From Bacteroidia bacterium (GTDB taxonomy: Bacteria; Bacteroidota; Bacteroidia; J057), in assembly GCA_033391075.1 (NCBI GenBank), contig JAWPMV010000001.1, forward strand, positions 2,976,001 through 3,040,000: 64,000 nucleotides of DNA, given 5' to 3'. The translations under genes were made by a program, and so were the position numbers. The notes beneath the pieces are model-generated. The model was not told the origin of the DNA and made no database searches. It saw nothing but the letters and a program-made list of their open reading frames with translations. The number at the start of each line of letters is the position of its first letter. Within the stretch, counting starts at the first letter, position 1. This document shows, in pieces, positions 1-64,000 of this stretch.

Positions 1-134
1 ATGATGGAAGTAGAGATGTATTTGTGCATTATTCTGCTTCAGAGGAACAGTTGAATGAGGGCGACAAAGTGAATTACGAGCTCGAAGAAACCGACAAAGG
101 CCTGAACGCAATAAACGTAACTTTCCAGGAATAA
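1..134 (+). CDS. Cold-shock domain protein, C-terminal part (cut by window edge)
   Basis: Reading from base 3, the fragment encodes about 43 residues with DVFVHYSA near the start and a short beta-strand tail ending VTFQE before a TAA at 132-134. The DVFVHxSA stretch is the second RNA-binding motif (RNP2-like) of CspA-type cold-shock proteins, which bind single-stranded nucleic acids as RNA chaperones. The start codon and first RNP motif lie outside the window. A strong hairpin terminator follows directly. The family is clear; which csp paralogue it is cannot be told. Confidence 0.8.
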   Translation, partial: DGSRDVFVHYSASEEQLNEGDKVNYELEETDKGLNAINVTFQE

Positions 135-161
135 GCATTCCATGGAACAACAGGGAAAACA

Positions 162-193
162 GGTCCGGAATTTTATTCCGGACCCTTTTTTTT
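162..193 (+). terminator. Rho-independent terminator after the cold-shock gene
   Basis: A perfect 9-bp stem (GGTCCGGAA with TTCCGGACC, loop TTTTA) is followed by CTTTTTTTT. It sits 28 bases after the cold-shock stop codon. The T run overlaps the stop codon of the convergent gene at 192-389. On that strand only a weaker T tract (GTTTTCCC) follows the stem, so it mainly serves the plus strand. Confidence 0.9.
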
Positions 194-389
194 ATCCTAT
201 CTTTTCTTCTTCCTGATCTTTTTCTTCTTCCTCTTTTTCGACCATTTCCACATGGTTTTCTTCTGGCAATTGTTGCCGATGTTGGCTTTGAAAGGGAGCG
301 GCTCCTGTAAGTCCAATTCCCGTACAAGCCAGCATAATAAGCAGGACGTATGCAATGATCTTGAGAATCCTCTTTATTTTTTTAAACAT
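192..389 (-). CDS. Small single-pass membrane protein with acidic tail
   Basis: This 65-residue product has a basic start (MFKKIKRILK), one hydrophobic segment at about residues 11-32 (AYVLLIMLACTGIGLTGAA), and a C-terminal half dominated by Glu (EEEEKDQEEEK). The hydrophobic segment contains LACTGIGLTG, which could be a lipobox (LAC) or simply a membrane helix. No enzymatic family is recognised. It converges on the cold-shock terminator. The basic N-terminus plus membrane span supports a real gene over the overlapping plus-strand frame. Function unknown. Confidence 0.6.
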   Translation of the reverse strand: MFKKIKRILKIIAYVLLIMLACTGIGLTGAAPFQSQHRQQLPEENHVEMVEKEEEEKDQEEEKIG

Positions 390-455
390 ATCAGTAATAC
401 CTTAAACTTCTGCCAAAGCAGAAATGAGAAATTAAGCCCACAGATGGGCGAAACT

Positions 456-866
456 TTAGGAAATACTGATAAAGGGAATTTCCTCCGAGCTATAGAGGAT
501 AAGGGGAAAGTTTCCTGTCTTAAGTTTACAGGAATTGAGAAAGTCTGAGATATAATTCTGCCTTTCCAGCTCAATCAAAGCCAGGCTTTGCTGGATCATT
601 AGAGATCGCAGAAAATCTGTCCTAAGTGTTGGCCATGCGGCTGAGGCTGGATGAATATTGGGAGAAGATTTATCAACTTTTGTTAACTGTTCTTCTTGCT
701 CAGCTTCCTGAGCCTGGGCTACCCATTCTATATAGGCAATCTCAGCATGCGAAAGCGGAGCTTCTGCCAGGCTTCCATTAAGATTGAATGAAGCGAGAAA
801 CAGAAATACAAGCAATAGGTACTCCGGGAGCACCCTCAATCTGCCAATTTTTCTGAATTTCTTCAT
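456..866 (-). CDS. Small secreted protein of unknown function
   Basis: The 136-residue product starts with a basic stretch and a hydrophobic signal-like segment (about residues 14-34, ending SLAEA), which predicts export. The mature part has a Glu/Ala-rich helix (AQAQEAEQEEQ) and a Cys near the end, with no family I recognise. It lies upstream of the 65-residue membrane protein on the same strand, 66 bases away, so they may be co-transcribed. A frame on the same strand at 374-574 overlaps its end but looks like a shadow. Confidence 0.55.
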   Translation of the reverse strand: MKKFRKIGRLRVLPEYLLLVFLFLASFNLNGSLAEAPLSHAEIAYIEWVAQAQEAEQEEQLTKVDKSSPNIHPASAAWPTLRTDFLRSLMIQQSLALIELERQNYISDFLNSCKLKTGNFPLILYSSEEIPFISIS

Positions 867-1205
867 ATAAATATATATACGCTTCCCTAGCTCCAGGGAT
901 TCAATAAATCTTAATCTCCCTAATCAATAAAAACTTTTATTCGCTCTCAGGCAACTGATTCGCCATAAAATCCATTATATAGTTGACACACTAATTCGCT
1001 AAAACCAAAAATACACGTCTCCCTAAAACAAATCTTTCTTAAACCTTATTGTTCTCAATCTCATTCCTGAATAATACTTCAGGGAATGCCAAGATTTTTT
1101 TTCAAGCCTATTCTTAAAGAAGAATCAAGGATGGGAAATCTATGCCCAAAAAGTACTGTCAATCACGATAAAATTAAATAAACCACCTTAATCTAATCTA
1201 ACATT
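867..1205. other. Divergent intergenic region
   Basis: This 339-base AT-rich gap lies between divergently transcribed genes and holds no convincing ORF or RNA gene. One exact Bacteroidota -7 box for the minus strand (TATTTTTG, plus-strand 1006-1013) has a TTTG 15 bases further upstream, shorter than the usual spacing of about 19, so it is only a weak promoter candidate for the gene starting at 866. A short palindrome TTCTT-AAAG-AAGAA lies near 1111-1124. Confidence 0.4.
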
Positions 1206-2021
1206 ATGAAGTTTCACATCTATTCTATCCTCTGCCTACTCCTATTTTCAATTAGCTCGTGCGAAGAGGATGCTCTTCCTGTTTTACAATCAACAAATTT
1301 GGTATCCAGCATAAAAGTTATAGACTATAACAATGATGGGAATGCAGCTGATCTGATCCTCCTTTTTAGCGTTGATAATCCGACAGAAGCGGATCAGGTT
1401 CAAATATTTTTAAGTAAAAGTCCAGACCTTTCTACTATAGATAGAGCGTTTGTCGATAATATTCCTGCAACTAGTCTTATGAGTGTAGATTTATCTGGAA
1501 CGGAGTATGATATTAGTCTTTCTGCAAATTTGACGGATATAGACGGAAATGCCATAGAAACCGATACAGAATACCTGCTGGGTTTCCTTGTTGTAGCAAA
1601 TGGGGAAAAACTGCTTAATCAGGAATTTGCCCAGACAAGTTTAATCAACCAACATTTTCTAAATGGTGATTATCAGGGAACCTGGAGAGACCAACTCTAT
1701 TCAGAATTTGTGGTAAGTGCAAAAATCCGTTTGAGCTTATCAGGCGGAAGAGCAGGAGGTGAATTTTTCTATCGAGCCAATTTTGAATCTTGCTGTGAAG
1801 GAACAAATGACGGAAGTATTTCTTTCACCTTAAAAGACGATGGCAGTCTGGAAAACTTCAGGTATTTACAGGAAGTTGTCAACTTCAATGGAGGCCCCTG
1901 CGATGGGACCTATACAGGAGAAGGCAGCATCAAAGATTATACTACCCTGGTTTTCGATTTCACAGGAGAAGACTGTGAAGGCCCTCATGGAGAAGGACAA
2001 CTCATCCTAAAAAAGGAATAA
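1206..2021 (+). CDS. Outer-surface lipoprotein of unknown function
   Basis: The 271-residue product opens with a type II signal peptide: MKFHIYSILCLLLFSISSC, with the lipidation Cys at residue 19 followed by acidic EED. Residues about 30-150 look like a beta-sandwich (DYNNDGNAADLILLFSV, then alternating strands). The C-terminal 120 residues are rich in Gly and Asp and contain a Cys pair (ESCCEG) plus two more Cys (GGPCDG, GEDCEG), perhaps forming disulfides. No named family is recognised. It stands alone between divergent and convergent neighbours. Confidence 0.75.
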   Translation: MKFHIYSILCLLLFSISSCEEDALPVLQSTNLVSSIKVIDYNNDGNAADLILLFSVDNPTEADQVQIFLSKSPDLSTIDRAFVDNIPATSLMSVDLSGTEYDISLSANLTDIDGNAIETDTEYLLGFLVVANGEKLLNQEFAQTSLINQHFLNGDYQGTWRDQLYSEFVVSAKIRLSLSGGRAGGEFFYRANFESCCEGTNDGSISFTLKDDGSLENFRYLQEVVNFNGGPCDGTYTGEGSIKDYTTLVFDFTGEDCEGPHGEGQLILKKE

Positions 2022-2091
2022 TTTCCGATTCGGTTTCTCCTGAATCAAAAGTCCTCTTACGGGAATTCAGGGGGAAGTGGATGTCAAAACA

Positions 2092-2144
2092 AACAGAGGC
2101 CGAGAAACAAGCTAAATATTCAAGCCTGGATCTCTGCCTCTGTT
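2092..2144. terminator. Long inverted repeat between convergent genes, probable terminator
   Basis: The arms at 2092-2105 (AACAGAGGCCGAGA) and 2131-2144 (TCTCTGCCTCTGTT) pair at 13 of 14 positions around a 25-base loop. On the minus strand the stem is followed by TTGTTTTGAC, which fits a terminator for the cupin gene. On the plus strand CTATATATT follows. It could serve both strands of this tail-to-tail pair. The large loop is unusual for a simple terminator. Confidence 0.5.
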
Positions 2145-2173
2145 CTATATATTAAGCTTCAACAAGCTATTAT

Positions 2174-2611
2174 TTAGTCTTCAGAATTTCTGTCATAGGG
2201 AATAATATTATCCCATTCATCTGCAGCCGAACGAGCCACAAATGCAACAACTTCTTCTGTATCGCTTAGATTGAAGACCTCATGAGGCACTCCGGGAGCT
2301 ATGTAGATAAAATCTCCGGCTTCATTGTCAAGAATCTTTTTGAGCCCTTTCCCAAACTCATGCCGAACTTTTCCTTTCAGAATATAGAGGATAAGTTCAA
2401 ATCCATCATGAATATGCGCCGCTGCAACTCCACCAGGAGGTATGGTCGCAATATTGGCAGATAACTTAGTGGTTCCTACATTTTTGGCCGACATCCCTTG
2501 CTTATAGTGGATGCCATTCCAATTTCTCCTATTCCCACCTCCGCGTATCGTAAGAATACCGCCATGATCCTCCACGGCACTGGAATCAACTTGATCTCGT
2601 GGGTCTTTCAT
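2174..2611 (-). CDS. Cupin-domain protein
   Basis: The 145-residue product is a single small beta-barrel cupin. The first cupin motif is seen as HIHDGFELILYILKGKVRHEFG (about residues 66-87), with metal-ligand His residues and Glu. The second is GDFIYIAPGVPHEVFNLSD (about 98-116), with the third His. Such proteins bind a metal and act as small dioxygenases, isomerases or sensors; the substrate cannot be told. Its start lies 8 bases after the CNNM gene stop, so the two form a minus-strand operon. Confidence 0.8.
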   Translation of the reverse strand: MKDPRDQVDSSAVEDHGGILTIRGGGNRRNWNGIHYKQGMSAKNVGTTKLSANIATIPPGGVAAAHIHDGFELILYILKGKVRHEFGKGLKKILDNEAGDFIYIAPGVPHEVFNLSDTEEVVAFVARSAADEWDNIIPYDRNSED

Positions 2612-2619
2612 CTTATTTC

Positions 2620-3693
2620 TTATTCAATGAGTCCTAGTTTTTTTGCTCTTTCTTCCCATTTTTTACGGGCAAAGGATTGAAGATCCGAAACGGAATCCGT
2701 TTCATCCATGATCTCTAGTCCAAATAAGGTTTCTATAACATCCTCCAAAGTCACAAGACCTGTAATAGCCCCATACTCATCAGCTACAACTGCCATATGG
2801 CCACGCTGATCATTCAGGACTTCAAATACCTGCCTAAGCGTCTGTTTTTTGGACAACACAGGAATTTCTCTTTTAATTGATGACAATTTTTCCTTCCCGC
2901 TTCCTTCCAGCATTCCCTCCAACATATCACTTTTAAGAATGAAACCCGTCACAACATCTTTGCTATCCTTATATAAAGGTATGCGAGAGAAAACCAGATT
3001 TTTCTGAGTTTTATAAAATTCTTCCAGACTCGTGTTTTCTTCAGCCATGATCATAACTGGACGAGGAGTCATGACATCTTCTGCAGTCAGGCGATCATAC
3101 TCTAACACATTTCGAATCAACTCCACATCCCCTTCGGTGATTTCCCCGCTTTCATTTACCACCTCTGCCATAGCTGCGAAATCCTGCTTGCTAAATACAC
3201 TTTTGGATTTGTCCTTCTTAAGCAGTTTGGTGATTTGGTTACTCAGCCATACAAAGGGCTTCAAAATGAGCAAAAGGAAATTTAAGCTTCTAGCGGTAAA
3301 AGGTGCCCATTCTTTCCATCTATTTGCCCCTAAAGTTTTAGGAATAATCTCAGACAAAAATAAGATAGCCAGCGTCATCACAGTTGCAATGATAGACTCC
3401 ATCGGAATTTGGAATCCAAATATATCCAATCCGCCATCTCCAAAAACAGCTCCAGCCTGCGCTCCTACCCCAATTGCACCTACTGTATGAGCAATTGTAT
3501 TTAGCGTTAAAATAGCTGAAAGAGGTTTGTCTATATCTTTCTTCAGATTTGCAATTAAATTTCCTACAGCAGGAGCTTCATTTTGCTTCCTTTTTATGTA
3601 AGATGGAGTAATTGATAAAAGAACCGCTTCCCAAACGGAACACAGAAAAGAGAATATAATTGAAAGGGCAAAAAAGCCCAAAAGTAAGCCCAT
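2620..3693 (-). CDS. CNNM/CorC-family membrane protein with CBS pair (DUF21)
   Basis: The 357-residue product has an N-terminal DUF21 transmembrane domain (residues about 1-160, beginning MGLLLGFFALSIIFSFLCSVWEAVLLS). A tandem CBS domain follows (about 195-330: LTAEDVMTPRP, GHMAVVADEYGAITGLVTLEDVIETLFG). The architecture is that of CNNM/MpfA/CorC proteins, implicated in Mg2+ or Co2+ efflux, with the CBS pair as a nucleotide sensor. The C-terminal CorC_HlyC transporter-associated domain often found in the family is missing, so this is the short form. First gene of a pair with the cupin. Confidence 0.88.
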   Translation of the reverse strand: MGLLLGFFALSIIFSFLCSVWEAVLLSITPSYIKRKQNEAPAVGNLIANLKKDIDKPLSAILTLNTIAHTVGAIGVGAQAGAVFGDGGLDIFGFQIPMESIIATVMTLAILFLSEIIPKTLGANRWKEWAPFTARSLNFLLLILKPFVWLSNQITKLLKKDKSKSVFSKQDFAAMAEVVNESGEITEGDVELIRNVLEYDRLTAEDVMTPRPVMIMAEENTSLEEFYKTQKNLVFSRIPLYKDSKDVVTGFILKSDMLEGMLEGSGKEKLSSIKREIPVLSKKQTLRQVFEVLNDQRGHMAVVADEYGAITGLVTLEDVIETLFGLEIMDETDSVSDLQSFARKKWEERAKKLGLIE

Positions 3694-3873
3694 GGTATTC
3701 TTATTTTATGATTGCTTGTGCTTCTATTTTCAACAAAGATGTAAAAAATATTCTAAACCCATTTTCCCCTCTGCAAACGAGATCGCTGAATCTATAAAAG
3801 GGAGGTATTTTAGTACTAATTCCTCAGAAAAATATATAGATCTTATTTAAGATTTTTTGATCTACATCTGCCT

Positions 3874-6285
3874 ATGAAGTATGTGCGATGCTTACTTCTT
3901 CTAATATCTGTTTGTTGTAGCCTAAATCTGCAAGCACAAAAGAAGGAGGTAATCACTTTTGGGAAATTCTTCGCTAAGAAAGCCGGAGGAGCAGTCTTTT
4001 TAAAAGGGGTGGTAAAAGACCCTGAAAGTGGTAAGCCAATAGAAGGTGCCAGTGTCAGGATAGATAGCCTGAGTATGGGCACAAAAACAGATACAAAAGG
4101 TGCCTACGGTCTGATAATGCCCATAGGAGAATATACCGTAGAGGTCAGTCATCCGGAAATGAAAAGTATCCAACAGCGAATCATCATCTATGATGATGGG
4201 ATTTTGGATTTCGGACTGGATTCACGGGCCTATAGTTTGCGTGAAGTAGTGATAGAATCCACCATAGACAATGAAAATGTCAGTGGGACAGCAGCAGGGG
4301 TTAATAGGTTACAGATCAAGGAAATCAAATCTTTGCCAGCCTTTCTGGGAGAAGTGGATGTGATTAAAAGTCTTTTACTCCTGCCGGGAGTAAGTACGGT
4401 AGGAGAAGGTTCCTCGGGTTTCAATGTAAGAGGAGGAAGAATTGATCAGAACCTGGTTCAATTTGAAGGAGCAACCTTATTCAATCCTTCTCATGCCTTG
4501 GGTTTCTTTTCGGCTTTCAATGCAGATGTTGTCGAAAACTTTACCCTCTATAAAGGAAGCGTTCCAGCACAATTTGGAGGAAGAGCTTCTTCCGTTCTTG
4601 ATATCAAAGCTCGTCCAGGCAACTATGATAAATTTTCAGTAAAAGGAGGTATTGGCATTGTAAGTAGCAGATTGGTAGCTGAAGGCCCCATCAAAAAAGG
4701 GAAGACTTCATTTCTAGCAGGTTTTCGGGCATCTTATTCAGATTGGATGCTAAACCTTATCCAGCAACCGGAAATTCAAGCCAGTTCAGCTTCTTTCCAT
4801 GATGTCAACCTTATCCTCAACCACAAAGTTAATCTGGATAATATCCTGACTCTCTCATATTATAGAAGCAATGATTTCTTCCGCTATTCAGAAGAATTTG
4901 GTTTCCAATACGGAACCAATGTCGGCAGTTTGAAATGGAACCACATTTTCTCCAACAGATTTTCAAGTACCAGTTTCATTGTTGCCGGTGATTATAAGAG
5001 TAATTCTTTTGTTCCCGATGGTCCCCTCGCTTTCAATCTGGATAATGGAATCCGATATTATCAGTTCAAACAAGACTTCTTCTATGTACCGAATAATCAC
5101 GCAATACATGCCGGAATTGAGGGAAATTTTAATGACATGAAACCTGACATCCTGAGTAAACGTGGAGATGGGAGTGGCATAGTTCCAGAAGAGGTTCAGA
5201 AAGACAGGAGCAGGGAATTTGCCATTTACTTTAATGACGAATGGGAGTTCAGCAGCAGAATTAGTATGAATTTGGGCTTGCGCTATGCCTTTTATCAGCA
5301 AGTGGGCGAAGAACAATTTTACCAATATGCTGAAGGTAGCAGCAGGAGCGTTTTTGATATCATTGATACCGTGAATTACAGTAAGGGTCAGGTTGTCCAA
5401 AATTATCAGGGACTTGAACCCCGCTTTTCAATGAAATTGCAGGCAAGCGATCAGTCCTCTATCAAACTCAGCTACAATCGGCTCAGGCAATACATTCATT
5501 TGGTATCCAATAGTACGGCTCCTACACCGGTCGATATTTGGCAAGTTAGTACGCCTTATATTCCTCCTCAGACTGCCGACAACTTCTCCATAGGTTACTA
5601 CCAGAATTTTTATCAAAACGTATTCGAAAGTTCGATTGAATTCTACTATAAAAATATCCAGAACCTGATCGACTTTAAAGACTTTCCCGATCTCCTACTA
5701 AACGATCATATAGAAACAGATTTAATCAGCGGAACGGGACGAGCATATGGAGGAGAATTTTACCTCAGGCGAAAAGCAGGAAGATGGACGGGATGGATTT
5801 CATATGCCTATACCCGTTCGGAAATTCAGATAGAAAATGATGATCCGGAATTGGAGATAAATGAAGGGGAATGGTATCCTACCAGCTATGACCAACCTCA
5901 TAGTTTAAGCATAGTAGGTAAACGTCAATTGGAAAAGAAAAGCTATTTCTCTTTCAATTTCACCTATCGAACCGGCCGACCTATTACGGGTTTGATCTCT
6001 ACCTATAATCAGAATAATAGCCCCATCCCTCATTTCTCCGAACGGAATCAATACCGGATACCAGATTACATCAGACTGGACCTTTCTCTGGTATTGGCCA
6101 TTCCTCCCAAGGAGGGGAAAAATCTTGAAAGTAATGTGGCAATTTCTGTTTATAATCTTTTGGCGCGCCGAAATGCATATTCGGTCTTCTACCAAAGACC
6201 TAACCGCATAGTTATCCCCAAAGCATTTCAGCTTTCTGTTTTGGGCAGTGCTTTTCCCTCTGTTACCTACAATTTCAATTTCTAA
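3874..6285 (+). CDS. TonB-dependent outer-membrane receptor with carboxypeptidase-like N-terminal domain
   Basis: The 803-residue product has a signal peptide (ending LNLQAQ, about residue 22), a carboxypeptidase-D regulatory-like beta-sandwich (about 45-120: LKGVVKDPESGKPIEGASVRI), a plug domain (about 125-230: GEGSSGFNVRGGRIDQNLVQFEGA) and a C-terminal beta-barrel. The family imports ligands such as siderophores, oligosaccharides or peptides across the outer membrane with energy from TonB. The DUF4249 gene follows after 14 bases, a pairing frequent in Bacteroidota. Substrate is unknown; no SusD homologue is present, so it is not a classical glycan-uptake pair. Confidence 0.92.
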   Translation: MKYVRCLLLLISVCCSLNLQAQKKEVITFGKFFAKKAGGAVFLKGVVKDPESGKPIEGASVRIDSLSMGTKTDTKGAYGLIMPIGEYTVEVSHPEMKSIQQRIIIYDDGILDFGLDSRAYSLREVVIESTIDNENVSGTAAGVNRLQIKEIKSLPAFLGEVDVIKSLLLLPGVSTVGEGSSGFNVRGGRIDQNLVQFEGATLFNPSHALGFFSAFNADVVENFTLYKGSVPAQFGGRASSVLDIKARPGNYDKFSVKGGIGIVSSRLVAEGPIKKGKTSFLAGFRASYSDWMLNLIQQPEIQASSASFHDVNLILNHKVNLDNILTLSYYRSNDFFRYSEEFGFQYGTNVGSLKWNHIFSNRFSSTSFIVAGDYKSNSFVPDGPLAFNLDNGIRYYQFKQDFFYVPNNHAIHAGIEGNFNDMKPDILSKRGDGSGIVPEEVQKDRSREFAIYFNDEWEFSSRISMNLGLRYAFYQQVGEEQFYQYAEGSSRSVFDIIDTVNYSKGQVVQNYQGLEPRFSMKLQASDQSSIKLSYNRLRQYIHLVSNSTAPTPVDIWQVSTPYIPPQTADNFSIGYYQNFYQNVFESSIEFYYKNIQNLIDFKDFPDLLLNDHIETDLISGTGRAYGGEFYLRRKAGRWTGWISYAYTRSEIQIENDDPELEINEGEWYPTSYDQPHSLSIVGKRQLEKKSYFSFNFTYRTGRPITGLISTYNQNNSPIPHFSERNQYRIPDYIRLDLSLVLAIPPKEGKNLESNVAISVYNLLARRNAYSVFYQRPNRIVIPKAFQLSVLGSAFPSVTYNFNF

Positions 6286-6299
6286 ACAGCCCTGTATCC

Positions 6300-7355
6300 A
6301 TGAGATATATTTATTTAATATTTCTGTTTTTCATAGCCTCTTGTGTGGAGAGGATTGATTTTCCGGTCGAAAGGGAAGCAGGCATTATTGTCATTGATGG
6401 GACTTTATCAAATGAAGATGTATTGCAGCAAGTCAGGCTTGGAGCAACAGCAGCCAGCCCCAGGGTCCCCATCCCGATTTCTGATGCACAGGTCAGACTC
6501 TTTGACGGCCAGGGAAATTTCGAAAACTATGTACTTGATCCTATCAAAGAAGGAACCTATATCCTGATGGGTGAAAGATTGAAAGGCGAAATCGACAAGA
6601 CTTATTATATAGAAGTCGAACTGGCAAATGGAGAAATTTACCGTTCTCGCCCGGAACGTATGCTGGAACAACAAGCAATTCTGGAAGATATTTATTATGA
6701 TTTTAGCATCGAAAAAGAGAGCAATGGCCAGGGAATCGTTTTCGAAAATTTATATATCAATGCTTACATAGATGTAGATATGAGTCAGGCGGACAGCAGC
6801 TTCTTCCTTAAATGGGATGTAGAGGAAGTATTCTTGCTTACGCCAACGGACTTCCCTGACCCTTTCGGATATATCCCTCCTCCTTGTTTTGTTTATAAGT
6901 ATCCCAGTGATATCGACCTCAACCTTTTTGATGGCTTTCAAAATGAAATCCCTCGCTTGCAGCGATTGAAAGTGGGACGTCAAAAAATAGACTGGACTTT
7001 TCGGGAAAAACATTATTTCACGGTTCGCCAAAGAAGTATGAATCGAGAAGCCTATGAATATTGGGAGAAGGCGGATAATCTTCTATCAGCTGTTGGAAAT
7101 ATTTTTGATATTCCTCCGGCTCCACTGCCCGGAAATTTATACAACATCAATGATCCGGAAGAAGAAGTTTTGGGTTATTTCGATGTCTCTTCTACAAGCT
7201 TAAAACGCTTCAGAACCTTTAGGGAAGATATACCCCTGGATCAAATTCTTGAGTGTCTATATTCGCCCAGCAAGCGATTCGATGCCTATCCGGATTATTG
7301 CCTGGATTGTCTTTCCGTCCGTAATAGCACCCATACTCGACCTGATTTTTTCTAA
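6300..7355 (+). CDS. DUF4249-family lipoprotein, partner of the TonB receptor
   Basis: The 351-residue product begins MRYIYLIFLFFIASC, a lipoprotein signal with Cys at 15. Early residues (about 17-100) resemble a small beta-sandwich (FPVEREAGIIVIDGTLSNE, VRLGATAASPRVPIPISDAQVRLFDGQG), matching how DUF4249 proteins usually start. The C-terminus contains a Cys-rich cluster (YCLDCLS). DUF4249 proteins are commonly encoded directly after TonB receptors and probably sit on the outer membrane surface helping ligand capture. Co-transcribed with the receptor. Confidence 0.85.
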   Translation: MRYIYLIFLFFIASCVERIDFPVEREAGIIVIDGTLSNEDVLQQVRLGATAASPRVPIPISDAQVRLFDGQGNFENYVLDPIKEGTYILMGERLKGEIDKTYYIEVELANGEIYRSRPERMLEQQAILEDIYYDFSIEKESNGQGIVFENLYINAYIDVDMSQADSSFFLKWDVEEVFLLTPTDFPDPFGYIPPPCFVYKYPSDIDLNLFDGFQNEIPRLQRLKVGRQKIDWTFREKHYFTVRQRSMNREAYEYWEKADNLLSAVGNIFDIPPAPLPGNLYNINDPEEEVLGYFDVSSTSLKRFRTFREDIPLDQILECLYSPSKRFDAYPDYCLDCLSVRNSTHTRPDFF

Positions 7356-7496
7356 GCCCTCCACCCATAAAAGGAAAGCCCGAGAAGGAAAATCCCTCTC
7401 AGGCATATGAATGGTTGAATAAAGGCAAATTATATAGAGATCGTCCCCTCCTTTCACGCTTCCCTCTATGATGGATCAAAGTTCAATAATGTTGCT

Positions 7497-9005
7497 TCAA
7501 TTTGCAGAATCATTTTTCATGGCTTGTGAACTATTGTTCGAAATTGATGGACTATTGTTCCATGCCTGAATCCGAGGTAAAAAAGAAGCTCTTGCTCCTT
7601 TGTGTCTACTCCCTAGAAAAGGAAACCTATTCATTTGTCTGGCGAATCCCTTTGCGACCACATTTAAAGCCGGCTTCCCTTCCAGGGTAAATCCATGGTT
7701 TTTTCCCTCACTTTTTCCCCGACTTTTCCATTCCCAGATATGAACCCCGGATAACCATTCTTCTTCCCAAATGGTGTTGAATAAGGCTTGATAACACAGG
7801 GCTTGAGTTTTGTGGGAGATTTTTTTATACAAAGAATTGCTCACGCTATTCCATTCCCAGGGTTTCTGTCCGGCATCAGCCGTACTTTTATATCCGATCT
7901 CTGTAAATAGTACCGGTCGATCAAATCGCTCAGACAGATCTTCCAGTTCCCCTAGATGCTTTTCCCAACCTGCTTCCAGCTCAGCCAAATTCGGGTTTAT
8001 ATTTTCTGCCAGGGGAAAATATGCCTGGATGCCAATATGATCTAATTCTTTCCAGAAAGGAATACTTCCCAAATCGTCCGACCAATTGGCTGCATAGGTC
8101 AATTGTCCCTTATAAATTTTTCGAATATCCCGAATCAGACTTAGCCATTGTTCTGGTTGATCCATCACGCTTTGATTGAGCTCTGTGCCGATACACAGGA
8201 TTTCTACACCCATCTCCTGAGCCAATTCAGCATAAGGAATCATATAGCTTCGATATTCTTCAAACCAGATATCCCAGGATGCCTGGTTCACCATCTGAAT
8301 ATCCGATCTCCAACCATCTTTCACATCGGAGCTTAGCCAAATGTGAGGTTTGAGCATGAGGTAAAATCCGTGTTTCTGGGCAAGCGTAAAGTAACGCTTC
8401 AAGCGTTTCAATCGAGCAGTTCTGTTAGTCCTTCCTATGCGCGAACCCAGTTCAGGTTGATGTATGCTCTTCTGGTTAATAAAAGGAACAAAAGTGATCC
8501 ATTCTACATTATTTCGCTTAAGGATTTCCAAATCCAGGGTATCATCATTCAGATCAAAAACATGGATCCCTCTTTGTTTTCCATCTACTTTGTATAAGTC
8601 TCGGATGTGCCCTTCTTCATTTAGCACCTGATCGTCCCAGCTGTAGTCAAACTCTTCACTTTCACGATAGATACTTAAAAGATTCAGGCCGATAAAAATG
8701 AGGAAAGCAGGTAAGGCGATTTTAAGAGAAATACCTTTTACCAACTTTGGCATACCTCCTTTTTGGAAATCGGTTTTTAAATTCTGAATCAATAAATATC
8801 CTAAAAAAGGAATGAGGGCCAATAAATAGGTCAAGAGACTGGAAAAAATGATCCGCAGAGACTCCAGGTATACAGGAAGGAGTTCTTTGCCAGGCACTCG
8901 TCCACTAAAAATTAGCACAAGGAATATCAGGAGAGCTATGCCTCCCAGGCTCAATGCGTAGATAGAGATAAATCTCTTAAGGACAGGACGGGCGCGATCT
9001 GACAA
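7497..9005 (-). CDS. Membrane-anchored glycoside hydrolase, GH113-like TIM barrel
   Basis: The 502-residue product has three predicted N-terminal membrane segments (about 13-34, 50-73, 93-112), then a TIM-barrel domain from about residue 145 (RGIHVFDLNDD). It resembles GH113 beta-mannanases: LMLKPHIWL (about 216-224), GTELNQ with the likely acid/base Glu275, and LFTEIGY with the likely nucleophile Glu369. The membrane anchor suggests action at the cell envelope. GH113 is my best match; GH5-like clan A relatives are possible. The C-terminal 45 residues (Ser/Asn-rich) look disordered. It lies downstream of a sulfatase on the same strand. Confidence 0.75.
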   Translation of the reverse strand: MSDRARPVLKRFISIYALSLGGIALLIFLVLIFSGRVPGKELLPVYLESLRIIFSSLLTYLLALIPFLGYLLIQNLKTDFQKGGMPKLVKGISLKIALPAFLIFIGLNLLSIYRESEEFDYSWDDQVLNEEGHIRDLYKVDGKQRGIHVFDLNDDTLDLEILKRNNVEWITFVPFINQKSIHQPELGSRIGRTNRTARLKRLKRYFTLAQKHGFYLMLKPHIWLSSDVKDGWRSDIQMVNQASWDIWFEEYRSYMIPYAELAQEMGVEILCIGTELNQSVMDQPEQWLSLIRDIRKIYKGQLTYAANWSDDLGSIPFWKELDHIGIQAYFPLAENINPNLAELEAGWEKHLGELEDLSERFDRPVLFTEIGYKSTADAGQKPWEWNSVSNSLYKKISHKTQALCYQALFNTIWEEEWLSGVHIWEWKSRGKSEGKNHGFTLEGKPALNVVAKGFARQMNRFPFLGSRHKGARASFLPRIQAWNNSPSISNNSSQAMKNDSAN

Positions 9006-9087
9006 AACGATTCCTTGACTTTTCGCGAAAATTAAAGAAGTTTTTGATTTATATTTTTCATGGTGTCGAGAAAATCTACGGAATTGC

Positions 9088-10734
9088 CTATTTATTTTTC
9101 TTTATTTTTTTTGCTCTCTTTATTTTCTTTTTATACTTATCGATATACATCTGATCTAGCTCCGGAGAGTCCTTGTATTGTACCCTTAGATCAGCGAGCC
9201 TATTTTTCAAGTCAGCCACAATTTCTGCGTACTCCGGATTATCAAATTGATTTTTCATCTCCATGGGGTCCTTTTTCCGATCATAAAGTTCCCATTCATT
9301 CACATCATAATAGAAGTGGATCAATTTGTAGTCTTCCGTTACAATCCCATAATGTCTTTTTACCATATGGATAGACGGATACTCATAATAGTGGTAATAA
9401 ACCGCATCTCTAAAGCCTTCTGTATTTCCTTCCCATAATGGTAGAAGGCTTACTCCTTGCATATCATTTGGGGCAGGAATATTAGCAGCAGAAAGGAAGG
9501 TCTGGGCAAAATCCAGATTCTGAACCATCTGTGTATTGACTGAACCCGGATCTATGACTTCGGGCCAGCGAACCATTAAGGGGGTTTTAAAGGACTCATC
9601 ATAAATGAATCTTTTATCAAACCATCCATGTTCTCCCAGGTAAAATCCCTGATCAGAAGTATACACCACAATTGTATTTTCGGCTAATCCATTTTCATCC
9701 AAATACTTTAATACTTCCCCTACACCATCATCCACTGCAGCTATACTTCCGAGATAATCCTGCATATAGCGTTGGTACCTCCACTTCATTTTTTCCTCTT
9801 CTGTCATATTGGGATACTTCTGCTTAAAGTCCTCAATGATGGGACGATAGACTGCATCCCATTTGGCGCGCTGCTCCTCATTTTGTCGTCCTACTTCTCG
9901 GTTAAAAGCTCCCTTGTCCCAGCCTGCTGTTTCCGGTATCCCCAACTCATCCATTACTTCGGGATATACCTTGGAGTCCCCTGCCCAATTCATATGGGTA
10001 AGCAGATTCATTTCAGCTTCTTTAGCCGCGCTACCTCTTCCTTCATAATTATCAAAAAGATTGGCCGGTTCCGGAAAGGTCTTTTTGGTGAACTCTTTAT
10101 AATGTCTCTCTGGTGGGAGCCATTCTCTATGTGGAGCTTTGTGTAGGTAGGCTAAGAAGAAAGGCTGAGTAGTATCTCTTTCATTATCCAGCCAATCCAG
10201 GGTCATATCCGTGATGATATCGGTCGTATAACCTGTTACATTGATACGACCTTCATGTTTGGTGATAAAGTCTGGATTGTAATAGGTTCCCTGGCCTGGC
10301 AATATCTTAAACTGATCAAATCCTTTGGGACTATTCCCAAAATGAAGTTTCCCAAACATGGCTGTTTGATAGCCGTTTTGGTGTAGGATCTGAGGAAAGG
10401 TCACATTATTGGTATCGAAAGGAAAATGATTATCTATCTTCCCATTTAGGTGGCTGTGTTTACCGGTAAGGATCACTGCCCTTGAAGGAGCACAAATAGA
10501 ATTGGTAACACAGGCATTGGTGAATAGCATGCCTTCTTTGGCTATGCGGTCAATATTGGGTGTCTGGGTAAGTCGATTTGAATACGCACTGATCGCCTGA
10601 TAGGCATGATCATCAGACATAATGAAGAGAATGTTCGGTTTGGCAGTTCTCTTCTTTTTTTGAGGCTCCTGAAAGGAATAAAAAATTCCAACAGATAAGA
10701 TCAGGAACCCAAGCAAACTTTTGGGAAAATTCAT
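9088..10734 (-). CDS. Secreted type I sulfatase (formylglycine-dependent)
   Basis: The 548-residue product has a signal peptide followed by PNILFIMSDDHAYQAI (metal-binding Asp41 and Asp42). The sulfatase signature is CAPSR at residues 81-85; Cys81 would be oxidised to formylglycine by a maturase encoded elsewhere. Further family motifs are GKLHFG, VVYTSDQGFYLGEHGWFDKR and the C-terminal YKLIHFYYDVNEWELYD subdomain. Family members remove sulfate esters from glycans or small molecules. The export signal and adjacent hydrolase suggest use of sulfated polysaccharide, which is an inference. The tail is very Lys-rich (KKKIKRAKKIKKNK). Confidence 0.92.
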   Translation of the reverse strand: MNFPKSLLGFLILSVGIFYSFQEPQKKKRTAKPNILFIMSDDHAYQAISAYSNRLTQTPNIDRIAKEGMLFTNACVTNSICAPSRAVILTGKHSHLNGKIDNHFPFDTNNVTFPQILHQNGYQTAMFGKLHFGNSPKGFDQFKILPGQGTYYNPDFITKHEGRINVTGYTTDIITDMTLDWLDNERDTTQPFFLAYLHKAPHREWLPPERHYKEFTKKTFPEPANLFDNYEGRGSAAKEAEMNLLTHMNWAGDSKVYPEVMDELGIPETAGWDKGAFNREVGRQNEEQRAKWDAVYRPIIEDFKQKYPNMTEEEKMKWRYQRYMQDYLGSIAAVDDGVGEVLKYLDENGLAENTIVVYTSDQGFYLGEHGWFDKRFIYDESFKTPLMVRWPEVIDPGSVNTQMVQNLDFAQTFLSAANIPAPNDMQGVSLLPLWEGNTEGFRDAVYYHYYEYPSIHMVKRHYGIVTEDYKLIHFYYDVNEWELYDRKKDPMEMKNQFDNPEYAEIVADLKNRLADLRVQYKDSPELDQMYIDKYKKKIKRAKKIKKNK

Positions 10735-10786
10735 TGTAGTAGTTTTAGAAAAGCTAAAATATCCTATTTCGAAGGGAAGTCAAAAC

Positions 10787-11896
10787 TCATTCATAAAGGA
10801 GTACTTTACGGATATCTATTCGCTCAGATTTCGTCAATACTATCTTAAGCCAATAATAGCCTCTAGGCAGAGCCTGCAACTCAATATTGTTTTCCTTCCC
10901 CGCTAGCATCAACCGTCCTTGCAAATCATATAATTCATAATGGAAGGCTTCTCCTATTTCCAGCTGTATGCTATGCTTGCTTGGGTTTGGAAAAACTTTG
11001 AATTCTGCAGAGTTGTAGGTCAGAATTGATGAGGCCTTATCTATAAAAAAAGAATATAGAAAAGCAGGAATGGCTGCATTTCCCTCCGTGGCAAGATAAA
11101 GACGACCAGAATCTTCATGGCAGATACTTTCTACTTGAAAAACTCCTGTAAAAGGCAGATTTGTTTTATCGAACATAGACTGTGATACTGCAGGAAAGTT
11201 CGGGCTTTGGAGATCGATAAAAAATGCTTCGCTAAAGGTGTAGCCACAAAAACTTAAGCGATCGGCAACAGGATCATAATCGGCTCCCGTCAGCAAGCCT
11301 TGTACATCCAGACTATCTCGGATATCTAACTCATATTGCCCGGGCAATTTGGGCAGGCTATACACATAACTTCTTAGATTTCCCCAATTCTTGGAAAACA
11401 CATACAAACTATCTCCGGCTGCGACCATAGCTTCAGCATCATAATTGGTCTGAAATCTCATGGAACTAAAATCCAGCTGCGCAGCATAGGAGATTAAGAG
11501 GGTATCTGCTAAAATCGTGTCTGAAGAGAAAAAATCCTGCTGACTTATTCGATAGATTTTTAAGTCCTGCCGATTCCCATTATTATTTCCAAAGTCCCCA
11601 ATAAAGATATGTGTATCGTCTGCTGTTATATCTTCCCAGTCAATATTCGTAGCATTTGATATGACAATTTTGCGTTCTACGCTTCCATTGATGGGAGAGA
11701 TTTCATAAAGGGCATTTTCTCCTCCGGAATCACTATGTCCAATCAATTTATCATGGATATATTCAAATCCTGAGATCTCTTGCAAAGCATTGTCCAGGCT
11801 TGTCAAAGAGTCAAGCAAAAGTACATTTTGCGCTGAAAGGAAATTTGAGAGTAGAATGAAAGCAAGTATGCAGCTATTTTTTAAGCAGGTTTTCAT
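10787..11896 (-). CDS. Secreted beta-propeller-like protein with T9SS C-terminal sorting domain
   Basis: The 369-residue product carries a signal peptide (ending NFLSAQ, about 23) and a body of repeated beta strands (residues 25-290, for example DWEDITADDTHIFIGDFGNNNGNRQDLKIYRI) that looks like a propeller. The C-terminal 75 residues (FKVFPNPSKHSIQLEI, YELYDLQGRLM, LPRGYYWLKIV, RKVLLYE) form a type A T9SS sorting domain. The protein should be exported by type IX secretion and held on or released from the cell surface. The catalytic role, if any, is unknown. Confidence 0.85.
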   Translation of the reverse strand: MKTCLKNSCILAFILLSNFLSAQNVLLLDSLTSLDNALQEISGFEYIHDKLIGHSDSGGENALYEISPINGSVERKIVISNATNIDWEDITADDTHIFIGDFGNNNGNRQDLKIYRISQQDFFSSDTILADTLLISYAAQLDFSSMRFQTNYDAEAMVAAGDSLYVFSKNWGNLRSYVYSLPKLPGQYELDIRDSLDVQGLLTGADYDPVADRLSFCGYTFSEAFFIDLQSPNFPAVSQSMFDKTNLPFTGVFQVESICHEDSGRLYLATEGNAAIPAFLYSFFIDKASSILTYNSAEFKVFPNPSKHSIQLEIGEAFHYELYDLQGRLMLAGKENNIELQALPRGYYWLKIVLTKSERIDIRKVLLYE

Positions 11897-11913
11897 GAGC
11901 GGTTTATTGGGTC

Positions 11914-11946
11914 AGGAAAAAGAATCCGTTTAGGCATACGGATTCT
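11914..11946 (-). terminator. Terminator after the sigma factor operon
   Basis: A perfect 9-bp stem (AGAATCCGT at 11921-11929 with ACGGATTCT at 11938-11946, 8-base loop) is followed on the minus strand by TTTTTCC. It lies just after the stop codon at 11961 of the sigma-factor partner gene, and 18 bases before the T9SS cargo gene starts. Confidence 0.8.
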
Positions 11947-11960
11947 CTTTCACCCATAAG

Positions 11961-12581
11961 TTATGCATTTTCCTCGGACTCATACTGACTGATTTCTTTC
12001 AAAAAGCCTAAAGCATCTTCCATTTTTTTATCCGGAAACAGACGGAGCATCAGCACGATAATTCCTGCCACAACTGTAGATCCGATCATATAATTTACGG
12101 TCCACTGTCCCATCAAAGGAAAGATATTAACGCCTGCAAAGATTTTAGGAATTAGAATAATAAAGGCCAGAGAAAATAAGGGAATCAAAACCAGTAATGA
12201 ATTAATTTCCAATCGATTCAGCCATTTGAGTCTTTGGACAATTTTGAGATTATTAATCAGGGTATTTTTATAACTCAAACGGTCTGAGACAATCATTTTA
12301 TAAATATTCCAGGACATATCAGCCAGAAAAAAGAGCATCAGGATCAAGGCTGGAATAAAAAATTGAAACTCTGCTGAATTTCTCAATATGAATTTAAAGA
12401 GATAGAAGGCAGCAAAACCATCAACAAATAATTCTATATAATTTTCCAGTCGAAATTCATATAAATAGCTTTGAACTTTCCGTACGCTGGCTTCTTTCAA
12501 CAAATCCTTATTGATTTCCAAACGATCCTCGATCTTCTCATCGTAGGACTTCCATATATTTTGTAATTGATCAAGTTCCAT
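11961..12581 (-). CDS. Membrane protein encoded with an ECF sigma factor, possible anti-sigma partner
   Basis: The 206-residue product has a soluble N-terminal segment (MELDQLQNIWKSYDEKIEDRLEINKDLL, about 1-45) and four likely membrane helices (about 50-68, 74-96, 122-145 and 155-178). Its start is 5 bases after the stop of the sigma factor gene, so the two are surely co-transcribed. Bacteroidota often pair an ECF sigma factor with a membrane protein that has this kind of N-terminal helix, which may hold the sigma factor. It has no ZAS zinc motif, so calling it an anti-sigma factor rests on context only. Confidence 0.7.
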   Translation of the reverse strand: MELDQLQNIWKSYDEKIEDRLEINKDLLKEASVRKVQSYLYEFRLENYIELFVDGFAAFYLFKFILRNSAEFQFFIPALILMLFFLADMSWNIYKMIVSDRLSYKNTLINNLKIVQRLKWLNRLEINSLLVLIPLFSLAFIILIPKIFAGVNIFPLMGQWTVNYMIGSTVVAGIIVLMLRLFPDKKMEDALGFLKEISQYESEENA

Positions 12582-12586
12582 AATTC

Positions 12587-13099
12587 TTAGTGTTTTTTTC
12601 TGGCAAAATATTTCTTCAATTTTTCTTTGATCCGATTGATCTTGGTTCCCACATTGCTTTTCGTAAGTCCCAGAATCTCTGAGATCTCTGCATGGCTCTT
12701 CCCTTCCAGATAGAGGATCATCAAGGCCTTATCCAGTTTTTTCAATCCGGCAATAAATCGGTTAAGTCGATTCAGGTTCTCATCTTTTTCCAATTGCTGC
12801 TCTGCTTCACGAGATGCCAGAATGGGATCAGGTGGATGAGGTTTCAGTTTCTTCCTTCGGTTCTCTTTCCGTCGGTAGGAAATGGAAACGTGTAAGGCGA
12901 TTCGATAAATCCAGGTACTCAGGGCATATTGATCATCGTATTTGGGAAAAGCTTTCCATAATTGCAGAATGATCTCTTGCCTTAAATCCTGACGATCCTG
13001 GGGCTCCGTGCAGTATGCATTGGAAATCTTAAAGATCAGTTTTTTGTACTGATCAACAATCTTTAAAAATTCCTCTTGCTGTGTGTGTCTTGATTTCAC
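12587..13099 (-). CDS. ECF-type RNA polymerase sigma factor
   Basis: The 170-residue product has sigma region 2 (about 10-80: YKKLIFKISNAYC, DLRQEIILQLWKAFPKYDD, LSTWIYRIALHVSISYRRK) and region 4 (about 110-165: LKKLDKALMILYLEGKSHAEISEILGLTKSNVGTKINRIKEKLK, a helix-turn-helix for the -35 element). A basic linker separates them. This is the usual length for the group. The stimulus is unknown. The membrane protein encoded directly downstream is the likely regulator. Confidence 0.93.
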   Translation of the reverse strand: MKSRHTQQEEFLKIVDQYKKLIFKISNAYCTEPQDRQDLRQEIILQLWKAFPKYDDQYALSTWIYRIALHVSISYRRKENRRKKLKPHPPDPILASREAEQQLEKDENLNRLNRFIAGLKKLDKALMILYLEGKSHAEISEILGLTKSNVGTKINRIKEKLKKYFARKKH

Positions 13100-13169
13100 G
13101 ACTCATTCTTTACTACACTATTCGCAGCTACAGTAAATAAATCACAGTTGAGGAGAAAAAAAATGAAAA

Positions 13170-14879
13170 TTATTCGAGATTGCTCATTTCAGCTATTACT
13201 GCATCTCCAATTTTTTTAATACTCTTCCTGATCTCGTTTTTTAAGCGGCCATTGGGTTTAGCACTCAAAACATCACTTACCGTTGGTAGCAATCTACTAT
13301 ACCAATAGCCCCATGCCCATAAAATTTCGCGCTCTTCATATACGGCAGAACCCCCGGCAACACTTTCGCGGGAAAGCTTCCCTTCGATTGCAATGCGTTT
13401 TAAAGCAGCCTTTTCGACAATTTGAAGAATTTCGAATGCTCTTGCTTCTTCTTCCTGACTTAAAAACAAAGCGCTGGCCAAAGCTGAGATTCCTACATTC
13501 TTGAGGGTCTTAGCAGAAACTTTATCAATCAGATCGCCATCGGTATGGTAATACACATCTGTAAAATGCCAGAGCAATAAGCCGGGAATCTTTGCATCCA
13601 GAAAAGGTTGGTGGTCGCTTCCCCCTTCGAAGGGATTTGTTTTTACAATCCAGCCATTTTTTTGTGCTCTTGCTCTGCATATGTGCTCGATGAGGTCATT
13701 GAAATAATGAGGATTAAATTGGCTCTCGTAGACTTCACTGGCTCCCCATTCGGTATGCTTGTCCTCTCCACGCGTCCAAATTGCAGAAGGATCAGGCATT
13801 TTTTCTATCAGAAAACTTCCTCCTGTTTTTTCGGTATCCTCTCCAACCATATCCAAACTGATTCCCCATTTGATATGCTGACTCCTTTCCATGTCCTGCT
13901 CAATGTATCTATTAGTCGAGCGAATTTCATCCCCCCATAGGAAGGTAATGCTTCGGTCAGGATCAACTTTACCAGCTTGAACAAGAGCAGCTGCAGTTCT
14001 GGCCATTTCGGCCTGAGCCCCTACTCCACTTGCATTATCATTGGCTCCCGGTTCCTGGACATGCGCGCTAAAGACAAATCTTTCTTCAGGATTTTTCTTC
14101 CCTTTGATTTCGGCAATCAAGGTCAATTCCGGAGCTTCTACAAAACGGGATTTTATAAAAACCTGTAATCGGGTTTTCCCATTTTTCAAACTCGACTCCA
14201 ACCTTTTCTTTGCAGCCAAAGAAAGCTTGATTCCAAAAGATTTCTTTTCGGCATCATAAGGCATACCACCAAATGAAATGGAATTCGGATGACTTTCCGG
14301 ACGGTTATAAAAAGGGATCCTATAGCTAACTACCCCTATCGCTTCTCTTTCTTGTACAGCAGCTCCAAATATTCTTCCCGTCCCACAAGTCGTAAAAACA
14401 ATCTTTCCTTTCAGATCCAGAGAATCAAGGCTTTTAGCCGAGCAATTTTTCACATAGACTACTTCTGCACTAATCCCTGTCTCAGGAGTAGAGAAACTAT
14501 TGATTGCCAACATATTTCGATTGGTCTTGAAGCTGAGCAAAGCCTTTTCTTCACCTTCTATAAAAACTGTGGCATCTATGGGCTCCCAAACCGGTCCTCT
14601 CAAAGGATATTTTTCTATCCGATAGCTCAAACGTGCATCGGGAGATTCTTTTTGATATCCAGCAGCTTGAAGAATTGACTCTACTCGATAAATGCTTGAG
14701 TCAAAGCCCGGGTTTCCTGCTAGCCGCCAAAATTGCGCAACATATTCAGTGGTGTGGAAGGCATTCTCGGCCTGGTATTCCTCATCCAGAATTTCCAACA
14801 ATTCTTCCAAAGTTTGTGCATGACTTTGTTTAGGAATCCAAAAAAAGAAGAGTAAAATGATAAGGCTGGTTAAGCGCAT
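13170..14879 (-). CDS. Secreted M28-family metallopeptidase
   Basis: The 569-residue product has a signal peptide (ending SHAQ, about 22), a PA-like insert region (about 100-240: VVYVKNCSAKSLDSLDLKGKIVF) and the M28 zinc peptidase core. The core shows FSAHVQEPGANDNASG (first His and bridging Asp, about 272-287), WGDEIRS (Glu pair) and GGSDHQPFLDAKIPG (late His). The family removes N-terminal amino acids from peptides. A C-terminal helical extension of about 90 residues follows the core. It sits alone between the sigma factor operon and the acyltransferase-like gene. Confidence 0.87.
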   Translation of the reverse strand: MRLTSLIILLFFFWIPKQSHAQTLEELLEILDEEYQAENAFHTTEYVAQFWRLAGNPGFDSSIYRVESILQAAGYQKESPDARLSYRIEKYPLRGPVWEPIDATVFIEGEEKALLSFKTNRNMLAINSFSTPETGISAEVVYVKNCSAKSLDSLDLKGKIVFTTCGTGRIFGAAVQEREAIGVVSYRIPFYNRPESHPNSISFGGMPYDAEKKSFGIKLSLAAKKRLESSLKNGKTRLQVFIKSRFVEAPELTLIAEIKGKKNPEERFVFSAHVQEPGANDNASGVGAQAEMARTAAALVQAGKVDPDRSITFLWGDEIRSTNRYIEQDMERSQHIKWGISLDMVGEDTEKTGGSFLIEKMPDPSAIWTRGEDKHTEWGASEVYESQFNPHYFNDLIEHICRARAQKNGWIVKTNPFEGGSDHQPFLDAKIPGLLLWHFTDVYYHTDGDLIDKVSAKTLKNVGISALASALFLSQEEEARAFEILQIVEKAALKRIAIEGKLSRESVAGGSAVYEEREILWAWGYWYSRLLPTVSDVLSAKPNGRLKNEIRKSIKKIGDAVIAEMSNLE

Positions 14880-14904
14880 GAGGAGCTTTTTTAGGTTTGT
14901 GATC

Positions 14905-14912
14905 CAAATCTA
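14905..14912 (-). promoter_or_regulatory. Candidate -7 promoter box for the M28 peptidase gene
   Basis: The minus strand reads TAGATTTG, an exact match to the Bacteroidota -7 consensus TAnnTTTG, 26 bases upstream of the peptidase start codon. The nearest upstream TTG is only about 14 bases away, shorter than usual, so the -33 half is not supported. Confidence 0.4.
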
Positions 14913-14948
14913 GGCATTTCTAGCAGCAATAAATAAGAATAACCGAGC

Positions 14949-16118
14949 CTATATATTCAATTTTTTCATGAGAGGAATGCTAATGTCATTTGCCAGAAAT
15001 TTCAAGGCTTTCCAACTAATCCTTTCTTTCTTTTTGACTCCCGACCAGTCTATCAGATTATATTCCCAAAAAGCTGTAAGGCCTCTACTTGCTTTGAAAG
15101 CAGAAACTCCAGAACTGGCATGTATGACGGCTTTGTTTTCCTCCGCGAGTTCGACGATTTTAAGACTGATAAGTCGATACAAGCCTTTCCTTTTAGAAAT
15201 AGTCCTATCATACCCAATCACGGATGCCGTTTGAACTCCGGCAAATAGGAAATAGCCCAGGACTGCAACTATATCCTCCCGCTCTTTCAGCACATAAAGG
15301 CTTAAAATGCCATTGCCTATCAAATGCCTGAAAAAATCAGCTGTGAAGTTAGGATTCAGCTGTGCATACTTTCCCAGATATAGTTCCTGATACAGTTCTC
15401 GAATCCGATTGATTTCTCCTTCTATAGGTTGTTTAATTTGGGTCCAGGTCAATTGATTTTTTTGCTTATTAAAGAGCCTGAGGTCATGCCCAAAGTTTCG
15501 TTTTTTCCGATACGCTCTTGGTGGCTCAGTTGAAGCCAGAAAAACCTTTCGACTAAATACTTCTTCAAATCCTAGCATCTGTAATTCCTCGATCAGGTTT
15601 TGATTCAAAAAGGGATTAAGGGACCTAAAACAAATGGCTTTATGAGGGAATTTATGCTTAAGAAATGCCTGAAGTAACTCAAGATGCCTGAAAGGGATTT
15701 GTTTAGGATAAAGATTAGTTGATAGCAACCAATTATTGACAAAGACTACTTCATCCAGATTCGAAAAGGAACACAAGTGGGCAATTGCGGACAGCAGAGC
15801 TTTCCCTAAAAATCTGAGGATTGGCTGCTTGAACTCCAATTCAATCTCCCGCTTTCCATAAGAGACATATTGACTATAGAGAGAAGCGACATAAGATCGA
15901 TGGGCAATGGATTCCCTATTTCCCAGAACAATGGGATAAAGCCGATCCTCGATTGCCAGCATTCCAATATCATTCTTCACATTTGAGATGAAATGCAGAC
16001 TTCCTTTTTCAATCAATAAGGCAAAGAGGTTCCGATAATAGGCTCCATCCTGGTATTGATCCCAATCCAGTTCGCCCAGATTGTGGCGATCAATATATTT
16101 AATCTCCAAGTCCATCAA
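14949..16118 (-). CDS. Acyltransferase-like (GNAT/FemAB fold) protein, substrate unknown
   Basis: The 389-residue product has two halves. The second (about 215-370) looks like a GNAT/FemAB-type acyl-transfer domain: LYQELYLGKYAQLNPNFTADFFRHLIGNGILSLYVLKE, DIVAVLGYFLF, GLYRLISLKIVELAEENK. No precise family is recognised. Its start overlaps the end of the ATP-grasp gene by 20 bases (17 if the second Met is used), so translation is coupled. The pairing suggests ligase and acyl or aminoacyl transfer on one substrate, an inference. Confidence 0.6.
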   Translation of the reverse strand: MMDLEIKYIDRHNLGELDWDQYQDGAYYRNLFALLIEKGSLHFISNVKNDIGMLAIEDRLYPIVLGNRESIAHRSYVASLYSQYVSYGKREIELEFKQPILRFLGKALLSAIAHLCSFSNLDEVVFVNNWLLSTNLYPKQIPFRHLELLQAFLKHKFPHKAICFRSLNPFLNQNLIEELQMLGFEEVFSRKVFLASTEPPRAYRKKRNFGHDLRLFNKQKNQLTWTQIKQPIEGEINRIRELYQELYLGKYAQLNPNFTADFFRHLIGNGILSLYVLKEREDIVAVLGYFLFAGVQTASVIGYDRTISKRKGLYRLISLKIVELAEENKAVIHASSGVSAFKASRGLTAFWEYNLIDWSGVKKKERISWKALKFLANDISIPLMKKLNI

Positions 16119-17208
16119 AAGCTATATCGTAGGTCATGCTTTGGGTAAAACTTATGTTATACCTAAGGCTCCGGTACAGGAATTCCAGCAAGCCTAATAT
16201 TTGAAAAAAAAAGGCTTTGGGATCTTCCAAAGAAAAAACGGCATCTTTGCTTCTTCTGACTTCTTTCCGGGTAAAATAAAATGGATTGGAAAACAAAATA
16301 GCTGTTTTTAAAGAGCGAGCCCTCTGCTGATCTGTTAGAATGTGTGGCTCTTCATCTATTATCGCAGCTGCAATCCCATCAGCCAACAAATGTAAACCGC
16401 TTGTAGCGCGAGGATTACACTCAATCACATAGATCTTCTCTTTTGTCTGTATCATGTCGAAAGAAAGCTGACCGCTGAAATTCAGACTTTCTCCAAAACT
16501 TCTCACGGCTTCATAAACTTTCTGCTTCCAAAGCGGCTGGAATAGTAAAGCTGCTCCTCCTTTATGTCTGCATGCCAATTTGTAGATGCTAAAAGCCAGA
16601 AGTTTTCCATTTTTCCAGAGAGAATAGACGCAAATTTCTTCTCCTTCAATTTTCTCCTGCACAATCCAGTCTTTGGCTTGCTTTAGCTTAGCTTTCACTT
16701 TCATTTCAGAGAGATTGATCAGGGTTTGCTCTCCAAAACGAGAATATTTAGGTTTAAACACATACTCTTTACTATTTTCCCAATTCTCAAAGTCTTTCAT
16801 CAATAGGGTTTGGGGAAAACAAAAGGGGCTTTCCTTCCATTGGCTAAAAGTCCATTTATTGTGAAGGCGATCCATGAGGCTGATTTGATCAAGCCAAACA
16901 GAAAAAGGAAGTTCGGCTAAAGCTTTACTCAGATGGAAAACTTCTTCACAGGTAGGTAAACAGAAATCAATTGAATGCTCCTGATGTATTTTCCTCAGGG
17001 CATCAACATATTGTTTTGGGAAAGCATTGGGAGATGGAAGTTTAACATAAGCATGGGCATATTTACTCCATCTCCCCAAGGGGAATCGCATAGAATCAGC
17101 CATTATGACGATATGCCCTTTTTTCCCCAGACTTCGACATAATTCCAAAGCCACGGGCGCTCGGGCTCCCAAAATCAAAATGCTCTGTTTTCTCTGCATA
17201 TTTCCCAT
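16099..17208 (-). CDS. ATP-grasp domain ligase
   Basis: From Met at 17208 (or 17199, MQRKQSILILG) the product is about 370 residues. It has an N-terminal Rossmann-like domain (ILILGARAPVALELCRSLGKKGHIVIMAD), a central ATP-grasp lid (YVFKPKYSRFGEQTLI, WIVQEKIEGEEICVY) and the metal-binding strand VIECNPRATSGLHLLADG. ATP-grasp enzymes join a carboxylate to an amine or thiol by way of an acyl phosphate. The open frame extends to 17328, but that would overlap the GH15 coding end and has no family support, so the later start was chosen. Substrate unknown. Confidence 0.8.
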   Translation of the reverse strand: MGNMQRKQSILILGARAPVALELCRSLGKKGHIVIMADSMRFPLGRWSKYAHAYVKLPSPNAFPKQYVDALRKIHQEHSIDFCLPTCEEVFHLSKALAELPFSVWLDQISLMDRLHNKWTFSQWKESPFCFPQTLLMKDFENWENSKEYVFKPKYSRFGEQTLINLSEMKVKAKLKQAKDWIVQEKIEGEEICVYSLWKNGKLLAFSIYKLACRHKGGAALLFQPLWKQKVYEAVRSFGESLNFSGQLSFDMIQTKEKIYVIECNPRATSGLHLLADGIAAAIIDEEPHILTDQQRARSLKTAILFSNPFYFTRKEVRRSKDAVFSLEDPKAFFFQILGLLEFLYRSLRYNISFTQSMTYDIAFDGLGD

Positions 17209-17234
17209 TCTTCCTTTATAAGGAAGCTCGGAAT

Positions 17235-19022
17235 TTACAGAAATATTTGAGTATCCAGTCTTTTTGAAATGGCGAAAGCTGCATTTACCAAACCTACATG
17301 AGAATATGCTTGAGGGAAATTGCCCCACTGACTGCCGGTTTTAGCATCCACATCCTCACTTAGAAGTCCTAAATGATTCCGATATGTCATCAAGCGTTCG
17401 AAGATCTCCTTGGCTTCTTCCACCCGACCGATGCATGCCAGGGTCTCAACATACCAGAATGCACAAATCAGAAAAGTAGTTTCCGGTTCCCCGAAATCAT
17501 CTGCATGCTTATAGCGATAAAAAAGTCCTTCTTTGGTTTTCAGTTCCTCTTCCAGAATTTTGACATGCTGCTGAGCTTTTTCACTCGAAGGATCGAGATA
17601 ATTCATGGTGATCAACTGCAGCAAACTGGCATCCAGGTTTTTGGTTTCTATGGCCTGTGTATAAACACCTCTCTCCTCGTCAAAGCATTTTTCCAATTGC
17701 TCTGTAGCTTCTTTGATCAGTTTCTCTGCCAGTTCTTTCATCTCGAAATCCCTGAACATCTCAGCGATCTTTAAAGCAGCATTGGCTCCTGCCCAGTGAA
17801 ATAGGAAGGTATAGCTATGCTGCTGAGCTTTATTCCTGAACTCCCACAAACCGGCATCCGGTTCGTACATAGTCGCTTCAACCTGCTTGAGTATTCTCAT
17901 CAACATAGGAAGCAAGTCCCTTCTGTTTTCCTCCACCAGGCGTATGTCTACAAAGAGTGGTAAAAGAGAAACCAATACCTGACCATAGACATCATTTTGA
18001 ATGTGCTCATAGGCCTGATTACCAACCCGAACCGGCTTTTCTCCCAAATAGCCCTCCAGGTCCATGATTTTCTCCACCAGTTTGGATCCTCCTGTTATAG
18101 AATAAAGGGGTTGAAAACGTTCATCATCCGCCAGGTTGATCGCAATATTTTCTATATAGTGGGCATATTGTTGGAGTTCCGTAAAATGCCCCAGGCTATT
18201 CAATGCCTTAAGGGTATAATGGGTATCTCGTATCCAACAATATCTATAATCCCAGTTTCGGGTACTTCCCGGAGATTCGGGCAAAGAGGTAGTCGTTGCG
18301 GCAATGATGGCACCTGTATCCTGGTACTGATGCAGTTTGAGTACGAGCGCTGAACGGATTACTGCTTCCTGATGGAATTGCCCGGTACTGGTACGCATCA
18401 CCCACTTTCTCCAGTATTTACGTGTTTTGGTATAGAAATTATCAAGGGTAGATTCGAGTTCTGCTTCCAAAGGAATTCCCCAGGTAAGTGCCAGGTGTTT
18501 AGGTTCATTTAAAATGAATACCTTTTCCTCTGCTACATAATTGAGCGCAATATTGGTAGTCAAACGAACCTGCCTTTCCAAGCCGATATATCGAATATGG
18601 CTACTCCCAAATAGGACTTCGGGCTTTTCTTCTCCATATTCTCCTACAGGTCTGCATACAACTTTCACTCTGGGAGTCCCTTCCAAAGGAACCACCCTTC
18701 TGCAAAGCAATAAAGGTTTGTAGTACCTCTCATACTGAAAAAAGCGAGGTGCAAAGTCTACAACTTTAAAGCTTCCATCCTCACAGGTAAATTCAGTCAC
18801 CAAAATATTGGTGTTTTCCTGATAGTATTGAATACTGCTATAATTGTCTGTCGCAGGTCGGATAGAGAATTCTCCTCCTTTTTCCTTATCGAGCAAACCT
18901 CCAAACAAAAAGCTGGAGTCAAATTTGGGCCAGCAGAGCCAACCAATGTTCGCATTGGTATCAACCATTGCGATATAGGAACAATTTCCTATCAATCCGT
19001 AGTTATAGGTATGTTTTGCCAT
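17235..19022 (-). CDS. Glycoside hydrolase family 15 protein (glucoamylase/trehalase type)
   Basis: The 595-residue product has the N-terminal beta-sandwich (GLIGNCSYIAMVDTNANIGWLCWPKFDSSFLFG) and the (alpha/alpha)6 barrel typical of bacterial GH15. The barrel shows SPGSTRNWDYRYCWIRDTHYTLKAL near residue 255 and GSQWGNFPQAYSHVGLVNAAF at the end. Members hydrolyse alpha-glucosidic bonds; many bacterial ones act on trehalose or malto-oligosaccharides. There is no signal peptide, so it should be cytoplasmic. It is first in a minus-strand run with the ATP-grasp and acyltransferase-like genes. Confidence 0.92.
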   Translation of the reverse strand: MAKHTYNYGLIGNCSYIAMVDTNANIGWLCWPKFDSSFLFGGLLDKEKGGEFSIRPATDNYSSIQYYQENTNILVTEFTCEDGSFKVVDFAPRFFQYERYYKPLLLCRRVVPLEGTPRVKVVCRPVGEYGEEKPEVLFGSSHIRYIGLERQVRLTTNIALNYVAEEKVFILNEPKHLALTWGIPLEAELESTLDNFYTKTRKYWRKWVMRTSTGQFHQEAVIRSALVLKLHQYQDTGAIIAATTTSLPESPGSTRNWDYRYCWIRDTHYTLKALNSLGHFTELQQYAHYIENIAINLADDERFQPLYSITGGSKLVEKIMDLEGYLGEKPVRVGNQAYEHIQNDVYGQVLVSLLPLFVDIRLVEENRRDLLPMLMRILKQVEATMYEPDAGLWEFRNKAQQHSYTFLFHWAGANAALKIAEMFRDFEMKELAEKLIKEATEQLEKCFDEERGVYTQAIETKNLDASLLQLITMNYLDPSSEKAQQHVKILEEELKTKEGLFYRYKHADDFGEPETTFLICAFWYVETLACIGRVEEAKEIFERLMTYRNHLGLLSEDVDAKTGSQWGNFPQAYSHVGLVNAAFAISKRLDTQIFL

Positions 19023-19093
19023 GGATAATTATTGAATGTACGGCTTCGCTCGGGGAGGGCGAATTTACGACCATGGCAGGGCATTGCCAAGTT

Positions 19094-20251
19094 TTATCTC
19101 AACTTCTCTCTTACCCATTCTCTGGAAATCCTATCTGTTTCGTATAGATCTTCCAAGGTGGGGCTTTCGACATAAGAAATTGCTTCCATTGCAGCCTCAT
19201 TGATATCGCCTATTTCGAGAAAAGAAATCCGCTCATCCCGAAACGCTTTATTGGTAATTTCATTAGCAGCATTTAGAATACAAGGGATATTGCCTCCTTT
19301 CTCCATAGCTCTGTAGGCTAATGCCAGGTTTTTAAAAACTGTAGTATCCACCCTTTCAAAAGTCAAGGAAGGATAATCAAGGAAATCAAATCGCTTGAAC
19401 TGGTTTTCTACTCTTCCCGGATAGGCGATGGCATATTGAATAGGCAGTTTCATATCAGGCAAGCCCATTTGAGCTTTCATACTTCCATCTTCAAACTGTA
19501 CAATGGAATGAATGATGGATTGGGGATGAACGATCACGTCAATTTGATCATTTTCCAAATGAAAGAGCCATTTGGCCTCGATTACTTCCAGGCCTTTATT
19601 CATCATGCTGGCAGAATCAATGGTGATTTTCGCTCCCATTTCCCAATTGGGATGTTTCAGAGCCTGAGCTTTGGTCACTTTAGCCAATTGATCTTTACTA
19701 AATCCTCTAAAAGGTCCTCCGGAAGCTGTAAGGTATATTTTCTCTAAAGGATTTCCTTCTTCCCCTACCATGCATTGAAATAAGGCTGAATGCTCACTAT
19801 CCACAGGGATCATCTTTACCTGATGCTTATCAATGAGGTCCGTTATCAAACTACCCGCCACAACAAGGGTTTCTTTATTTGCCAGGGCGATATCTTTTCC
19901 ACATTCGATTGCTCGTACCGTAGGTCGCAAACCCGAAAATCCCACCACTGCCGTAAGAACCATATCCGTTTCGGCTAATTCCATTGCTTCAACCAAAGCA
20001 CCTTCTCCTGCTGCAACCTTGATTTCGGTATCCTTCAGAGCTGCCTGCACTTTCTCATAATGCTCTTCATTTCCTATTACAACCAGCCGAGGATTGAACT
20101 TTTTGGCCTGACTGATGAGTAATTCAAATTGGTTATGTGCAGTAAGTACCGTCACAGCAAACCTATCGGGGAACTCTTCTATTACTTCGAGGGCCTGGGT
20201 TCCAATAGATCCAGTTGAACCCAAAATGGCAATCTTTCGCAGTGTGGACAT
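19094..20251 (-). CDS. dxr: 1-deoxy-D-xylulose 5-phosphate reductoisomerase
   Basis: This enzyme makes 2-C-methyl-D-erythritol 4-phosphate, the first committed step of the non-mevalonate isoprenoid pathway, using NADPH and a divalent metal. The product from MSTLRKIAILGSTGSIG is 385 residues, the usual length. Visible motifs are the NADPH-binding GSTGSIGTQALEV, ALANKETLVVAG, the catalytic-metal PVDSEHSALFQC and TASGGPFRG, and NKGLEVIEAKWLF. An upstream Met at 20302 would add 17 unrelated residues, so 20251 was chosen. Confidence 0.97.
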   Translation of the reverse strand: MSTLRKIAILGSTGSIGTQALEVIEEFPDRFAVTVLTAHNQFELLISQAKKFNPRLVVIGNEEHYEKVQAALKDTEIKVAAGEGALVEAMELAETDMVLTAVVGFSGLRPTVRAIECGKDIALANKETLVVAGSLITDLIDKHQVKMIPVDSEHSALFQCMVGEEGNPLEKIYLTASGGPFRGFSKDQLAKVTKAQALKHPNWEMGAKITIDSASMMNKGLEVIEAKWLFHLENDQIDVIVHPQSIIHSIVQFEDGSMKAQMGLPDMKLPIQYAIAYPGRVENQFKRFDFLDYPSLTFERVDTTVFKNLALAYRAMEKGGNIPCILNAANEITNKAFRDERISFLEIGDINEAAMEAISYVESPTLEDLYETDRISREWVREKLR

Positions 20252-20423
20252 GAAGGAGGTATTTGAATAAAAGCCTAAGCTAAGTCTATATATGTGATTC
20301 ACAAAAATGAAATAACCTATATGAAGTCTCTTTGTTCAGAAGCGCCTAATAAGGTATGAAAGGCTCTATTCTTTTCATTCTTTTCGATATATTTAAAATC
20401 ATTGCTACACAAAACGAATTCAA

Positions 20424-23400
20424 ATGAAACTGCTACCCGCCTACTTTCTTTTTTTTTCTCTCCTTTTTCTAGCTCTCTCCTGTTCAGAAGGGGAAAAGAA
20501 AAATCTGAAAGCATATGAAAGTTTAAGTAAGGAAGAACAACGGCAATCAGATTATGCCGTCCAGGGGATCGATATAGCGGAAGGTCTTCAAGCCCATCTT
20601 TTCGCTGCTGAGCCCATGCTCATAAATCCAACAAATATTGATATAGATGCTAAAGGTAGGATTTGGGTGTGCGAAGCTTTTAACTATCGCAACCAATTAA
20701 ATCCAAACAATCCCAAAAGGAAAGCTGGAGACAGGATTGTCATTTTGGAAGATAGCAATGGAGATGGGCAGGCAGATAAATCGAAGGTATTTTATCAAGG
20801 TCCGGAGATAAATTCAGCTTTAGGGATATGTGTATTGGAAGACCGGGTCATTGTATCAGTCAGTCCGCATGTGTATGTATTTAAAGATACGGATGGGGAT
20901 GATGTAGCGGATTCTAAAGAAATAATGTTTCAGGGCATAGGAGGAGAGCAACATGACCATGGGGTTCACTCCTTTACCTTTGGTCCGGATGGGAAATTGT
21001 ATTTCAATTTTGGCAATGAAGGGAAAAGATTGCTGGATAAAAACGGAAAGCAAGTTATAGATATCCATGGCTATCCCGTGATTGCCAATACAAAGCCCTT
21101 CAATCAGGGGATGATCTTTCGCTGTGATTTAGATGGGACTAATGTTGAAGTTCTTGCTTATAATTTCCGGAACAATTATGAATTGGCAGTGGATGCTTTT
21201 GGGACGATATGGCAATCGGATAATGATGATGATGGGAATCAGGGAACCCGGATCAATTATGTGATGGAGTATGGGAATTATGGTTTCAAAAATGAAATCA
21301 CAGGTGCTGCCTGGCGAGCCTTTCGGACCGGCATGAATGAAGAAATCCCCCTCAAACATTGGCACCTCAATGACCCCGGAGTAGTTCCTAATTTACTCCA
21401 AACAGGTGCAGGCTCTCCCACAGGAATAATTTTATATGAAGGCGATCTTTTGCCTGAAGCTTATCATAACAGCATGATCCATTGTGATGCGGGCCCCAAT
21501 GTACTCCGGGCATATCCTACTCAAAAAAGTGGAGCTGGATACAGTGCTAAGGTCCAAAATCTCATGAAAGGAATTAGAGATCAATGGTTCAGGCCTTCGG
21601 ATGTTTGTGTAGCACCAGATGGATCACTTTTTATTGCCGATTGGTATGATCCAGGCGTGGGAGGTCATCAGATGGGTGATACGGCTAAAGGTCGGATTTA
21701 TCGATTAGCTCCTCGTGATCATAAGTATAAAACAAAAAAGTATGATTTCACTTCCATTGATGGAGCTATTGAGGCCTTAAAGAATCCCAATTTACATATC
21801 AGGTCCAGGGGCTGGAGAAAACTTCACAAAGAAGGAGCTGCTGCGGAAGCAAGTCTTCGAAAATTATGGACAAGTAAGGATCCGGTTTTACGAGCAAGGG
21901 CCCTATGGCTGCTTAGTAAAATCGAAGGGAAAGAAGCCGCCTATGTAGAGGAAGCCATTCAGGACCAAAATTCGGATATCCGGATAACTGGCATACGCGC
22001 AGCTCGTCAAAATGGGATCGCTCTCTTCCCTATTTTAGAAAAACTGGCCAATGATCCGAGTCCGCAGGTCAGAAGGGAAGTCCTCATAGCGATGCGTTTT
22101 ATGAAAGGAAGCGCAGCAGCTGAGCTTTGGGCGGATTTGGCCTTGCAAGCAGAGTCAAATGATCGCTGGTACCTGGAAGCATTGGGAATTGGGAGTGATC
22201 TGGATGCAGAGCAAAGGTTCGCAGCCTGGCAAAGCAAAGTTGGAGATCAATGGAATCAGGGAGCTGGGAAAAATATTGTCTGGCGAACGAGAGCTCAGGC
22301 AGCTCAGCCTTTATTGGCACGCTTGATTCTCAATAGTGGTAGCTATCGGGAAGCGGAGCGATATTTTCGGGCTTTTGATTTTCATAAAGGAGAACAAAAA
22401 AATGAAGTATTGCTAAGCTTACTCAAATCCAAACATAAAGATGAGGATCAACTTGATTACCTGGCTATTTCAAGTATGGATCCCGCATTCATCAAAAGTA
22501 AAGGGAAGGCCAGAAGGAATCTCAATCGTATTCTCAAAAAAGAATACGATACAGAGAATTATCTGAATATGGTTCGCAAACTGAATTTGAAAAATGAAGG
22601 AAAGAGGGTTTACCAAATGGCGCTTACACATGTGGGTAGCGATTTGGGAAATCAAGCGACTTTCTTATTAAAGAAGTTTGAAATGTTAGGCCTATTCCAG
22701 GCAGATCTTTCGGCAAAAAAAGGAGCCGAGAAATTAGCCGTACTTAAAGCGCTGGGCCAAGCGCATGATAAACAGGCAGATGATATTCTCAAACGGGTTG
22801 CAAGCCAGAAAAATGAACATCAGCAAATTCGTATAGAAGCCTTGAATCAGCTGGGAAATAGTTGGCTAGGTCAAAAGGATCTATATGAGTTGGTCAAGGG
22901 TAGTAAGCTTCCGGAAGATCTAAGGCAAGCAGGGGCCAATAGGCTCTTGTCTGTAGGAAGAAAATCCTATCGGGACTTTGCATCCGACTTTCTCAAAATA
23001 GACGAGAAAAATGCCAATCTTTCCCCCATCGCCGAATTGGTAGAAAAAGAAGGAAATTCCTCCAATGGAAAGGAAGTTTATGCTACATATTGTGCGACTT
23101 GTCATGTTATTAATGGAGAAGGCATAGATTTTGGGCCCAATCTTTCAGAAATTGGAGATAAATTACCCAAAGGTGCTCTCTATTCCTCGATCATGAATCC
23201 GAGTGCAGGCATCAGTTTTGGATATGAAGGCTACCTGATTAGCAAAAAAGATGGCAATCAACTTTTGGGATACAAGGCAAGCGAAACAAAAAAAGAAATT
23301 ATGTTACGCATGGCAGGAGGCAACAACCAATTGATTGAGAAAAAAGACATAAAAAGCATAGAATTGATGAGTGAATCTCTGATGACGCCTTTTCTTCATG

Positions 23401-23483
23401 TCAATATGAAAGAGGAAGAACTTGTAGACCTTATCGAATATCTTGCGTCTTTAAAGAAACAAGACATGATTACTTTGCGTTAA
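20424..23483 (+). CDS. PVC-type heme-binding CxxCH protein: sorbosone-dehydrogenase-like propeller, HEAT repeats and cytochrome c
   Basis: The 1019-residue product has a lipoprotein signal (LLFLALSC, Cys20). A beta-propeller domain follows (about 45-430: WVCEAFNYRNQLNPNNPKRKAGDRIVILEDSNGDGQAD, HGVHSFTFGPDGKLYFNFGN, DGSLFIADWYDPGVGGHQMGD). Then come HEAT-like alpha repeats (about 450-850) and a C-terminal cytochrome c domain with CATCH at 890-894. The layout is that of large periplasmic proteins first named in Planctomycetes (PVC group), probably dehydrogenases passing electrons to the heme. The substrate is unknown, but a sugar or alcohol is plausible. Confidence 0.9.
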   Translation: MKLLPAYFLFFSLLFLALSCSEGEKKNLKAYESLSKEEQRQSDYAVQGIDIAEGLQAHLFAAEPMLINPTNIDIDAKGRIWVCEAFNYRNQLNPNNPKRKAGDRIVILEDSNGDGQADKSKVFYQGPEINSALGICVLEDRVIVSVSPHVYVFKDTDGDDVADSKEIMFQGIGGEQHDHGVHSFTFGPDGKLYFNFGNEGKRLLDKNGKQVIDIHGYPVIANTKPFNQGMIFRCDLDGTNVEVLAYNFRNNYELAVDAFGTIWQSDNDDDGNQGTRINYVMEYGNYGFKNEITGAAWRAFRTGMNEEIPLKHWHLNDPGVVPNLLQTGAGSPTGIILYEGDLLPEAYHNSMIHCDAGPNVLRAYPTQKSGAGYSAKVQNLMKGIRDQWFRPSDVCVAPDGSLFIADWYDPGVGGHQMGDTAKGRIYRLAPRDHKYKTKKYDFTSIDGAIEALKNPNLHIRSRGWRKLHKEGAAAEASLRKLWTSKDPVLRARALWLLSKIEGKEAAYVEEAIQDQNSDIRITGIRAARQNGIALFPILEKLANDPSPQVRREVLIAMRFMKGSAAAELWADLALQAESNDRWYLEALGIGSDLDAEQRFAAWQSKVGDQWNQGAGKNIVWRTRAQAAQPLLARLILNSGSYREAERYFRAFDFHKGEQKNEVLLSLLKSKHKDEDQLDYLAISSMDPAFIKSKGKARRNLNRILKKEYDTENYLNMVRKLNLKNEGKRVYQMALTHVGSDLGNQATFLLKKFEMLGLFQADLSAKKGAEKLAVLKALGQAHDKQADDILKRVASQKNEHQQIRIEALNQLGNSWLGQKDLYELVKGSKLPEDLRQAGANRLLSVGRKSYRDFASDFLKIDEKNANLSPIAELVEKEGNSSNGKEVYATYCATCHVINGEGIDFGPNLSEIGDKLPKGALYSSIMNPSAGISFGYEGYLISKKDGNQLLGYKASETKKEIMLRMAGGNNQLIEKKDIKSIELMSESLMTPFLHVNMKEEELVDLIEYLASLKKQDMITLR

Positions 23484-23521
23484 ACAAAAGAATATAGGAT
23501 ATTAATTGAAAACACGTTTAC

Positions 23522-24148
23522 ATGAATAGATTTGAGTTATTGTACCAGGAGCTCAACAAGCTCCACCCGCTAAAGATTCGCTTCAAAGACGAATCTCCCT
23601 TTATGCAAGTGCTCAATCTATTCGTTATGGGCTTCTGCCCTACCTTCCTTTCTGAATATACCACCGTCATCGGAAATACCATTTATTTTCCAAATCGGCA
23701 TTACATAGATGCCAAACCTGAAAGCGCTATGAGAACTCTGGCGCATGAGATGGTACATGTGATGGATATGTCGAAATGGAGTCCTTTTGTTTTCAATTTA
23801 TCTTATCTCTTCCCACAAATTTTGGCCATAGGCGTTTTCAGCTTTCCCTGGTTGGGATGGTGGGCCCTTCTATTCCTATTGTTTCTGCTTCCTATCCCGG
23901 CTCCTTTCAGGGCCCATTTCGAAGCCAGAGCTTATGCAATAGACGTATTAACTTCAAATCCTGAATACACCAAGGAAACCCTATACCATAGTGCCAATCA
24001 TTTCTCAAGTTGGAATTACTATAAGATGTATCCGTATCCAGAAGATGCACGAGAAAAAATCACACACTGGGTCAAAGAGGCTGAAAGCGGATCGGATGAT
24101 ATCTTACTCAAAATCTTATTGAATTATGAGATGATTAGTGAAGCCTGA
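23522..24148 (+). CDS. Membrane-associated HExxH putative metalloprotease
   Basis: The 208-residue product contains LAHEMVHVMD, a zinc HExxH motif at residues 75-79. Two hydrophobic segments follow (about 88-107 and 109-127), then FEARAYAID (about 137-145), whose Glu could be the third metal ligand as in minigluzincins. This arrangement suggests a small membrane-linked metallopeptidase, but the family is not one I recognise. It starts 38 bases after the heme protein and ends 37 bases before the amidohydrolase, so the three may share a transcript. Confidence 0.65.
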   Translation: MNRFELLYQELNKLHPLKIRFKDESPFMQVLNLFVMGFCPTFLSEYTTVIGNTIYFPNRHYIDAKPESAMRTLAHEMVHVMDMSKWSPFVFNLSYLFPQILAIGVFSFPWLGWWALLFLLFLLPIPAPFRAHFEARAYAIDVLTSNPEYTKETLYHSANHFSSWNYYKMYPYPEDAREKITHWVKEAESGSDDILLKILLNYEMISEA

Positions 24149-24185
24149 TCCTCTCTTTTCCTTTTTCTCTATCTCAATTCTTCTT

Positions 24186-25904
24186 ATGAAAACTACTGCT
24201 TTAAGCCTTTTACTATGGGCCTTTCTTTTCCATTTGGGATGGGCACAAGATGATATTCTTATCAAAGATGTACAGATCGTTCATGCCGAAAAAGGCAAAG
24301 TAGAAGGGCCTGTTTCCATTCATATTTCCAATGGGATTATCCAGAAAATCGGCAAGGTAAATGAAAATACCCTACCGAAATCCACAGAAATTCTAGAGGC
24401 AAAAGGAAAATACCTCATGCATGGCATGATAGATGCCCATGTCCACTTTTTTCAATCTGGAGGGATTTACACTCGACCCGATGCCCTGGATCTCAGGAAA
24501 CTAGTGCCTTATGAAGAGGAACAAAACTGGTTGAGAGAACATGCGGATGATCTGATGAAAAGATATACAGCAGCAGGAATTACCCATTTATGTGATGTGG
24601 GAGGCCCTATGCAAAACTACAAAACCAGGGATCAGGCCGATGCGCTGGAAAATGCCCCTAAATTATTTGTTACCGGCCCGCTGATTTCTACTTATCAACC
24701 GGATGCATTTAAGCTTGATGATCCCCCTATTGTCAAGATAAATACGCCTGAGGAAGCGCGGGCATTGGTTCAAAAACAACTTCCATTCAAACCTGATTTT
24801 ATCAAGATCTGGTACATCGTTGGCAGAGGCCAAACGGCCGAATCCAATTTACCCATTATAGAAGCTACCATAGATGAGAGCCATAAAAATGGAATAAAAG
24901 TAGCCGTTCATGCCACCCAGCTTAATACCGCAAAATTAGCCGTAAAAGCAGGGGCAGATATATTGGTTCATAGTGTAGATGATAAAGAGGTCGATGAAGA
25001 ATTTATCCAATTGCTGTTGGAAAACAAGGTCAGCTACATCCCTACCCTGATTGTCAGCAATAATTACAATAAGGCTTTCTCCAAATCCTATCCTTTTACT
25101 GAAGAAGATTTTCAATATGCCAACCCTCATACTATAGGAGATATACAGGATCTTCAACATATAGCCGAAGCAGATTTGCCTTCTTATATACAGCGACTCC
25201 GAAAAATGGATTATGTGCCCAGAAAAGATGAAGCATTGATGGGGAGAAATCTTAAGAAATTGTGGGACGCAGGAGTCAATGTAGTAGTAGGGACTGATGC
25301 AGGTAATATCGGCACCTTACATGCTTCCAGTTACTTTGAAGAATTGCGAGCCATGAAAAGAGCCGGCCTCAGCAATGCAGAAATCCTTCAAGCTGCAACC
25401 GTCAATGGAGGGAAGATGATGGGGGACGAAAAGCAAGGCATCATTGCAAAAGCCCATTCAGCGAATCTTGTTTTGCTTTCTGGCAATCCTTTAGAGGATT
25501 TAAGCATCTTATCATCAGCTGAAAAAGTGATAGTAAGAGGGAAAAGCTATGTTCCCAATGAACTTCTGGACAATGGCCCGGAAGCATTGGCACAGAGACA
25601 GTTAAATGCTTACAATGCAAGAGACATTGAAGCCTTTTTGGCCTGTTATCATCCGGATGTAAAAGTATATTCCTATCCGGATAAGTTGATGTATCAAGGC
25701 ATAGATAAGATGCGTCCAGGCTATAGTGGGATGTTTGAGAATACTCCTGAACTCCATTGTGAACTCGTCAATAGAATCGTGATGGGTAATGTGGTAATAG
25801 ATCAGGAAAATGTAACAGGTTTCCCAAATGGTCAAGTCATAAAAGCCGCTGCTATTTATACAGTGGTAGATGGCTTAATTACTGAAGTGCGCTTCGTACG
25901 CTAA
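24186..25904 (+). CDS. Secreted amidohydrolase with C-terminal SnoaL/NTF2-like domain
   Basis: From MKTTALSLLLWAFLFHLGWAQ, a clear signal peptide, the product is 572 residues. The amidohydrolase core has GMIDAHVHFF (first metal pair), the metal Lys strand FIKIWYIV, AVHATQ and VVVGTDAG. After residue about 460 an NTF2-like domain follows (RQLNAYNARDIEAFLACYHPDVKVYSYPDK...VDGLITEVRFV). The upstream ATG at 24138 was rejected because it would overlap the previous gene and bury the signal peptide. The reaction is probably hydrolysis of a cyclic amide or dipeptide, but this is not settled. Confidence 0.85.
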   Translation: MKTTALSLLLWAFLFHLGWAQDDILIKDVQIVHAEKGKVEGPVSIHISNGIIQKIGKVNENTLPKSTEILEAKGKYLMHGMIDAHVHFFQSGGIYTRPDALDLRKLVPYEEEQNWLREHADDLMKRYTAAGITHLCDVGGPMQNYKTRDQADALENAPKLFVTGPLISTYQPDAFKLDDPPIVKINTPEEARALVQKQLPFKPDFIKIWYIVGRGQTAESNLPIIEATIDESHKNGIKVAVHATQLNTAKLAVKAGADILVHSVDDKEVDEEFIQLLLENKVSYIPTLIVSNNYNKAFSKSYPFTEEDFQYANPHTIGDIQDLQHIAEADLPSYIQRLRKMDYVPRKDEALMGRNLKKLWDAGVNVVVGTDAGNIGTLHASSYFEELRAMKRAGLSNAEILQAATVNGGKMMGDEKQGIIAKAHSANLVLLSGNPLEDLSILSSAEKVIVRGKSYVPNELLDNGPEALAQRQLNAYNARDIEAFLACYHPDVKVYSYPDKLMYQGIDKMRPGYSGMFENTPELHCELVNRIVMGNVVIDQENVTGFPNGQVIKAAAIYTVVDGLITEVRFVR

Positions 25905-25905
25905 G

Positions 25906-26337
25906 TTAGGGAATAGGTACAGCTAGCGTATCTGGACAATTTTCCAGTGCCGCTTCAATATCCTTGAAGGCGAGCTCTTCACCTTCATTTCCCCAGGCAT
26001 TTTTGATGTAGTTGATGATATTTCGAATTTCAACTTCCTTGATATCTGCATGCCCATACATAGGCCTATTATAAGTTCTCCCATTTACCCTAACTTCTCC
26101 CTCCATCCCGTATCGGATCAGGCAAGCCAAATCAGCCTTATGTTCATTTACATAATCTGCTTGTGCCAAGGGAGGAATCACTCCTCTTAGGCCACTACCA
26201 TCTACCATATGACAGGAGGCGCAGTGTTTTGCATACAGGGCTTTACCTGCACCATATTTTTCTCCAGAGGTATATCGGTAAATCAGCAGACCAGCCAATA
26301 TGATTAGGGGCCAAATAAGCCAAAGGATCGTCTTCAT
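25906..26337 (-). CDS. Membrane-anchored c-type cytochrome
   Basis: The 143-residue product has one N-terminal membrane anchor (about 4-21) and a mono-heme cytochrome c domain: HCASCHMVDGSG (Cys39, Cys42, His43) and YNRPMYG with the probable axial Met. It is a class I cytochrome acting on the periplasmic side. The gene is the last of a tight minus-strand operon, 1 base after SCO. This fits electron delivery to a copper-dependent oxidase or reductase, although no oxidase gene is here. It converges on the amidohydrolase with no spacing. Confidence 0.88.
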   Translation of the reverse strand: MKTILWLIWPLIILAGLLIYRYTSGEKYGAGKALYAKHCASCHMVDGSGLRGVIPPLAQADYVNEHKADLACLIRYGMEGEVRVNGRTYNRPMYGHADIKEVEIRNIINYIKNAWGNEGEELAFKDIEAALENCPDTLAVPIP

Positions 26338-26338
26338 A

Positions 26339-26956
26339 TCAGGCTCCTTTTGGGGCTCCGGCTTTCAGGGATTTGATGTCTTTGATCAGCTTATCAACTT
26401 CTGCTTCATCTGTTCCTTCATAAAATCCCCGAACTCTTCTCTCCTGATCAAGTAGCACAAACTTACCACTATGAAAAATCCCTCCTATGATACTCTCATC
26501 AGGACCTGCAGCAATCATATAGCTTTTACAAACTTCAAACACATAGTCATGATCCGGGCTGCTTAGCATCTTCCATTTACTCGAGGAAACCCCCAAGCCT
26601 TCAGAAAAAGCTTTAAGGGCTTCAACTGTATCTCTTTTGGGATCAAGGGTATGGGAAAGTATCACAATCTCATTGTCCTGCTCATATTCCTCATAAACTC
26701 GGAGCATTTGTTGATTCATTTTGGGACAGATATCGGGACATGAGGTAAAAAAGAAATCAACTACATGAATCTTTCCCTCAACTAAGGATTCCGTAATTTC
26801 TGCACCTTCCTGATCCAAAAATGAAAAAGGAGGAACTACATAATGTTCTCCTTCTTCTGCCATCCCCAGAAAAGGCAATTCTCTGGGTTCTGACTCAGAC
26901 TCTGAGCAGGAAAAAAGGAGCAAAAAGAAAGCACAAACAATTGAAATATTTCTCAT
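26339..26956 (-). CDS. SCO1/SenC-family copper chaperone lipoprotein
   Basis: The 205-residue product has a lipobox (LLLFSC, Cys17) and a thioredoxin-like SCO domain: FFTSCPDICPK with the copper-binding Cys73 and Cys77, SHTLDPKRDT, and GGIFHSGKFVLLD with the copper-ligand His162. SCO proteins load Cu into the CuA site of cytochrome oxidases or act as periplasmic thiol reductants. Its start codon shares one base with the stop of the upstream lipoprotein (TAATG), so they are translationally coupled. Confidence 0.92.
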   Translation of the reverse strand: MRNISIVCAFFLLLFSCSESESEPRELPFLGMAEEGEHYVVPPFSFLDQEGAEITESLVEGKIHVVDFFFTSCPDICPKMNQQMLRVYEEYEQDNEIVILSHTLDPKRDTVEALKAFSEGLGVSSSKWKMLSSPDHDYVFEVCKSYMIAAGPDESIIGGIFHSGKFVLLDQERRVRGFYEGTDEAEVDKLIKDIKSLKAGAPKGA

Positions 26957-27399
26957 TATTCTTTATTAGTATTTAGGAGATCTTTAGCAGCAGCAACCGC
27001 ATCGGCTACTTCTTTACCCATGCTCTGCATTTTCTCCATTTCTTCTTTCAGATAAGCCATCGCTTCTTCTTCCGTTTTGTCCAAAGGCGCCTTAAAATCT
27101 GCCATCCATACATTCATAGCTTCATCCGCTGATTCTAATTGGCTGATGGTTTCCGCATATGTTTTGAGCTTTAGGCTATCTACCTCCTCCGGCATTTCAA
27201 GACGCATATTTTCCATCGAAGCCAACTCATCTTTGATGGTCTTTTTAAGTCCGTAAATTTCCCCCCATACTACCATATCCTGATGATGAATTTCCATCAT
27301 CTCCTGAAAATATAGTTCAGATTCTTTGGTGGTATTACAGCTAATCAGGAGGGCTAGCAGAAAGAAAGTTGGTAAGGAAAGCTGAGCGTAAAACTTCAT
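26956..27399 (-). CDS. Helical lipoprotein of unknown function
   Basis: The 147-residue product has a type II signal (FFLLALLISC, Cys21) followed by an almost entirely helical, charged body (YFQEMMEIHHQDMVVWGEIYGLKKTIKDEL and similar) with coiled-coil character and several Met and His residues. It is the first gene of the lipoprotein-SCO-cytochrome operon. The His/Met content near HHQDM could bind copper, but this is speculation. Similar small helical lipoproteins are frequent in Bacteroidota and remain uncharacterised. Confidence 0.75.
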   Translation of the reverse strand: MKFYAQLSLPTFFLLALLISCNTTKESELYFQEMMEIHHQDMVVWGEIYGLKKTIKDELASMENMRLEMPEEVDSLKLKTYAETISQLESADEAMNVWMADFKAPLDKTEEEAMAYLKEEMEKMQSMGKEVADAVAAAKDLLNTNKE

Positions 27400-27421
27400 A
27401 TTCTTTTGTTGAAATATGAGG

Positions 27422-27429
27422 CAAATTTA
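27422..27429 (-). promoter_or_regulatory. Candidate -7 promoter box for the SCO operon
   Basis: The minus strand reads TAAATTTG, an exact TAnnTTTG match, 23 bases upstream of the lipoprotein start codon. No TTG is seen at the usual upstream distance, so the call rests on the -7 box only. Confidence 0.4.
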
Positions 27430-27756
27430 CACAACTCCTCCCTGAGAAAATAATTTTGAGGGCTAAAGAAAGTTTGAATTTTCTCCTGATCCTGGACAAA
27501 TCAAGCTTTTGAAATCACTCTGTTTCAGTGGTAGGTCTACTACAGTTATATAGTATTTCGCCTAATGCTTAGTAGCTCTATATCTACTAGTATCTAGGAA
27601 AATAGAAAACAATCACTACTTAATAGCAATAATACATTTGCAATAAAAGCTGTCTTTTTTATGATTTTTTAAAATAAATAAAGATTTTTTCAAGAATCTA
27701 TAATGCTGAAAATTAAGCACTTGCATTCATTTGAAAAAAAATCTTCAAACCTATGC
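27430..27756. other. AT-rich divergent intergenic region upstream of the sulfur operon
   Basis: This stretch holds no credible ORF. It contains a second exact -7 box for the plus strand (TACATTTG, 27633-27640) without a clear -33 TTG. It also has a small inverted repeat (TAGTAG...CTACTA near 27564-27584) and long A/T runs around 27655-27700. These may be upstream promoter or regulator sites for the sulfur operon; none is certain. Confidence 0.35.
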
Positions 27757-27788
27757 TTGGAATTCTCCGTAAATCAGCACTACCTTTG
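27757..27788 (+). promoter_or_regulatory. Bacteroidota-type promoter of the sulfur assimilation operon
   Basis: TTG at 27757-27759 and TACCTTTG at 27781-27788 (exact TAnnTTTG) are 21 bases apart, within the range described for the primary sigma factor of this phylum. The predicted transcription start is about 27793-27795, just before the S-box aptamer. This is the best-formed promoter in the window. Confidence 0.7.
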
Positions 27789-27792
27789 AAGC

Positions 27793-27815
27793 ATCAATTA
27801 CGGATTGTAATTGAT
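27793..27815 (+). repeat. Perfect 9-bp palindrome overlapping the riboswitch P1 strand
   Basis: ATCAATTAC (27793-27801) and GTAATTGAT (27807-27815) are perfect reverse complements around GGATT. The second arm shares seven bases with the 5' strand of the riboswitch P1 helix (27809-27820). In RNA it could form a hairpin at the very 5' end that competes with P1. In DNA it could be a dimeric regulator's operator at the transcription start. Confidence 0.6.
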
Positions 27816-27914
27816 TTATACAGAAGAGGCGAGAGAACAGGCTCGATGACCCTCTGGCAACCTTCCTTAGGAGACGGTGCCAATTCCTGCCCGAAAGGGA
27901 CATATGAATTAATT
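27809..27914 (+). promoter_or_regulatory. SAM-I (S-box) riboswitch
   Basis: The stretch has the S-box core: AGAGGCGAGAG, then CTCGATGACCCTCTGGCAACC, then GGTGCCAATTCC and GCCCGAAAGGGA. P1 forms between AATTGATTTATA (27809-27820) and TATGAATTAATT (27903-27914) with 12 pairs, two of them G-U. S-box RNAs bind S-adenosylmethionine and turn down sulfur and methionine genes. No classic terminator or anti-terminator follows. The 3' strand of P1 ends 8 bases before the leader-peptide ATG, so the likely output is translation of that leader, or coupling to Rho; this is inference. Confidence 0.9.
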
Positions 27915-27922
27915 ATAGAAAA

Positions 27923-28039
27923 ATGAAAAACCTATCTCCATCCGTATCCCTCTCCGAGTCTTCACGACTTCCTTATTTACCCACACATTTTGCTATTGAC
28001 TTCAAGCTAAACAACTGTTGTTGTTGCTGTTGTTGCTAA
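27923..28039 (+). CDS. Poly-cysteine leader peptide of the sulfur operon
   Basis: An ATG at 27923 opens a 38-codon frame, too short for usual gene calling, that ends LNN followed by seven consecutive Cys codons (28016-28036) and TAA. The first 31 residues are Ser/Pro-rich and contain no Cys. Seven Cys in a row immediately before the stop, upstream of genes for sulfide and homocysteine synthesis, is what a ribosome-stalling cysteine sensor would look like. A ribosome short of Cys-tRNA would pause there. Analogous poly-Cys upstream frames control sulfur genes by attenuation in mycobacteria. Expression has not been shown here; the call rests on sequence and position. Confidence 0.8.
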   Translation: MKNLSPSVSLSESSRLPYLPTHFAIDFKLNNCCCCCCC

Positions 28040-28120
28040 ACCTAATCTGCATGTATTAGGTCATCCTGTAAACAAGGGCTTTTTGTCCCTTAGGCTGATC
28101 ATAACATATGCGCATTAGGT
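28040..28120 (+). promoter_or_regulatory. Competing stem-loops after the leader peptide (candidate attenuator)
   Basis: ACCTAAT at 28040-28046, directly after the leader stop codon, can pair perfectly with ATTAGGT at 28055-28061 or with a second copy at 28114-28120. Between them a hairpin can form at 28061-28098 (TCA-CCT-AAGGG with CCCTT-AGG-TGA, with internal loops). A ribosome stalled on the Cys codons would cover 28040-28046 and free the ATTAGGT copies. No U-tract terminator is obvious, so control could act on Rho access or on cysH translation. Confidence 0.55.
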
Positions 28121-28180
28121 TGCTTGTGCTTTCATTGATTTTAAACATTGATACAGTCATTCTTTGCAAAAAATTTTCTC

Positions 28181-28930
28181 ATGAATTCCACTATTATCGA
28201 ACAACTCAACGCTGAAACAGAAGGTCTCTCCGCCTCGGAAAGCCTCAGATGGATTGCCCAGGTCTATGGCAATGAGGCCAGCTTCTCTCTGGGCTTTGGA
28301 TTAGAAGGGATGGTGATCGCCGATCTGATCTTCAGCCAGGACCTGGATATTCGGGTGTTTACGCTGGATACGGGAAGGCTCTTTGTGGAAACTTATGAGT
28401 TGTTCAATAAAGTTTATGCGCGATATCAAAAGAAAATTGAAGTTTTCTTCCCGGAAAGGGATGATGTCGAGAAATTGGTCAGCAGTAAAGGACCCTTCAG
28501 TTTTTATGAATCGGTAGAAAATCGCAAAGAATGTTGTGGAATCAGAAAACTCAGGCCCCTGGAAAGAGCCTTGAAAGGAAGCAAAATCTGGATAACCGGA
28601 CTGCGATCCAGCCAATCTGAATTCAGAAGCGGACTCTCCCGGTTCTACTGGGATGAAAAACGACAGTTGATCAAATTCAATCCTTTGTTTGAATGGAGCC
28701 GTGAAGAAGTATGGGCCTATATCCGCAAAAACAGAGTTCCCTATAATGCATTACATGATCGCGGCTACCAAAGTGTTGGCTGTGCTCCCTGTACTCGTGC
28801 CACAGAAGCAGGAGAAGATGAAAGAGCTGGAAGATGGTGGTGGGAAGACTCTCACAAAGAATGTGGACTTCATGAAATCGATGTCCCATCTCCCAAAGAA
28901 AAGCAGAAAACTCTTTGCCATAAATGTTAA
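28181..28930 (+). CDS. cysH: Assimilatory adenylylsulfate (APS/PAPS) reductase
   Basis: The enzyme reduces activated sulfate to sulfite using thioredoxin or glutathione. From MNSTIIEQLN the product is 249 residues. It has the PP-loop-like SLGFGLEGMVIADL, the 4Fe-4S ligands Cys118-Cys119 (ECCGIRK) and Cys201/Cys204 (GCAPC), and the catalytic Cys228 in ECGLH. The Cys-Cys plus CxxC set marks the iron-sulfur, APS-using type. A TTG at 28148 in the same frame was rejected because the ATG at 28181 matches the family start. First structural gene after the riboswitch and poly-Cys leader. No ATP sulfurylase genes are in the window. Confidence 0.93.
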   Translation: MNSTIIEQLNAETEGLSASESLRWIAQVYGNEASFSLGFGLEGMVIADLIFSQDLDIRVFTLDTGRLFVETYELFNKVYARYQKKIEVFFPERDDVEKLVSSKGPFSFYESVENRKECCGIRKLRPLERALKGSKIWITGLRSSQSEFRSGLSRFYWDEKRQLIKFNPLFEWSREEVWAYIRKNRVPYNALHDRGYQSVGCAPCTRATEAGEDERAGRWWWEDSHKECGLHEIDVPSPKEKQKTLCHKC

Positions 28931-28960
28931 TCCCAATCCAAACTATACTTAAGCGAAAAC

Positions 28961-30151
28961 ATGTCTGAGCATAAATTTGAAACCAAATCCATAAGAACCC
29001 AAATCGACCGATCTTGTCATGGGGAACATTCAGCTCCCTTATACTTAACCTCCAGTTTTGTGTTCAAAGACGCAGAACAAATGCGTGCAAGATTTGCCAA
29101 TGAAGAAGAAGGGAATATTTATAGTCGTTTCTCAAACCCCAATACTTCTGAGCTGATCGATAAAATTTGTACCCTGGAAGGTGCTGAAGATGGTTTTGCC
29201 ACAGCTACAGGTATGTCTGCTGTTTTCACCAGTCTGGCAGGCTTGCTGGATTCTGGAGATCATATTCTTGCCAGCCGGTCCCTTTTTGGTTCGACGCATT
29301 CGGTTTTAGGAAAATTGCTGCCCAGATGGGGAATCAGCCATACCTATGCACCTGTTTTCGATACAGATTCCTGGGATGAACTGGTTCTTCCCAATACCAA
29401 AATTCTATTTGTAGAAACTCCTTCAAATCCAGCGGTTGATCTCCTTGATTTGGAATGGCTGGGGAAATTTGCTCACAGACATGGATTGATTTTGATTGTA
29501 GACAATTGTTTTGCGACCCCTTATCTCCAACAACCGCTGAAATATGGAGCTGACTTGGTGCTACATTCCGCTACCAAATACATAGATGGTCAGGGTCGGG
29601 TACTTGGTGGAATTATCGCCGGTAAAGGCGACCTACTGGAGCAGATTCGTCTTTTTGCCAGACACAGTGGACCTGCTTTGTCCCCTTTCAATGCCTGGGT
29701 ACTATCCAAGAGTTTGGAAACCCTGGCTATCCGAATGGATCGTCATTGCTCCAATGCATTGAAATTGGCTACTTACCTGGAAGAACATCCGGAAATAGAA
29801 TATGTAAAATATCCCTTTCTCCCTTCTCACCCGCAATATGAAATCGCACGCAAGCAAATGAAAGCAGGCGGCGGTATTGTGAGCTGTGTGGTAAAAGGGG
29901 GAGTTGAAAGAGGAAGAAAATTTCTCGACTCACTTCAGTTGGCATCTCTGACTGCAAATCTCGGGGATAGCCGAACCATTGCAACACACCCCGCTTCTAC
30001 AACTCATGCGAAAGTCAGCGAAGAAGATCGCCTGGCTGTCGGTATCGTGCCCGGTTTGATACGAATATCTGTCGGATTAGAGCACATCGATGATATCACC
30101 GCAGATATCAATCAGGCCCTGGAGCGATCCAGGCTTTTACAAAGAGCTTAA
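28961..30151 (+). CDS. metZ: O-succinylhomoserine sulfhydrylase (PLP trans-sulfuration family)
   Basis: The enzyme joins sulfide to an activated homoserine to give homocysteine. The 396-residue product has the Cys/Met-metabolism PLP fold: YSRFSNPNTSELIDKICTLEG, ATATGMSAVFTSL, FVETPSNPAVDLLDLEWL, and the PLP Lys206 in LHSATKYIDGQGRVLGG. The GQGRVLGG variant after the Lys is typical of MetZ rather than MetB or MetY. Use of O-acetyl instead of O-succinyl homoserine cannot be excluded. It follows cysH by 30 bases and precedes sulfite reductase by 19, so sulfide made by the operon is used at once. Confidence 0.88.
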   Translation: MSEHKFETKSIRTQIDRSCHGEHSAPLYLTSSFVFKDAEQMRARFANEEEGNIYSRFSNPNTSELIDKICTLEGAEDGFATATGMSAVFTSLAGLLDSGDHILASRSLFGSTHSVLGKLLPRWGISHTYAPVFDTDSWDELVLPNTKILFVETPSNPAVDLLDLEWLGKFAHRHGLILIVDNCFATPYLQQPLKYGADLVLHSATKYIDGQGRVLGGIIAGKGDLLEQIRLFARHSGPALSPFNAWVLSKSLETLAIRMDRHCSNALKLATYLEEHPEIEYVKYPFLPSHPQYEIARKQMKAGGGIVSCVVKGGVERGRKFLDSLQLASLTANLGDSRTIATHPASTTHAKVSEEDRLAVGIVPGLIRISVGLEHIDDITADINQALERSRLLQRA

Positions 30152-30170
30152 CATAAAATAATCAGCAAAC

Positions 30171-32258
30171 ATGCAGAGTTTCAGAACGGAAATCGAAAAC
30201 CCAGTTGTAGAAAAAGACATCATTGAGCTGGAAAGAAAGATCCGCCAATTTCAGGAAGGAAAGGTAGATGAAGAAAGATTCAGAAGTCTTCGGTTGGCAA
30301 GAGGAGTTTATGGCCAGCGTCAGCCTGGCGTTCAAATGATTCGAATCAAAATACCATATGGTAGATTGACAGCTCAGAAACTTCGTAGAATCGCTGAGGT
30401 GGCAGATACTTACTCAACAGGCAAACTTCATATCACCACTCGGCAGGACATCCAGATTCACTATGTAAAACTGGAAGACAGTCCACAGCTCTGGGCAGAA
30501 CTGGAAAAGGATGAGGTAACCCTGAGAGAGGCTTGTGGAAATACCGTAAGAAATGTTACTGCTTCTGAATTGGCAGGCATAGATCCTGAGGAGCCCTTTG
30601 ATGTAAGTCCTCATGCAGATGCTTTCTTCAAATACTTCCTAAGAAATCCTATTTGTCAGGAAATGGGTAGAAAATTCAAAGTATCCTTTTCTTCTTCTGA
30701 TCAGGATGTAGCATTTTCTTTTATGCATGATCTGGGCTTTATCCCAAAAATAAAGGATGGACAAAGAGGCTTCAAAGTGATGATCGGCGGAGGACTAGGA
30801 GCCCAACCCATACATGCAAAAGTTGCCAGTGAATTTCTCCCGGAGGATCAGATCATTCCTTTTGCGGAATCTATTCTCAGAATCTTTGATCGCTATGGAG
30901 AACGCGCGAAACGATTCAAAGCCCGTTTCAAATTTCTACTCAATAAAATAGGCTTGGAAGAACTTTTTCGCTTGGTAGAAGAAGAGAAAGCTGCGCTAGC
31001 CTACCAGCGATATCCTATAGCTGCCGAAGACTTCCCTTTGCCGGTACTTCCGGTTTACAAAAAAAGAGAAGCAGTAAACATAGAAGATAGAGAGGCTTAT
31101 GAGGCCTGGTTTAAAAGCAATGTATTTGAGCAAAAGCAAGCTGGATTTTACGGAGTCAAAGTCAAAGTTCATTTGGGCGACTTTAGTACAGATACAGCCA
31201 GAGAATTAGCTCAAATCATCGAAGAGCTTGCAGGAGATGATTTCCGACTGAGTATCAATCAGGGAATTGTCCTGCGCTTTGTACGGGAAGAAGACCTTCC
31301 TCTTCTTTACAGCCGACTGGAGACATTGAATTTTGTTGAGCCAGGATATGATAGTTCTGCAGATATAACTGCCTGTCCGGGAACGGATACCTGTAATCTG
31401 GGCATTTCAAGTAGTACAGGAGTCAGTAAGGTGTTAGAGTCTTTGATCCTTGAGAAATACCATTCACTGATTTACAATACTGACCTCAAAATCAAAATCA
31501 GTGGTTGTATGAATGCTTGTGGTCAGCACAGCATTGCAGCTATAGGTTTTCATGGGAGTACCCTAAAGGTCAAAGACAAAGTTGCTCCAGCTATGCAGGT
31601 TTTATTGGGCGGAGGAATTATTGGAAATGGAGATGCTGCTTTCGCCCAAAAGGTCATCAAACTCCCTTCGAAAAGAATCCCTACAGCCCTATCCTATGTC
31701 ATCGAAGACTATGAGGACCATAAAGAAGCTGATGAAAAATTTTATCAGTATTTCCAACGCCAGGGTAAGAAATATTTCTATCAATTGCTCAAACCTCTTG
31801 CACAAACACAAAGTCTGACACAGGAAGATTTTCTGGACTGGGGACATGAGGAAAGTTTTGTAGCAGAAATAGGAGTAGGAGAATGTGCAGGTGTTGTAAT
31901 CGATCTTGTAGCCACTTTGTTTTTTGAAAGTGAGGAGAAACTGGATCGGGCAAAAGAAAATCTTCTGGAAGGTCAATATGCAAATGCCATTTACTATGCT
32001 TATGCAGCGGGAGTAAATGCTGCAAAAGCTACTTTGGTACAGCATGAAATCCCTACTAATACGCTGGCAAAAATCATCGATGATTTTGATGAGCAAATTC
32101 TCGCCAGTGGGAAAATCAATTTCAAACAAAGTTTCCGCAGTTTTATTTATCAGGCGAAAAAAGTGGAGCCCACTCAGGAGTTCGCCGCCAATTTTGTCCT
32201 GGAAGTACAGGATTTCCTCCACCTAGTCCAGGAATTTAGCCTAGCAAAACATGAATAA
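30171..32258 (+). CDS. Siroheme sulfite (or nitrite) reductase with C-terminal HEPN-like domain
   Basis: The 695-residue product carries two ferredoxin-like half domains and two siroheme/4Fe-4S domains. Siroheme motifs are GKLHITTRQDIQIH (about 85-98) and the Cys ligands CPGTDTC (402, 408) and CMNAC (446, 450). This is the hemoprotein family of NirA/CysI/Sir. Its place in a sulfur operon points to sulfite reduction to sulfide. Residues about 585-690 form an extra all-helical domain (LDRAKENLLEGQYANAIYYAYAAGVNAAKATLV) resembling a HEPN domain, without an obvious RxxxxH RNase motif. It overlaps the SUMT gene by 8 bases. Confidence 0.88.
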   Translation: MQSFRTEIENPVVEKDIIELERKIRQFQEGKVDEERFRSLRLARGVYGQRQPGVQMIRIKIPYGRLTAQKLRRIAEVADTYSTGKLHITTRQDIQIHYVKLEDSPQLWAELEKDEVTLREACGNTVRNVTASELAGIDPEEPFDVSPHADAFFKYFLRNPICQEMGRKFKVSFSSSDQDVAFSFMHDLGFIPKIKDGQRGFKVMIGGGLGAQPIHAKVASEFLPEDQIIPFAESILRIFDRYGERAKRFKARFKFLLNKIGLEELFRLVEEEKAALAYQRYPIAAEDFPLPVLPVYKKREAVNIEDREAYEAWFKSNVFEQKQAGFYGVKVKVHLGDFSTDTARELAQIIEELAGDDFRLSINQGIVLRFVREEDLPLLYSRLETLNFVEPGYDSSADITACPGTDTCNLGISSSTGVSKVLESLILEKYHSLIYNTDLKIKISGCMNACGQHSIAAIGFHGSTLKVKDKVAPAMQVLLGGGIIGNGDAAFAQKVIKLPSKRIPTALSYVIEDYEDHKEADEKFYQYFQRQGKKYFYQLLKPLAQTQSLTQEDFLDWGHEESFVAEIGVGECAGVVIDLVATLFFESEEKLDRAKENLLEGQYANAIYYAYAAGVNAAKATLVQHEIPTNTLAKIIDDFDEQILASGKINFKQSFRSFIYQAKKVEPTQEFAANFVLEVQDFLHLVQEFSLAKHE

Positions 32259-33039
32259 GCAAAAGATACATCCAAAAGTAAGCCTGGTTGGCGCAGGTCC
32301 CGGTGATCCAGAATTGATCAGCCTCAAAGGATTAAAAGCCATACAGCAAGCAGACGTAATACTCTATGATGCCCTGGTACATCCCGACCACTTATTAGCA
32401 GCAAAAAAAGAAGCCAAACTCATATTTGTTGGCAAAAGGGCAGGATCGCATCGCTATTCGCAAAGCGCAATAAATCAGATGCTTGTAGAATGTGCCCTGC
32501 ATGAGGGTCATGTGGTCAGGCTCAAAGGAGGAGATCCCTTTGTTTTTGGCAGAGGCCATGAAGAATTGGAATATGTCAAGTCTTTTGAAATTGAAACGGA
32601 ACTGATTCCTGGAATTTCATCCGTCAACTCGGTACCTGCTTTGCAGGAAATTCCTCTAACCAAAAGAGGTATAAATGAAAGTTTTTGGGTCATCACTGCT
32701 ACGACTTCAAAAGGAGAAGTTTCTAAAGACCTTTATCAAGCAGTAAGAACCGATGCGACTATCGTTGTATTGATGGGCTTGAGAAAGCTTCGGGAAATTC
32801 AACAGATATTCACCTATGCAGGTAAAGGGCATCTACCTATTGCTGTCATTCAATCTGGTTCATTGCCAGAAGAAAAGATAGCGCTGGGGAGTATTGAAGA
32901 TATTGATGAAGCCGTAAGAAGAGAGCAAATCTCAGGTCCTGCTATCATGGTCATAGGAGAAGTCGTGGCTTTGCATCCCAGCCTTCCTCAACAATTGGTT
33001 ACTGAATATGGCAAAACCGAATGGCGAGTCTGGGCCTGA
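32251..33039 (+). CDS. cobA: Uroporphyrinogen-III C-methyltransferase (SUMT)
   Basis: The enzyme uses SAM to make precorrin-2, the first step from uroporphyrinogen III to siroheme, the cofactor of the sulfite reductase encoded just before it. The 262-residue product shows VSLVGAGPGDPELISLKG, ILYDALVHP, VRLKGGDPFVFGRGHEE, ELIPGISSVNSVPA, IPLTKRG and IVVLMGLRKL. It is the stand-alone form, without the CysG dehydrogenase/ferrochelatase half, which must be elsewhere. SAM use here ties in with the SAM riboswitch upstream. Last gene of the operon; a terminator follows. Confidence 0.94.
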   Translation: MNKQKIHPKVSLVGAGPGDPELISLKGLKAIQQADVILYDALVHPDHLLAAKKEAKLIFVGKRAGSHRYSQSAINQMLVECALHEGHVVRLKGGDPFVFGRGHEELEYVKSFEIETELIPGISSVNSVPALQEIPLTKRGINESFWVITATTSKGEVSKDLYQAVRTDATIVVLMGLRKLREIQQIFTYAGKGHLPIAVIQSGSLPEEKIALGSIEDIDEAVRREQISGPAIMVIGEVVALHPSLPQQLVTEYGKTEWRVWA

Positions 33040-33087
33040 TAAAAAAAATATTTGTCTTTACTAATAAAAGGTGAAAGTTTTCACGGT

Positions 33088-33116
33088 CCCGATCTTCCTG
33101 GAAGGTCGGGATTTTA
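33088..33116 (+). terminator. Terminator of the sulfur operon
   Basis: CCCGATCTT (33088-33096) pairs with AAGGTCGGG (33102-33110), with one G-U pair and a 5-base loop, followed by ATTTTACTTTGTTTTG. It lies 49 bases after the SUMT stop codon. Confidence 0.8.
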
Positions 33117-33144
33117 CTTTGTTTTGATTTGAGGATCATAATCC

Positions 33145-33187
33145 TCACCAAAATCAAATCCCGGCGAAGCAGATGCTCAGCCGGGAT
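33145..33187 (-). terminator. Terminator of ffh
   Basis: ATCCCGGC (33158-33165) and GCCGGGAT (33180-33187) form a perfect 8-bp stem with a 14-base loop. On the minus strand it is followed by TTGATTTTGG. It begins 35 bases beyond the ffh stop. A second small hairpin (GAGGAT/ATCCTC, 33131-33146) sits between it and the sulfur operon terminator. Confidence 0.7.
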
Positions 33188-33221
33188 ATACTATATATAC
33201 TAAAGATGTAGTCAGATGTGA

Positions 33222-34574
33222 TTAGCTCCTCTTTCTTCCCATCATTCCCATATTGCCCATAGCACGGGCCATTTTACCTCCACGAGACATGGCATTCATT
33301 TTCTTCATGGCTTTTTTCATTTGATCAAATTGCTTGATCAATTCATTGACCTCACGAATGGGTCTGCCACTTCCTTTAGCTATACGCTTTCTTCGCGAGC
33401 CATTCAGAACTTTAGGAACTTCTCTTTCTTCTGTTGTCATAGAATAAATGATGGCTTCAACATGTTTAAAGGCATCATCTTCTATTTCCATATTTTTGGT
33501 GAGTTTCCCCATCCCGGGAATCATTCCTACCAGATCTTTCAGATTACCCATCTTCTTGATGGTCTGAATCTGAGAGAGGAAGTCATTAAAGTCTAATTCA
33601 TTGCGGCGAATTTTGCGTTGCAACCTTTCCGCCTCTTTCTGGTCAAACTGTTCCTGTGCCCTTTCTACCAAAGAGACAACGTCTCCCATACCAAGGATAC
33701 GAGAAGCCATCCTGTCGGGATAGAAAAGATCCAGATCCTCCAGCTTTTCTCCCATACTGATAAACTTGATGGGCTTCTCTACTACCGAACGAATAGAAAT
33801 AGCAGCACCTCCACGGGTATCACCATCTAATTTCGTCAGCACTACTCCATCAAAGTCAAGTCTATCATTGAAGGCCTTGGCTGTATTAACGGCATCCTGC
33901 CCGGTCATGGCATCTACTACGAAGAGAATTTCATGAGGATTGATTGAACTTCTGATGTTCTCAATCTCATTCATCATCTCCTCATCTACCGCCAGACGAC
34001 CTGCAGTATCCACGATTACGATATCCTTTCCATTTGCTTTGGCATGCTTGATCGCATTCTCAGCAATTTTTACAGGATTCTTATTTTCTTCTTCTTTATA
34101 AACGTCAACTCCAATTCCTTCTCCCAAAACACCCAACTGATCAATGGCCGCAGGGCGATACACATCACCAGCAACCAGCAATGGATTTTTCCCTTTACCT
34201 TTTAAATGAAGGGCCAGTTTACCGGAGAAGGTAGTTTTACCAGATCCCTGCAGACCCGCAATCAAAATTACCGTGGGAGGGTTTTTGGAGATACGGATTC
34301 CTTCCTGTTCTCCACCCATCAATTTTGACAGCTCATCATTGACGATTTTAATCATCAATTGGCCGGGGGAGACATCAATCAGAATATTTTGCCCGAGGGC
34401 TTCTTCCTTTACTTTTTTGGTAAAGGTTTTTGCTACTTTATAGTTAACGTCCGCATCGATCAGTGCTCTCCTGATCTCTTTCAGCGTCTCCGCAACATTT
34501 ATCTCAGTGATCTTACCCTGACCTTTCAGCTTCTTAAAGGCCTGTTCTATATTCGAGGAGAGATTTTCAAACAT
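33222..34574 (-). CDS. ffh: Signal recognition particle GTPase Ffh
   Basis: Ffh binds signal sequences and 4.5S RNA and delivers nascent membrane proteins to FtsY. The 450-residue product has the N domain (FENLSSNIEQAFKKLKG), the G domain (LIAGLQGSGKTTFSGKLA, VAGDVYRPAAIDQL, IVDTAGRLAVDEEMM, LTKLDGDTRGGAA) and the Met-rich M domain (MKKAMKKMNAMSRGG, MGNMGMMGRK) that holds signal peptides and RNA. Length and all motifs are normal. It stands alone on the minus strand. Confidence 0.98.
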   Translation of the reverse strand: MFENLSSNIEQAFKKLKGQGKITEINVAETLKEIRRALIDADVNYKVAKTFTKKVKEEALGQNILIDVSPGQLMIKIVNDELSKLMGGEQEGIRISKNPPTVILIAGLQGSGKTTFSGKLALHLKGKGKNPLLVAGDVYRPAAIDQLGVLGEGIGVDVYKEEENKNPVKIAENAIKHAKANGKDIVIVDTAGRLAVDEEMMNEIENIRSSINPHEILFVVDAMTGQDAVNTAKAFNDRLDFDGVVLTKLDGDTRGGAAISIRSVVEKPIKFISMGEKLEDLDLFYPDRMASRILGMGDVVSLVERAQEQFDQKEAERLQRKIRRNELDFNDFLSQIQTIKKMGNLKDLVGMIPGMGKLTKNMEIEDDAFKHVEAIIYSMTTEEREVPKVLNGSRRKRIAKGSGRPIREVNELIKQFDQMKKAMKKMNAMSRGGKMARAMGNMGMMGRKRS

Positions 34575-34741
34575 ACTATTCGCTTCTATTCAAACTTTTG
34601 CAAAATAAACAATTTCCGCTGCCATCTACAATGAATTTATGACAGAGGTCTTTCCTTTTTTGCATGAAAAGGAATCAGTTAGGTGAATTTTGCCTAAATG
34701 GGAAAGTTTTTTGAGGGAAAATGCCCTGACTTATAACACAA

Positions 34742-37700
34742 TCATCGGAAAACCGTGACAGTTCCCTCTCGGGCATAATCCTGTTGATTTTCTCCTTTAC
34801 CGGTAATTACATACACATATACTCCCTCAGGGACAGGTTTTCCTTTATACATCCCATCCCATTCAAAATCAGGACTATCAGATTCATACACAAGGGCTCC
34901 CCAGCGACTGAATATTTTCACATTCAGACTCGCTATTCCTATATAGCCAATTTTAAAGTACCCATTCATATCATCTCCATTGGGAGAAAAGGCACTGGGT
35001 ACATGAAGGGTTACGTTGTCAAAGGTGAAAGTCAGAAAAGTAGTATCTGCACATCCCTGTCGGGAATATGCAATCAGTCGGGCTGTATATTCACCTGCAC
35101 TTGGGAAGGTAACAATGGGATTGGGATCTGTTGACCGACCGGCAATTCCAAAGAACCACTCATAAGCAACTGCTCCTGTCGAAGTATTGATAAAGCGCAC
35201 CTGACTCGGAGCAAAGACCCCAAAACTATCCACTTCAAAAGCGGCTTCCGGAAAGTCAAAGCCGGGTTCTATGGTAACCGTATCAGGAATCCCAACACAG
35301 CCCCCTACAATGGCCGTGGCGATATAGGATGCGGGATTATTGGGATCAACAAAGATAATAGGAGTAGTTTCTCCTGTACTCCAGATATAGCTTTCTCCAC
35401 CAAAGGCTGTAAGTTGAACAACCGAATCCTGACAATCATTTACGCCACTAATTTCTGTAACAGGAATAGGAACTACTTCTATAAATAGTGAATCCGAATT
35501 CACACAGCCATTGACATCAGTACCTACAACTGTGTATTGTGTATTAGCAGGAGGACTAGCCAAAGGGCTAGCACTATTGGGATCATCAAGGCTTCCGGCA
35601 GGGGTCCAGAAATAGGTCTGGGCTCCGCTCGCGGATAAAAGGAAAGCATCTCCATCGCAAATGGTCGTATCATTTCCTGCTTCTACTATTGGAAGGGGAT
35701 TGACGGTAACGGAAACGGCCTCTATACTTTGACAACCGATGGTATCAGTTACTGTTAGGGTAAAGACAGCCGATCCGGTTGTGAAGCCTCTTGCATTTGG
35801 AATTGTTGGGTCAATTAGTAATTGGGCAGGGTCCCATAAGTAAGTCCCTGCACCACTGCCATTCAATTGAAGTGAATCGCCGATACAAAGTGATTGATCT
35901 GGCCCGGCATCTATAGCAGGTAAAGGAAGCAGCTCCACCAGTACATCTTTGGTACTGATACATCCATCAGCACTGGTAGCTGTAACGGTATAGGTTGTTG
36001 TGGCGAAGGGTCTGGCAGTAGGACTGGCGATAGTTGGATTATCCAGGGTTCCATTATTGGGTGCCCAGGAAAAACTTACTCCATTGCTGGATTGAAGCAC
36101 GATAGAACTCCCATCACATACAAAGGTATCTTGCAAGGTAAACACCTCAAAGACTTCCATTCGTACAGTATCATTCTGCTGGCATCCCAGAGCATTGGTC
36201 GCGGTGACCACAAACATAGTGGTGGTATCCAGATTGCTTACCAAGGGATTCGCAATATTGGGATCAGATAAAATAGCATTAGGGAATGCTGCCCAGGTAT
36301 AGGAAATTCCATTGCTAGATACGGCATTTAATCTTACCGAGCCTCCTCTACAAAGCAAGGAGTCCGATCGGGCAAATACCTGTAGGGAAGTATCTACATC
36401 CACCAGCACAGTATCTTCCGCCTGACAACCCCGATTATCTGTTAGGGTGAGAATAAATTCTGTAGGATCAGTAGCAACTCCATTCGGGTTTCTTAAAGTT
36501 GGAGCAGAAAGTAAAGCATTGGCCGGAGACCATTGATAAGAAGCTCCGGGAGTTACGGCATTTAAACTAAATGCATCATCCCTACAAACGATCTGATCAG
36601 GACCGGCATCTACTGAAGGTGGGGGAAATACCTCAATCAATGCAAAAGCTGTATCAGCGATATTACAACTGGAGGAGTCTGTGATGATCAGCATCACATT
36701 ATACAAACCCGCACTATCATAGGTATGGACAGGTTCAAATATATTTGCAGTTGCTCCATTGTCATCAAAATCCCAGAAGTAATCGGGATTTCCACCTGTT
36801 TGCGCCCTTTGACTTTGGTTATCGAAATTCACCGTTAAAGGAGCACAGCCCTGGGTATTAATGATCACTTGTCCCAATTGATCTCGGGGCACAAAATCAG
36901 CTTCTACTCCTGCCAGGTCAAATGCAACTTTAAAAACAGCGAGATTACAATTCGGACTATTGTTATTGGTACTATGCACATTATTGGGTCGGGCCGGGAA
37001 GGCATTTGTTCCTCCACAACTGGCACAAACCGCCTGATATACCACTCCTTCTTTATCAAATCTACTTGTCCCTCCATCAACATGGTCTCCATTATTGGAG
37101 TTTCCCCCAAAATAGGTTCCAAATAATATATTTTGCACATCCCGGTCCAATACGATGGTATAAAAATCACTCCCATCCGTCCCGGCTTGAAGCGCATCTC
37201 CGGTAACACTCATATTCATGGTATTCCCACCATTTGGTGAACCCGTACTGGAATTGGTACTTCCGCCCCAGCCTGTGAGATAAATATTTTCACATCTGTC
37301 AACCAGAAAAGCCGTAGGCGAGATATTGGGAAATTGGGTATTCTGAGAACCAACTGTAGTCGCGTAAACAGTATTGGTTAAATCATTTTCAATTTTTTGA
37401 ATGAACTGTTTTGAATTTGCATTCTGGAAAACGGCTCCAGCAACTGGATTTACGATCGTCCAGCTTCCCTGGGTTTGGCCGGCTACATAGACATCCCCGT
37501 CCTTATCCAAATCCATCAAATACACCTGATCATAAAAACCCGTCCCCAGATACGTACAGGCTAGTATATTTCTTCCATCAGGAGATATTTTTGTAATAAA
37601 TCCATCTGTGGCTCCACTATAATTGGGTTGAATAACTCCTGTGCTTGTCGGCAAATCAGTACTACTGGTTCCCCCAGCGATAAGGACATTGCCAGCGGGA

Positions 37701-39187
37701 TCAAATTTTATCGTATGTGCAGCATCTTCTCCACTACCTCCGAAATAAGAGGCCCAGCTAATCGTATTCAGATTAGGGGTAAGCTTGATCACCACTCCAT
37801 CCTGTCCGGCTCCTTTCACCAATTGAAATCCATTTTGAACAGGGAAATTTCCGGAACTGGTTGGCGCTGTGATAAAGACATTATTCGCTGCATCGATGAC
37901 TACTTCTCCCCTTGCATCATCTCCATAGTTATATTTTGTATTGGTATAGATGCCAACGAGGGTTGAACCATTTACTCCATCATCCAATGAACCTCCTAAA
38001 AAGGTAGAACCCAATAAAAAGGTCCCATCTGCGCTCATCTTGGTAACAAAAATATCGAAGCCTCCATTAAAGGTATTATCCGCTCCATTTTGCGTAGGGA
38101 AATTATTGGAATTGGTACGGCCCATGATGATGAGCTGCCCATCCAGGTCACTGATCAAACTGTGAGGTTGATCGTCATTTACCCCACCCAGAAAAGTCGA
38201 ATAAATCAAGGTAGTTCCGGTAGGATTAAATTTGGCGATTGTAACATCACTCGTCCCTCCATTGAAAGTCCGGTCATATGCACCTGTAGTAGTTGGATAA
38301 CCCGAGCCTACCACACTGCCAAATTGAATTCCCCCCCCATAGGCATTTCCTGCCGTATCATAGGTGGCAGTAAATCCCCAATTATCAGAAAAGGAACCAG
38401 TATAGGTTGAAAATATCAAGGTAGGATCAATCACAAGAGGATAAGCAGGATCATATCCTTGTGGCAATTCGAAACTCAGAATTTTCTTCTTTAGTTTGAA
38501 TTGAACCGGAACCTCTTTTTTTCTGCCATTTATCAATTGGTAAGCGACGGGCGGCAGTTCTGTGAGTATTCGGACATCTGTTTCAAGAATCAGGGAACCT
38601 TCCTTAAGTTTAATATTATCAACTCCCTCATAATTGATTTGAATCTGCCGAGGATCTACACCTGCATCCAGGATAAGATCATACTTCAGAGCATCTCCCC
38701 ATCCATATAGCCTCAGATCCACGCCAGGATACAAATCTTCATAATTCACCTGCCCATACAGCCCTACCCTTCCTCGCCATTTCGAAGGATCATTTCCGAT
38801 ATAATAGTTGTGATATTCAGGATATTCGAGATAACTATTGACAGTTGGAGATTGTGCAGCATTCAGGAACTTCATTTTAAAAACATGTCCCTGTTCGCGG
38901 TCCTCCTCTTCTTTTTCATCGTTTACTCCATGTTCATGAGAAGGTAAATTGTAGAGATGGTAGGCCAATTCATTTGGGCCCAGGTAAATATCTCCTCCAT
39001 TAAGTTTTACTTTATACTGGATTTGAGTGTCCCACTGGCCCTCGTTTTTGATGAAGCGGATATCACTTTGGTTGAAGCCGGGCTCAGGGATAAAGGCGAG
39101 TGTTTCCTCATCGGCGCTTAACCATGAGTAGCCCCAAAATGCTCCTAGCAGTACGAGAATAGGTAAAAAGATGTAGATTTTCCTCAT
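34742..39187 (-). CDS. Giant secreted multidomain protein: SBBP propeller, PKD and Ig-like domains, T9SS type B sorting tail
   Basis: The 1481-residue product has an N-terminal membrane/signal segment (IFLPILVLLGAFWGYSWL). A DUF7948-type N-domain follows (NEGQWDTQIQYKVKLNGGDIYLG), then SBBP-type beta-propeller repeats (about 260-760, repeated STFLGG / YFGG motifs such as LIYSTFLGGVNDDQPHSL). Next come a PKD domain (VNFDNQSQ...YFWDFDDNG) and about six Ig/gliding-type repeats (PPSVDAGPDQIVCRDDAF, PLPAIDAGPDQSLCIGDS, PLPIVEAGNDTTICDGDA). The C-terminal gliding-motility domain (HVPSAFSPNGDDMNGYF, FSRWGALVYES, YVYVITGKG) ends it. It should be a surface adhesin or matrix protein secreted by T9SS. 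Confidence 0.9.
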   Translation of the reverse strand: MRKIYIFLPILVLLGAFWGYSWLSADEETLAFIPEPGFNQSDIRFIKNEGQWDTQIQYKVKLNGGDIYLGPNELAYHLYNLPSHEHGVNDEKEEEDREQGHVFKMKFLNAAQSPTVNSYLEYPEYHNYYIGNDPSKWRGRVGLYGQVNYEDLYPGVDLRLYGWGDALKYDLILDAGVDPRQIQINYEGVDNIKLKEGSLILETDVRILTELPPVAYQLINGRKKEVPVQFKLKKKILSFELPQGYDPAYPLVIDPTLIFSTYTGSFSDNWGFTATYDTAGNAYGGGIQFGSVVGSGYPTTTGAYDRTFNGGTSDVTIAKFNPTGTTLIYSTFLGGVNDDQPHSLISDLDGQLIIMGRTNSNNFPTQNGADNTFNGGFDIFVTKMSADGTFLLGSTFLGGSLDDGVNGSTLVGIYTNTKYNYGDDARGEVVIDAANNVFITAPTSSGNFPVQNGFQLVKGAGQDGVVIKLTPNLNTISWASYFGGSGEDAAHTIKFDPAGNVLIAGGTSSTDLPTSTGVIQPNYSGATDGFITKISPDGRNILACTYLGTGFYDQVYLMDLDKDGDVYVAGQTQGSWTIVNPVAGAVFQNANSKQFIQKIENDLTNTVYATTVGSQNTQFPNISPTAFLVDRCENIYLTGWGGSTNSSTGSPNGGNTMNMSVTGDALQAGTDGSDFYTIVLDRDVQNILFGTYFGGNSNNGDHVDGGTSRFDKEGVVYQAVCASCGGTNAFPARPNNVHSTNNNSPNCNLAVFKVAFDLAGVEADFVPRDQLGQVIINTQGCAPLTVNFDNQSQRAQTGGNPDYFWDFDDNGATANIFEPVHTYDSAGLYNVMLIITDSSSCNIADTAFALIEVFPPPSVDAGPDQIVCRDDAFSLNAVTPGASYQWSPANALLSAPTLRNPNGVATDPTEFILTLTDNRGCQAEDTVLVDVDTSLQVFARSDSLLCRGGSVRLNAVSSNGISYTWAAFPNAILSDPNIANPLVSNLDTTTMFVVTATNALGCQQNDTVRMEVFEVFTLQDTFVCDGSSIVLQSSNGVSFSWAPNNGTLDNPTIASPTARPFATTTYTVTATSADGCISTKDVLVELLPLPAIDAGPDQSLCIGDSLQLNGSGAGTYLWDPAQLLIDPTIPNARGFTTGSAVFTLTVTDTIGCQSIEAVSVTVNPLPIVEAGNDTTICDGDAFLLSASGAQTYFWTPAGSLDDPNSASPLASPPANTQYTVVGTDVNGCVNSDSLFIEVVPIPVTEISGVNDCQDSVVQLTAFGGESYIWSTGETTPIIFVDPNNPASYIATAIVGGCVGIPDTVTIEPGFDFPEAAFEVDSFGVFAPSQVRFINTSTGAVAYEWFFGIAGRSTDPNPIVTFPSAGEYTARLIAYSRQGCADTTFLTFTFDNVTLHVPSAFSPNGDDMNGYFKIGYIGIASLNVKIFSRWGALVYESDSPDFEWDGMYKGKPVPEGVYVYVITGKGENQQDYAREGTVTVFR

Positions 39188-39375
39188 TATTGCTACGTCA
39201 GTGTTTGTTCAGGTTTCTGGATGTGCGTCTTCAAGCAGTACCAAGGTAGTAAATTTAAGCTGTTTATATAGTACAGAAACGTTTCCCTGAGGCGAATTGT
39301 CTCATGAGAATCTTATAAATTTATCATCCTTACACACAGCTTTTCTAATTCAGCAAATATTCCGATTTTTGTGCA

Positions 39376-40056
39376 ATGAGACACCATACTGAAACAGAGG
39401 AAAATTACCTAAAGTGTATTTTGCGATTTACCCTGATGGGCGAGACACCGGTTTCGACCAATACCATCGCCAACTATCTGGGTATAAGTCCTGCTTCAGT
39501 AACTGATATGCTCAAAAAGCTCAGCAACAAAAAGGAACCCAGTCCCCTCGTAAATTATACACGCTATGAAGGAGTTTCCCTAACGGAAAACGGTAAGAAG
39601 ATCGCCCTTAGTATTCTTCGCAAGCATAGGTTGTGGGAAGTTTTCCTGGTTAACAAGCTAAATTTCTCCTGGGACAATGTTCATGATGTGGCTGAACAGC
39701 TCGAACATATTCAGTCCCAAGAACTTATCAGCAGGCTCGATAAATTTCTGGATTACCCCAAATTTGATCCTCATGGTGATCCCATTCCTTCAGAAGATGG
39801 TACACTCATTCCTTTGGATACACCTTTGCTTTCAGATATAGCAGAAGGGGAAACAGTAGTCATAGCGAGTGTAAAAATCAGTGATCCGGATTTTCTCAGA
39901 TACCTGGAAAGACAAGGCCTACTGATCAATAAAAGAATTACGGTTAAAGAACGTTTAAAATTTGATGACTCCCTCGAGATCATCGTGGATCAGAAAAACA
40001 TCATGATTAGCGGAACAGTAAGCGAAAACTTACGCGTACTTAGAGAATCGGAATAA
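39376..40056 (+). CDS. DtxR/MntR-family metal-dependent repressor
   Basis: The 226-residue product has a winged helix-turn-helix (about 1-75: TETEENYLKCILRF, VSTNTIANYLGISPASVTDMLKKLSNK), a dimerisation/metal domain (about 76-140: GVSLTENGKKIALSILRKHRLWEVFLV, WDNVHDVAEQLEHI) and a C-terminal SH3-like FeoA domain (about 155-226). The family represses manganese or iron uptake genes when metal is bound. HRLWE and the His/Glu of EQLEHIQS are the expected metal-site residues. No transporter gene lies next to it, so its targets are elsewhere. smpB follows after 65 bases. Confidence 0.9.
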   Translation: MRHHTETEENYLKCILRFTLMGETPVSTNTIANYLGISPASVTDMLKKLSNKKEPSPLVNYTRYEGVSLTENGKKIALSILRKHRLWEVFLVNKLNFSWDNVHDVAEQLEHIQSQELISRLDKFLDYPKFDPHGDPIPSEDGTLIPLDTPLLSDIAEGETVVIASVKISDPDFLRYLERQGLLINKRITVKERLKFDDSLEIIVDQKNIMISGTVSENLRVLRESE

Positions 40057-40121
40057 ATTCATGAACTTGCTGATCTGAATAACGTAAGCAATTGTTTGAG
40101 AGATAGCGAAGAATAGGCAAC

Positions 40122-40586
40122 ATGGCAGAGAAAGGAAGAAACGAAACGGTCATTCGAAACAGAAAAGCAAAATTTGAATATCACCTGGAGGAGATATTCA
40201 CAGCAGGCATGGTTTTGAAAGGGACCGAAGTAAAGTCCTTGCGAGCAGGGAAAGCCAGTTTGCAGGAAGCTTATTGTTTTATTGAGAAAGATGAGGTCTA
40301 CATCAGAAAAATGACCATCAACGAATACGACAAAGGCAGCTACAATAATCACGAACCCGGCCGGGTCCGCAAATTACTCCTTCATAAAAAAGAGATCAAG
40401 AAAATACGCAAAGGCCTGGATCAAAAAGGCTTTGCCCTCGTTCCCGTTAAAGTCTATTTCAACGACCGTAATTTTGCCAAGATGGACATAGCTCTTGGGA
40501 AAGGTAAAAAGGTCGCAGATAAGCGTCAGACCATGAAGGAGCGCGATACCAAGCGGGAGATGGATCGACAGATGAAGGGGTTTTGA
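40122..40586 (+). CDS. smpB: SsrA-binding protein SmpB (trans-translation)
   Basis: SmpB binds tmRNA and brings it to stalled ribosomes. The 154-residue product shows the family hallmarks NRKAKFEYHLEEIFTAGMVLKGTEVKSLRAGKASLQEAY, NNHEPGRVRKLLLHKKEI, ALVPVKVYF and the basic tail KGKKVADKRQTMKERDTKREMDRQ. Normal length. It converges on the LysM gene with only 10 bases between stop codons. The antisense frame at 40059-40352 is a shadow. Confidence 0.97.
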   Translation: MAEKGRNETVIRNRKAKFEYHLEEIFTAGMVLKGTEVKSLRAGKASLQEAYCFIEKDEVYIRKMTINEYDKGSYNNHEPGRVRKLLLHKKEIKKIRKGLDQKGFALVPVKVYFNDRNFAKMDIALGKGKKVADKRQTMKERDTKREMDRQMKGF

Positions 40587-40596
40587 TAAGCTCAAC

Positions 40597-41625
40597 CTAT
40601 TGCCATTCTAAAACTTTTATTATTCGACCTTTTCTCAGGTAGCTAGAATCAAGCTCATTTATTTCCACGAGTTCAGAAGTTGTATTGCCAAATTTAATGG
40701 CAATAGAAGCAAGTGTATCGTCTCCTCTTACCCTGTAAAGACGAACCACTCTACTGGCATTATATTCTTTCTCTTGGGTTCTTCTATTATATCCTCTATT
40801 CCTATCCCTACTATCAAATTCTGATCGTCTAACTTCATTATCATACGACCTCCTATAAGCATCTCTTCGATCGTAGTAAGTATCCCCCCTGCTTCTACCC
40901 CGATTGAAATTCCTTTGAACTCTTTCTCTTTTTAGCGTCTGCCTTCTCTTGTAATCTCCCAGTCTGGCATTCAATCGGAGAATTGCATCTTGTGTTTCTG
41001 GTCTCAAGCTGTAAAAAATGTCCTCCTCGGAGTAATAATCGTAATCTCTTGGGTAATAATCATCATCCCAGGAATCTTCTTCTCTTCGAGGCCGATCATC
41101 TTGAGGTCTGGACTCTCCTGTTCTAGTAGGTGCGTATTTCCCGGGGCGGGTTGAGCTATATTGGCTACTTCTTCCGTAATCTGCTTTATTCCTGTTAGCA
41201 GTTGTTTGGATTGGCCTTGATGAATCAACTCTTACTCCAGCTCGACTTTTTCTAATAATGAGAGTATCACCAGCTTGTATCTCATTTCGATTTTTGATCC
41301 CATTTAGAGTCATCAAACTTTTTTCTGTAACATTAAATTCGTAGGCTATTTTCCTAAGCCAGTCACCACGCCGAACTACATAAATTTGATCTGCAAGCGT
41401 CTCATCTTGAACTCTGTTGTCTACAGGCTTATATGTTTCCCTTTTAGGTGAAGTATTCTGGGCAAACCCTGGCTGTGAAGTAAAAACCAGCAATAGGATG
41501 GAAAAAGATATTTTAAAAAAATTATTTGAAGCGATAGTAAATAAATACTCAAGATATCCCTTCTTTCCTATTTCATAAAAAGAAAATAAATGATCTGAAT
41601 AATATGAGTTACTAATATCCTTCAA
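40597..41625 (-). CDS. Secreted LysM protein, paralogue of the one at 46271-47245
   Basis: The 342-residue product has a long N-terminus before its hydrophobic signal segment (FFKISFSILLLVFTSQPGFAQ, about 36-56); no later ATG offers a shorter start. LysM 1 follows (YVVRRGDWLRKIAYEFNVTEKSLMTLNGI), then an Arg/Asp/Tyr-rich region, a conserved helix (SLRPETQDAILRLNARLGDYKRRQTLKRE) and LysM 2 (YRVRGDDTLASIAIKFGNTTSELVEINELD). LysM domains bind peptidoglycan-type glycans. It starts 14 bases after the WD40-like gene, so it is the fourth gene of the CHAT operon. Confidence 0.85.
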   Translation of the reverse strand: MKDISNSYYSDHLFSFYEIGKKGYLEYLFTIASNNFFKISFSILLLVFTSQPGFAQNTSPKRETYKPVDNRVQDETLADQIYVVRRGDWLRKIAYEFNVTEKSLMTLNGIKNRNEIQAGDTLIIRKSRAGVRVDSSRPIQTTANRNKADYGRSSQYSSTRPGKYAPTRTGESRPQDDRPRREEDSWDDDYYPRDYDYYSEEDIFYSLRPETQDAILRLNARLGDYKRRQTLKRERVQRNFNRGRSRGDTYYDRRDAYRRSYDNEVRRSEFDSRDRNRGYNRRTQEKEYNASRVVRLYRVRGDDTLASIAIKFGNTTSELVEINELDSSYLRKGRIIKVLEWQ

Positions 41626-41639
41626 TGCTAAAAGCTATA

Positions 41640-43307
41640 TTAAATTCCAATAAACTTTCTTTTTAAAATGTTTCTAATTGAACCCATATTGTTAGGTGGG
41701 TGCTCTAAATTTTTAAGTAATTCATCAGCTTTCCAAATTATTAATTCATCCCCTTTATCTTCCCGTATCCCTTTTGAAATAAAATAATCTCCCTTATAAG
41801 AAAATCTCCCTTCAAGGAGTCTATTATGTATTCTTTTTGACTCTTTAAAGGTGTATTGATCCGTATTTTTATCTTCTAGTTTCTTTTCAAATAAAATGAT
41901 TTGATTATCATTAAAGGCAACCATTAAAAAATCGTCTTGGGGCGAAAGCTCCGCATAGAGTACTTTACTATGGGTCGCTAATTGTAAATCTACTGAAGGC
42001 TTAGGTGGTGAAAAGTCATAATAAAAAAGTGTCAGCGAGTCTTCAGTAATTGAGATTAATTTCTGTTCTCCTGTACCGCCTGTGAATTTGGTATTTATTA
42101 AAGTATAATTAGTGAATATATCGTCAATTTCAGGAACCAATGTTTTGTAATAGCCACTCGATAATATGAAATCCCCCTTTGGGGAATTAATAATAATTAA
42201 CTCACCGTTTTCAGAGATACTTGAGTTTTCAAGTGGAGCTTTCAAAGAGGGTTTGTAATAATTTCGAAGCTCATACTCAAAATTACTATCAATGCTCCAA
42301 ACTAGGGCTGTGGAATCATTGAAAGTAGAAACGACTTTAGGTTCCTTACCTGAAACAGGTATGAAGTTAACCGATGTTATCGAAGAGTTATGTTCAAATT
42401 CCTTTGTTGATTTATAATCAGTTAAACTCTGTAAGATAGCTTTTTTCCCCTTAGTAGCAATTAATAAATATTTGCCATTTTCAGAGAATTTAACTTCATG
42501 AATTTTATCATGAATATTGATAATAATTTCCTTCTGTTTTTCAAAATCATAGATCAATAAGGAATCATTCTCGTTGAATAACGCAATTTTAGAATTATCC
42601 TCAGACATTTGGGCTACCTGCGGTTTTATTGAAAGGAGAATAGAATCTTCTCTTTTTCCGTTCACACTCCACCTTAAAAATTTCCCAGTTTCATCTATAG
42701 TATAAAATGATTCTCCTGAGCGGTAAAAGCCAAAGGAGATTAAATAGCCTTCAAGCCGAATATATTTTACCAAAGGATAGGAGTAAATTTCTGACAATAC
42801 CTTAGAGGCTACCTCTTTTGGCAAACCCTGGTACCCTAAGTCTAAGGAAGAATCTGCGAAAGAATATGCTTCATCCAGGCGACCTTCACTTAAAGAATTC
42901 CTTGCCTGGTAAGCTAAACTTAAAGCAAGATTATTTTTATCGCTATTCTCAGCAGCCTTCCAATTATAAATTGAAACCAGAGAAAGGACCGTAAATACTA
43001 CAGTTGTGATCGCAAGGCCTATTAAAATTCTTTTTCGCTTTTTCTGACTTTTGAGGGTCTCATTGCGCACTTTTCTATCCATCTCCAGCACAAACGATCG
43101 CTCATTTTCCGAAATATCTACAATACCCAAATAAGGCAAGATAAAGTTGTTAAGTTCTTCGGCGGAAAGTGGAATAGCATTATTCTGATAATCAAGGAAT
43201 CTTTGTTCAATCCGACTCTCAGCCTCCCTACGCATGCGCTGCAGAGCCGAAGAAGAATTATACACTTCTTCAGCCAGGATGTCATGTGTCAGTTCAATCT
43301 TCTTCAT
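41640..43307 (-). CDS. Membrane WD40-like sensor half of an nSTAND system
   Basis: The 555-residue product starts MKKIELTHDILAEEV, the same position where one-piece nSTAND1 proteins have E-L-x-H-D/E-x-L at the end of their NTPase/winged-helix part. A helical linker follows (about 16-90: RRFxEAESRIEQRF-like, LSAEELNNFILPYLG, ENERSFVLEMDRK), then a basic stop and one membrane helix (about 94-114). Residues 150-540 form degenerate WD40-like beta blades (EVKFSENGKYLLIATKGKKAIL, VLYAELSPQDDFLMVAFNDNQIILFEKK). It probably senses a ligand. It begins one base after the NTPase gene's TGA, in the +1 frame. Confidence 0.78.
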   Translation of the reverse strand: MKKIELTHDILAEEVYNSSSALQRMRREAESRIEQRFLDYQNNAIPLSAEELNNFILPYLGIVDISENERSFVLEMDRKVRNETLKSQKKRKRILIGLAITTVVFTVLSLVSIYNWKAAENSDKNNLALSLAYQARNSLSEGRLDEAYSFADSSLDLGYQGLPKEVASKVLSEIYSYPLVKYIRLEGYLISFGFYRSGESFYTIDETGKFLRWSVNGKREDSILLSIKPQVAQMSEDNSKIALFNENDSLLIYDFEKQKEIIINIHDKIHEVKFSENGKYLLIATKGKKAILQSLTDYKSTKEFEHNSSITSVNFIPVSGKEPKVVSTFNDSTALVWSIDSNFEYELRNYYKPSLKAPLENSSISENGELIIINSPKGDFILSSGYYKTLVPEIDDIFTNYTLINTKFTGGTGEQKLISITEDSLTLFYYDFSPPKPSVDLQLATHSKVLYAELSPQDDFLMVAFNDNQIILFEKKLEDKNTDQYTFKESKRIHNRLLEGRFSYKGDYFISKGIREDKGDELIIWKADELLKNLEHPPNNMGSIRNILKRKFIGI

Positions 43308-43308
43308 C

Positions 43309-44385
43309 TCAAGAAACTTCCTTTATGATTCTCGCTCTTTTTAACTCTTCAATGCAATATTCAATGTTCTCTTTACTCACAGCATAAGAATTCGTGATCC
43401 GGTTTATGACTACATCGGCCTCCATCCTCCTCTTGGTCTGGTCTTGCGTAATAAGTTCAAACAAAATTTCCTGTGGTACGCCTTTATCCTTTACCCCTTT
43501 CTTTTCCAGGTCTCTTTCCAAGTCTGTCAATTGCTGATTAAGGAAATCAGATAAAATCCCTCGCAAACTCCCTACGCTCGTTAATAAGTCTTCATTAATC
43601 ATTCTTTCTTCTCCAAGTTTGACCGATTCTTTATACAATCTATCCAGGTATATTTGCAAATAACTAAGTTCAATGAGTCCGCTTGACTCAGAAAGGTTAT
43701 CGATCATTTTTTTCAGGGTATTATCTCCGTCTTCTATTTCAATCCCATACTCCTGACAACTTTTCTCAATTACCACTTTTACCTGCTCTCGGCTCATGGC
43801 TTCAACCCGCATTCGATTTTCAAATAAAGCAGGAACCAGGTCTTCATAAGTTGAAAGCCTAGCAATGTATTCCTCCCGCATACTGATGATCATCCTCACC
43901 TGGAGGTCCGATTCAAGAATTTCTTTCAACAGCCGAAAGAATTCAAGCCTTTCTTGCTCTTTCCCCAGAATGAATAATTCTTCAAATTGATCAAATATGA
44001 GATAAACAGGTTTGAAATGATCTTTGTATAAGATTCTCAGTTTGTCAATAATCGGAAAAACTACCTCATCACCTTCCTCATTTATACTGAGGTTGGGAAT
44101 TGCAGAGAGGGAGTTTTCCTGAATTTGTTCACTGATACTTTCAATTATATCATCATCTTTCCGGATAAAAAGAGGCAACCAGTCCGAGGGCTCGAATTTA
44201 TTTTCCAATCCGCACCTGATCAAACTTGTTTTCCCTATTCCTGAGAATCCATATACTAAAACCAAGGGCGAGGAAAGAACTAGTTGATACAGTTGACTGA
44301 TCTCCTTATCTCTGCCAAAGAATACATTTTTATCATCTTTGGTGTAGGCATCCAGGAATTTAAATGGACTTTGAATCTGATTCAT
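43309..44385 (-). CDS. nSTAND1-type NTPase (AAA+/STAND P-loop)
   Basis: The 358-residue product has the family opening SPFKFLDAYTKDDKNVFFGRDKEI (about 6-29), a P-loop LVYGFSGIGKTSLIRCG (Lys52, Thr53) and Walker B PVYLIFDQFEELF (Asp132). Sensor-like MIISMREEYIARL and a helical arm RMRVEAMSREQVKVVIEKSCQ follow. STAND NTPases switch on by nucleotide-driven assembly and activate an effector. It starts 2 bases after the CHAT gene stop (TAAGGATG). It ends ARIIKEVS, just where one-piece homologues continue into the domain encoded by the next gene, so it is either a natural split or a frameshifted gene. Confidence 0.83.
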   Translation of the reverse strand: MNQIQSPFKFLDAYTKDDKNVFFGRDKEISQLYQLVLSSPLVLVYGFSGIGKTSLIRCGLENKFEPSDWLPLFIRKDDDIIESISEQIQENSLSAIPNLSINEEGDEVVFPIIDKLRILYKDHFKPVYLIFDQFEELFILGKEQERLEFFRLLKEILESDLQVRMIISMREEYIARLSTYEDLVPALFENRMRVEAMSREQVKVVIEKSCQEYGIEIEDGDNTLKKMIDNLSESSGLIELSYLQIYLDRLYKESVKLGEERMINEDLLTSVGSLRGILSDFLNQQLTDLERDLEKKGVKDKGVPQEILFELITQDQTKRRMEADVVINRITNSYAVSKENIEYCIEELKRARIIKEVS

Positions 44386-44387
44386 CC

Positions 44388-46124
44388 TTAACTCAAATTA
44401 AAGTCTGCCTGAAAAGTATCTACCTGACGTTGAACCAAATGGAAGTAATCCTCATTGTCTTCCGTATCTTCCGTATTAGTATGAATTTGGTCATCTTTAT
44501 CTTCAATCACTTTGAAGAAACTGCTCTTCACTCGATGAAAAATTACTTGTTCGTCCAGTTTTGAAGAGAGGAAGAAAATCTCTGAATCACTCTTTGCCGA
44601 GAAGGCATTTTTGTCGATTACAAAGGGAGAAAGACTGAGGTAATCTTCCAAATCCGTATTTCCTTTTCTCAATAAAATAACTGAATTATTGTCTGTGGGG
44701 AACGAAGAATCGAGCGGTTTATCTTTTACCGAAATGCTGTCCTTTAAGGTGAGTTTTAATAAAGCATATTTGTGCTTATACACTTCATTTTCGTAGCGAG
44801 GTTTGTGCAAAAAGACATCCCTTATACCGTAAAGGTCGTAATTCACCAAAAAGCTAACAGCACTCAAATAATCACTCAAAGCTTTCTCTGCCTTAGCACA
44901 TTCTTCTTCATGGAGTTTAGTTTCTTGCAGGCGAAAGACCTGGAATTTCAAATTCTCGAGACATTGGCAAGCTTCTTTGAAGCTAGTCTTTTGAAATTCT
45001 TGCTGAAAATCCTGGTACTCATGAAGAAATACCTTTGCTCCATTATTTTTTAAATCATTATAAACCCCAATCGACTCCTCTGTATAGTTGAAACTGAGGG
45101 TATCCCTTAAAGGGCTCTTATGCCAATCGCTTATCGTAAGCTTGGAATCTATGTATTGATTGTGCTTTTCCTCCCATAATTGAGAGAGCAAGAAAAAATA
45201 AACAAGTTTTGAGCTTATATGGTAGGTACTGGATATTTGGAGAAGTCTTTTCCTGTTTAGTTTTTTAAGATCACTAGAAACCAATTTTTGAAATTGAACC
45301 GCAATGGGATAAGGAAGTTTCTCTATAATGGTATTTAAGTAATCAGTAGGATCAAGATCCTTTAAATCCGCATTGATGGAAGGATCGTATTTCTGCATGC
45401 TCTCCAGAATCCGACCAAATTGAGTATTAGGCCCTCTGGCGACTCTATTCTCTGATACGGAAATGGGTTTCGGGGCATACTGAGGCAACTTCCACCTGAG
45501 TACATCTTCGTAATCTGGATGAATATATAAGCCCCAGGGCAGGGATTCTTCTTTCTGGACTTCTTTTAATTTGCTGAGGTCTATCTTTCTATAAATCTTT
45601 GCTTCTTCCTTATATTTAGATTTTAACAAAGATTCTGCTCTCTTAAAAGATTGGGCCAAACTATTGTTTTGGGACAAAGCATAGTAAAAGGTTTTGGCAA
45701 AGCGAACGGCTTTATCATCCTGTATACTTTGCGAAGTCGCAATTACGGCCTTAACTCCGAGAGCTAAAAGTTTTTCAACTTGTCCTTTGGTTGAACAACC
45801 ATTAAGAAACACCAAATTCAATTCATCTTTTCTTGAGGCAATCAAGCTTGCGATTCCCTCAGCATCAGCCTGGCCATCATCTAACACTAAATGATCATTG
45901 TCAGCATGTCCGGCATAATGAAATATATACAAAGGTTGAGTTCCCAAACTATCAATCTGATAAATCAGATCTTCGGTACTCGCATTCTCCTTAATATTAA
46001 GTTCTATAGCCTCTTTTTGGTGAAGAGGCTTTAATATTCTATCTAAACTTCTGCTTTCTTCTTTAAGAAGATTTAAAAAGGCAGATTCATCATTGGCAAA
46101 TGCCAAAAATATAACAGGACGCAT
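44388..46124 (-). CDS. CHAT-domain (caspase-like) peptidase, effector of the STAND cassette
   Basis: The 578-residue product has an N-terminal CHAT domain (about 1-200). The catalytic pair is seen as YIFHYAGHADND (His73) and LNLVFLNGCSTKG (Cys110), and VKAVIATSQSIQDDKAVRFAKTFYYAL completes the fold. Both catalytic residues are intact. Residues about 240-330 are helical (LKDLDPTDYLNTIIEKLP...). The rest to 578 is helical or mixed with no family I recognise. CHAT proteases are effectors in bacterial conflict systems and cut proteins upon activation. First gene of the four-gene minus-strand operon, with visibly AT-richer DNA than its surroundings. Confidence 0.85.
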   Translation of the reverse strand: MRPVIFLAFANDESAFLNLLKEESRSLDRILKPLHQKEAIELNIKENASTEDLIYQIDSLGTQPLYIFHYAGHADNDHLVLDDGQADAEGIASLIASRKDELNLVFLNGCSTKGQVEKLLALGVKAVIATSQSIQDDKAVRFAKTFYYALSQNNSLAQSFKRAESLLKSKYKEEAKIYRKIDLSKLKEVQKEESLPWGLYIHPDYEDVLRWKLPQYAPKPISVSENRVARGPNTQFGRILESMQKYDPSINADLKDLDPTDYLNTIIEKLPYPIAVQFQKLVSSDLKKLNRKRLLQISSTYHISSKLVYFFLLSQLWEEKHNQYIDSKLTISDWHKSPLRDTLSFNYTEESIGVYNDLKNNGAKVFLHEYQDFQQEFQKTSFKEACQCLENLKFQVFRLQETKLHEEECAKAEKALSDYLSAVSFLVNYDLYGIRDVFLHKPRYENEVYKHKYALLKLTLKDSISVKDKPLDSSFPTDNNSVILLRKGNTDLEDYLSLSPFVIDKNAFSAKSDSEIFFLSSKLDEQVIFHRVKSSFFKVIEDKDDQIHTNTEDTEDNEDYFHLVQRQVDTFQADFNLS

Positions 46125-46220
46125 CAGAACAAGATTATTGATGACTTGTCTGCTTATTTTGTAGGAGTACTGTTAAGATAGTTAATTGAGATGAATATTA
46201 CCAAATGAAAAAGTACAAGA

Positions 46221-46250
46221 ATTGGCTTTTCCCAAACGAGAAAAGCCAAT
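46221..46250 (-). terminator. Terminator between the LysM gene and the CHAT operon
   Basis: ATTGGCTTTT (46221-46230) pairs perfectly with AAAAGCCAAT (46241-46250) around a 10-base loop. On the minus strand it is followed by TCTTGTACTTTTTC. It ends transcripts of the LysM gene at 46271-47245, so the CHAT operon should have its own promoter in 46125-46220. Confidence 0.75.
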
Positions 46251-46270
46251 GAGTTTATTTTTCAGAATTT

Positions 46271-47245
46271 TTACTTTTCCCAGATCAACACCTTCAAAAT
46301 CTTCCCTCTCCTCAAGAATCGGGAATCCAGTTCATTCAGATCGTAAAGCTCAGCGGGTGTATTGCCAAATTTACGAGCGATGGAATGGAGGGTATCTTCT
46401 CCTTTTACCCGATACCAGCGAACTACGCGCTCAGGATATGCTCTCTGCTTAAGTCTGGCATTTCGCTCTGAATCATTTCCTCCACGACTTGCGCCATCCC
46501 TATAGGCATATTCTGTCCGATTCAAACGAGCATGAAGCTGTCTTCTTGCTTTCAACTGCTGCTCTTTATATTCTCCGATTCTCATATCCAGACGAACGAT
46601 GGCATTTTGTGTATCCTCATCCAGATCATAGAAGATTTCTTTTTCACTGGGAAGTTCCCTCGCTCTTGTTCTTCTGTTGTATTCACGTTCTGAATAGCGG
46701 CTTTGGCCATAAGAAGAGGAATTATTCCTAATATAGAAGGGATCATCCGAAGAAAGTTGATCATAGTCGGCTTCTTCATTTTCTGAATAGCCCGAAGCAT
46801 TGCCATACTTTCGATTCATTTTGTTAATTGAACTGAATTTAAATCCCTTTCGCCCAGATTTTTTATTGCGTTTGCTCCAGTTGATATTCGCTTTTCCCTT
46901 TGGCCCGGAATTGATCCAGCTATTGGGAGAAGAAGAAGGTGAATCAAGATTGGGTACTTCAATCACATCTCCTTCATACAAACTGCGAGTGTCCATATCA
47001 TTATAGTCCAGAATTTGATCTGCATAGTCGGTAACGGAAACATATCCCGCTCGCCCTTGTTCCTGCAAATATTTACGGGCTATGATGTAGATATTATCTC
47101 CTTGCTGAACTTCATAACTGAAGCTTTCTGGTATACTGGATTCTCCCATTCTGATGAGGGAACATCCTTGAAGGAAGATTCCAAATAAAATGGCAACGAT
47201 AATAATGAGTTTCTGCGGGGTTTCTTTAACAAATTTAGCTTTCAT
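46271..47245 (-). CDS. LysM lipoprotein, paralogue of the one at 40597-41625
   Basis: The 324-residue product has a lipoprotein signal (LFGIFLQGC, Cys28). LysM 1 follows (YEVQQGDNIYIIARKYLQEQ...ILDYNDMD), then a Ser/Arg/Asn-rich middle, a helix DLDEDTQNAIVRLDMRIGEYKEQQLKARRQLHARL, and LysM 2 (YRVKGEDTLHSIARKFGNTPAELYDLNELDSRFLRRGKILKVL). The last 130 residues are clearly alike to the other LysM protein in order and motif, so one is a duplicate. It is probably tethered to the outer membrane and binds the cell wall. It has its own terminator. Confidence 0.87.
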   Translation of the reverse strand: MKAKFVKETPQKLIIIVAILFGIFLQGCSLIRMGESSIPESFSYEVQQGDNIYIIARKYLQEQGRAGYVSVTDYADQILDYNDMDTRSLYEGDVIEVPNLDSPSSSPNSWINSGPKGKANINWSKRNKKSGRKGFKFSSINKMNRKYGNASGYSENEEADYDQLSSDDPFYIRNNSSSYGQSRYSEREYNRRTRARELPSEKEIFYDLDEDTQNAIVRLDMRIGEYKEQQLKARRQLHARLNRTEYAYRDGASRGGNDSERNARLKQRAYPERVVRWYRVKGEDTLHSIARKFGNTPAELYDLNELDSRFLRRGKILKVLIWEK

Positions 47246-47570
47246 ACAGTATTTGGTTGGGTTGTGTACATAAAATGGGTAATGAGCTGCGCTATAACTT
47301 CTACATAGATCGAATATGAAATCGTGCTCAATCCTCTTGATACCAGAAAGGAATCAGTAGGACAAGCTATGTGTCTTAATTCTTGTAGGAAAAGCTGTTA
47401 GGATATTAGCTGAATTGAGTCTTAGGTAGGTTTCGCCTGTAGACTGTGGGAATTATCCCGCGAAACTACTCAAAAAGCTATTGCTTGAAGGTCTTGCGTT
47501 TTCATAGTGTTGGTTTGGATTTAATATGTTAAACCGAATTTTTGACAAATAGGTTACAAATTGTTTTTAT
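47246..47570. other. Intergenic region with a nested stem-loop
   Basis: This 325-base stretch has no credible ORF. At 47429-47467 GGTTTCGC and GCGAAACT pair (one G-U) and enclose an inner hairpin GGGA-ATTA-TCCC with an 11-base bulge on one side. This could be a regulatory RNA element or part of the leader of the LysM gene, which is transcribed leftwards from about 47250. I see no terminator T run after it on either strand. Confidence 0.4.
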
Positions 47571-48224
47571 TTAGATTGGGTCTAACCAGTGATTGATCAA
47601 CTCACTGACCTCTTTTGCCCGTTGTTTTACCATATAGTGGTTTCCTCCCTTCACAATCCTTGGTCCTTTTATGTTTTTTATGGGAAAGACTTTATCCTTA
47701 TTTCCATGAATATGAATGAAAGGCAATTTCGGTTCTTCTCCTTCCCATTCACAAATTGTCTTAATCGCCCACATCCGATAATTGTCATCAAACTGAAGAA
47801 ACATATCCTTGATAAGGGCAATATCCTCTTTGTCCTCTATCCCAAATAAAGGAGCGAATTTTGCGAAGAATTCCACACGCCAATTCCCTTTACTTAAATA
47901 ATAAAGAGGAATATGCCGCATTAGCTCCATTTGAAGAGGTTTTTCTTCAGAGGATTTCATGGTCGAAAGTAAAACCAGCTGTTTGACCGGTCTGATACGC
48001 GCAATTTCCTGAGCCATCACTCCCCCAAAAGATAATCCCAGTAAAATACAATCCTCTCCATGTTCAATCTTCTCAGCCAAGCGACGAGCATAGCTACTGG
48101 CGGAGTCATGAGGACGAGGCTCAATCCAATTTAAATAGACCATTTTTGCATCGAGCTCCAGATCATAAAATATTCTTTCGTCAACACCCAGGCCCGGAAT
48201 TGCGTAAATAGTCTTGTTTGGCAT
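47571..48224 (-). CDS. Alpha/beta hydrolase
   Basis: The 217-residue product has a compact alpha/beta hydrolase fold. IYAIPGLGVDERIF is the first strand with an oxyanion-type loop, LLGLSFGGVMAQEIARI is the nucleophile elbow with Ser in GLSFGG (about residue 65), and FIHIHGNKDKVFPI and IVKGGNHYMVKQ carry the acid and His. All three catalytic positions are present. The substrate is unknown; small esterases of this size are common. There is no signal peptide. It diverges from the gene at 48272. Confidence 0.82.
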   Translation of the reverse strand: MPNKTIYAIPGLGVDERIFYDLELDAKMVYLNWIEPRPHDSASSYARRLAEKIEHGEDCILLGLSFGGVMAQEIARIRPVKQLVLLSTMKSSEEKPLQMELMRHIPLYYLSKGNWRVEFFAKFAPLFGIEDKEDIALIKDMFLQFDDNYRMWAIKTICEWEGEEPKLPFIHIHGNKDKVFPIKNIKGPRIVKGGNHYMVKQRAKEVSELINHWLDPI

Positions 48225-48271
48225 AGATTTTTTTCTTTGCTTTTAGGTATATTGTTGATAATCAAATCAAA

Positions 48272-48889
48272 ATGTCCCAAATCATCACCTTCATCGCTAT
48301 TGCAGCCGTTATAGTCATTGGACTTACAATTGCTGCTATTTATATTCGAAAATACCATTTAAAGGAAAAAATTCATCAGATGCTTTCTGATAATTTTGGT
48401 ATGCGGGGAAGTTTTATCAATGAGAAAAAGTTTCAATTAAGGGGTTGGGCGGGTGATTACAAATTGAGCATTAAAAGTATCCGGATTCCCGAAAGTGATG
48501 TCAATCAGGAAGAAGGCAATGCCATAAAGTTTGCCCTTCCTATGGTAAATCCCATGCGAAAGTGTTTACGGATTGTAAAAGAAGATGCTCAGCACCCGGA
48601 AATAGCGAATTATATCCCCGTGGATAAAATGCTGGTCGTCAAGCATGATTTGGGAGACTGGCTAAAGATAAATACCAATGATCTTGTATTCAGTAGCCTG
48701 GTTCTTTCTGAAAATGCCAGAATAAGTGTACATAATGCATTGAAAAACCTTCCACATGGAGCGATCATGTATATCCAGGATGAAGAACTGGCCTGCATCA
48801 TTCCCACTCTGCTTAAAAAGGAATCACAACTTGAAGGATTTTATAAAATTGCAGATGCTTTGAAGGACATGAAAGATGAGCTGAATTAA
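48272..48889 (+). CDS. Single-pass membrane protein of unknown function
   Basis: The 205-residue product has an N-terminal membrane helix (IITFIAIAAVIVIGLTIAAIYI, about 4-25) followed by a mixed alpha/beta soluble domain (for example FQLRGWAGDYKLSIKSIRIPESDV, DWLKINTNDLVFSSLVLSENARISVHNAL). I do not recognise the family. The helix places it in the inner membrane with the soluble part on one side. It starts shortly after the divergent hydrolase gene and is followed by lspA after a gap with a promoter-like box. Confidence 0.65.
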   Translation: MSQIITFIAIAAVIVIGLTIAAIYIRKYHLKEKIHQMLSDNFGMRGSFINEKKFQLRGWAGDYKLSIKSIRIPESDVNQEEGNAIKFALPMVNPMRKCLRIVKEDAQHPEIANYIPVDKMLVVKHDLGDWLKINTNDLVFSSLVLSENARISVHNALKNLPHGAIMYIQDEELACIIPTLLKKESQLEGFYKIADALKDMKDELN

Positions 48890-48932
48890 GCCCAAATAGT
48901 CTCTTCCCTTCCTATTTCCCAGCGCAAATGTT

Positions 48933-48940
48933 TACCTTTG
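48933..48940 (+). promoter_or_regulatory. Candidate -7 promoter box for lspA
   Basis: TACCTTTG matches the Bacteroidota -7 consensus exactly and lies 84 bases upstream of the lspA start. No clear TTG is seen about 20 bases further upstream, so support is partial. Confidence 0.4.
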
Positions 48941-49024
48941 TGTAAGGATCCTTTTTCGAAAGCGACCTATCTATCCATATTGATCCAATTCAAGGTGGAT
49001 ATATAAAAGGTAATTGATTATTGA

Positions 49025-49558
49025 ATGAAAAAACTGGCCCTCAAATTCGTCCTGCTTTCTTCCCTTATGATGGCGGGTTGCTCCATCGACCTGAAAACCA
49101 AAGACATCGTTAATGAAGAATTGAAAAGTCAATCGGTTACGGTGATTGACAATTATTTCAACTTCACCTATGTAGAGAATCATGCCATCGCTTTCGGCAT
49201 GTTGCAGAATCTTGACAAAAGCATTCGCATGCCCCTGATATTTGCTTTGCCTATTTTAGCAACTCTTCTCTGTTTTTATTTCGTTTGGAAAATCCGGCAT
49301 ACGAAATTCAGCTTACTTCTGCCCTTTTTCCTCATTTTGGGAGGCGCCTATGGCAATATTCTGGATAGGGCCATGAATGGTTATGTTACCGATTTTCTTC
49401 ACCTCCACTACTTCCATGACTACAATTTTTACGTTTTCAATGTAGCAGATGTATTGGTGAATGCAGGCTTCATCCTGCTTTTACTCCAGTATAAGTCATT
49501 CAACAAACTACTTGATGAGACTTTCCCCAAAAAGGAAAAGCCTCAAATTGAAACCTAA
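49025..49558 (+). CDS. lspA: Lipoprotein signal peptidase II
   Basis: LspA is the inner-membrane aspartyl protease that cuts lipoprotein signal peptides, needed for the many lipoproteins in this window. The 177-residue product has the family motifs: TYVENHAIAFGML (Asn loop, about 50-62), GGAYGNILDRAMNGYVTDFL with catalytic Asp in ILDR, and FNVADVLVNAGFILLLLQ with catalytic Asp in NVAD. Four hydrophobic helices are visible. The N-terminus (MAGCSIDLKTKDIV) departs from the common LDQLTK and looks like a lipobox by chance. The next gene starts 4 bases later. Confidence 0.92.
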   Translation: MKKLALKFVLLSSLMMAGCSIDLKTKDIVNEELKSQSVTVIDNYFNFTYVENHAIAFGMLQNLDKSIRMPLIFALPILATLLCFYFVWKIRHTKFSLLLPFFLILGGAYGNILDRAMNGYVTDFLHLHYFHDYNFYVFNVADVLVNAGFILLLLQYKSFNKLLDETFPKKEKPQIET

Positions 49559-49562
49559 AATT

Positions 49563-50483
49563 ATGAAAACTACACGCTACACCTTATGTTGCCTGATATT
49601 CCTTCAGGCCCTTAGCCTCTTTGCCCAACAAAATGGAGATCCTGATTTTCAGCCCAAAATTTCTCATCCCAGCTATTCCCAAAATAAAGGCCCTCAGGTC
49701 CTGATAGATGAAGGACACAATAACTTTCATACCCTGGAAGGCAGATATCAATCCTTTGCAAAGCTAGTAGCTGCTGATGGCTACCAAATGGGAGCCCTCA
49801 AGGGACAGATTAGTAAAGATAAATTAGCAGAATGCCGTATTCTCGTGATTTCAAATGCACTTCATAAAAGTGATGTAGGGAATTGGGTTATCCCAAATCC
49901 CTCTGCTTTCACAGAAGAGGAAATAGAAACCTTGAATGTATGGGTGAAGGAAGGCGGATCTCTTTTTCTCATCGCTGATCACATGCCTTTCCCGGGAGCC
50001 AGTGGTGCCTTAGCAGCATCCTTTGGTTTCAAATTTCGCAACGGCTTTGCCCTAGAAATTGAGAGAAGCGGAGGCAGCTTGTTTACGAGACAGGCAAATA
50101 AACTTTCTTCCAATCTTCTCAGCAATGGCAGAAATAAAGCCGAAACAGTAGATTCCATTTATTCCTTTACCGGACAAGGATTTAAAATTCCAGGAAGTGC
50201 ACAATCAGTTCTTTCCCTAGGCGCCGACTTTCAATCTTTGGAGCCGGATACCGCCTGGAGATTTACCCAAACAACTCCGAGAATTTCAATGGAAGATCAT
50301 CATCAATTAGCATATATGGAGTATGGAAAAGGCCGATTGGTGGTTTCCGGAGAAGCAGCTATGTTTTCAGCTCAGCTAGCAGGTCAGCAGAAAAGAAAAA
50401 TGGGGATGAATGCCCCTTATGCAAAGGATAATTATAAATTGCTTCTCAACATCATTCGCTGGCTGGATCATCAACTCAATTAG
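49563..50483 (+). CDS. Secreted DUF4350-like protein
   Basis: From MKTTRYTLCCLIFLQALSLFAQ, a signal peptide, the product is 306 residues. The fold resembles a class I glutamine amidotransferase-like sandwich: PQVLIDEGHNNFHTLEGRYQSFAKLVAADGYQ, ILVISNALHKS, FTEEEIETLNVWVKEGGSLFLIADHMPF, GKGRLVVSGEAAMFSAQ. DUF4350 proteins are uncharacterised and share this pattern. The ATG at 49461 was rejected because it lies inside lspA. It is followed by an amidohydrolase after 20 bases, likely in the same operon. Confidence 0.75.
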   Translation: MKTTRYTLCCLIFLQALSLFAQQNGDPDFQPKISHPSYSQNKGPQVLIDEGHNNFHTLEGRYQSFAKLVAADGYQMGALKGQISKDKLAECRILVISNALHKSDVGNWVIPNPSAFTEEEIETLNVWVKEGGSLFLIADHMPFPGASGALAASFGFKFRNGFALEIERSGGSLFTRQANKLSSNLLSNGRNKAETVDSIYSFTGQGFKIPGSAQSVLSLGADFQSLEPDTAWRFTQTTPRISMEDHHQLAYMEYGKGRLVVSGEAAMFSAQLAGQQKRKMGMNAPYAKDNYKLLLNIIRWLDHQLN

Positions 50484-50503
50484 CGATTTAGATCGAAAGC
50501 AAT

Positions 50504-51781
50504 ATGAAATACCCAACTACTAGCCTATTTATCCTCTTTCTATGTATCTCTCAGCTCCTTAGCGCTCAGACTACTACTGATTATATTCTGTTAGCGGATA
50601 GGGTTTTTGATGGAAAGGAAATGCATGAGAACTGGGGGATTTGGGTGAAAGGGAATAAGATTCATCAAATTGGTCCTCAAAAAGATCTGGCTTCCAAACA
50701 AGGAATCCGGACTATAGAACTAAGAGGGAAAACCTTATTACCGGGATTGATTGAGGGACATTCTCATTTGCTTCTCCATCCCTATGATGAAGTGAGCTGG
50801 AATGATCAGGTCCTAAAGGAAAGCCATGCAGAAAGGGCCATACGTGCAGGAGTACATGCGGAGAAAACCTTGTTAGCTGGATTTACCACAGTCAGAGACC
50901 TGGGGTCCGAAGGCGCAGGATATACAGATGTAGGGGTAAAAGAAAGCATAGAAAAAGGCATTATACCTGGTCCGCGCATGCTGGTAGCAGGGCCTGCGAT
51001 TGTTGCAACAGGCAGCTATGGCCCTAAAGGTTTTGCCGATCATGTACATATTCCTTTAGGAGCTGAAGAGGCTGATGGGCACGATGATTTGATCAAGGTA
51101 GTCAGACGGCAAATTGGAGGAGGAGCCGATTTCATCAAAGTTTATGCTGATTATCGCTGGGGCCCGAATAAAGAAGCTCGGCCAACCTTCAGCATAGAAG
51201 AATTAAAACTCATTGTTGAAACGGCTGCTAGTTCGGGGAGAGTTGTTGTCGCACATGCAGCTAGCCCCGAAGCCATGAAGCGAGCAATCCTTGCCGGGGT
51301 AAAGACCATCGAACATGGAGATGGAGGGACAAAAGAAGTCTTTGATTTGATGAAAGAGAAAGGTGTGGCTTTATGTCCCACCCTTGCCGCTGGAGATGCC
51401 ATCACACAGTATAAAGGCTGGAAAAAAGGAATCGATCCAGAACCAGAAAGGATTCAACAAAAAAGAAAGAGTTTCGCACTTGCTCTTCAAGCCGGCGTAC
51501 TAATATCGGCTGGAGGGGATGTAGGCGTCTTTAGCCATGGAGATAATGTGAGAGAATTGGAAATGATGGTTGAATATGGAATGGAAGAAAAAGAAGTTCT
51601 CATCTCTGCAACTAGCCTCAATGCAGATCTTTTTGATTTAGGAGGTCAGTTAGGAAAACTCCAGGAAGGTTTCCTGGCAGATATCATTGCTGTCGAGGGA
51701 AATCCATTAGAAAACATCAGCCAGTTGAGAAACGTTCATTTGGTCATGAAGAATGGAGAATTGATTCTACTCAAAGAATAG
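50504..51781 (+). CDS. Secreted amidohydrolase (imidazolonepropionase/Xaa-Pro dipeptidase-like)
   Basis: The 425-residue product has a signal peptide (ending LLSAQ, about 22) and an amidohydrolase core: LLPGLIEGHSHLLLHPYDE (metal His pair), FTTVRDLGSEG, the metal Lys strand FIKVYADY, VVAHAAS, IEHGDGG, SAGGDVGVF and the C-terminal beta strands GKLQEGFLADIIAVEGNPLENI. The family includes dipeptidases and cyclic amide hydrolases, and a peptide substrate in the periplasm is plausible. It converges on the methyltransferase gene with 1 base between stop codons. Confidence 0.9.
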   Translation: MKYPTTSLFILFLCISQLLSAQTTTDYILLADRVFDGKEMHENWGIWVKGNKIHQIGPQKDLASKQGIRTIELRGKTLLPGLIEGHSHLLLHPYDEVSWNDQVLKESHAERAIRAGVHAEKTLLAGFTTVRDLGSEGAGYTDVGVKESIEKGIIPGPRMLVAGPAIVATGSYGPKGFADHVHIPLGAEEADGHDDLIKVVRRQIGGGADFIKVYADYRWGPNKEARPTFSIEELKLIVETAASSGRVVVAHAASPEAMKRAILAGVKTIEHGDGGTKEVFDLMKEKGVALCPTLAAGDAITQYKGWKKGIDPEPERIQQKRKSFALALQAGVLISAGGDVGVFSHGDNVRELEMMVEYGMEEKEVLISATSLNADLFDLGGQLGKLQEGFLADIIAVEGNPLENISQLRNVHLVMKNGELILLKE

Positions 51782-51782
51782 C

Positions 51783-52424
51783 TTATTTCTTTACATAAAT
51801 CCGGCTACTGACCATTCCCAGGTGGAAATTTTCTTGCTTTTTCAGTCGATAATTGGCCATTTGGAAAGCCTGATCAAAATCAGGGAGTGTATGTGCATCA
51901 ATGCCACAAAGTATTCTGAAGAATCGATACATGATATAGATGAGGCCTTTTGCATACATACTTTTCAGGCCCTTTTCTTTGGGAACATAGAAATCGACAA
52001 AAAACCATGTCCCCTCTTTACTCAAAACCTGATCGATCAGAGACATACTAGCAAATAGCCTCACGGGACCAAATAGGTCCAAAAAGAAAGGGGTAAGCAC
52101 CGCATCGTAGGTATCACCCTCAGGAATCATTTGTTCATTCCCATGAATGAAGTTCACCTTCAGCTTTCCACGCTTTTTTTTAGCCAGAGCAAGCATTTTT
52201 TCCGAGGCTTCCACATACACCAACTCTAGTTCTGGCCTTCTCTTTTCGATTTCTTCCAATATCCAACCCGTTCCTCCTCCTAAAATGAGCAGTTTAGCCT
52301 TTGAAGGTAATTCACCCAGAAAATGAGTTTGTGCTTTTTTCAGGCTTTTCCCAAAAACCAGTTTCACCAGAAAATCATAAATGAAAGCCAGTCTATCGAA
52401 GCGCTGATCTTTTTTACTGAGCAT
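51783..52424 (-). CDS. Class I SAM-dependent methyltransferase
   Basis: The 213-residue product has the methyltransferase Rossmann motif AKLLILGGGTGWILEEIEKRRPELELVYVEASEKMLALAKKK (about 38-78), then FIHGNEQMIPEGDTYDAVLTPFFLDLF (motif II/III). A preceding helix matches small-molecule methyltransferases of the UbiE/Methyltransf_25 kind. Its substrate is unknown. It starts 8 bases after the membrane prenyltransferase-like gene stop, which hints at a lipid or quinone substrate, an inference from context. Confidence 0.82.
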   Translation of the reverse strand: MLSKKDQRFDRLAFIYDFLVKLVFGKSLKKAQTHFLGELPSKAKLLILGGGTGWILEEIEKRRPELELVYVEASEKMLALAKKKRGKLKVNFIHGNEQMIPEGDTYDAVLTPFFLDLFGPVRLFASMSLIDQVLSKEGTWFFVDFYVPKEKGLKSMYAKGLIYIMYRFFRILCGIDAHTLPDFDQAFQMANYRLKKQENFHLGMVSSRIYVKK

Positions 52425-52432
52425 AAAGCAAA

Positions 52433-53278
52433 TTAGACGGCATAAAAAAAGGAAATTCCAGGGAAAAGGAAAACAGCATCTGCCCAGGCACGATAGGCTT
52501 CCGTTTTGCCAAATCGTCTTTCATCTACAAAGACCCAAACCAGAACAAATAACATGAGCAGGAAAATGGATTCTGCCATAAGAACGAGAGGACTACTTTC
52601 TTTCGACAGGATCATAGCGCAGAAAACCAAAACCAGGATAGATAAAAAATAGAGCAAAGCTTTGGTGGTTTTCTTCCCGATGGCAAGAACAAATGAAGTA
52701 TGCCCATCCAATTGGTCTGTTTCCATTTCATACATGGAGAATGTCAGCAGATTGATCAGGGCGAGCAAGAAGAATTGAAGAAAGAATAAATTTTCAGGGA
52801 GTTCCAATTCCATTCCTGCCAATACCCAGGGAGCTCCCCAGACTCCAGCAGCATATATCAAAGCGACCCCCAGTTCTTTCAAAAAAAGAGGCGAAATTCT
52901 TTCTCCCACCCATTTAACAAGCAAAAAGTGAACCCCTGTAAATGCTCCCATAAAGGCTGCGAAATAAAGCATGGAAACAGGAACGAGAAAGGGGAAAAGA
53001 AATACGCATAATGCCCCGGCAAGCAAAAAAGCAAAAGCAATAGATCGAAAATAGGTATAGTGAAATAAATGACGAGGCGTATGCGCCTGATCTTTGAGGC
53101 GATAGGCATCTAATAAATGATCAGCCGTATAAATAACCCATACACTGATAGGTAAAGCGATCCAGAATATTGTGGGTACTTTCACCTCAAGCAGCAGGAC
53201 TACCATATAAGCAGAACAGAGAGCCCCAAGCACTACATCTAAACTCAACAGGCGGAAGGTATGAAAGAACTTATTCAT
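52433..53278 (-). CDS. UbiA-like membrane protein
   Basis: The 281-residue product has about eight membrane helices. It lacks the classic UbiA NDxxDxxxD but has similar acidic spots: YTADHLLDAYRLKDQAH (about 49-65) and MYEMETDQLDGHTS (about 180-193). These resemble the two Asp-rich motifs of UbiA prenyltransferases. It may be a distant family member or an enzyme-like relative. Its start overlaps the folK end by 8 bases and the methyltransferase follows 8 bases later, so the three genes form an operon. Confidence 0.6.
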   Translation of the reverse strand: MNKFFHTFRLLSLDVVLGALCSAYMVVLLLEVKVPTIFWIALPISVWVIYTADHLLDAYRLKDQAHTPRHLFHYTYFRSIAFAFLLAGALCVFLFPFLVPVSMLYFAAFMGAFTGVHFLLVKWVGERISPLFLKELGVALIYAAGVWGAPWVLAGMELELPENLFFLQFFLLALINLLTFSMYEMETDQLDGHTSFVLAIGKKTTKALLYFLSILVLVFCAMILSKESSPLVLMAESIFLLMLFVLVWVFVDERRFGKTEAYRAWADAVFLFPGISFFYAV

Positions 53279-53756
53279 CTTCTCCTAATAAGGTGCAGGC
53301 ATCTTCTTCCGGAATTTTGGCAAGGAGCTCTTGGATAGATTGTCCGCTTTCCGCATCTATCCAATTTTCTTCCAGTTCAGCCAGAGGACTAAGTACAAAT
53401 GCTCGCTGAGTATAAAAAGGATGAGGTAAAATCAGCTTTTCAGAATGATGTTTCTCATGATGAAAGCTAATGATATCGAGGTCTATCAATCGAGGTCCCC
53501 ATTTGAAGAGACGTTTTCGCCCCATCTCCTTTTCTACTTCCAGACAGATCTCCAACAGCCTTTCAGCATTTTCCTCAAAGCTTACCTCAATAACCGAATT
53601 CAAAAAACTATTCTGATCTCGAATTCCCCAGGCAGCCGACTTATAGAAGGAAGATTTCCGCAGGATTTTCACCTCTTTCTCCTCCAAAAGCTCATATGCT
53701 TGCAGGATATTCTTTTTCTTATCACCCAAATTGGTTCCAACTCCCAGAAAAATCAT
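53271..53756 (-). CDS. folK: 2-amino-4-hydroxy-6-hydroxymethyldihydropteridine diphosphokinase
   Basis: HPPK transfers pyrophosphate from ATP to the pterin in folate synthesis. The 161-residue product has the family's FLGVGTNLGDKKKNI start, SSFYKSAAWGIRDQNSFLNSVIEV, and the Mg/ATP stretch GPRLIDLDIISF with the two Asp residues, then ILPHPFYTQRAFVLSPLAEL. Normal length. First gene of the operon with the UbiA-like and methyltransferase genes. Confidence 0.95.
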   Translation of the reverse strand: MIFLGVGTNLGDKKKNILQAYELLEEKEVKILRKSSFYKSAAWGIRDQNSFLNSVIEVSFEENAERLLEICLEVEKEMGRKRLFKWGPRLIDLDIISFHHEKHHSEKLILPHPFYTQRAFVLSPLAELEENWIDAESGQSIQELLAKIPEEDACTLLGEDE

Positions 53757-53906
53757 TCGTCTTTTAATCTATCAGGCTAAATTCAACTACTACCTGAGCC
53801 TCAAAATCAGTACAATTTAGCTATATTTACAGCCTGAGTGTAATAAATTGTAAAGATTAACGACCTATAGATCGTTAAGACACACAGAATAGAATTAAAC
53901 ACCCTT

Positions 53907-55700
53907 ATGAATTTTTCCAAGACTTATTTGGCCTCACTATTAGCCATCGTTACAGGAGTGGTGATTATCATTCCCGTTATGTTCATTGCGGCGATAGGAT
54001 GGTTTGCTTCTCTGGCATCCTCGCAAGAGGTCGTACCTGTTAAAAACAATTCCGTGCTCAAGATTTCCTTGAGTTCTCAGATGGTAGAAAATGCCAGTCC
54101 TGATCCTATGAATTTTGATCTTGAAAAGCTTCTCCCTGTTCCCGGAGCAGGATTGGCAAGCAAGATCGGTTTGTTTCAGGTAGTTCAGAATATTGAGAAG
54201 GCGAAAGAAGATGACCGTATCAACGGTATTTATCTAACCCTCGATCCCTTCAATTCTATTGGTTGGGCAAGTCTTTCCACCATACGGGAAGCCTTAGTAG
54301 ATTTCAAATCTTCCGGTAAGTTTATTTATTCTTATGCCGAGATTTATACAGAGCCTACCTATTACCTGGCCAGTGTTTCAGATGGCGTTTACATGCCCCA
54401 TATCGGAGGAATGGAATTTAACGGACTCTCTGCCGTTCCGATGTTCTACAAAGGTCTTTTTGATAAGACAGGCATAAAACCAAAAATCTTTAAGGTAGGA
54501 ACCTTTAAATCTGCAGTTGAGCCTTATTTTCGTAAAAGCATGAGCCCGGAGAGTAAACTTCAAACCAATGAATACCTCTCTGACTTCTGGGAAATTTTCC
54601 GCAAAGAAGTAGCAGAAGCCCGTTCACTTAGTCCTGAAAAAATTGATGAATTGGCAACCAATCTCATCATGCCTGATGGAAATAAAGCGACGGAAGCCGG
54701 TTTAATGGATGGAGCGCTGTTCGAAGATGAAGTTCTGGCTCTGCTCAAAGAGAAGAATGGCCAGTCTGAAGATGAAAAACTTTCGACTATCAGCATGAAG
54801 AAATACATGCAGGTTCCTTCCGGACAATCGCTCAAGAAAAATAAAATTGCCATTGTATTTGCAGAAGGTATAATCGTCTCTGGAAAAAGCAGCGATGGAA
54901 ATGTAGGTTCAGAAACAATTGTAAAAGAACTTCGCAAGGCAAGAAATGACGAGAATGTTAAAGCTATCGTTCTTCGTGTAAATAGCCCGGGTGGAAGTGC
55001 ACTCGCTTCAGAAATGATGGCCAGAGAAGTAAAGCTTTGCTCTGAGAAAAAACCAACCATCATTTCCATGGGTAATCTTGCTGCCTCAGGCGGATATTAT
55101 ATATCCGCTTATGGAGATAAGATTTTTGCACAGGAAAATACCATTACAGGTTCTATTGGGATCTTTGGGGTATTGTATGATGGCAATCAGGCATTGAATG
55201 AAAAACTGGGCCTTACCTTTGATGAGGTAAGCACACATGCAAATGCAAATGTGGGTGATCCAAGACTTCCCTGGACCAAGACAGGTGAAGATTTCATGCA
55301 GAGAAATATCGAAAAAGGATACGGTAACTTTATCAGTGTTGTAAAAGAGGGAAGAGGATTTGCGGATTCTTTGGCAGTAGATAAAATTGCACAAGGAAGA
55401 GTATGGTCAGGGAAAGATGCGATTGAAATCAACCTGGTTGACGAAATCGGCAATCTCTATGATGCCATTGAGTATGCTTCTGAGCAAGCAGGCGTTACGG
55501 ATGAGTATAGACTCCAATTGCTTCCGGTTTCCAAAAGTCCGTTTGAAGAAATCATGGGAGAATTAGGAGCCGTACAAGCTCAGCAATTGGCCCAGGAGTT
55601 GGATGTGGATGAGGAACTGAAAATGCTGAAACAGATCAAGAAAATTATTCCGGAGAGTGGCACCTATGCCCTCATGCCGATGAGTATAGAAATTCGCTAA
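53907..55700 (+). CDS. sppA: Signal peptide peptidase SppA, 67K type
   Basis: SppA is a membrane Ser/Lys protease that degrades cleaved signal peptides. The 597-residue product has one N-terminal membrane helix and two tandem S49 domains, the long form. The catalytic Lys lies in KVGTFKSAVEPYFRKSMS in the first half. The nucleophile Ser is in MGNLAASGGYYISAYGDKIFAQ in the second half, with VNSPGGSALASEMM before it. A strong terminator follows. It is transcribed away from folK. Confidence 0.95.
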   Translation: MNFSKTYLASLLAIVTGVVIIIPVMFIAAIGWFASLASSQEVVPVKNNSVLKISLSSQMVENASPDPMNFDLEKLLPVPGAGLASKIGLFQVVQNIEKAKEDDRINGIYLTLDPFNSIGWASLSTIREALVDFKSSGKFIYSYAEIYTEPTYYLASVSDGVYMPHIGGMEFNGLSAVPMFYKGLFDKTGIKPKIFKVGTFKSAVEPYFRKSMSPESKLQTNEYLSDFWEIFRKEVAEARSLSPEKIDELATNLIMPDGNKATEAGLMDGALFEDEVLALLKEKNGQSEDEKLSTISMKKYMQVPSGQSLKKNKIAIVFAEGIIVSGKSSDGNVGSETIVKELRKARNDENVKAIVLRVNSPGGSALASEMMAREVKLCSEKKPTIISMGNLAASGGYYISAYGDKIFAQENTITGSIGIFGVLYDGNQALNEKLGLTFDEVSTHANANVGDPRLPWTKTGEDFMQRNIEKGYGNFISVVKEGRGFADSLAVDKIAQGRVWSGKDAIEINLVDEIGNLYDAIEYASEQAGVTDEYRLQLLPVSKSPFEEIMGELGAVQAQQLAQELDVDEELKMLKQIKKIIPESGTYALMPMSIEIR

Positions 55701-55719
55701 GAATAACATTAAAACCCTA

Positions 55720-55752
55720 AAGCCAGCTTCCATTTGGGAGCTGGCTTTTTTT
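55720..55752 (+). terminator. Terminator of sppA
   Basis: AAGCCAGCTTCC (55720-55731) pairs with GGGAGCTGGCTT (55736-55747), with one G-U and loop ATTT, followed by a run of seven T. It is placed 19 bases after the sppA stop and overlaps the convergent ureohydrolase stop by two bases. Confidence 0.92.
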
Positions 55753-56539
55753 ATTGCAACATTTTTCCAGCGATTTCTTTCAACATTTTTGCTGCAAGGG
55801 CAGCAGTGATATCAGACACATCCCGAAAGGGATTATATTCCACAATATCTGCCCCAATCAAATCCAGATCCAGGTTATGAAAGGCATTGATAAATTCACG
55901 CGGACTCATTCCCCCTGCTTCCTGATGAGAAACTCCCGGCACAAAAGCAGGGTCAAATACATCCAGGTCCAGAGATAAATAAACCGGGCCCTCCAGGCGA
56001 ATGTCCTGCATACGATCCAGGTCTCGCATAGTGATTATATCTACCCCGAATTTATCTGCCTGCTCCTGATGATGCTTGGAGACATTTCGAATACCCACCT
56101 GAATCAGTTTTTTTGCCAGTCCTTTTTCCATAATCCTGGCAAATGGGCAGGCATGGGAAAATCGATCTCCTTCAAAGATGTCATATAGATCGGTATGGGC
56201 ATCAAAGTGGAGTATGCTAAAGGGAGCGTGAAACTCTGCCATCGCCTCTACAAGCGGAAAACTAATCGAATGATCTCCTCCTAAGAAGATGGGTTTAGCT
56301 TCGGGATCTATTTTGTTTTTAATTCTGGGAAGAAGCTCTGGATAATCTCCTACTTCAATATCGCCGGAATCCAACCAATCAGCTTTTTCTTTGAGATCAA
56401 TCCCATTTTCACTGATAAAATTTGAAGACCCATCATTCAGGATTTCTCTGATTTTAGCGGGAGCCTGAGCGGGACCACGCATAAATGATGACTTGGCATC
56501 GTAAGCGATTCCCAACAATTGGATTTTGCTTTTATTCAT
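55751..56539 (-). CDS. Ureohydrolase (agmatinase/arginase family)
   Basis: The 262-residue product has the binuclear manganese signature: FLGGDHSISFPLVEA, ILHFDAHTDLYD and YLSLDLDVFDPAFVPGVSHQEAGGMSPREF. All metal His and Asp ligands are present. These enzymes release urea or formamide from agmatine, arginine, guanidinobutyrate or formiminoglutamate. Length fits agmatinase-like proteins (SpeB); the exact substrate cannot be told. It is transcribed towards sppA and diverges from the M20 gene. Confidence 0.88.
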   Translation of the reverse strand: MNKSKIQLLGIAYDAKSSFMRGPAQAPAKIREILNDGSSNFISENGIDLKEKADWLDSGDIEVGDYPELLPRIKNKIDPEAKPIFLGGDHSISFPLVEAMAEFHAPFSILHFDAHTDLYDIFEGDRFSHACPFARIMEKGLAKKLIQVGIRNVSKHHQEQADKFGVDIITMRDLDRMQDIRLEGPVYLSLDLDVFDPAFVPGVSHQEAGGMSPREFINAFHNLDLDLIGADIVEYNPFRDVSDITAALAAKMLKEIAGKMLQ

Positions 56540-56624
56540 TGTAGTAGTACGATAAGTTTTTGCAAGCCTAAACTTAGCCCATTTTTTTTGTAATATTGTT
56601 CAAAGATCTGTAAAAAATTAAGCT

Positions 56625-57923
56625 ATGCGCTATTTGACTATTACCCTACTATTTCTCCTGCTAACTGCCTTTATTGGTATCCAACAGACAGAGCAGATTG
56701 AAGAGATTGTAAAGGAAGACTTACCCTATTTGGTAAACCTGTATAAAAAGATTCATCAGAATCCGGAGATTTCATTAAAAGAGAAAGAAACTTCCAAAGC
56801 CCTGGCAGGTGAACTTCGCCAATTGGGTTTTGAAGTGACCGAGAACTTTGGGGGCTATGGGATTGTAGCTATCCTGAAAAACGGTGAGGGCCCACAAGTT
56901 CTCTATAGAACTGACATGGATGCCCTACCTATGCCTGAGAAAACCGAACTGGGATATGCCAGCAGTAAAGTCATCCAGTACAATGGAGAACAAACCGGTA
57001 CTATGCATTCCTGCGGTCATGATATGCACATGGCCACCTGGGTAGGAACGGCTAGAGCAATGGCAAAAATGAAAGATCAATGGAGCGGAACCTTGATGTT
57101 CATTGGTCAACCTGCAGAAGAAATTGGTGCAGGAGCCAAAATGATGCTCGATGAGGGACTTTATGAAAAATTTGGAGTACCTGACTATGGATTGGGTTTA
57201 CATTCAAGTCCGACCATTCCTGCAGGCCAGGTAGGCATGGCAGAAGGCTTTACCATGGCAAATACAGAAAGCGTAGATATCAAGATCAAAGGAGTTGGAG
57301 CACATGGAGCTTCTCCTCATATGTCTATTGATCCGGTAGTGATAGCCAGCATGATCGTTATGGAACTCCAAACCATTGTGAGTAGAAACCTAAAACCTAC
57401 AGAGTCTGCTGTAGTTACGGTGGGAGCGATCAAAGGGGGAATCAAGCACAATATCATTCCTGATGAAGTTACCCTTAAACTTACGGTAAGAACTTATACC
57501 GAAGAGGTTCGACAAATGGTTCACAAACGAATCCGGGAAATTTCTAAAGGCATTGCCATTTCTGCAGGTTTGCCCGAGGATAAAATGCCTGAAGTAGTCA
57601 TACCTGAAGTATTTACTCCTGCAAATTATAACAATCCTGAATTGGTGGCTAAGGTTAAAGCTTCTGCAATTGCTCAAATTGGAGAAGAAAATGTCTTGTA
57701 TGCCGAACCTCAAATGGTAGGGGAAGATTTTTCTCGCTATGGCACCACAGAACATAAAGTTCCGACGGTATTATACTGGTTGGGAACAGTACCCGATCAT
57801 CGAATGGAATCTGGAGATATGCCCGGACTTCATTCTCCATACTATTATCCGGAACCTGAAAGGTCAATACAGACAGGAGTAGCGGTGAGCAGTAAAACTA
57901 TGATGGATTTGCTGAAAAAATAA
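56625..57923 (+). CDS. Secreted M20-family amidohydrolase (hippurate hydrolase-like)
   Basis: The 432-residue product has a signal-like N-terminus (ITLLFLLLTAFIGIQ) and the M20 peptidase D fold: YLVNLYKKIHQNPEISLKEKET, YRTDMDALPMPEKT, GTMHSCGHDMHMATWVGTA (metal Cys/His), FIGQPAEEIGAGAKMML (catalytic Glu) and GLHSSPTIPAGQVG. A lid domain runs from about 195 to 310. The type hydrolyses N-acyl amino acids. The final metal His is in MPGLHSPYYYPEPE. A bidirectional terminator follows. Confidence 0.92.
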   Translation: MRYLTITLLFLLLTAFIGIQQTEQIEEIVKEDLPYLVNLYKKIHQNPEISLKEKETSKALAGELRQLGFEVTENFGGYGIVAILKNGEGPQVLYRTDMDALPMPEKTELGYASSKVIQYNGEQTGTMHSCGHDMHMATWVGTARAMAKMKDQWSGTLMFIGQPAEEIGAGAKMMLDEGLYEKFGVPDYGLGLHSSPTIPAGQVGMAEGFTMANTESVDIKIKGVGAHGASPHMSIDPVVIASMIVMELQTIVSRNLKPTESAVVTVGAIKGGIKHNIIPDEVTLKLTVRTYTEEVRQMVHKRIREISKGIAISAGLPEDKMPEVVIPEVFTPANYNNPELVAKVKASAIAQIGEENVLYAEPQMVGEDFSRYGTTEHKVPTVLYWLGTVPDHRMESGDMPGLHSPYYYPEPERSIQTGVAVSSKTMMDLLKK

Positions 57924-57936
57924 AGGATTTAAAATT

Positions 57937-57973
57937 AAAAAAGGCGAATAGAGATGATCTATTCCCCTTTTTT
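57937..57973. terminator. Bidirectional terminator between the M20 gene and a small gene
   Basis: AAAAAAGG and GAATAGA pair with TCTATTC and CCTTTTTT, with one C-C mismatch and loop GATGA. The T tract runs rightwards for the M20 gene; the matching A tract on the other arm gives a T tract for the minus-strand gene ending at 57959, whose last codons lie within the hairpin. Confidence 0.85.
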
Positions 57974-58204
57974 ATGCGTGATCGCTGATAAGCAATCTGG
58001 ATTTAATTTTAGACATGCAGGATCCTGACAATCCACAAGGCCATTCTTATTGTCATCAAATCCATTTTTACAATTTTCAGTTTTATCTACAGGTCTTATC
58101 GCAAAAAAAGTAGCCAATACAAAGAAAATCAGAACCGCAGAGCGACGTCTTACTCGGGCCTTGAGTTCTTCATAGTTCTTCTGGTGGATAAGTTGGGAAA
58201 TCAT
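57959..58204 (-). CDS. Small membrane protein with Cys/Asp-rich tail
   Basis: The 81-residue product has a charged N-terminus (about 1-23), one membrane helix (AVLIFFVLATFFAI, about 23-37) and a C-terminal part with four Cys: ENCKNGFDDNKNGLVDCQDPACLKLNPDC. The DDNKNGLVDCQDPAC pattern resembles the calcium-binding, disulfide-containing motif seen once or in tandem in secreted Bacteroidota proteins. If that holds, the C-terminus is outside the cell. Function unknown. Confidence 0.6.
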   Translation of the reverse strand: MISQLIHQKNYEELKARVRRRSAVLIFFVLATFFAIRPVDKTENCKNGFDDNKNGLVDCQDPACLKLNPDCLSAITHKKGE

Positions 58205-58295
58205 AATAATTCCGATAATCTAATTATCCAATAAATATATGTACAAACTGATTGTAGGCCTATTGAAAAGATCTCCAATTCTTACCCAGAGTTCC

Positions 58296-58994
58296 TTAGT
58301 GTTTACGAGCTATACCGATACTCAAGGTATAAATTTTTAAATCCGTTTCCTGGAGTAAAAGGGCTTGCATAGCAGCTTCGAAGGTAGCTCCTGTAGTCAA
58401 TACATCATCAATCAGCAGAATCGGACCGTTAAGATCCTTTCCCGCTCGAAAAGCATCCTTTACATTTTCCCATCGTCTGTTGCCTCCCATTCGTGTTTGG
58501 CTGCGGGTATACCTTACACGTTTTAGAAAGTTTTTCTCGACAGCTTTCTCCAGAATTTCCCCTAAACCGATCGCTAATTCTTCTGCCTGATTGTATCCTC
58601 TCTGTACTTTTTTACGAGGGTGTAAAGGTATCGGAACTATCGCCTTAATTTCCTCGATCCAGCTTTCCTCTTTCAACCTGTGAGCATAGTAAGCTCCCAA
58701 GAATCTACCCAGCTGAGGGGATGACTTATACTTCAAGGCTTCAATGAGTGACTGGAGTTTGCCTTTTTTGTCGAAATAAAAAAGAGCCATCGCTCCTTCT
58801 AGTTTCACCCGGCCTCCCAATCGGTAATAAAATTCGTTATCCTGTGGATGTAGGTGGAAATTTGTTTCCGGAATCTGGGAAAGACAGGAGAAACAAACAT
58901 GCTTTTCTTGAGATATGAGTTCTCTTTCACAGGCATAGCATCTGTGAGAATATATCAATCGAAAAAAAGATTTCAGGATTCCAGTTTGGCTCAT
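58296..58994 (-). CDS. comF: ComF-family phosphoribosyltransferase-like protein
   Basis: The 232-residue product has an N-terminal zinc-ribbon-like Cys set (RCYACERELISQEKHVCFSC) and a phosphoribosyltransferase core with the PRPP loop PILLIDDVLTTGATFEAA (about 190-207) and VPIPLHPRKKVQRGYNQAEELA. ComF proteins are linked to DNA uptake during competence in several bacteria, but the reaction is unknown. Both hallmarks and normal length are present. It diverges from the AsmA-like gene. Confidence 0.9.
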   Translation of the reverse strand: MSQTGILKSFFRLIYSHRCYACERELISQEKHVCFSCLSQIPETNFHLHPQDNEFYYRLGGRVKLEGAMALFYFDKKGKLQSLIEALKYKSSPQLGRFLGAYYAHRLKEESWIEEIKAIVPIPLHPRKKVQRGYNQAEELAIGLGEILEKAVEKNFLKRVRYTRSQTRMGGNRRWENVKDAFRAGKDLNGPILLIDDVLTTGATFEAAMQALLLQETDLKIYTLSIGIARKH

Positions 58995-59093
58995 AACAGA
59001 GATTTTCAGATTTTTAAGGGGATTTCTATTTATTTAGACACCACCTTCTCCCAGGATATCAACAACACAACTCAATAACCTGCTAAACCATCC

Positions 59094-62000
59094 ATGAGCA
59101 GCCTAAAAAAAGTCCTCAAATTCCTCGGGATATTCATCCTTCTTTTGGTCGTTTCGCTATTTGTAGCTCCCTTCTTTTTGAAGGATAAAATAAAGAGCTT
59201 AATCAGTGAGCAGGTAAATCAACAAATCAAGGGAGAGTTTTATTTCTCAGACATTGATCTCTCATTTTTTAGAAGCTTTCCTGATGCAAGTGTGAGCATT
59301 CAGGATTTCTATCTGAAAGGAATAGAGGTTTTTGAAACAGATACACTTGCCCAGGGAAAAGAAATAAGTCTAAGCCTGGGATTGTTTTCGGTGATTTCAG
59401 GCGAATCTATTAACATCAAAAAAGTGAGCGTAAATGAAGGGAGGGTATTCGTGCATGTACTTGAAGATGGACAAGCAAATTACGACATAGCCAAAGACTC
59501 GGAAGAAGTAGCGGAGGAGAGTTCAGCTGAAATAAAAATCAGTTTGGCGGCCTACGAACTCAATAATTCAGATATCATTTATCACGATGAAAGCCTTCCG
59601 ATGAAAATGAGTATCCTGAATATGGAGCATAAAGGTAGCGGAGATTTTACCCTAAGTGAATTTGAATTGGATACGCATACAGAAGCCCCGGCTTTCAATC
59701 TTATTTATGATGGAATTTCTTATGTGAGAAAAGGAAAGATTGAAGCTGATGCGAAACTGATGATTGGAATTGAGCCTATTGTCAAAGTAGCTTTTCTGGA
59801 AAACAAGATTAACCTGAATGAACTGACCCTTGAGCTAGATGGATACCTTTCTCTTCCAAATGAAGAAGATATAGAAATGGACCTTAGCTATGCGAGCCCG
59901 AAAACAAACTTCGCTTCCCTCCTATCTTTGATCCCAGGGATTTATAAAGAAGGATTTGAAGACATACACACCGAAGGAGAATTGGCTTTTTTTGGACATG
60001 CTAAAGGGATCTATAATGAGCAGCAATTGCCAGCTTTTGGAGTCACTCTGGAGGTAGATAAAGGCTTGTTCAAATATCCAGACCTGCCTAAACCGGTTAG
60101 CGGGATCCAAATTGACATGAAGGTCGAAAACCCGGATGGAATCCTGGACAATACCCGAATAGATATCAAGGAATTTCATGCCGATCTTGGAAATAATCCT
60201 ATTGATGCCAAAGGAGTGATTGAGGGAATAGAAAAAGTCAGGATGGATGCTGCAGTCAAAGCCAATTTAAATCTGGCTGAAATATCCCAGGTGTATCCAA
60301 TAGAAGGAACAGAATTGGCCGGAGCTTTTTCCATAGATGCAACTGCCAAAGGAACATATGATGAAAGTCGCTCACTCTTCCCCAGAGTAGATGCTCAAAT
60401 GAATTTAGAGGACGGTTATGTAAAAAACGTAGAATACAATACAGAGCTAAAAAACATGGGCTTCCACGCAAAGATGCTCGATGCGAGTGGAGATATGAAA
60501 GAAGCAAGTTTGGACGTTCCTGATTTTCATTTTGAGCTTGGTGGAGAGTCTCTGGATGGAAGTCTGCAGGTAGAAAATTTTGAATCTCCCTTATATAAGC
60601 TGACGGCAAATGGAAGCCTCGACCTGGCCAAGGTCATGGAAATTTATCCGATTGACAGTATGAGTCTTGCGGGAAGAATTTTGATCGAATCCTTTTCTAC
60701 CGAAGGCAGTTATGCAGATATAGAAGCTGAAAATTATACCAATCTCCCCACAAGTGGCAAAGTTCAAATAGAAAATCTTGCCTATTCAGATCTCTATTAT
60801 GTTCAGCCAGGAATTACTATTAGCAGAGGAAAGGCAAATTTCACGCCTGATAAAATTGAATTCAGTGAAGCGCAGGGAACACTCGGCAAAAGCGATTACA
60901 AAGCGAATGGATATTTCAGCAATTATCTGGCCTATGTCCTCATGGATAACGAGCCCCTCAAAGGGGAAATGAAAGTAGTATCTAATACTTTTGATACCAA
61001 TGAATGGATGATGGCAGAAGAAGTGGCAAATGCTGAGGGAGAGGAAGCTCCTCTGGAAGTCGTCGCAGTGCCTCCAGAATTTGATGTTTTCTTTGAGGCA
61101 GATGTAGAAAACCTCATCTATGACGATATCAACATCAAGGATTTCTCAGGTACTGTACATGTGGCTGACCAGGCAGTTGCGATGCAGGATATCAATTTCG
61201 ATATGTTGGGCGGCAGGATTAAAATGAGTGGTTTATATAATACTGCTGATATAAATCGCCCTACCTACAATTTCTACATGGACCTCAAACAGTTGAATAT
61301 CCAAGAGGCTTTTCAAAAGCTGAGTATGGTTGAGGCTTTTGCTCCTGCGGCTCAATTTGTGGAAGGTCTTGCCAATATGGAAGTTGGGATTTCCGGTAGA
61401 TTAAAGGAAGATATGACTCCTGTTCTGGAAAATGTGAGTGGTCTTGGTTTAATGGAAATTATTCAAGGCAGATTGACCAAGTCCAACTTGATCAATAAGG
61501 TTCAGGAAAAGACAAAGATCAATGCCTTAAATGGAGGCAAAATCGACCTCAAAAATATCATCGCCCAGTTTGAAATAAAGGATGGATTTATAGAAGTAAA
61601 GCCCTTCGATTTCAACCTCAAAGGAATTACCTTCACCCTGGGAGGGAAACAGAATATTACGGGTGCGCTGGATTATAGTCTGGACATAGATGCTCCAGCA
61701 GGGAGTCTTGGAAATGCAGCCTATTCAGCATTATCCGGCTTAACGGGAGGTTCCCTGAAAACCAGTGAAAGAGTTCAGGTTAACCTAAGCGTCGGTGGAA
61801 CATTTCAAGAACCCATTGTCTCAGGAGGAAGCGGTGGTACGGTAGACCAACTCAAAGATCAGGCAGCTGATCTTGCGACCGATAAATTGAAAGATAAACT
61901 GGGAGTTGGAGAAGACACACCAGATCTTAATAAAGACAGTTTAAAGCAAGAAGCTGACAAACTCGCTGAGCAAGCTAAAGATAGCGCGAAGCAAGTAGTG

Positions 62001-62201
62001 GAAAATGCCAGGGAGCAAGCCAAGGATTCCTTAAGCAGTGTGATAGACAAAAGCAAAGACCAGGCCCAGCAGAAAGCGGAAGAAGAGCTTAAAAAAGCGG
62101 TAGGAGATGATGCAGCCGAGGCCCTGGAAAAATTAAAAAACAAAGTGAAGCTTCCTTTCGGTAGAAAGAAGAAAAAAGATACCGTTAAAAATGGGAATTG
62201 A
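59094..62201 (+). CDS. AsmA-like envelope protein with long helical repeat tail
   Basis: The 1035-residue product has an N-terminal membrane helix (FLGIFILLLVVSLFVAPFFL, about 10-29) and a very long beta-rich body. The AsmA N-domain shows VNQQIKGEFYFSDIDLSFFRSFPDASVSIQDFYLKG; the C-terminal AsmA part shows GKIDLKNIIAQFEIKDGFIEVKPFDFNLKGITFTLGGKQ. AsmA-like proteins are thought to be inner-membrane-anchored lipid channels for outer-membrane biogenesis. The last 130 residues are Lys/Glu/Ala-rich amphipathic repeats (ADKLAEQAKDSAKQVVENAREQAKDSL), like LEA proteins, an uncommon addition. Confidence 0.85.
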   Translation: MSSLKKVLKFLGIFILLLVVSLFVAPFFLKDKIKSLISEQVNQQIKGEFYFSDIDLSFFRSFPDASVSIQDFYLKGIEVFETDTLAQGKEISLSLGLFSVISGESINIKKVSVNEGRVFVHVLEDGQANYDIAKDSEEVAEESSAEIKISLAAYELNNSDIIYHDESLPMKMSILNMEHKGSGDFTLSEFELDTHTEAPAFNLIYDGISYVRKGKIEADAKLMIGIEPIVKVAFLENKINLNELTLELDGYLSLPNEEDIEMDLSYASPKTNFASLLSLIPGIYKEGFEDIHTEGELAFFGHAKGIYNEQQLPAFGVTLEVDKGLFKYPDLPKPVSGIQIDMKVENPDGILDNTRIDIKEFHADLGNNPIDAKGVIEGIEKVRMDAAVKANLNLAEISQVYPIEGTELAGAFSIDATAKGTYDESRSLFPRVDAQMNLEDGYVKNVEYNTELKNMGFHAKMLDASGDMKEASLDVPDFHFELGGESLDGSLQVENFESPLYKLTANGSLDLAKVMEIYPIDSMSLAGRILIESFSTEGSYADIEAENYTNLPTSGKVQIENLAYSDLYYVQPGITISRGKANFTPDKIEFSEAQGTLGKSDYKANGYFSNYLAYVLMDNEPLKGEMKVVSNTFDTNEWMMAEEVANAEGEEAPLEVVAVPPEFDVFFEADVENLIYDDINIKDFSGTVHVADQAVAMQDINFDMLGGRIKMSGLYNTADINRPTYNFYMDLKQLNIQEAFQKLSMVEAFAPAAQFVEGLANMEVGISGRLKEDMTPVLENVSGLGLMEIIQGRLTKSNLINKVQEKTKINALNGGKIDLKNIIAQFEIKDGFIEVKPFDFNLKGITFTLGGKQNITGALDYSLDIDAPAGSLGNAAYSALSGLTGGSLKTSERVQVNLSVGGTFQEPIVSGGSGGTVDQLKDQAADLATDKLKDKLGVGEDTPDLNKDSLKQEADKLAEQAKDSAKQVVENAREQAKDSLSSVIDKSKDQAQQKAEEELKKAVGDDAAEALEKLKNKVKLPFGRKKKKDTVKNGN

Positions 62202-62205
62202 GGGC

Positions 62206-62679
62206 TTACTTTCGAAAATCCAGGTAAGACATGGCCTGATCATATTGACGTAACCAGTCAGGATTGCCAGAGATCCGACGTCGGAAGGCCCGACTTCTAT
62301 CCTTAAGCGTAGCTGTAGATTTTTCTGCCATCAAATTCATCACAAATAGCATACGATCTTCATTTTCCATATGCTTTTGCCATTTATCCAGCTCGCCGTA
62401 TAGACGATCCAGGGCAGCATCATTCTCAGTTGTAAACTCTACAATATGAGCAACTGCTTCTGCATCTCCTGGTTTCGCGCTTGCTTCATCCAGTAATTTT
62501 GCCATAACACGAGAGAACTCAATATATTTCTGGGAAGGTTTTTTAAAGGGATCATCTGCCAATACATCCAATTCCGTACGGGTTTCCGGACTTAGTGCCC
62601 CACTCTTGGGATTTTTACAGGCTTGCAAAAGAAGGCCCAGCAATAAAACAGATGTCAGAATTCGAAGGTAGTGTAACAT
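62206..62679 (-). CDS. Lipoprotein of unknown function
   Basis: The 157-residue product has a lipobox (LLGLLLQAC, Cys21) and a largely helical body (YIEFSRVMAKLLDEASAKPGDAEAVAHIVEF, DRLYGELDKWQKHMENEDRMLFVMNLM). It ends with the aromatic stretch NPDWLRQYDQAMSYLDFRK. I do not recognise the family. It lies head to head with the peptidylprolyl isomerase gene and converges on the AsmA-like gene with 4 bases between stops. Confidence 0.7.
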   Translation of the reverse strand: MLHYLRILTSVLLLGLLLQACKNPKSGALSPETRTELDVLADDPFKKPSQKYIEFSRVMAKLLDEASAKPGDAEAVAHIVEFTTENDAALDRLYGELDKWQKHMENEDRMLFVMNLMAEKSTATLKDRSRAFRRRISGNPDWLRQYDQAMSYLDFRK

Positions 62680-62780
62680 TGTTCTCTTCGCTATGATGTA
62701 TTTCTGTAAGCAAGATACACAATCGCTTGCTTATATAGTCCAGTATTAGGATATTTTCGCTCTAATTAACATTTGTACAT

Positions 62781-63434
62781 ATGATAAAGAACAGCTTTAT
62801 ACTTCTATCCATTTTCCTGCTATTCAATTTCTCAGTTTACGGACAGAAAAAGAAAAAAGTTAAAGTTCCGAAAAAGGACTTCCTCATCACCATGACAACA
62901 AGCAAAGGGAATATTTATCTGCTTTTGTATGATGAAACCCCAAAGCACAAAGAAAATTTCTTAAAGCTGACCAATGAGGGCTTTTACAATAGCACCGCTT
63001 TTCATCGGGTCATCAAGAATTTCATGATACAGGGAGGCGATCCAAATAGTAAGGATCCTAATAAAAAGAATATGTATGGCCAGGGCGGCCCTGGATATAC
63101 GGTAGATGCCGAATTTGTCGACAAATTTAAGCACAAGAAGGGAGCTCTCGCGGCTGCACGTCAGGGAGATCGTACCAATCCTACCAAAGCCTCAAGTGGT
63201 AGCCAGTTTTACATTGTGCACAATCCATCCAGGTGCAAGCACCTAAACGGAAGTTATACAGTTTATGGAGAGGTAATCAAGGGAATGGATGTGGTAGACA
63301 AGATCGCCAATGTGCCAGTGAGTCGGAGGGGAAATATCCCTGCGGATCGCATTACCATTGAAGTAACGGCCAAGGAGATGAAACGCAAAAAGATTACAAA
63401 GTTGTATGGATATAAGTATCCTAAGGTAAAATAA
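62781..63434 (+). CDS. Cyclophilin-type peptidylprolyl isomerase, exported
   Basis: The 217-residue product has a signal peptide (ending SVYGQ, about 22), a basic spacer (KKKKVKVPKKD) and a cyclophilin domain: TSKGNIYLLLYDETPKHKENFLKL, FHRVIKNFMIQGGDPNSKDPN (with the Arg and Phe of the active site), GALAAARQGDRTNPTKASSGSQFYIVHN and YTVYGEVIKGMDVVDKIA. It should speed proline isomerisation in envelope protein folding. A lysine-rich C-terminal extension follows the domain. Confidence 0.92.
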   Translation: MIKNSFILLSIFLLFNFSVYGQKKKKVKVPKKDFLITMTTSKGNIYLLLYDETPKHKENFLKLTNEGFYNSTAFHRVIKNFMIQGGDPNSKDPNKKNMYGQGGPGYTVDAEFVDKFKHKKGALAAARQGDRTNPTKASSGSQFYIVHNPSRCKHLNGSYTVYGEVIKGMDVVDKIANVPVSRRGNIPADRITIEVTAKEMKRKKITKLYGYKYPKVK

Positions 63435-63463
63435 AGCTTAACAATTAGTCGTGTTGAGCTTTG
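63435..63463 (+). terminator. Probable terminator of the isomerase gene
   Basis: AGCTTAACA (63435-63443) pairs with TGTTGAGCT (63452-63460), with one G-U pair and an 8-base loop. Only a short TTT follows, so it is a weaker candidate than others in the window. A further 8-bp inverted repeat (CATGTATT/AATACATG) lies about 30 bases downstream and may serve the convergent recN gene. Confidence 0.5.
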
Positions 63464-63589
63464 GACCAGGCCGGGTTTGAGCGTGAGAAATCATGTATTT
63501 ATTTCCTCTAAGAAAAGAATACATGCTTTCTCCGCCCGCAGTCCATCGCCAGGAAAAAGCGTTGAGATGAATATTGGGAAAAAAATATC

Positions 63590-64000
63590 CTAACCTGCCT
63601 GTTCCAGCAATTCGGCAGCATTTTTCAATGCGGAAGGAGTAGGTTCAGCACCACTCAGCATTTGTGCAAGTTCAATGACTCTTTCTTCATGCTGAAGTTC
63701 TTGCACATTAGAGGAAGTATTTTCTCCAATGATTTCTTTTTGAATGCGGAAATGACTTTTGCCTTTAGAAGCAATTTGAGGCAAATGGGTAATGCTGAGT
63801 ATTTGAAATCGGCGGGCTAGCTTTTGCATCACATTGCCAACCTTTAAAGCAATCTCACCACTAATTCCGGCATCAATCTCATCAAAGATCAAAACCGGGA
63901 AGTCGGCCCTTTCGGCAAGGGCAGCTTTTATTGCAAGCATCACACGAGAAATCTCTCCTCCTGAAGCTATCTGAGAAAGTGCGCCTTCCGGCATACCCGG
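63590..64000 (-). CDS. recN: DNA repair ATPase RecN, C-terminal part (cut by window edge)
   Basis: RecN is an SMC-like ATPase that acts at double-strand breaks. The fragment of about 136 residues begins at the window edge (PGMPEGALSQ...) and holds the ABC signature LSQIASGGEISRVMLAIK, Walker B PVLIFDEIDAGISG and the H-loop ILSITHLPQIASKG, followed by the usual helical end (VIELAQMLSGAEPTPSALKNAAELL). A Met near 63994 is internal, not the real start. N-terminal P-loop and coiled coils lie beyond base 64000. Confidence 0.95.
   Translation of the reverse strand, partial: PGMPEGALSQIASGGEISRVMLAIKAALAERADFPVLIFDEIDAGISGEIALKVGNVMQKLARRFQILSITHLPQIASKGKSHFRIQKEIIGENTSSNVQELQHEERVIELAQMLSGAEPTPSALKNAAELLEQAG

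Follow-up and report, generated by a model that had tools for sequence, protein, structure and literature searches.

Cysteine leader peptides and riboswitches coupled to uORFs

In mycobacteria, leaderless upstream ORFs (uORFs) rich in consecutive Cys codons have been described (Canestrari 2020, per PMC9094748), and Cys leader peptides were predicted in Actinobacteria, where no conserved terminator was found and the participation of Rho was suggested (PMC1262725). In the accessible portions of these accounts, the features shared with the leader described here are a short ORF, a Cys run near its stop and a position upstream of sulfur genes. However, no riboswitch is described in those portions, whereas the uORF studied here sits directly behind a SAM-I aptamer; it also differs from the mycobacterial poly-Cys uORF in not being leaderless, judging by the predicted start site, and in having relatives that mix Met with Cys codons.

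The Mbox of M. tuberculosis is a riboswitch that acts through a uORF with Rho-dependent termination, and its authors suggested, as a possibility, that a pyrimidine-rich stretch serves as a rut site which uORF1 translation would mask (PMC12810186, available in part). An aptamer, a uORF starting at the aptamer end and Rho-dependent premature termination are found in the Mbox and, the last of them as a proposal, in the present leader. The Mbox uORF1 contains TGC, TGC, TGT and TGT, which were taken as rare codons, the word "cysteine" being absent from the text available. The Mbox differs in its Mg2+ aptamer, its poorly conserved uORF1, a regulated uORF2 that is itself a conserved peptide, and its confinement to one genus. 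In the B12 riboswitches of M. tuberculosis (metE, ppe2), riboswitch and uORF translation also act together, but the uORF lies inside the aptamer or overlaps the gene start, and the part of the report at hand describes no tRNA-charging codon block (PMC11260477).

A second input related to tRNA, with no intrinsic terminator, was described for a Xanthomonas SAM-I riboswitch; there, however, uncharged initiator tRNA binds the RNA itself, and a leader peptide is unmentioned in the accessible text (PMC7270179). Joint control of a sulfur operon by Cys and SAM is known from the Clostridium ubiG operon, in which it is exerted by a Cys T-box, plus an S-box antisense RNA in C. acetobutylicum, with no translated Cys leader in the text at our disposal (PMC2940859). 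The cysS leader uORFC-8-2 of Rhodobacterales is a uORF with Cys codons for which attenuation was proposed, but it has two Cys codons, a U run as of an intrinsic terminator and, so far as the consulted part of that paper goes, no riboswitch, and it regulates cysS (PMC8632094). In a flavobacterium, leader-peptide attenuation upstream of amino-acid operons has been mentioned (PMC9723704, seen in part).

The full-text literature searched, outside which lie supplements and most subscription journals, yielded no description of a SAM riboswitch coupled to a Cys leader peptide. Since this literature, as far as it could be covered, holds the parts but not a SAM riboswitch with a Cys leader, the combination of SAM-I aptamer and Cys leader is taken here as a new variant whose individual parts have precedents.

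A SAM-I aptamer and a Cys-ending uORF upstream of cysH

The window, i.e., the whole stretch analysed, comprises 64,000 nucleotides of a Bacteroidia genome. An earlier note, made from the sequence alone, had described in it a 38-codon frame with a block of seven Cys codons before its stop, followed by genes for APS reductase, O-succinylhomoserine sulfhydrylase, sulfite reductase and SUMT. The frame and its Cys block proved exact, their coordinates being reproduced, and the downstream genes were identified as stated by family HMMs, which were run on six proteins of the window and sixteen others. The elements of the locus are the following:

27757..27788, + strand: promoter-like TTG (27757-27759) and TAccTTTG (27781-27788) of Bacteroidota housekeeping type, predicted start near 27793
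27805..27918, + strand: outward extension of P1, about 27805-27812 with 27911-27918, reaching 8 nt beyond the model end with one mismatch permitted
27813..27910, + strand: SAM-I (S-box) riboswitch aptamer, full length (Rfam RF00162, 76.5 bits, gathering cut-off 44.4, E 5.4e-18, model 1-108)
27923..28039, + strand: leader peptide uORF of 38 codons, read from the sequence, ATG 12 nt past the aptamer end
27926..28015, + strand: uORF body, C-rich and G-poor, rut-like (about 32% C and 9% G, composition of 27923-28015)
28016..28036, + strand: seven consecutive Cys codons abutting TAA, read from the sequence
28040..28061, + strand: post-stop hairpin ACCTAAT/ATTAGGT, from the sequence, local hairpin energy not significant (p 0.13)
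28074..28091, + strand: second small hairpin AAGGG/CCCTT, from the sequence, partly paired in the predicted fold
28181..28930, + strand: cysH, thioredoxin-dependent APS/PAPS reductase, first gene of the operon (TIGR02055 and NF002537 over cut-off)
28961..30151, + strand: metZ, O-succinylhomoserine sulfhydrylase (NF006003 over cut-off)
30171..32258, + strand: siroheme sulfite/nitrite reductase, NirA-like (best PRK09567, E 2.7e-67, below cut-off)
32251..33039, + strand: uroporphyrinogen-III C-methyltransferase (SUMT), siroheme supply (TIGR01469 over cut-off)

The uORF runs from the ATG at 27923 to the TAA at 28037-28039 and encodes the leader peptide MKNLSPSVSLSESSRLPYLPTHFAIDFKLNNCCCCCCC, all seven Cys of which fall in one block (5 TGT and 2 TGC) followed by the stop. 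As in amino-acid attenuators, the regulatory codons of this short ORF are clustered toward its end (7 Cys in 38 codons), an arrangement that recurs in relatives. Upstream, the TTG element, which we take to be part of the Bacteroidota housekeeping promoter, precedes the TAccTTTG box; the aptamer separates the predicted start from the ATG, which follows some 130 nt later, and on this prediction the uORF is not leaderless. The box follows the sigma-A consensus TAnnTTTG, placed at -12 to -5 in the available part of PMC9723704. In 26 of the 46 leaders described below as proximal, TAnnTTTG is found in the 60 nt that precede the aptamer, against 1.6 expected from a mononucleotide shuffle.

The aptamer had been overlooked by the earlier note. 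Its assignment to RF00162 rests on the score and on coverage of the whole model, and sulfur and methionine genes lie downstream; the usual intrinsic-terminator platform was not found. Membership of the SAM-I class requires no particular expression platform, and the element is shaped to sense SAM, whose binding is predicted. The terminator scan returned no intrinsic terminator on the + strand at 27300-28400, no T-box was found in 27300-28300, and SAM was the sole Rfam match at E up to 1. The P1 extension stops 4 nt short of the uORF ATG, and the helix is also present in the minimum-energy folds. Past the uORF stop, ATTAGGT occurs twice in the window (28055-28061 and 28114-28120), each copy being complementary to ACCTAAT at 28040-28046; two alternative helices are possible for ACCTAAT, of which the predicted fold adopts the long-range form with 28114-28120.

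The only other SAM-I site found by Rfam in this genome, at C1:914548, is followed by the uORF MTHQSVFVQDSTSIVSIKFCCCC, ending in four Cys codons, and then by metY, encoding O-acetylhomoserine sulfhydrylase. The Cys block next to the SAM-I aptamer in this genome is not a product of chance, because the 9.49 Mb genome, both strands included, has only four positions at which four TGY codons run into TAA or TGA, and two of these directly follow its only two Rfam-found SAM-I aptamers (the remaining two are 3321723, antisense to a poly-Gln ORF, and 4231889). Five other genomic places with five TGY codons were treated as noise; one run (L005) is antisense to a poly-Gln ORF, one stretch (L001) codes for AVVAA within a 655-aa ORF on the same strand, and the other three are at 4621933, 6273809 and 6680277.

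Recurrence of the leader in Bacteroidota

The class sample consisted of 119 evenly drawn genomes, 85 of them with a match, in which all 114 SAM-I sites over the Rfam cut-off were read and two sites under it were dropped. A site was considered positive if a frame carried at least 4 Cys in its last 15 codons, and for the set of 55 positives used further below a run of 3 was also accepted; both criteria were fixed after the first loci had been viewed. Gene labels were assigned by sequence motifs written for this analysis, a site being called metH if a metH ORF lay downstream, even behind another gene. Eight of nine labels checked by HMM agreed, the metX label of L092 matching no family at E 1e-60 and being unconfirmed. 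Surveys above 40 genomes used stricter Infernal filters, by which weak sites were lost.

In this sample, frames with at least 4 Cys were found at 11/14 metY sites (12/14 if a run of 3 Cys is also counted), at both cysH sites and at 3/7 unclassified sites, the dinucleotide-shuffle expectation being 0.04 positives for metY and 0.06 for metH. No such frame was present at the 74 metH, 10 CGS/CBL and 3 metX sites, nor at the single sites of metE, metF and metZ and at one further site; at L145, which belongs to a different genome from the window, metZ follows a SAM-I aptamer and has no Cys uORF. An order-level survey of 22 genomes yielded 14 SAM-I sites, nine with a Cys uORF and five without (two CGS/CBL, an OsmC-like gene, metX and one metY). 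From a phylum search the 30 best loci were read, of which one was also a class row and 29 were kept, two of these (L041 and L052) being of the window's class. The only positive among the 29 was L041, so that no Cys uORF was found at the 27 loci outside the window's class among the best of this search.

A MetY search of named genomes, which may overlap those of the other samples, was read for the best 80 of 593 matches. Among these best 80 matches a SAM-I aptamer lay upstream in 56, and 31 of the 56 SAM-metY leaders passed (shuffle expectation 0.22), with records of Mucilaginibacter, Pedobacter, Hymenobacter, Pontibacter, Thermonema, Lewinella and Haliscomenobacter among them. The other 25 stayed below the 4-Cys threshold, as did 3/14 metY sites in the class sample. 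Many blocks in relatives mix Met with Cys (e.g., CICMCCCC), so that both sulfur amino acids would be read. Under the threshold, the uORF behind the SAM aptamer of L233 (Sphingobacterium sp. GVS05A) ends in SMRMRMHMHLPTC, with alternating Met codons, as if Met and not Cys were read.

Several loci of unusual content were also observed. Of the three unclassified positives, two (L087, L146) lie ahead of TonB-receptor genes and one (L128) ahead of an operon that includes a luciferase-like monooxygenase, perhaps genes of sulfur-source uptake under the same control. SAM-I aptamers stood upstream of a GH18 glycosidase (L158), an AhpC/TSA-type thioredoxin protein (L082) and a class-V aminotransferase (L118), which would be unusual targets, provided that control falls on the first ORF. 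Four metY loci with no over-cut-off SAM aptamer (L206, L221, L215, L224) carry Met/Cys-rich short frames upstream, e.g., MNIKQHQNSVKMHAMFHSMCMCCMYMCM. In a MAG titled Acidimicrobiia bacterium (L231), a MetY that shares 67% identity with the Bacteroidota query is accompanied by a SAM-I aptamer and by a short frame containing Cys, and its presence in a record titled as another phylum may reflect transfer or mis-binning.

Placement of the uORF relative to the aptamer

By either criterion, 55/209 leaders were positive, and these fall into two layouts. In the proximal layout (46/55) the uORF ATG lies 0-22 positions past the aptamer, with a median of 10, and in the distal layout (9/55) it lies 63-384 from it; in control leaders (metH/CGS) the first ATG is at 3-22 in 14/86. 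No proximal leader had a scored intrinsic terminator (0/46, with 0.7 expected from shuffles), whereas one was scored in 39/74 metH leaders, the other 35 having none, and in 12/12 CGS/CBL leaders (together 51/86). On these counts of predicted terminators, the comparison shows the proximal uORF in the place where many Bacteroidia SAM-I riboswitches keep their terminator. In the distal layout, a strong intrinsic terminator lies ahead of the uORF, at +35 to +48, in 7/9 leaders. One leader (L018) has, to the eye, a hairpin and then a T run after the uORF, which went unscored in the scan.

In the 46 proximal leaders, P1 reaches further toward the uORF than expected (mean extension 3.17 nt vs 1.69 with a shuffled flank), reaching at least 6 nt in nine of them vs 1.75 expected, and no lengthening was found in the metH/CGS leaders (1.63 vs 2.09 shuffled). 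In translationally acting SAM-I riboswitches the ribosome site is on the 3′ side of P1 (PMC2258182, available in part), and in the window it is this side that adjoins the uORF start. The fixed spacing and the extended P1 fit a uORF start predicted to be under control of the aptamer.

Proposed action of the leader

Since a SAM-I riboswitch directly adjoins the uORF, the leader probably takes two inputs and does not serve cysteine feedback alone, and since the pairing of aptamer and Cys uORF recurs across many Bacteroidota, one leader probably reads both sulfur products. The cysteine-sensing leader of the earlier note is in this way strongly supported by comparison, but its restriction to cysteine probably does not hold, given the adjoining aptamer. 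That the element is a dual SAM/Cys leader we consider highly probable. A two-input RNA leader acting on the cysH-metZ-sir-SUMT operon through SAM gating, ribosome stalling and Rho is the favoured reading as a whole, with appreciable reserve, and SAM gating of the uORF start, taken separately, is a somewhat probable component. The architecture of the leader, its position, its gene association, the missing scored terminators and the C-over-G bias are well supported by the comparison of sequences.

In the proposed mechanism, the SAM-bound aptamer would stabilise the extended P1, and ribosomes would be kept out of the uORF. Under low SAM the uORF would be translated, and scarce Cys-tRNA would cause ribosomes to stall at the Cys block. 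The third step is the least certain, in which a uORF left untranslated or quickly finished would leave its C-rich, G-poor RNA open to Rho, which would halt transcription ahead of cysH, whereas a stalled ribosome, together with any queue behind it, would cover the RNA and let the polymerase pass. The net outcome would be an operon that is on when SAM and charged Cys-tRNA are both low.

Termination by Rho or control of translation

The earlier note had envisaged that stalling would change either downstream RNA folding or Rho access. A classical terminator/antiterminator switch was not seen, and Rho access stands as the better guess, still unproven. Because no terminator was scored and a rho gene is present in the genome, Rho-dependent termination appears the likeliest output, at about even confidence. 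The uORF bodies have C over G in 45/46 proximal leaders (mean skew 0.298), as does the RNA behind the uORFs (0.254, 45/46), the control leaders being at about -0.03. This bias is not specific to the uORF, since metY leaders that lack both a terminator and a scored Cys block share it (mean skew 0.194, 22/23 positive); the terminator-less metY leaders of other classes reach 0.310 (18/18). It may mark SAM-metY leaders as such, the uORF having been added in Bacteroidia.

The main rival to an output by Rho is a translational one, in which the downstream gene would have its start masked by the Cys codons or the post-stop hairpins until a stalled ribosome released it; such an attenuator seems doubtful here. 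In its favour are three loci of one genus (L250, L251 and L252, from 13 other cysH loci read), where stand-alone poly-Cys uORFs precede cysH with no SAM aptamer nearby, e.g., MNQITHRHSSIAPNGLMCCCCCCC, and where the Cys block is paired, in each of the three predicted folds, to the sequence immediately ahead of the cysH ATG, besides pairing with the uORF start region. In SAM-type leaders, post-stop hairpins are modestly favoured (mean z -1.07, 11/46 at p<0.05), and a few pairs co-vary. In Pedobacter-type leaders one hairpin spans the Cys/Met codons and another follows downstream, with compensatory changes in 5/13 pairs (8 sequences), and Mucilaginibacter-type leaders show them in 2/19 pairs (5 sequences); these small sets and the alternative ACCTAAT helices of the window are, as structural hints at the leader, suggestive only. 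Pairing of the Cys block with the main start region was not detected in SAM-type leaders (0/55 at p<0.05, mean z +0.27), and these leaders also bear the C-over-G bias. No common signal emerged either for pairing of the Cys block with the next 60 nt (2/46 at p<0.05) or of the 5′ flank with the uORF (4/46).

A further explanation is that the SAM aptamer and the Cys leader are two independent controls that merely adjoin, the uORF being ungated by SAM. The nine distal leaders, whose Cys uORF lies well downstream and in seven cases after a terminator, and the stand-alone uORFs at 3/13 other cysH loci are compatible with it. We consider it unlikely, since in the 46 proximal leaders the uORF starts at most 22 positions from the aptamer end, the usual terminator was not found and P1 is lengthened toward the ATG; with the uORF so close and the usual terminator missing, the aptamer would be left without another visible target.

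Selection on the Cys codons

Runs of TGY codons were surveyed in 78 metY/cysH SAM leaders, drawn from all groups but the phylum search, with 92 other SAM leaders as control. Runs of at least 3 in any frame occurred in 46/78 of the former and in none of the 92 others. Of 48 such runs, 42 were in frame with, and open from, an ATG 0-25 nt past the aptamer, and the remaining six sit in distal uORFs. The earlier note had named a missing conserved Cys block or start codon in homologous leaders as a refutation; this was looked for, and both were instead found to recur. In 65 proximal ORFs picked blind to Cys, the last 12 codons contain 33% Cys vs 1.4% in the body (23.6-fold) and 10% Met vs 1.9% (5.3-fold).

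It could be supposed that the frame encodes a small Cys-rich protein working in trans, e.g., in metal or thiol binding. A Cys cluster could bind metal, and the frames are intact in many genomes, but only the start position and the Cys/Met end are conserved, the middle and the length (23-64 codons) being free, and the frame is tied to metY/cysH SAM aptamers and absent at metH, which makes a trans-acting product very improbable. A trinucleotide-repeat artefact read as Cys codons by chance is hardly credible at all, for although the block repeats TGY and the antisense strand of a poly-Gln ORF at another genomic position yields a comparable run, the blocks combine TGT with TGC (162 and 87), interruptions by Met, Trp, Ile or Pro codons keep the frame, and the 42/48 runs in frame with a proximal ATG contradict it.

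Implications for sulfur assimilation in Bacteroidia

The dual SAM/Cys leader of the window may represent a composite regulator class of Bacteroidia, a reading that we hold as evenly balanced, in which the platform of the SAM-I aptamer would be the start codon of a Cys or Cys/Met leader, forming an AND gate with Rho as output. In such a gate the riboswitch would decide on ribosome entry, and the ribosome would then gauge tRNA charging. The distal form, with aptamer, terminator and Cys leader in succession, would be the same AND gate in series.

If this is true, a leader-peptide sensor would stand where the terminator of a riboswitch would be, and small ORFs are predicted behind many metY and cysH SAM riboswitches. 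Riboswitch action on translation starts in Bacteroidia and the reading of uORFs by Rho would thereby become testable. Bacteroidia would possess a direct, protein-free control of sulfate and sulfide assimilation by the supply of SAM and cysteine, and also of methionine.
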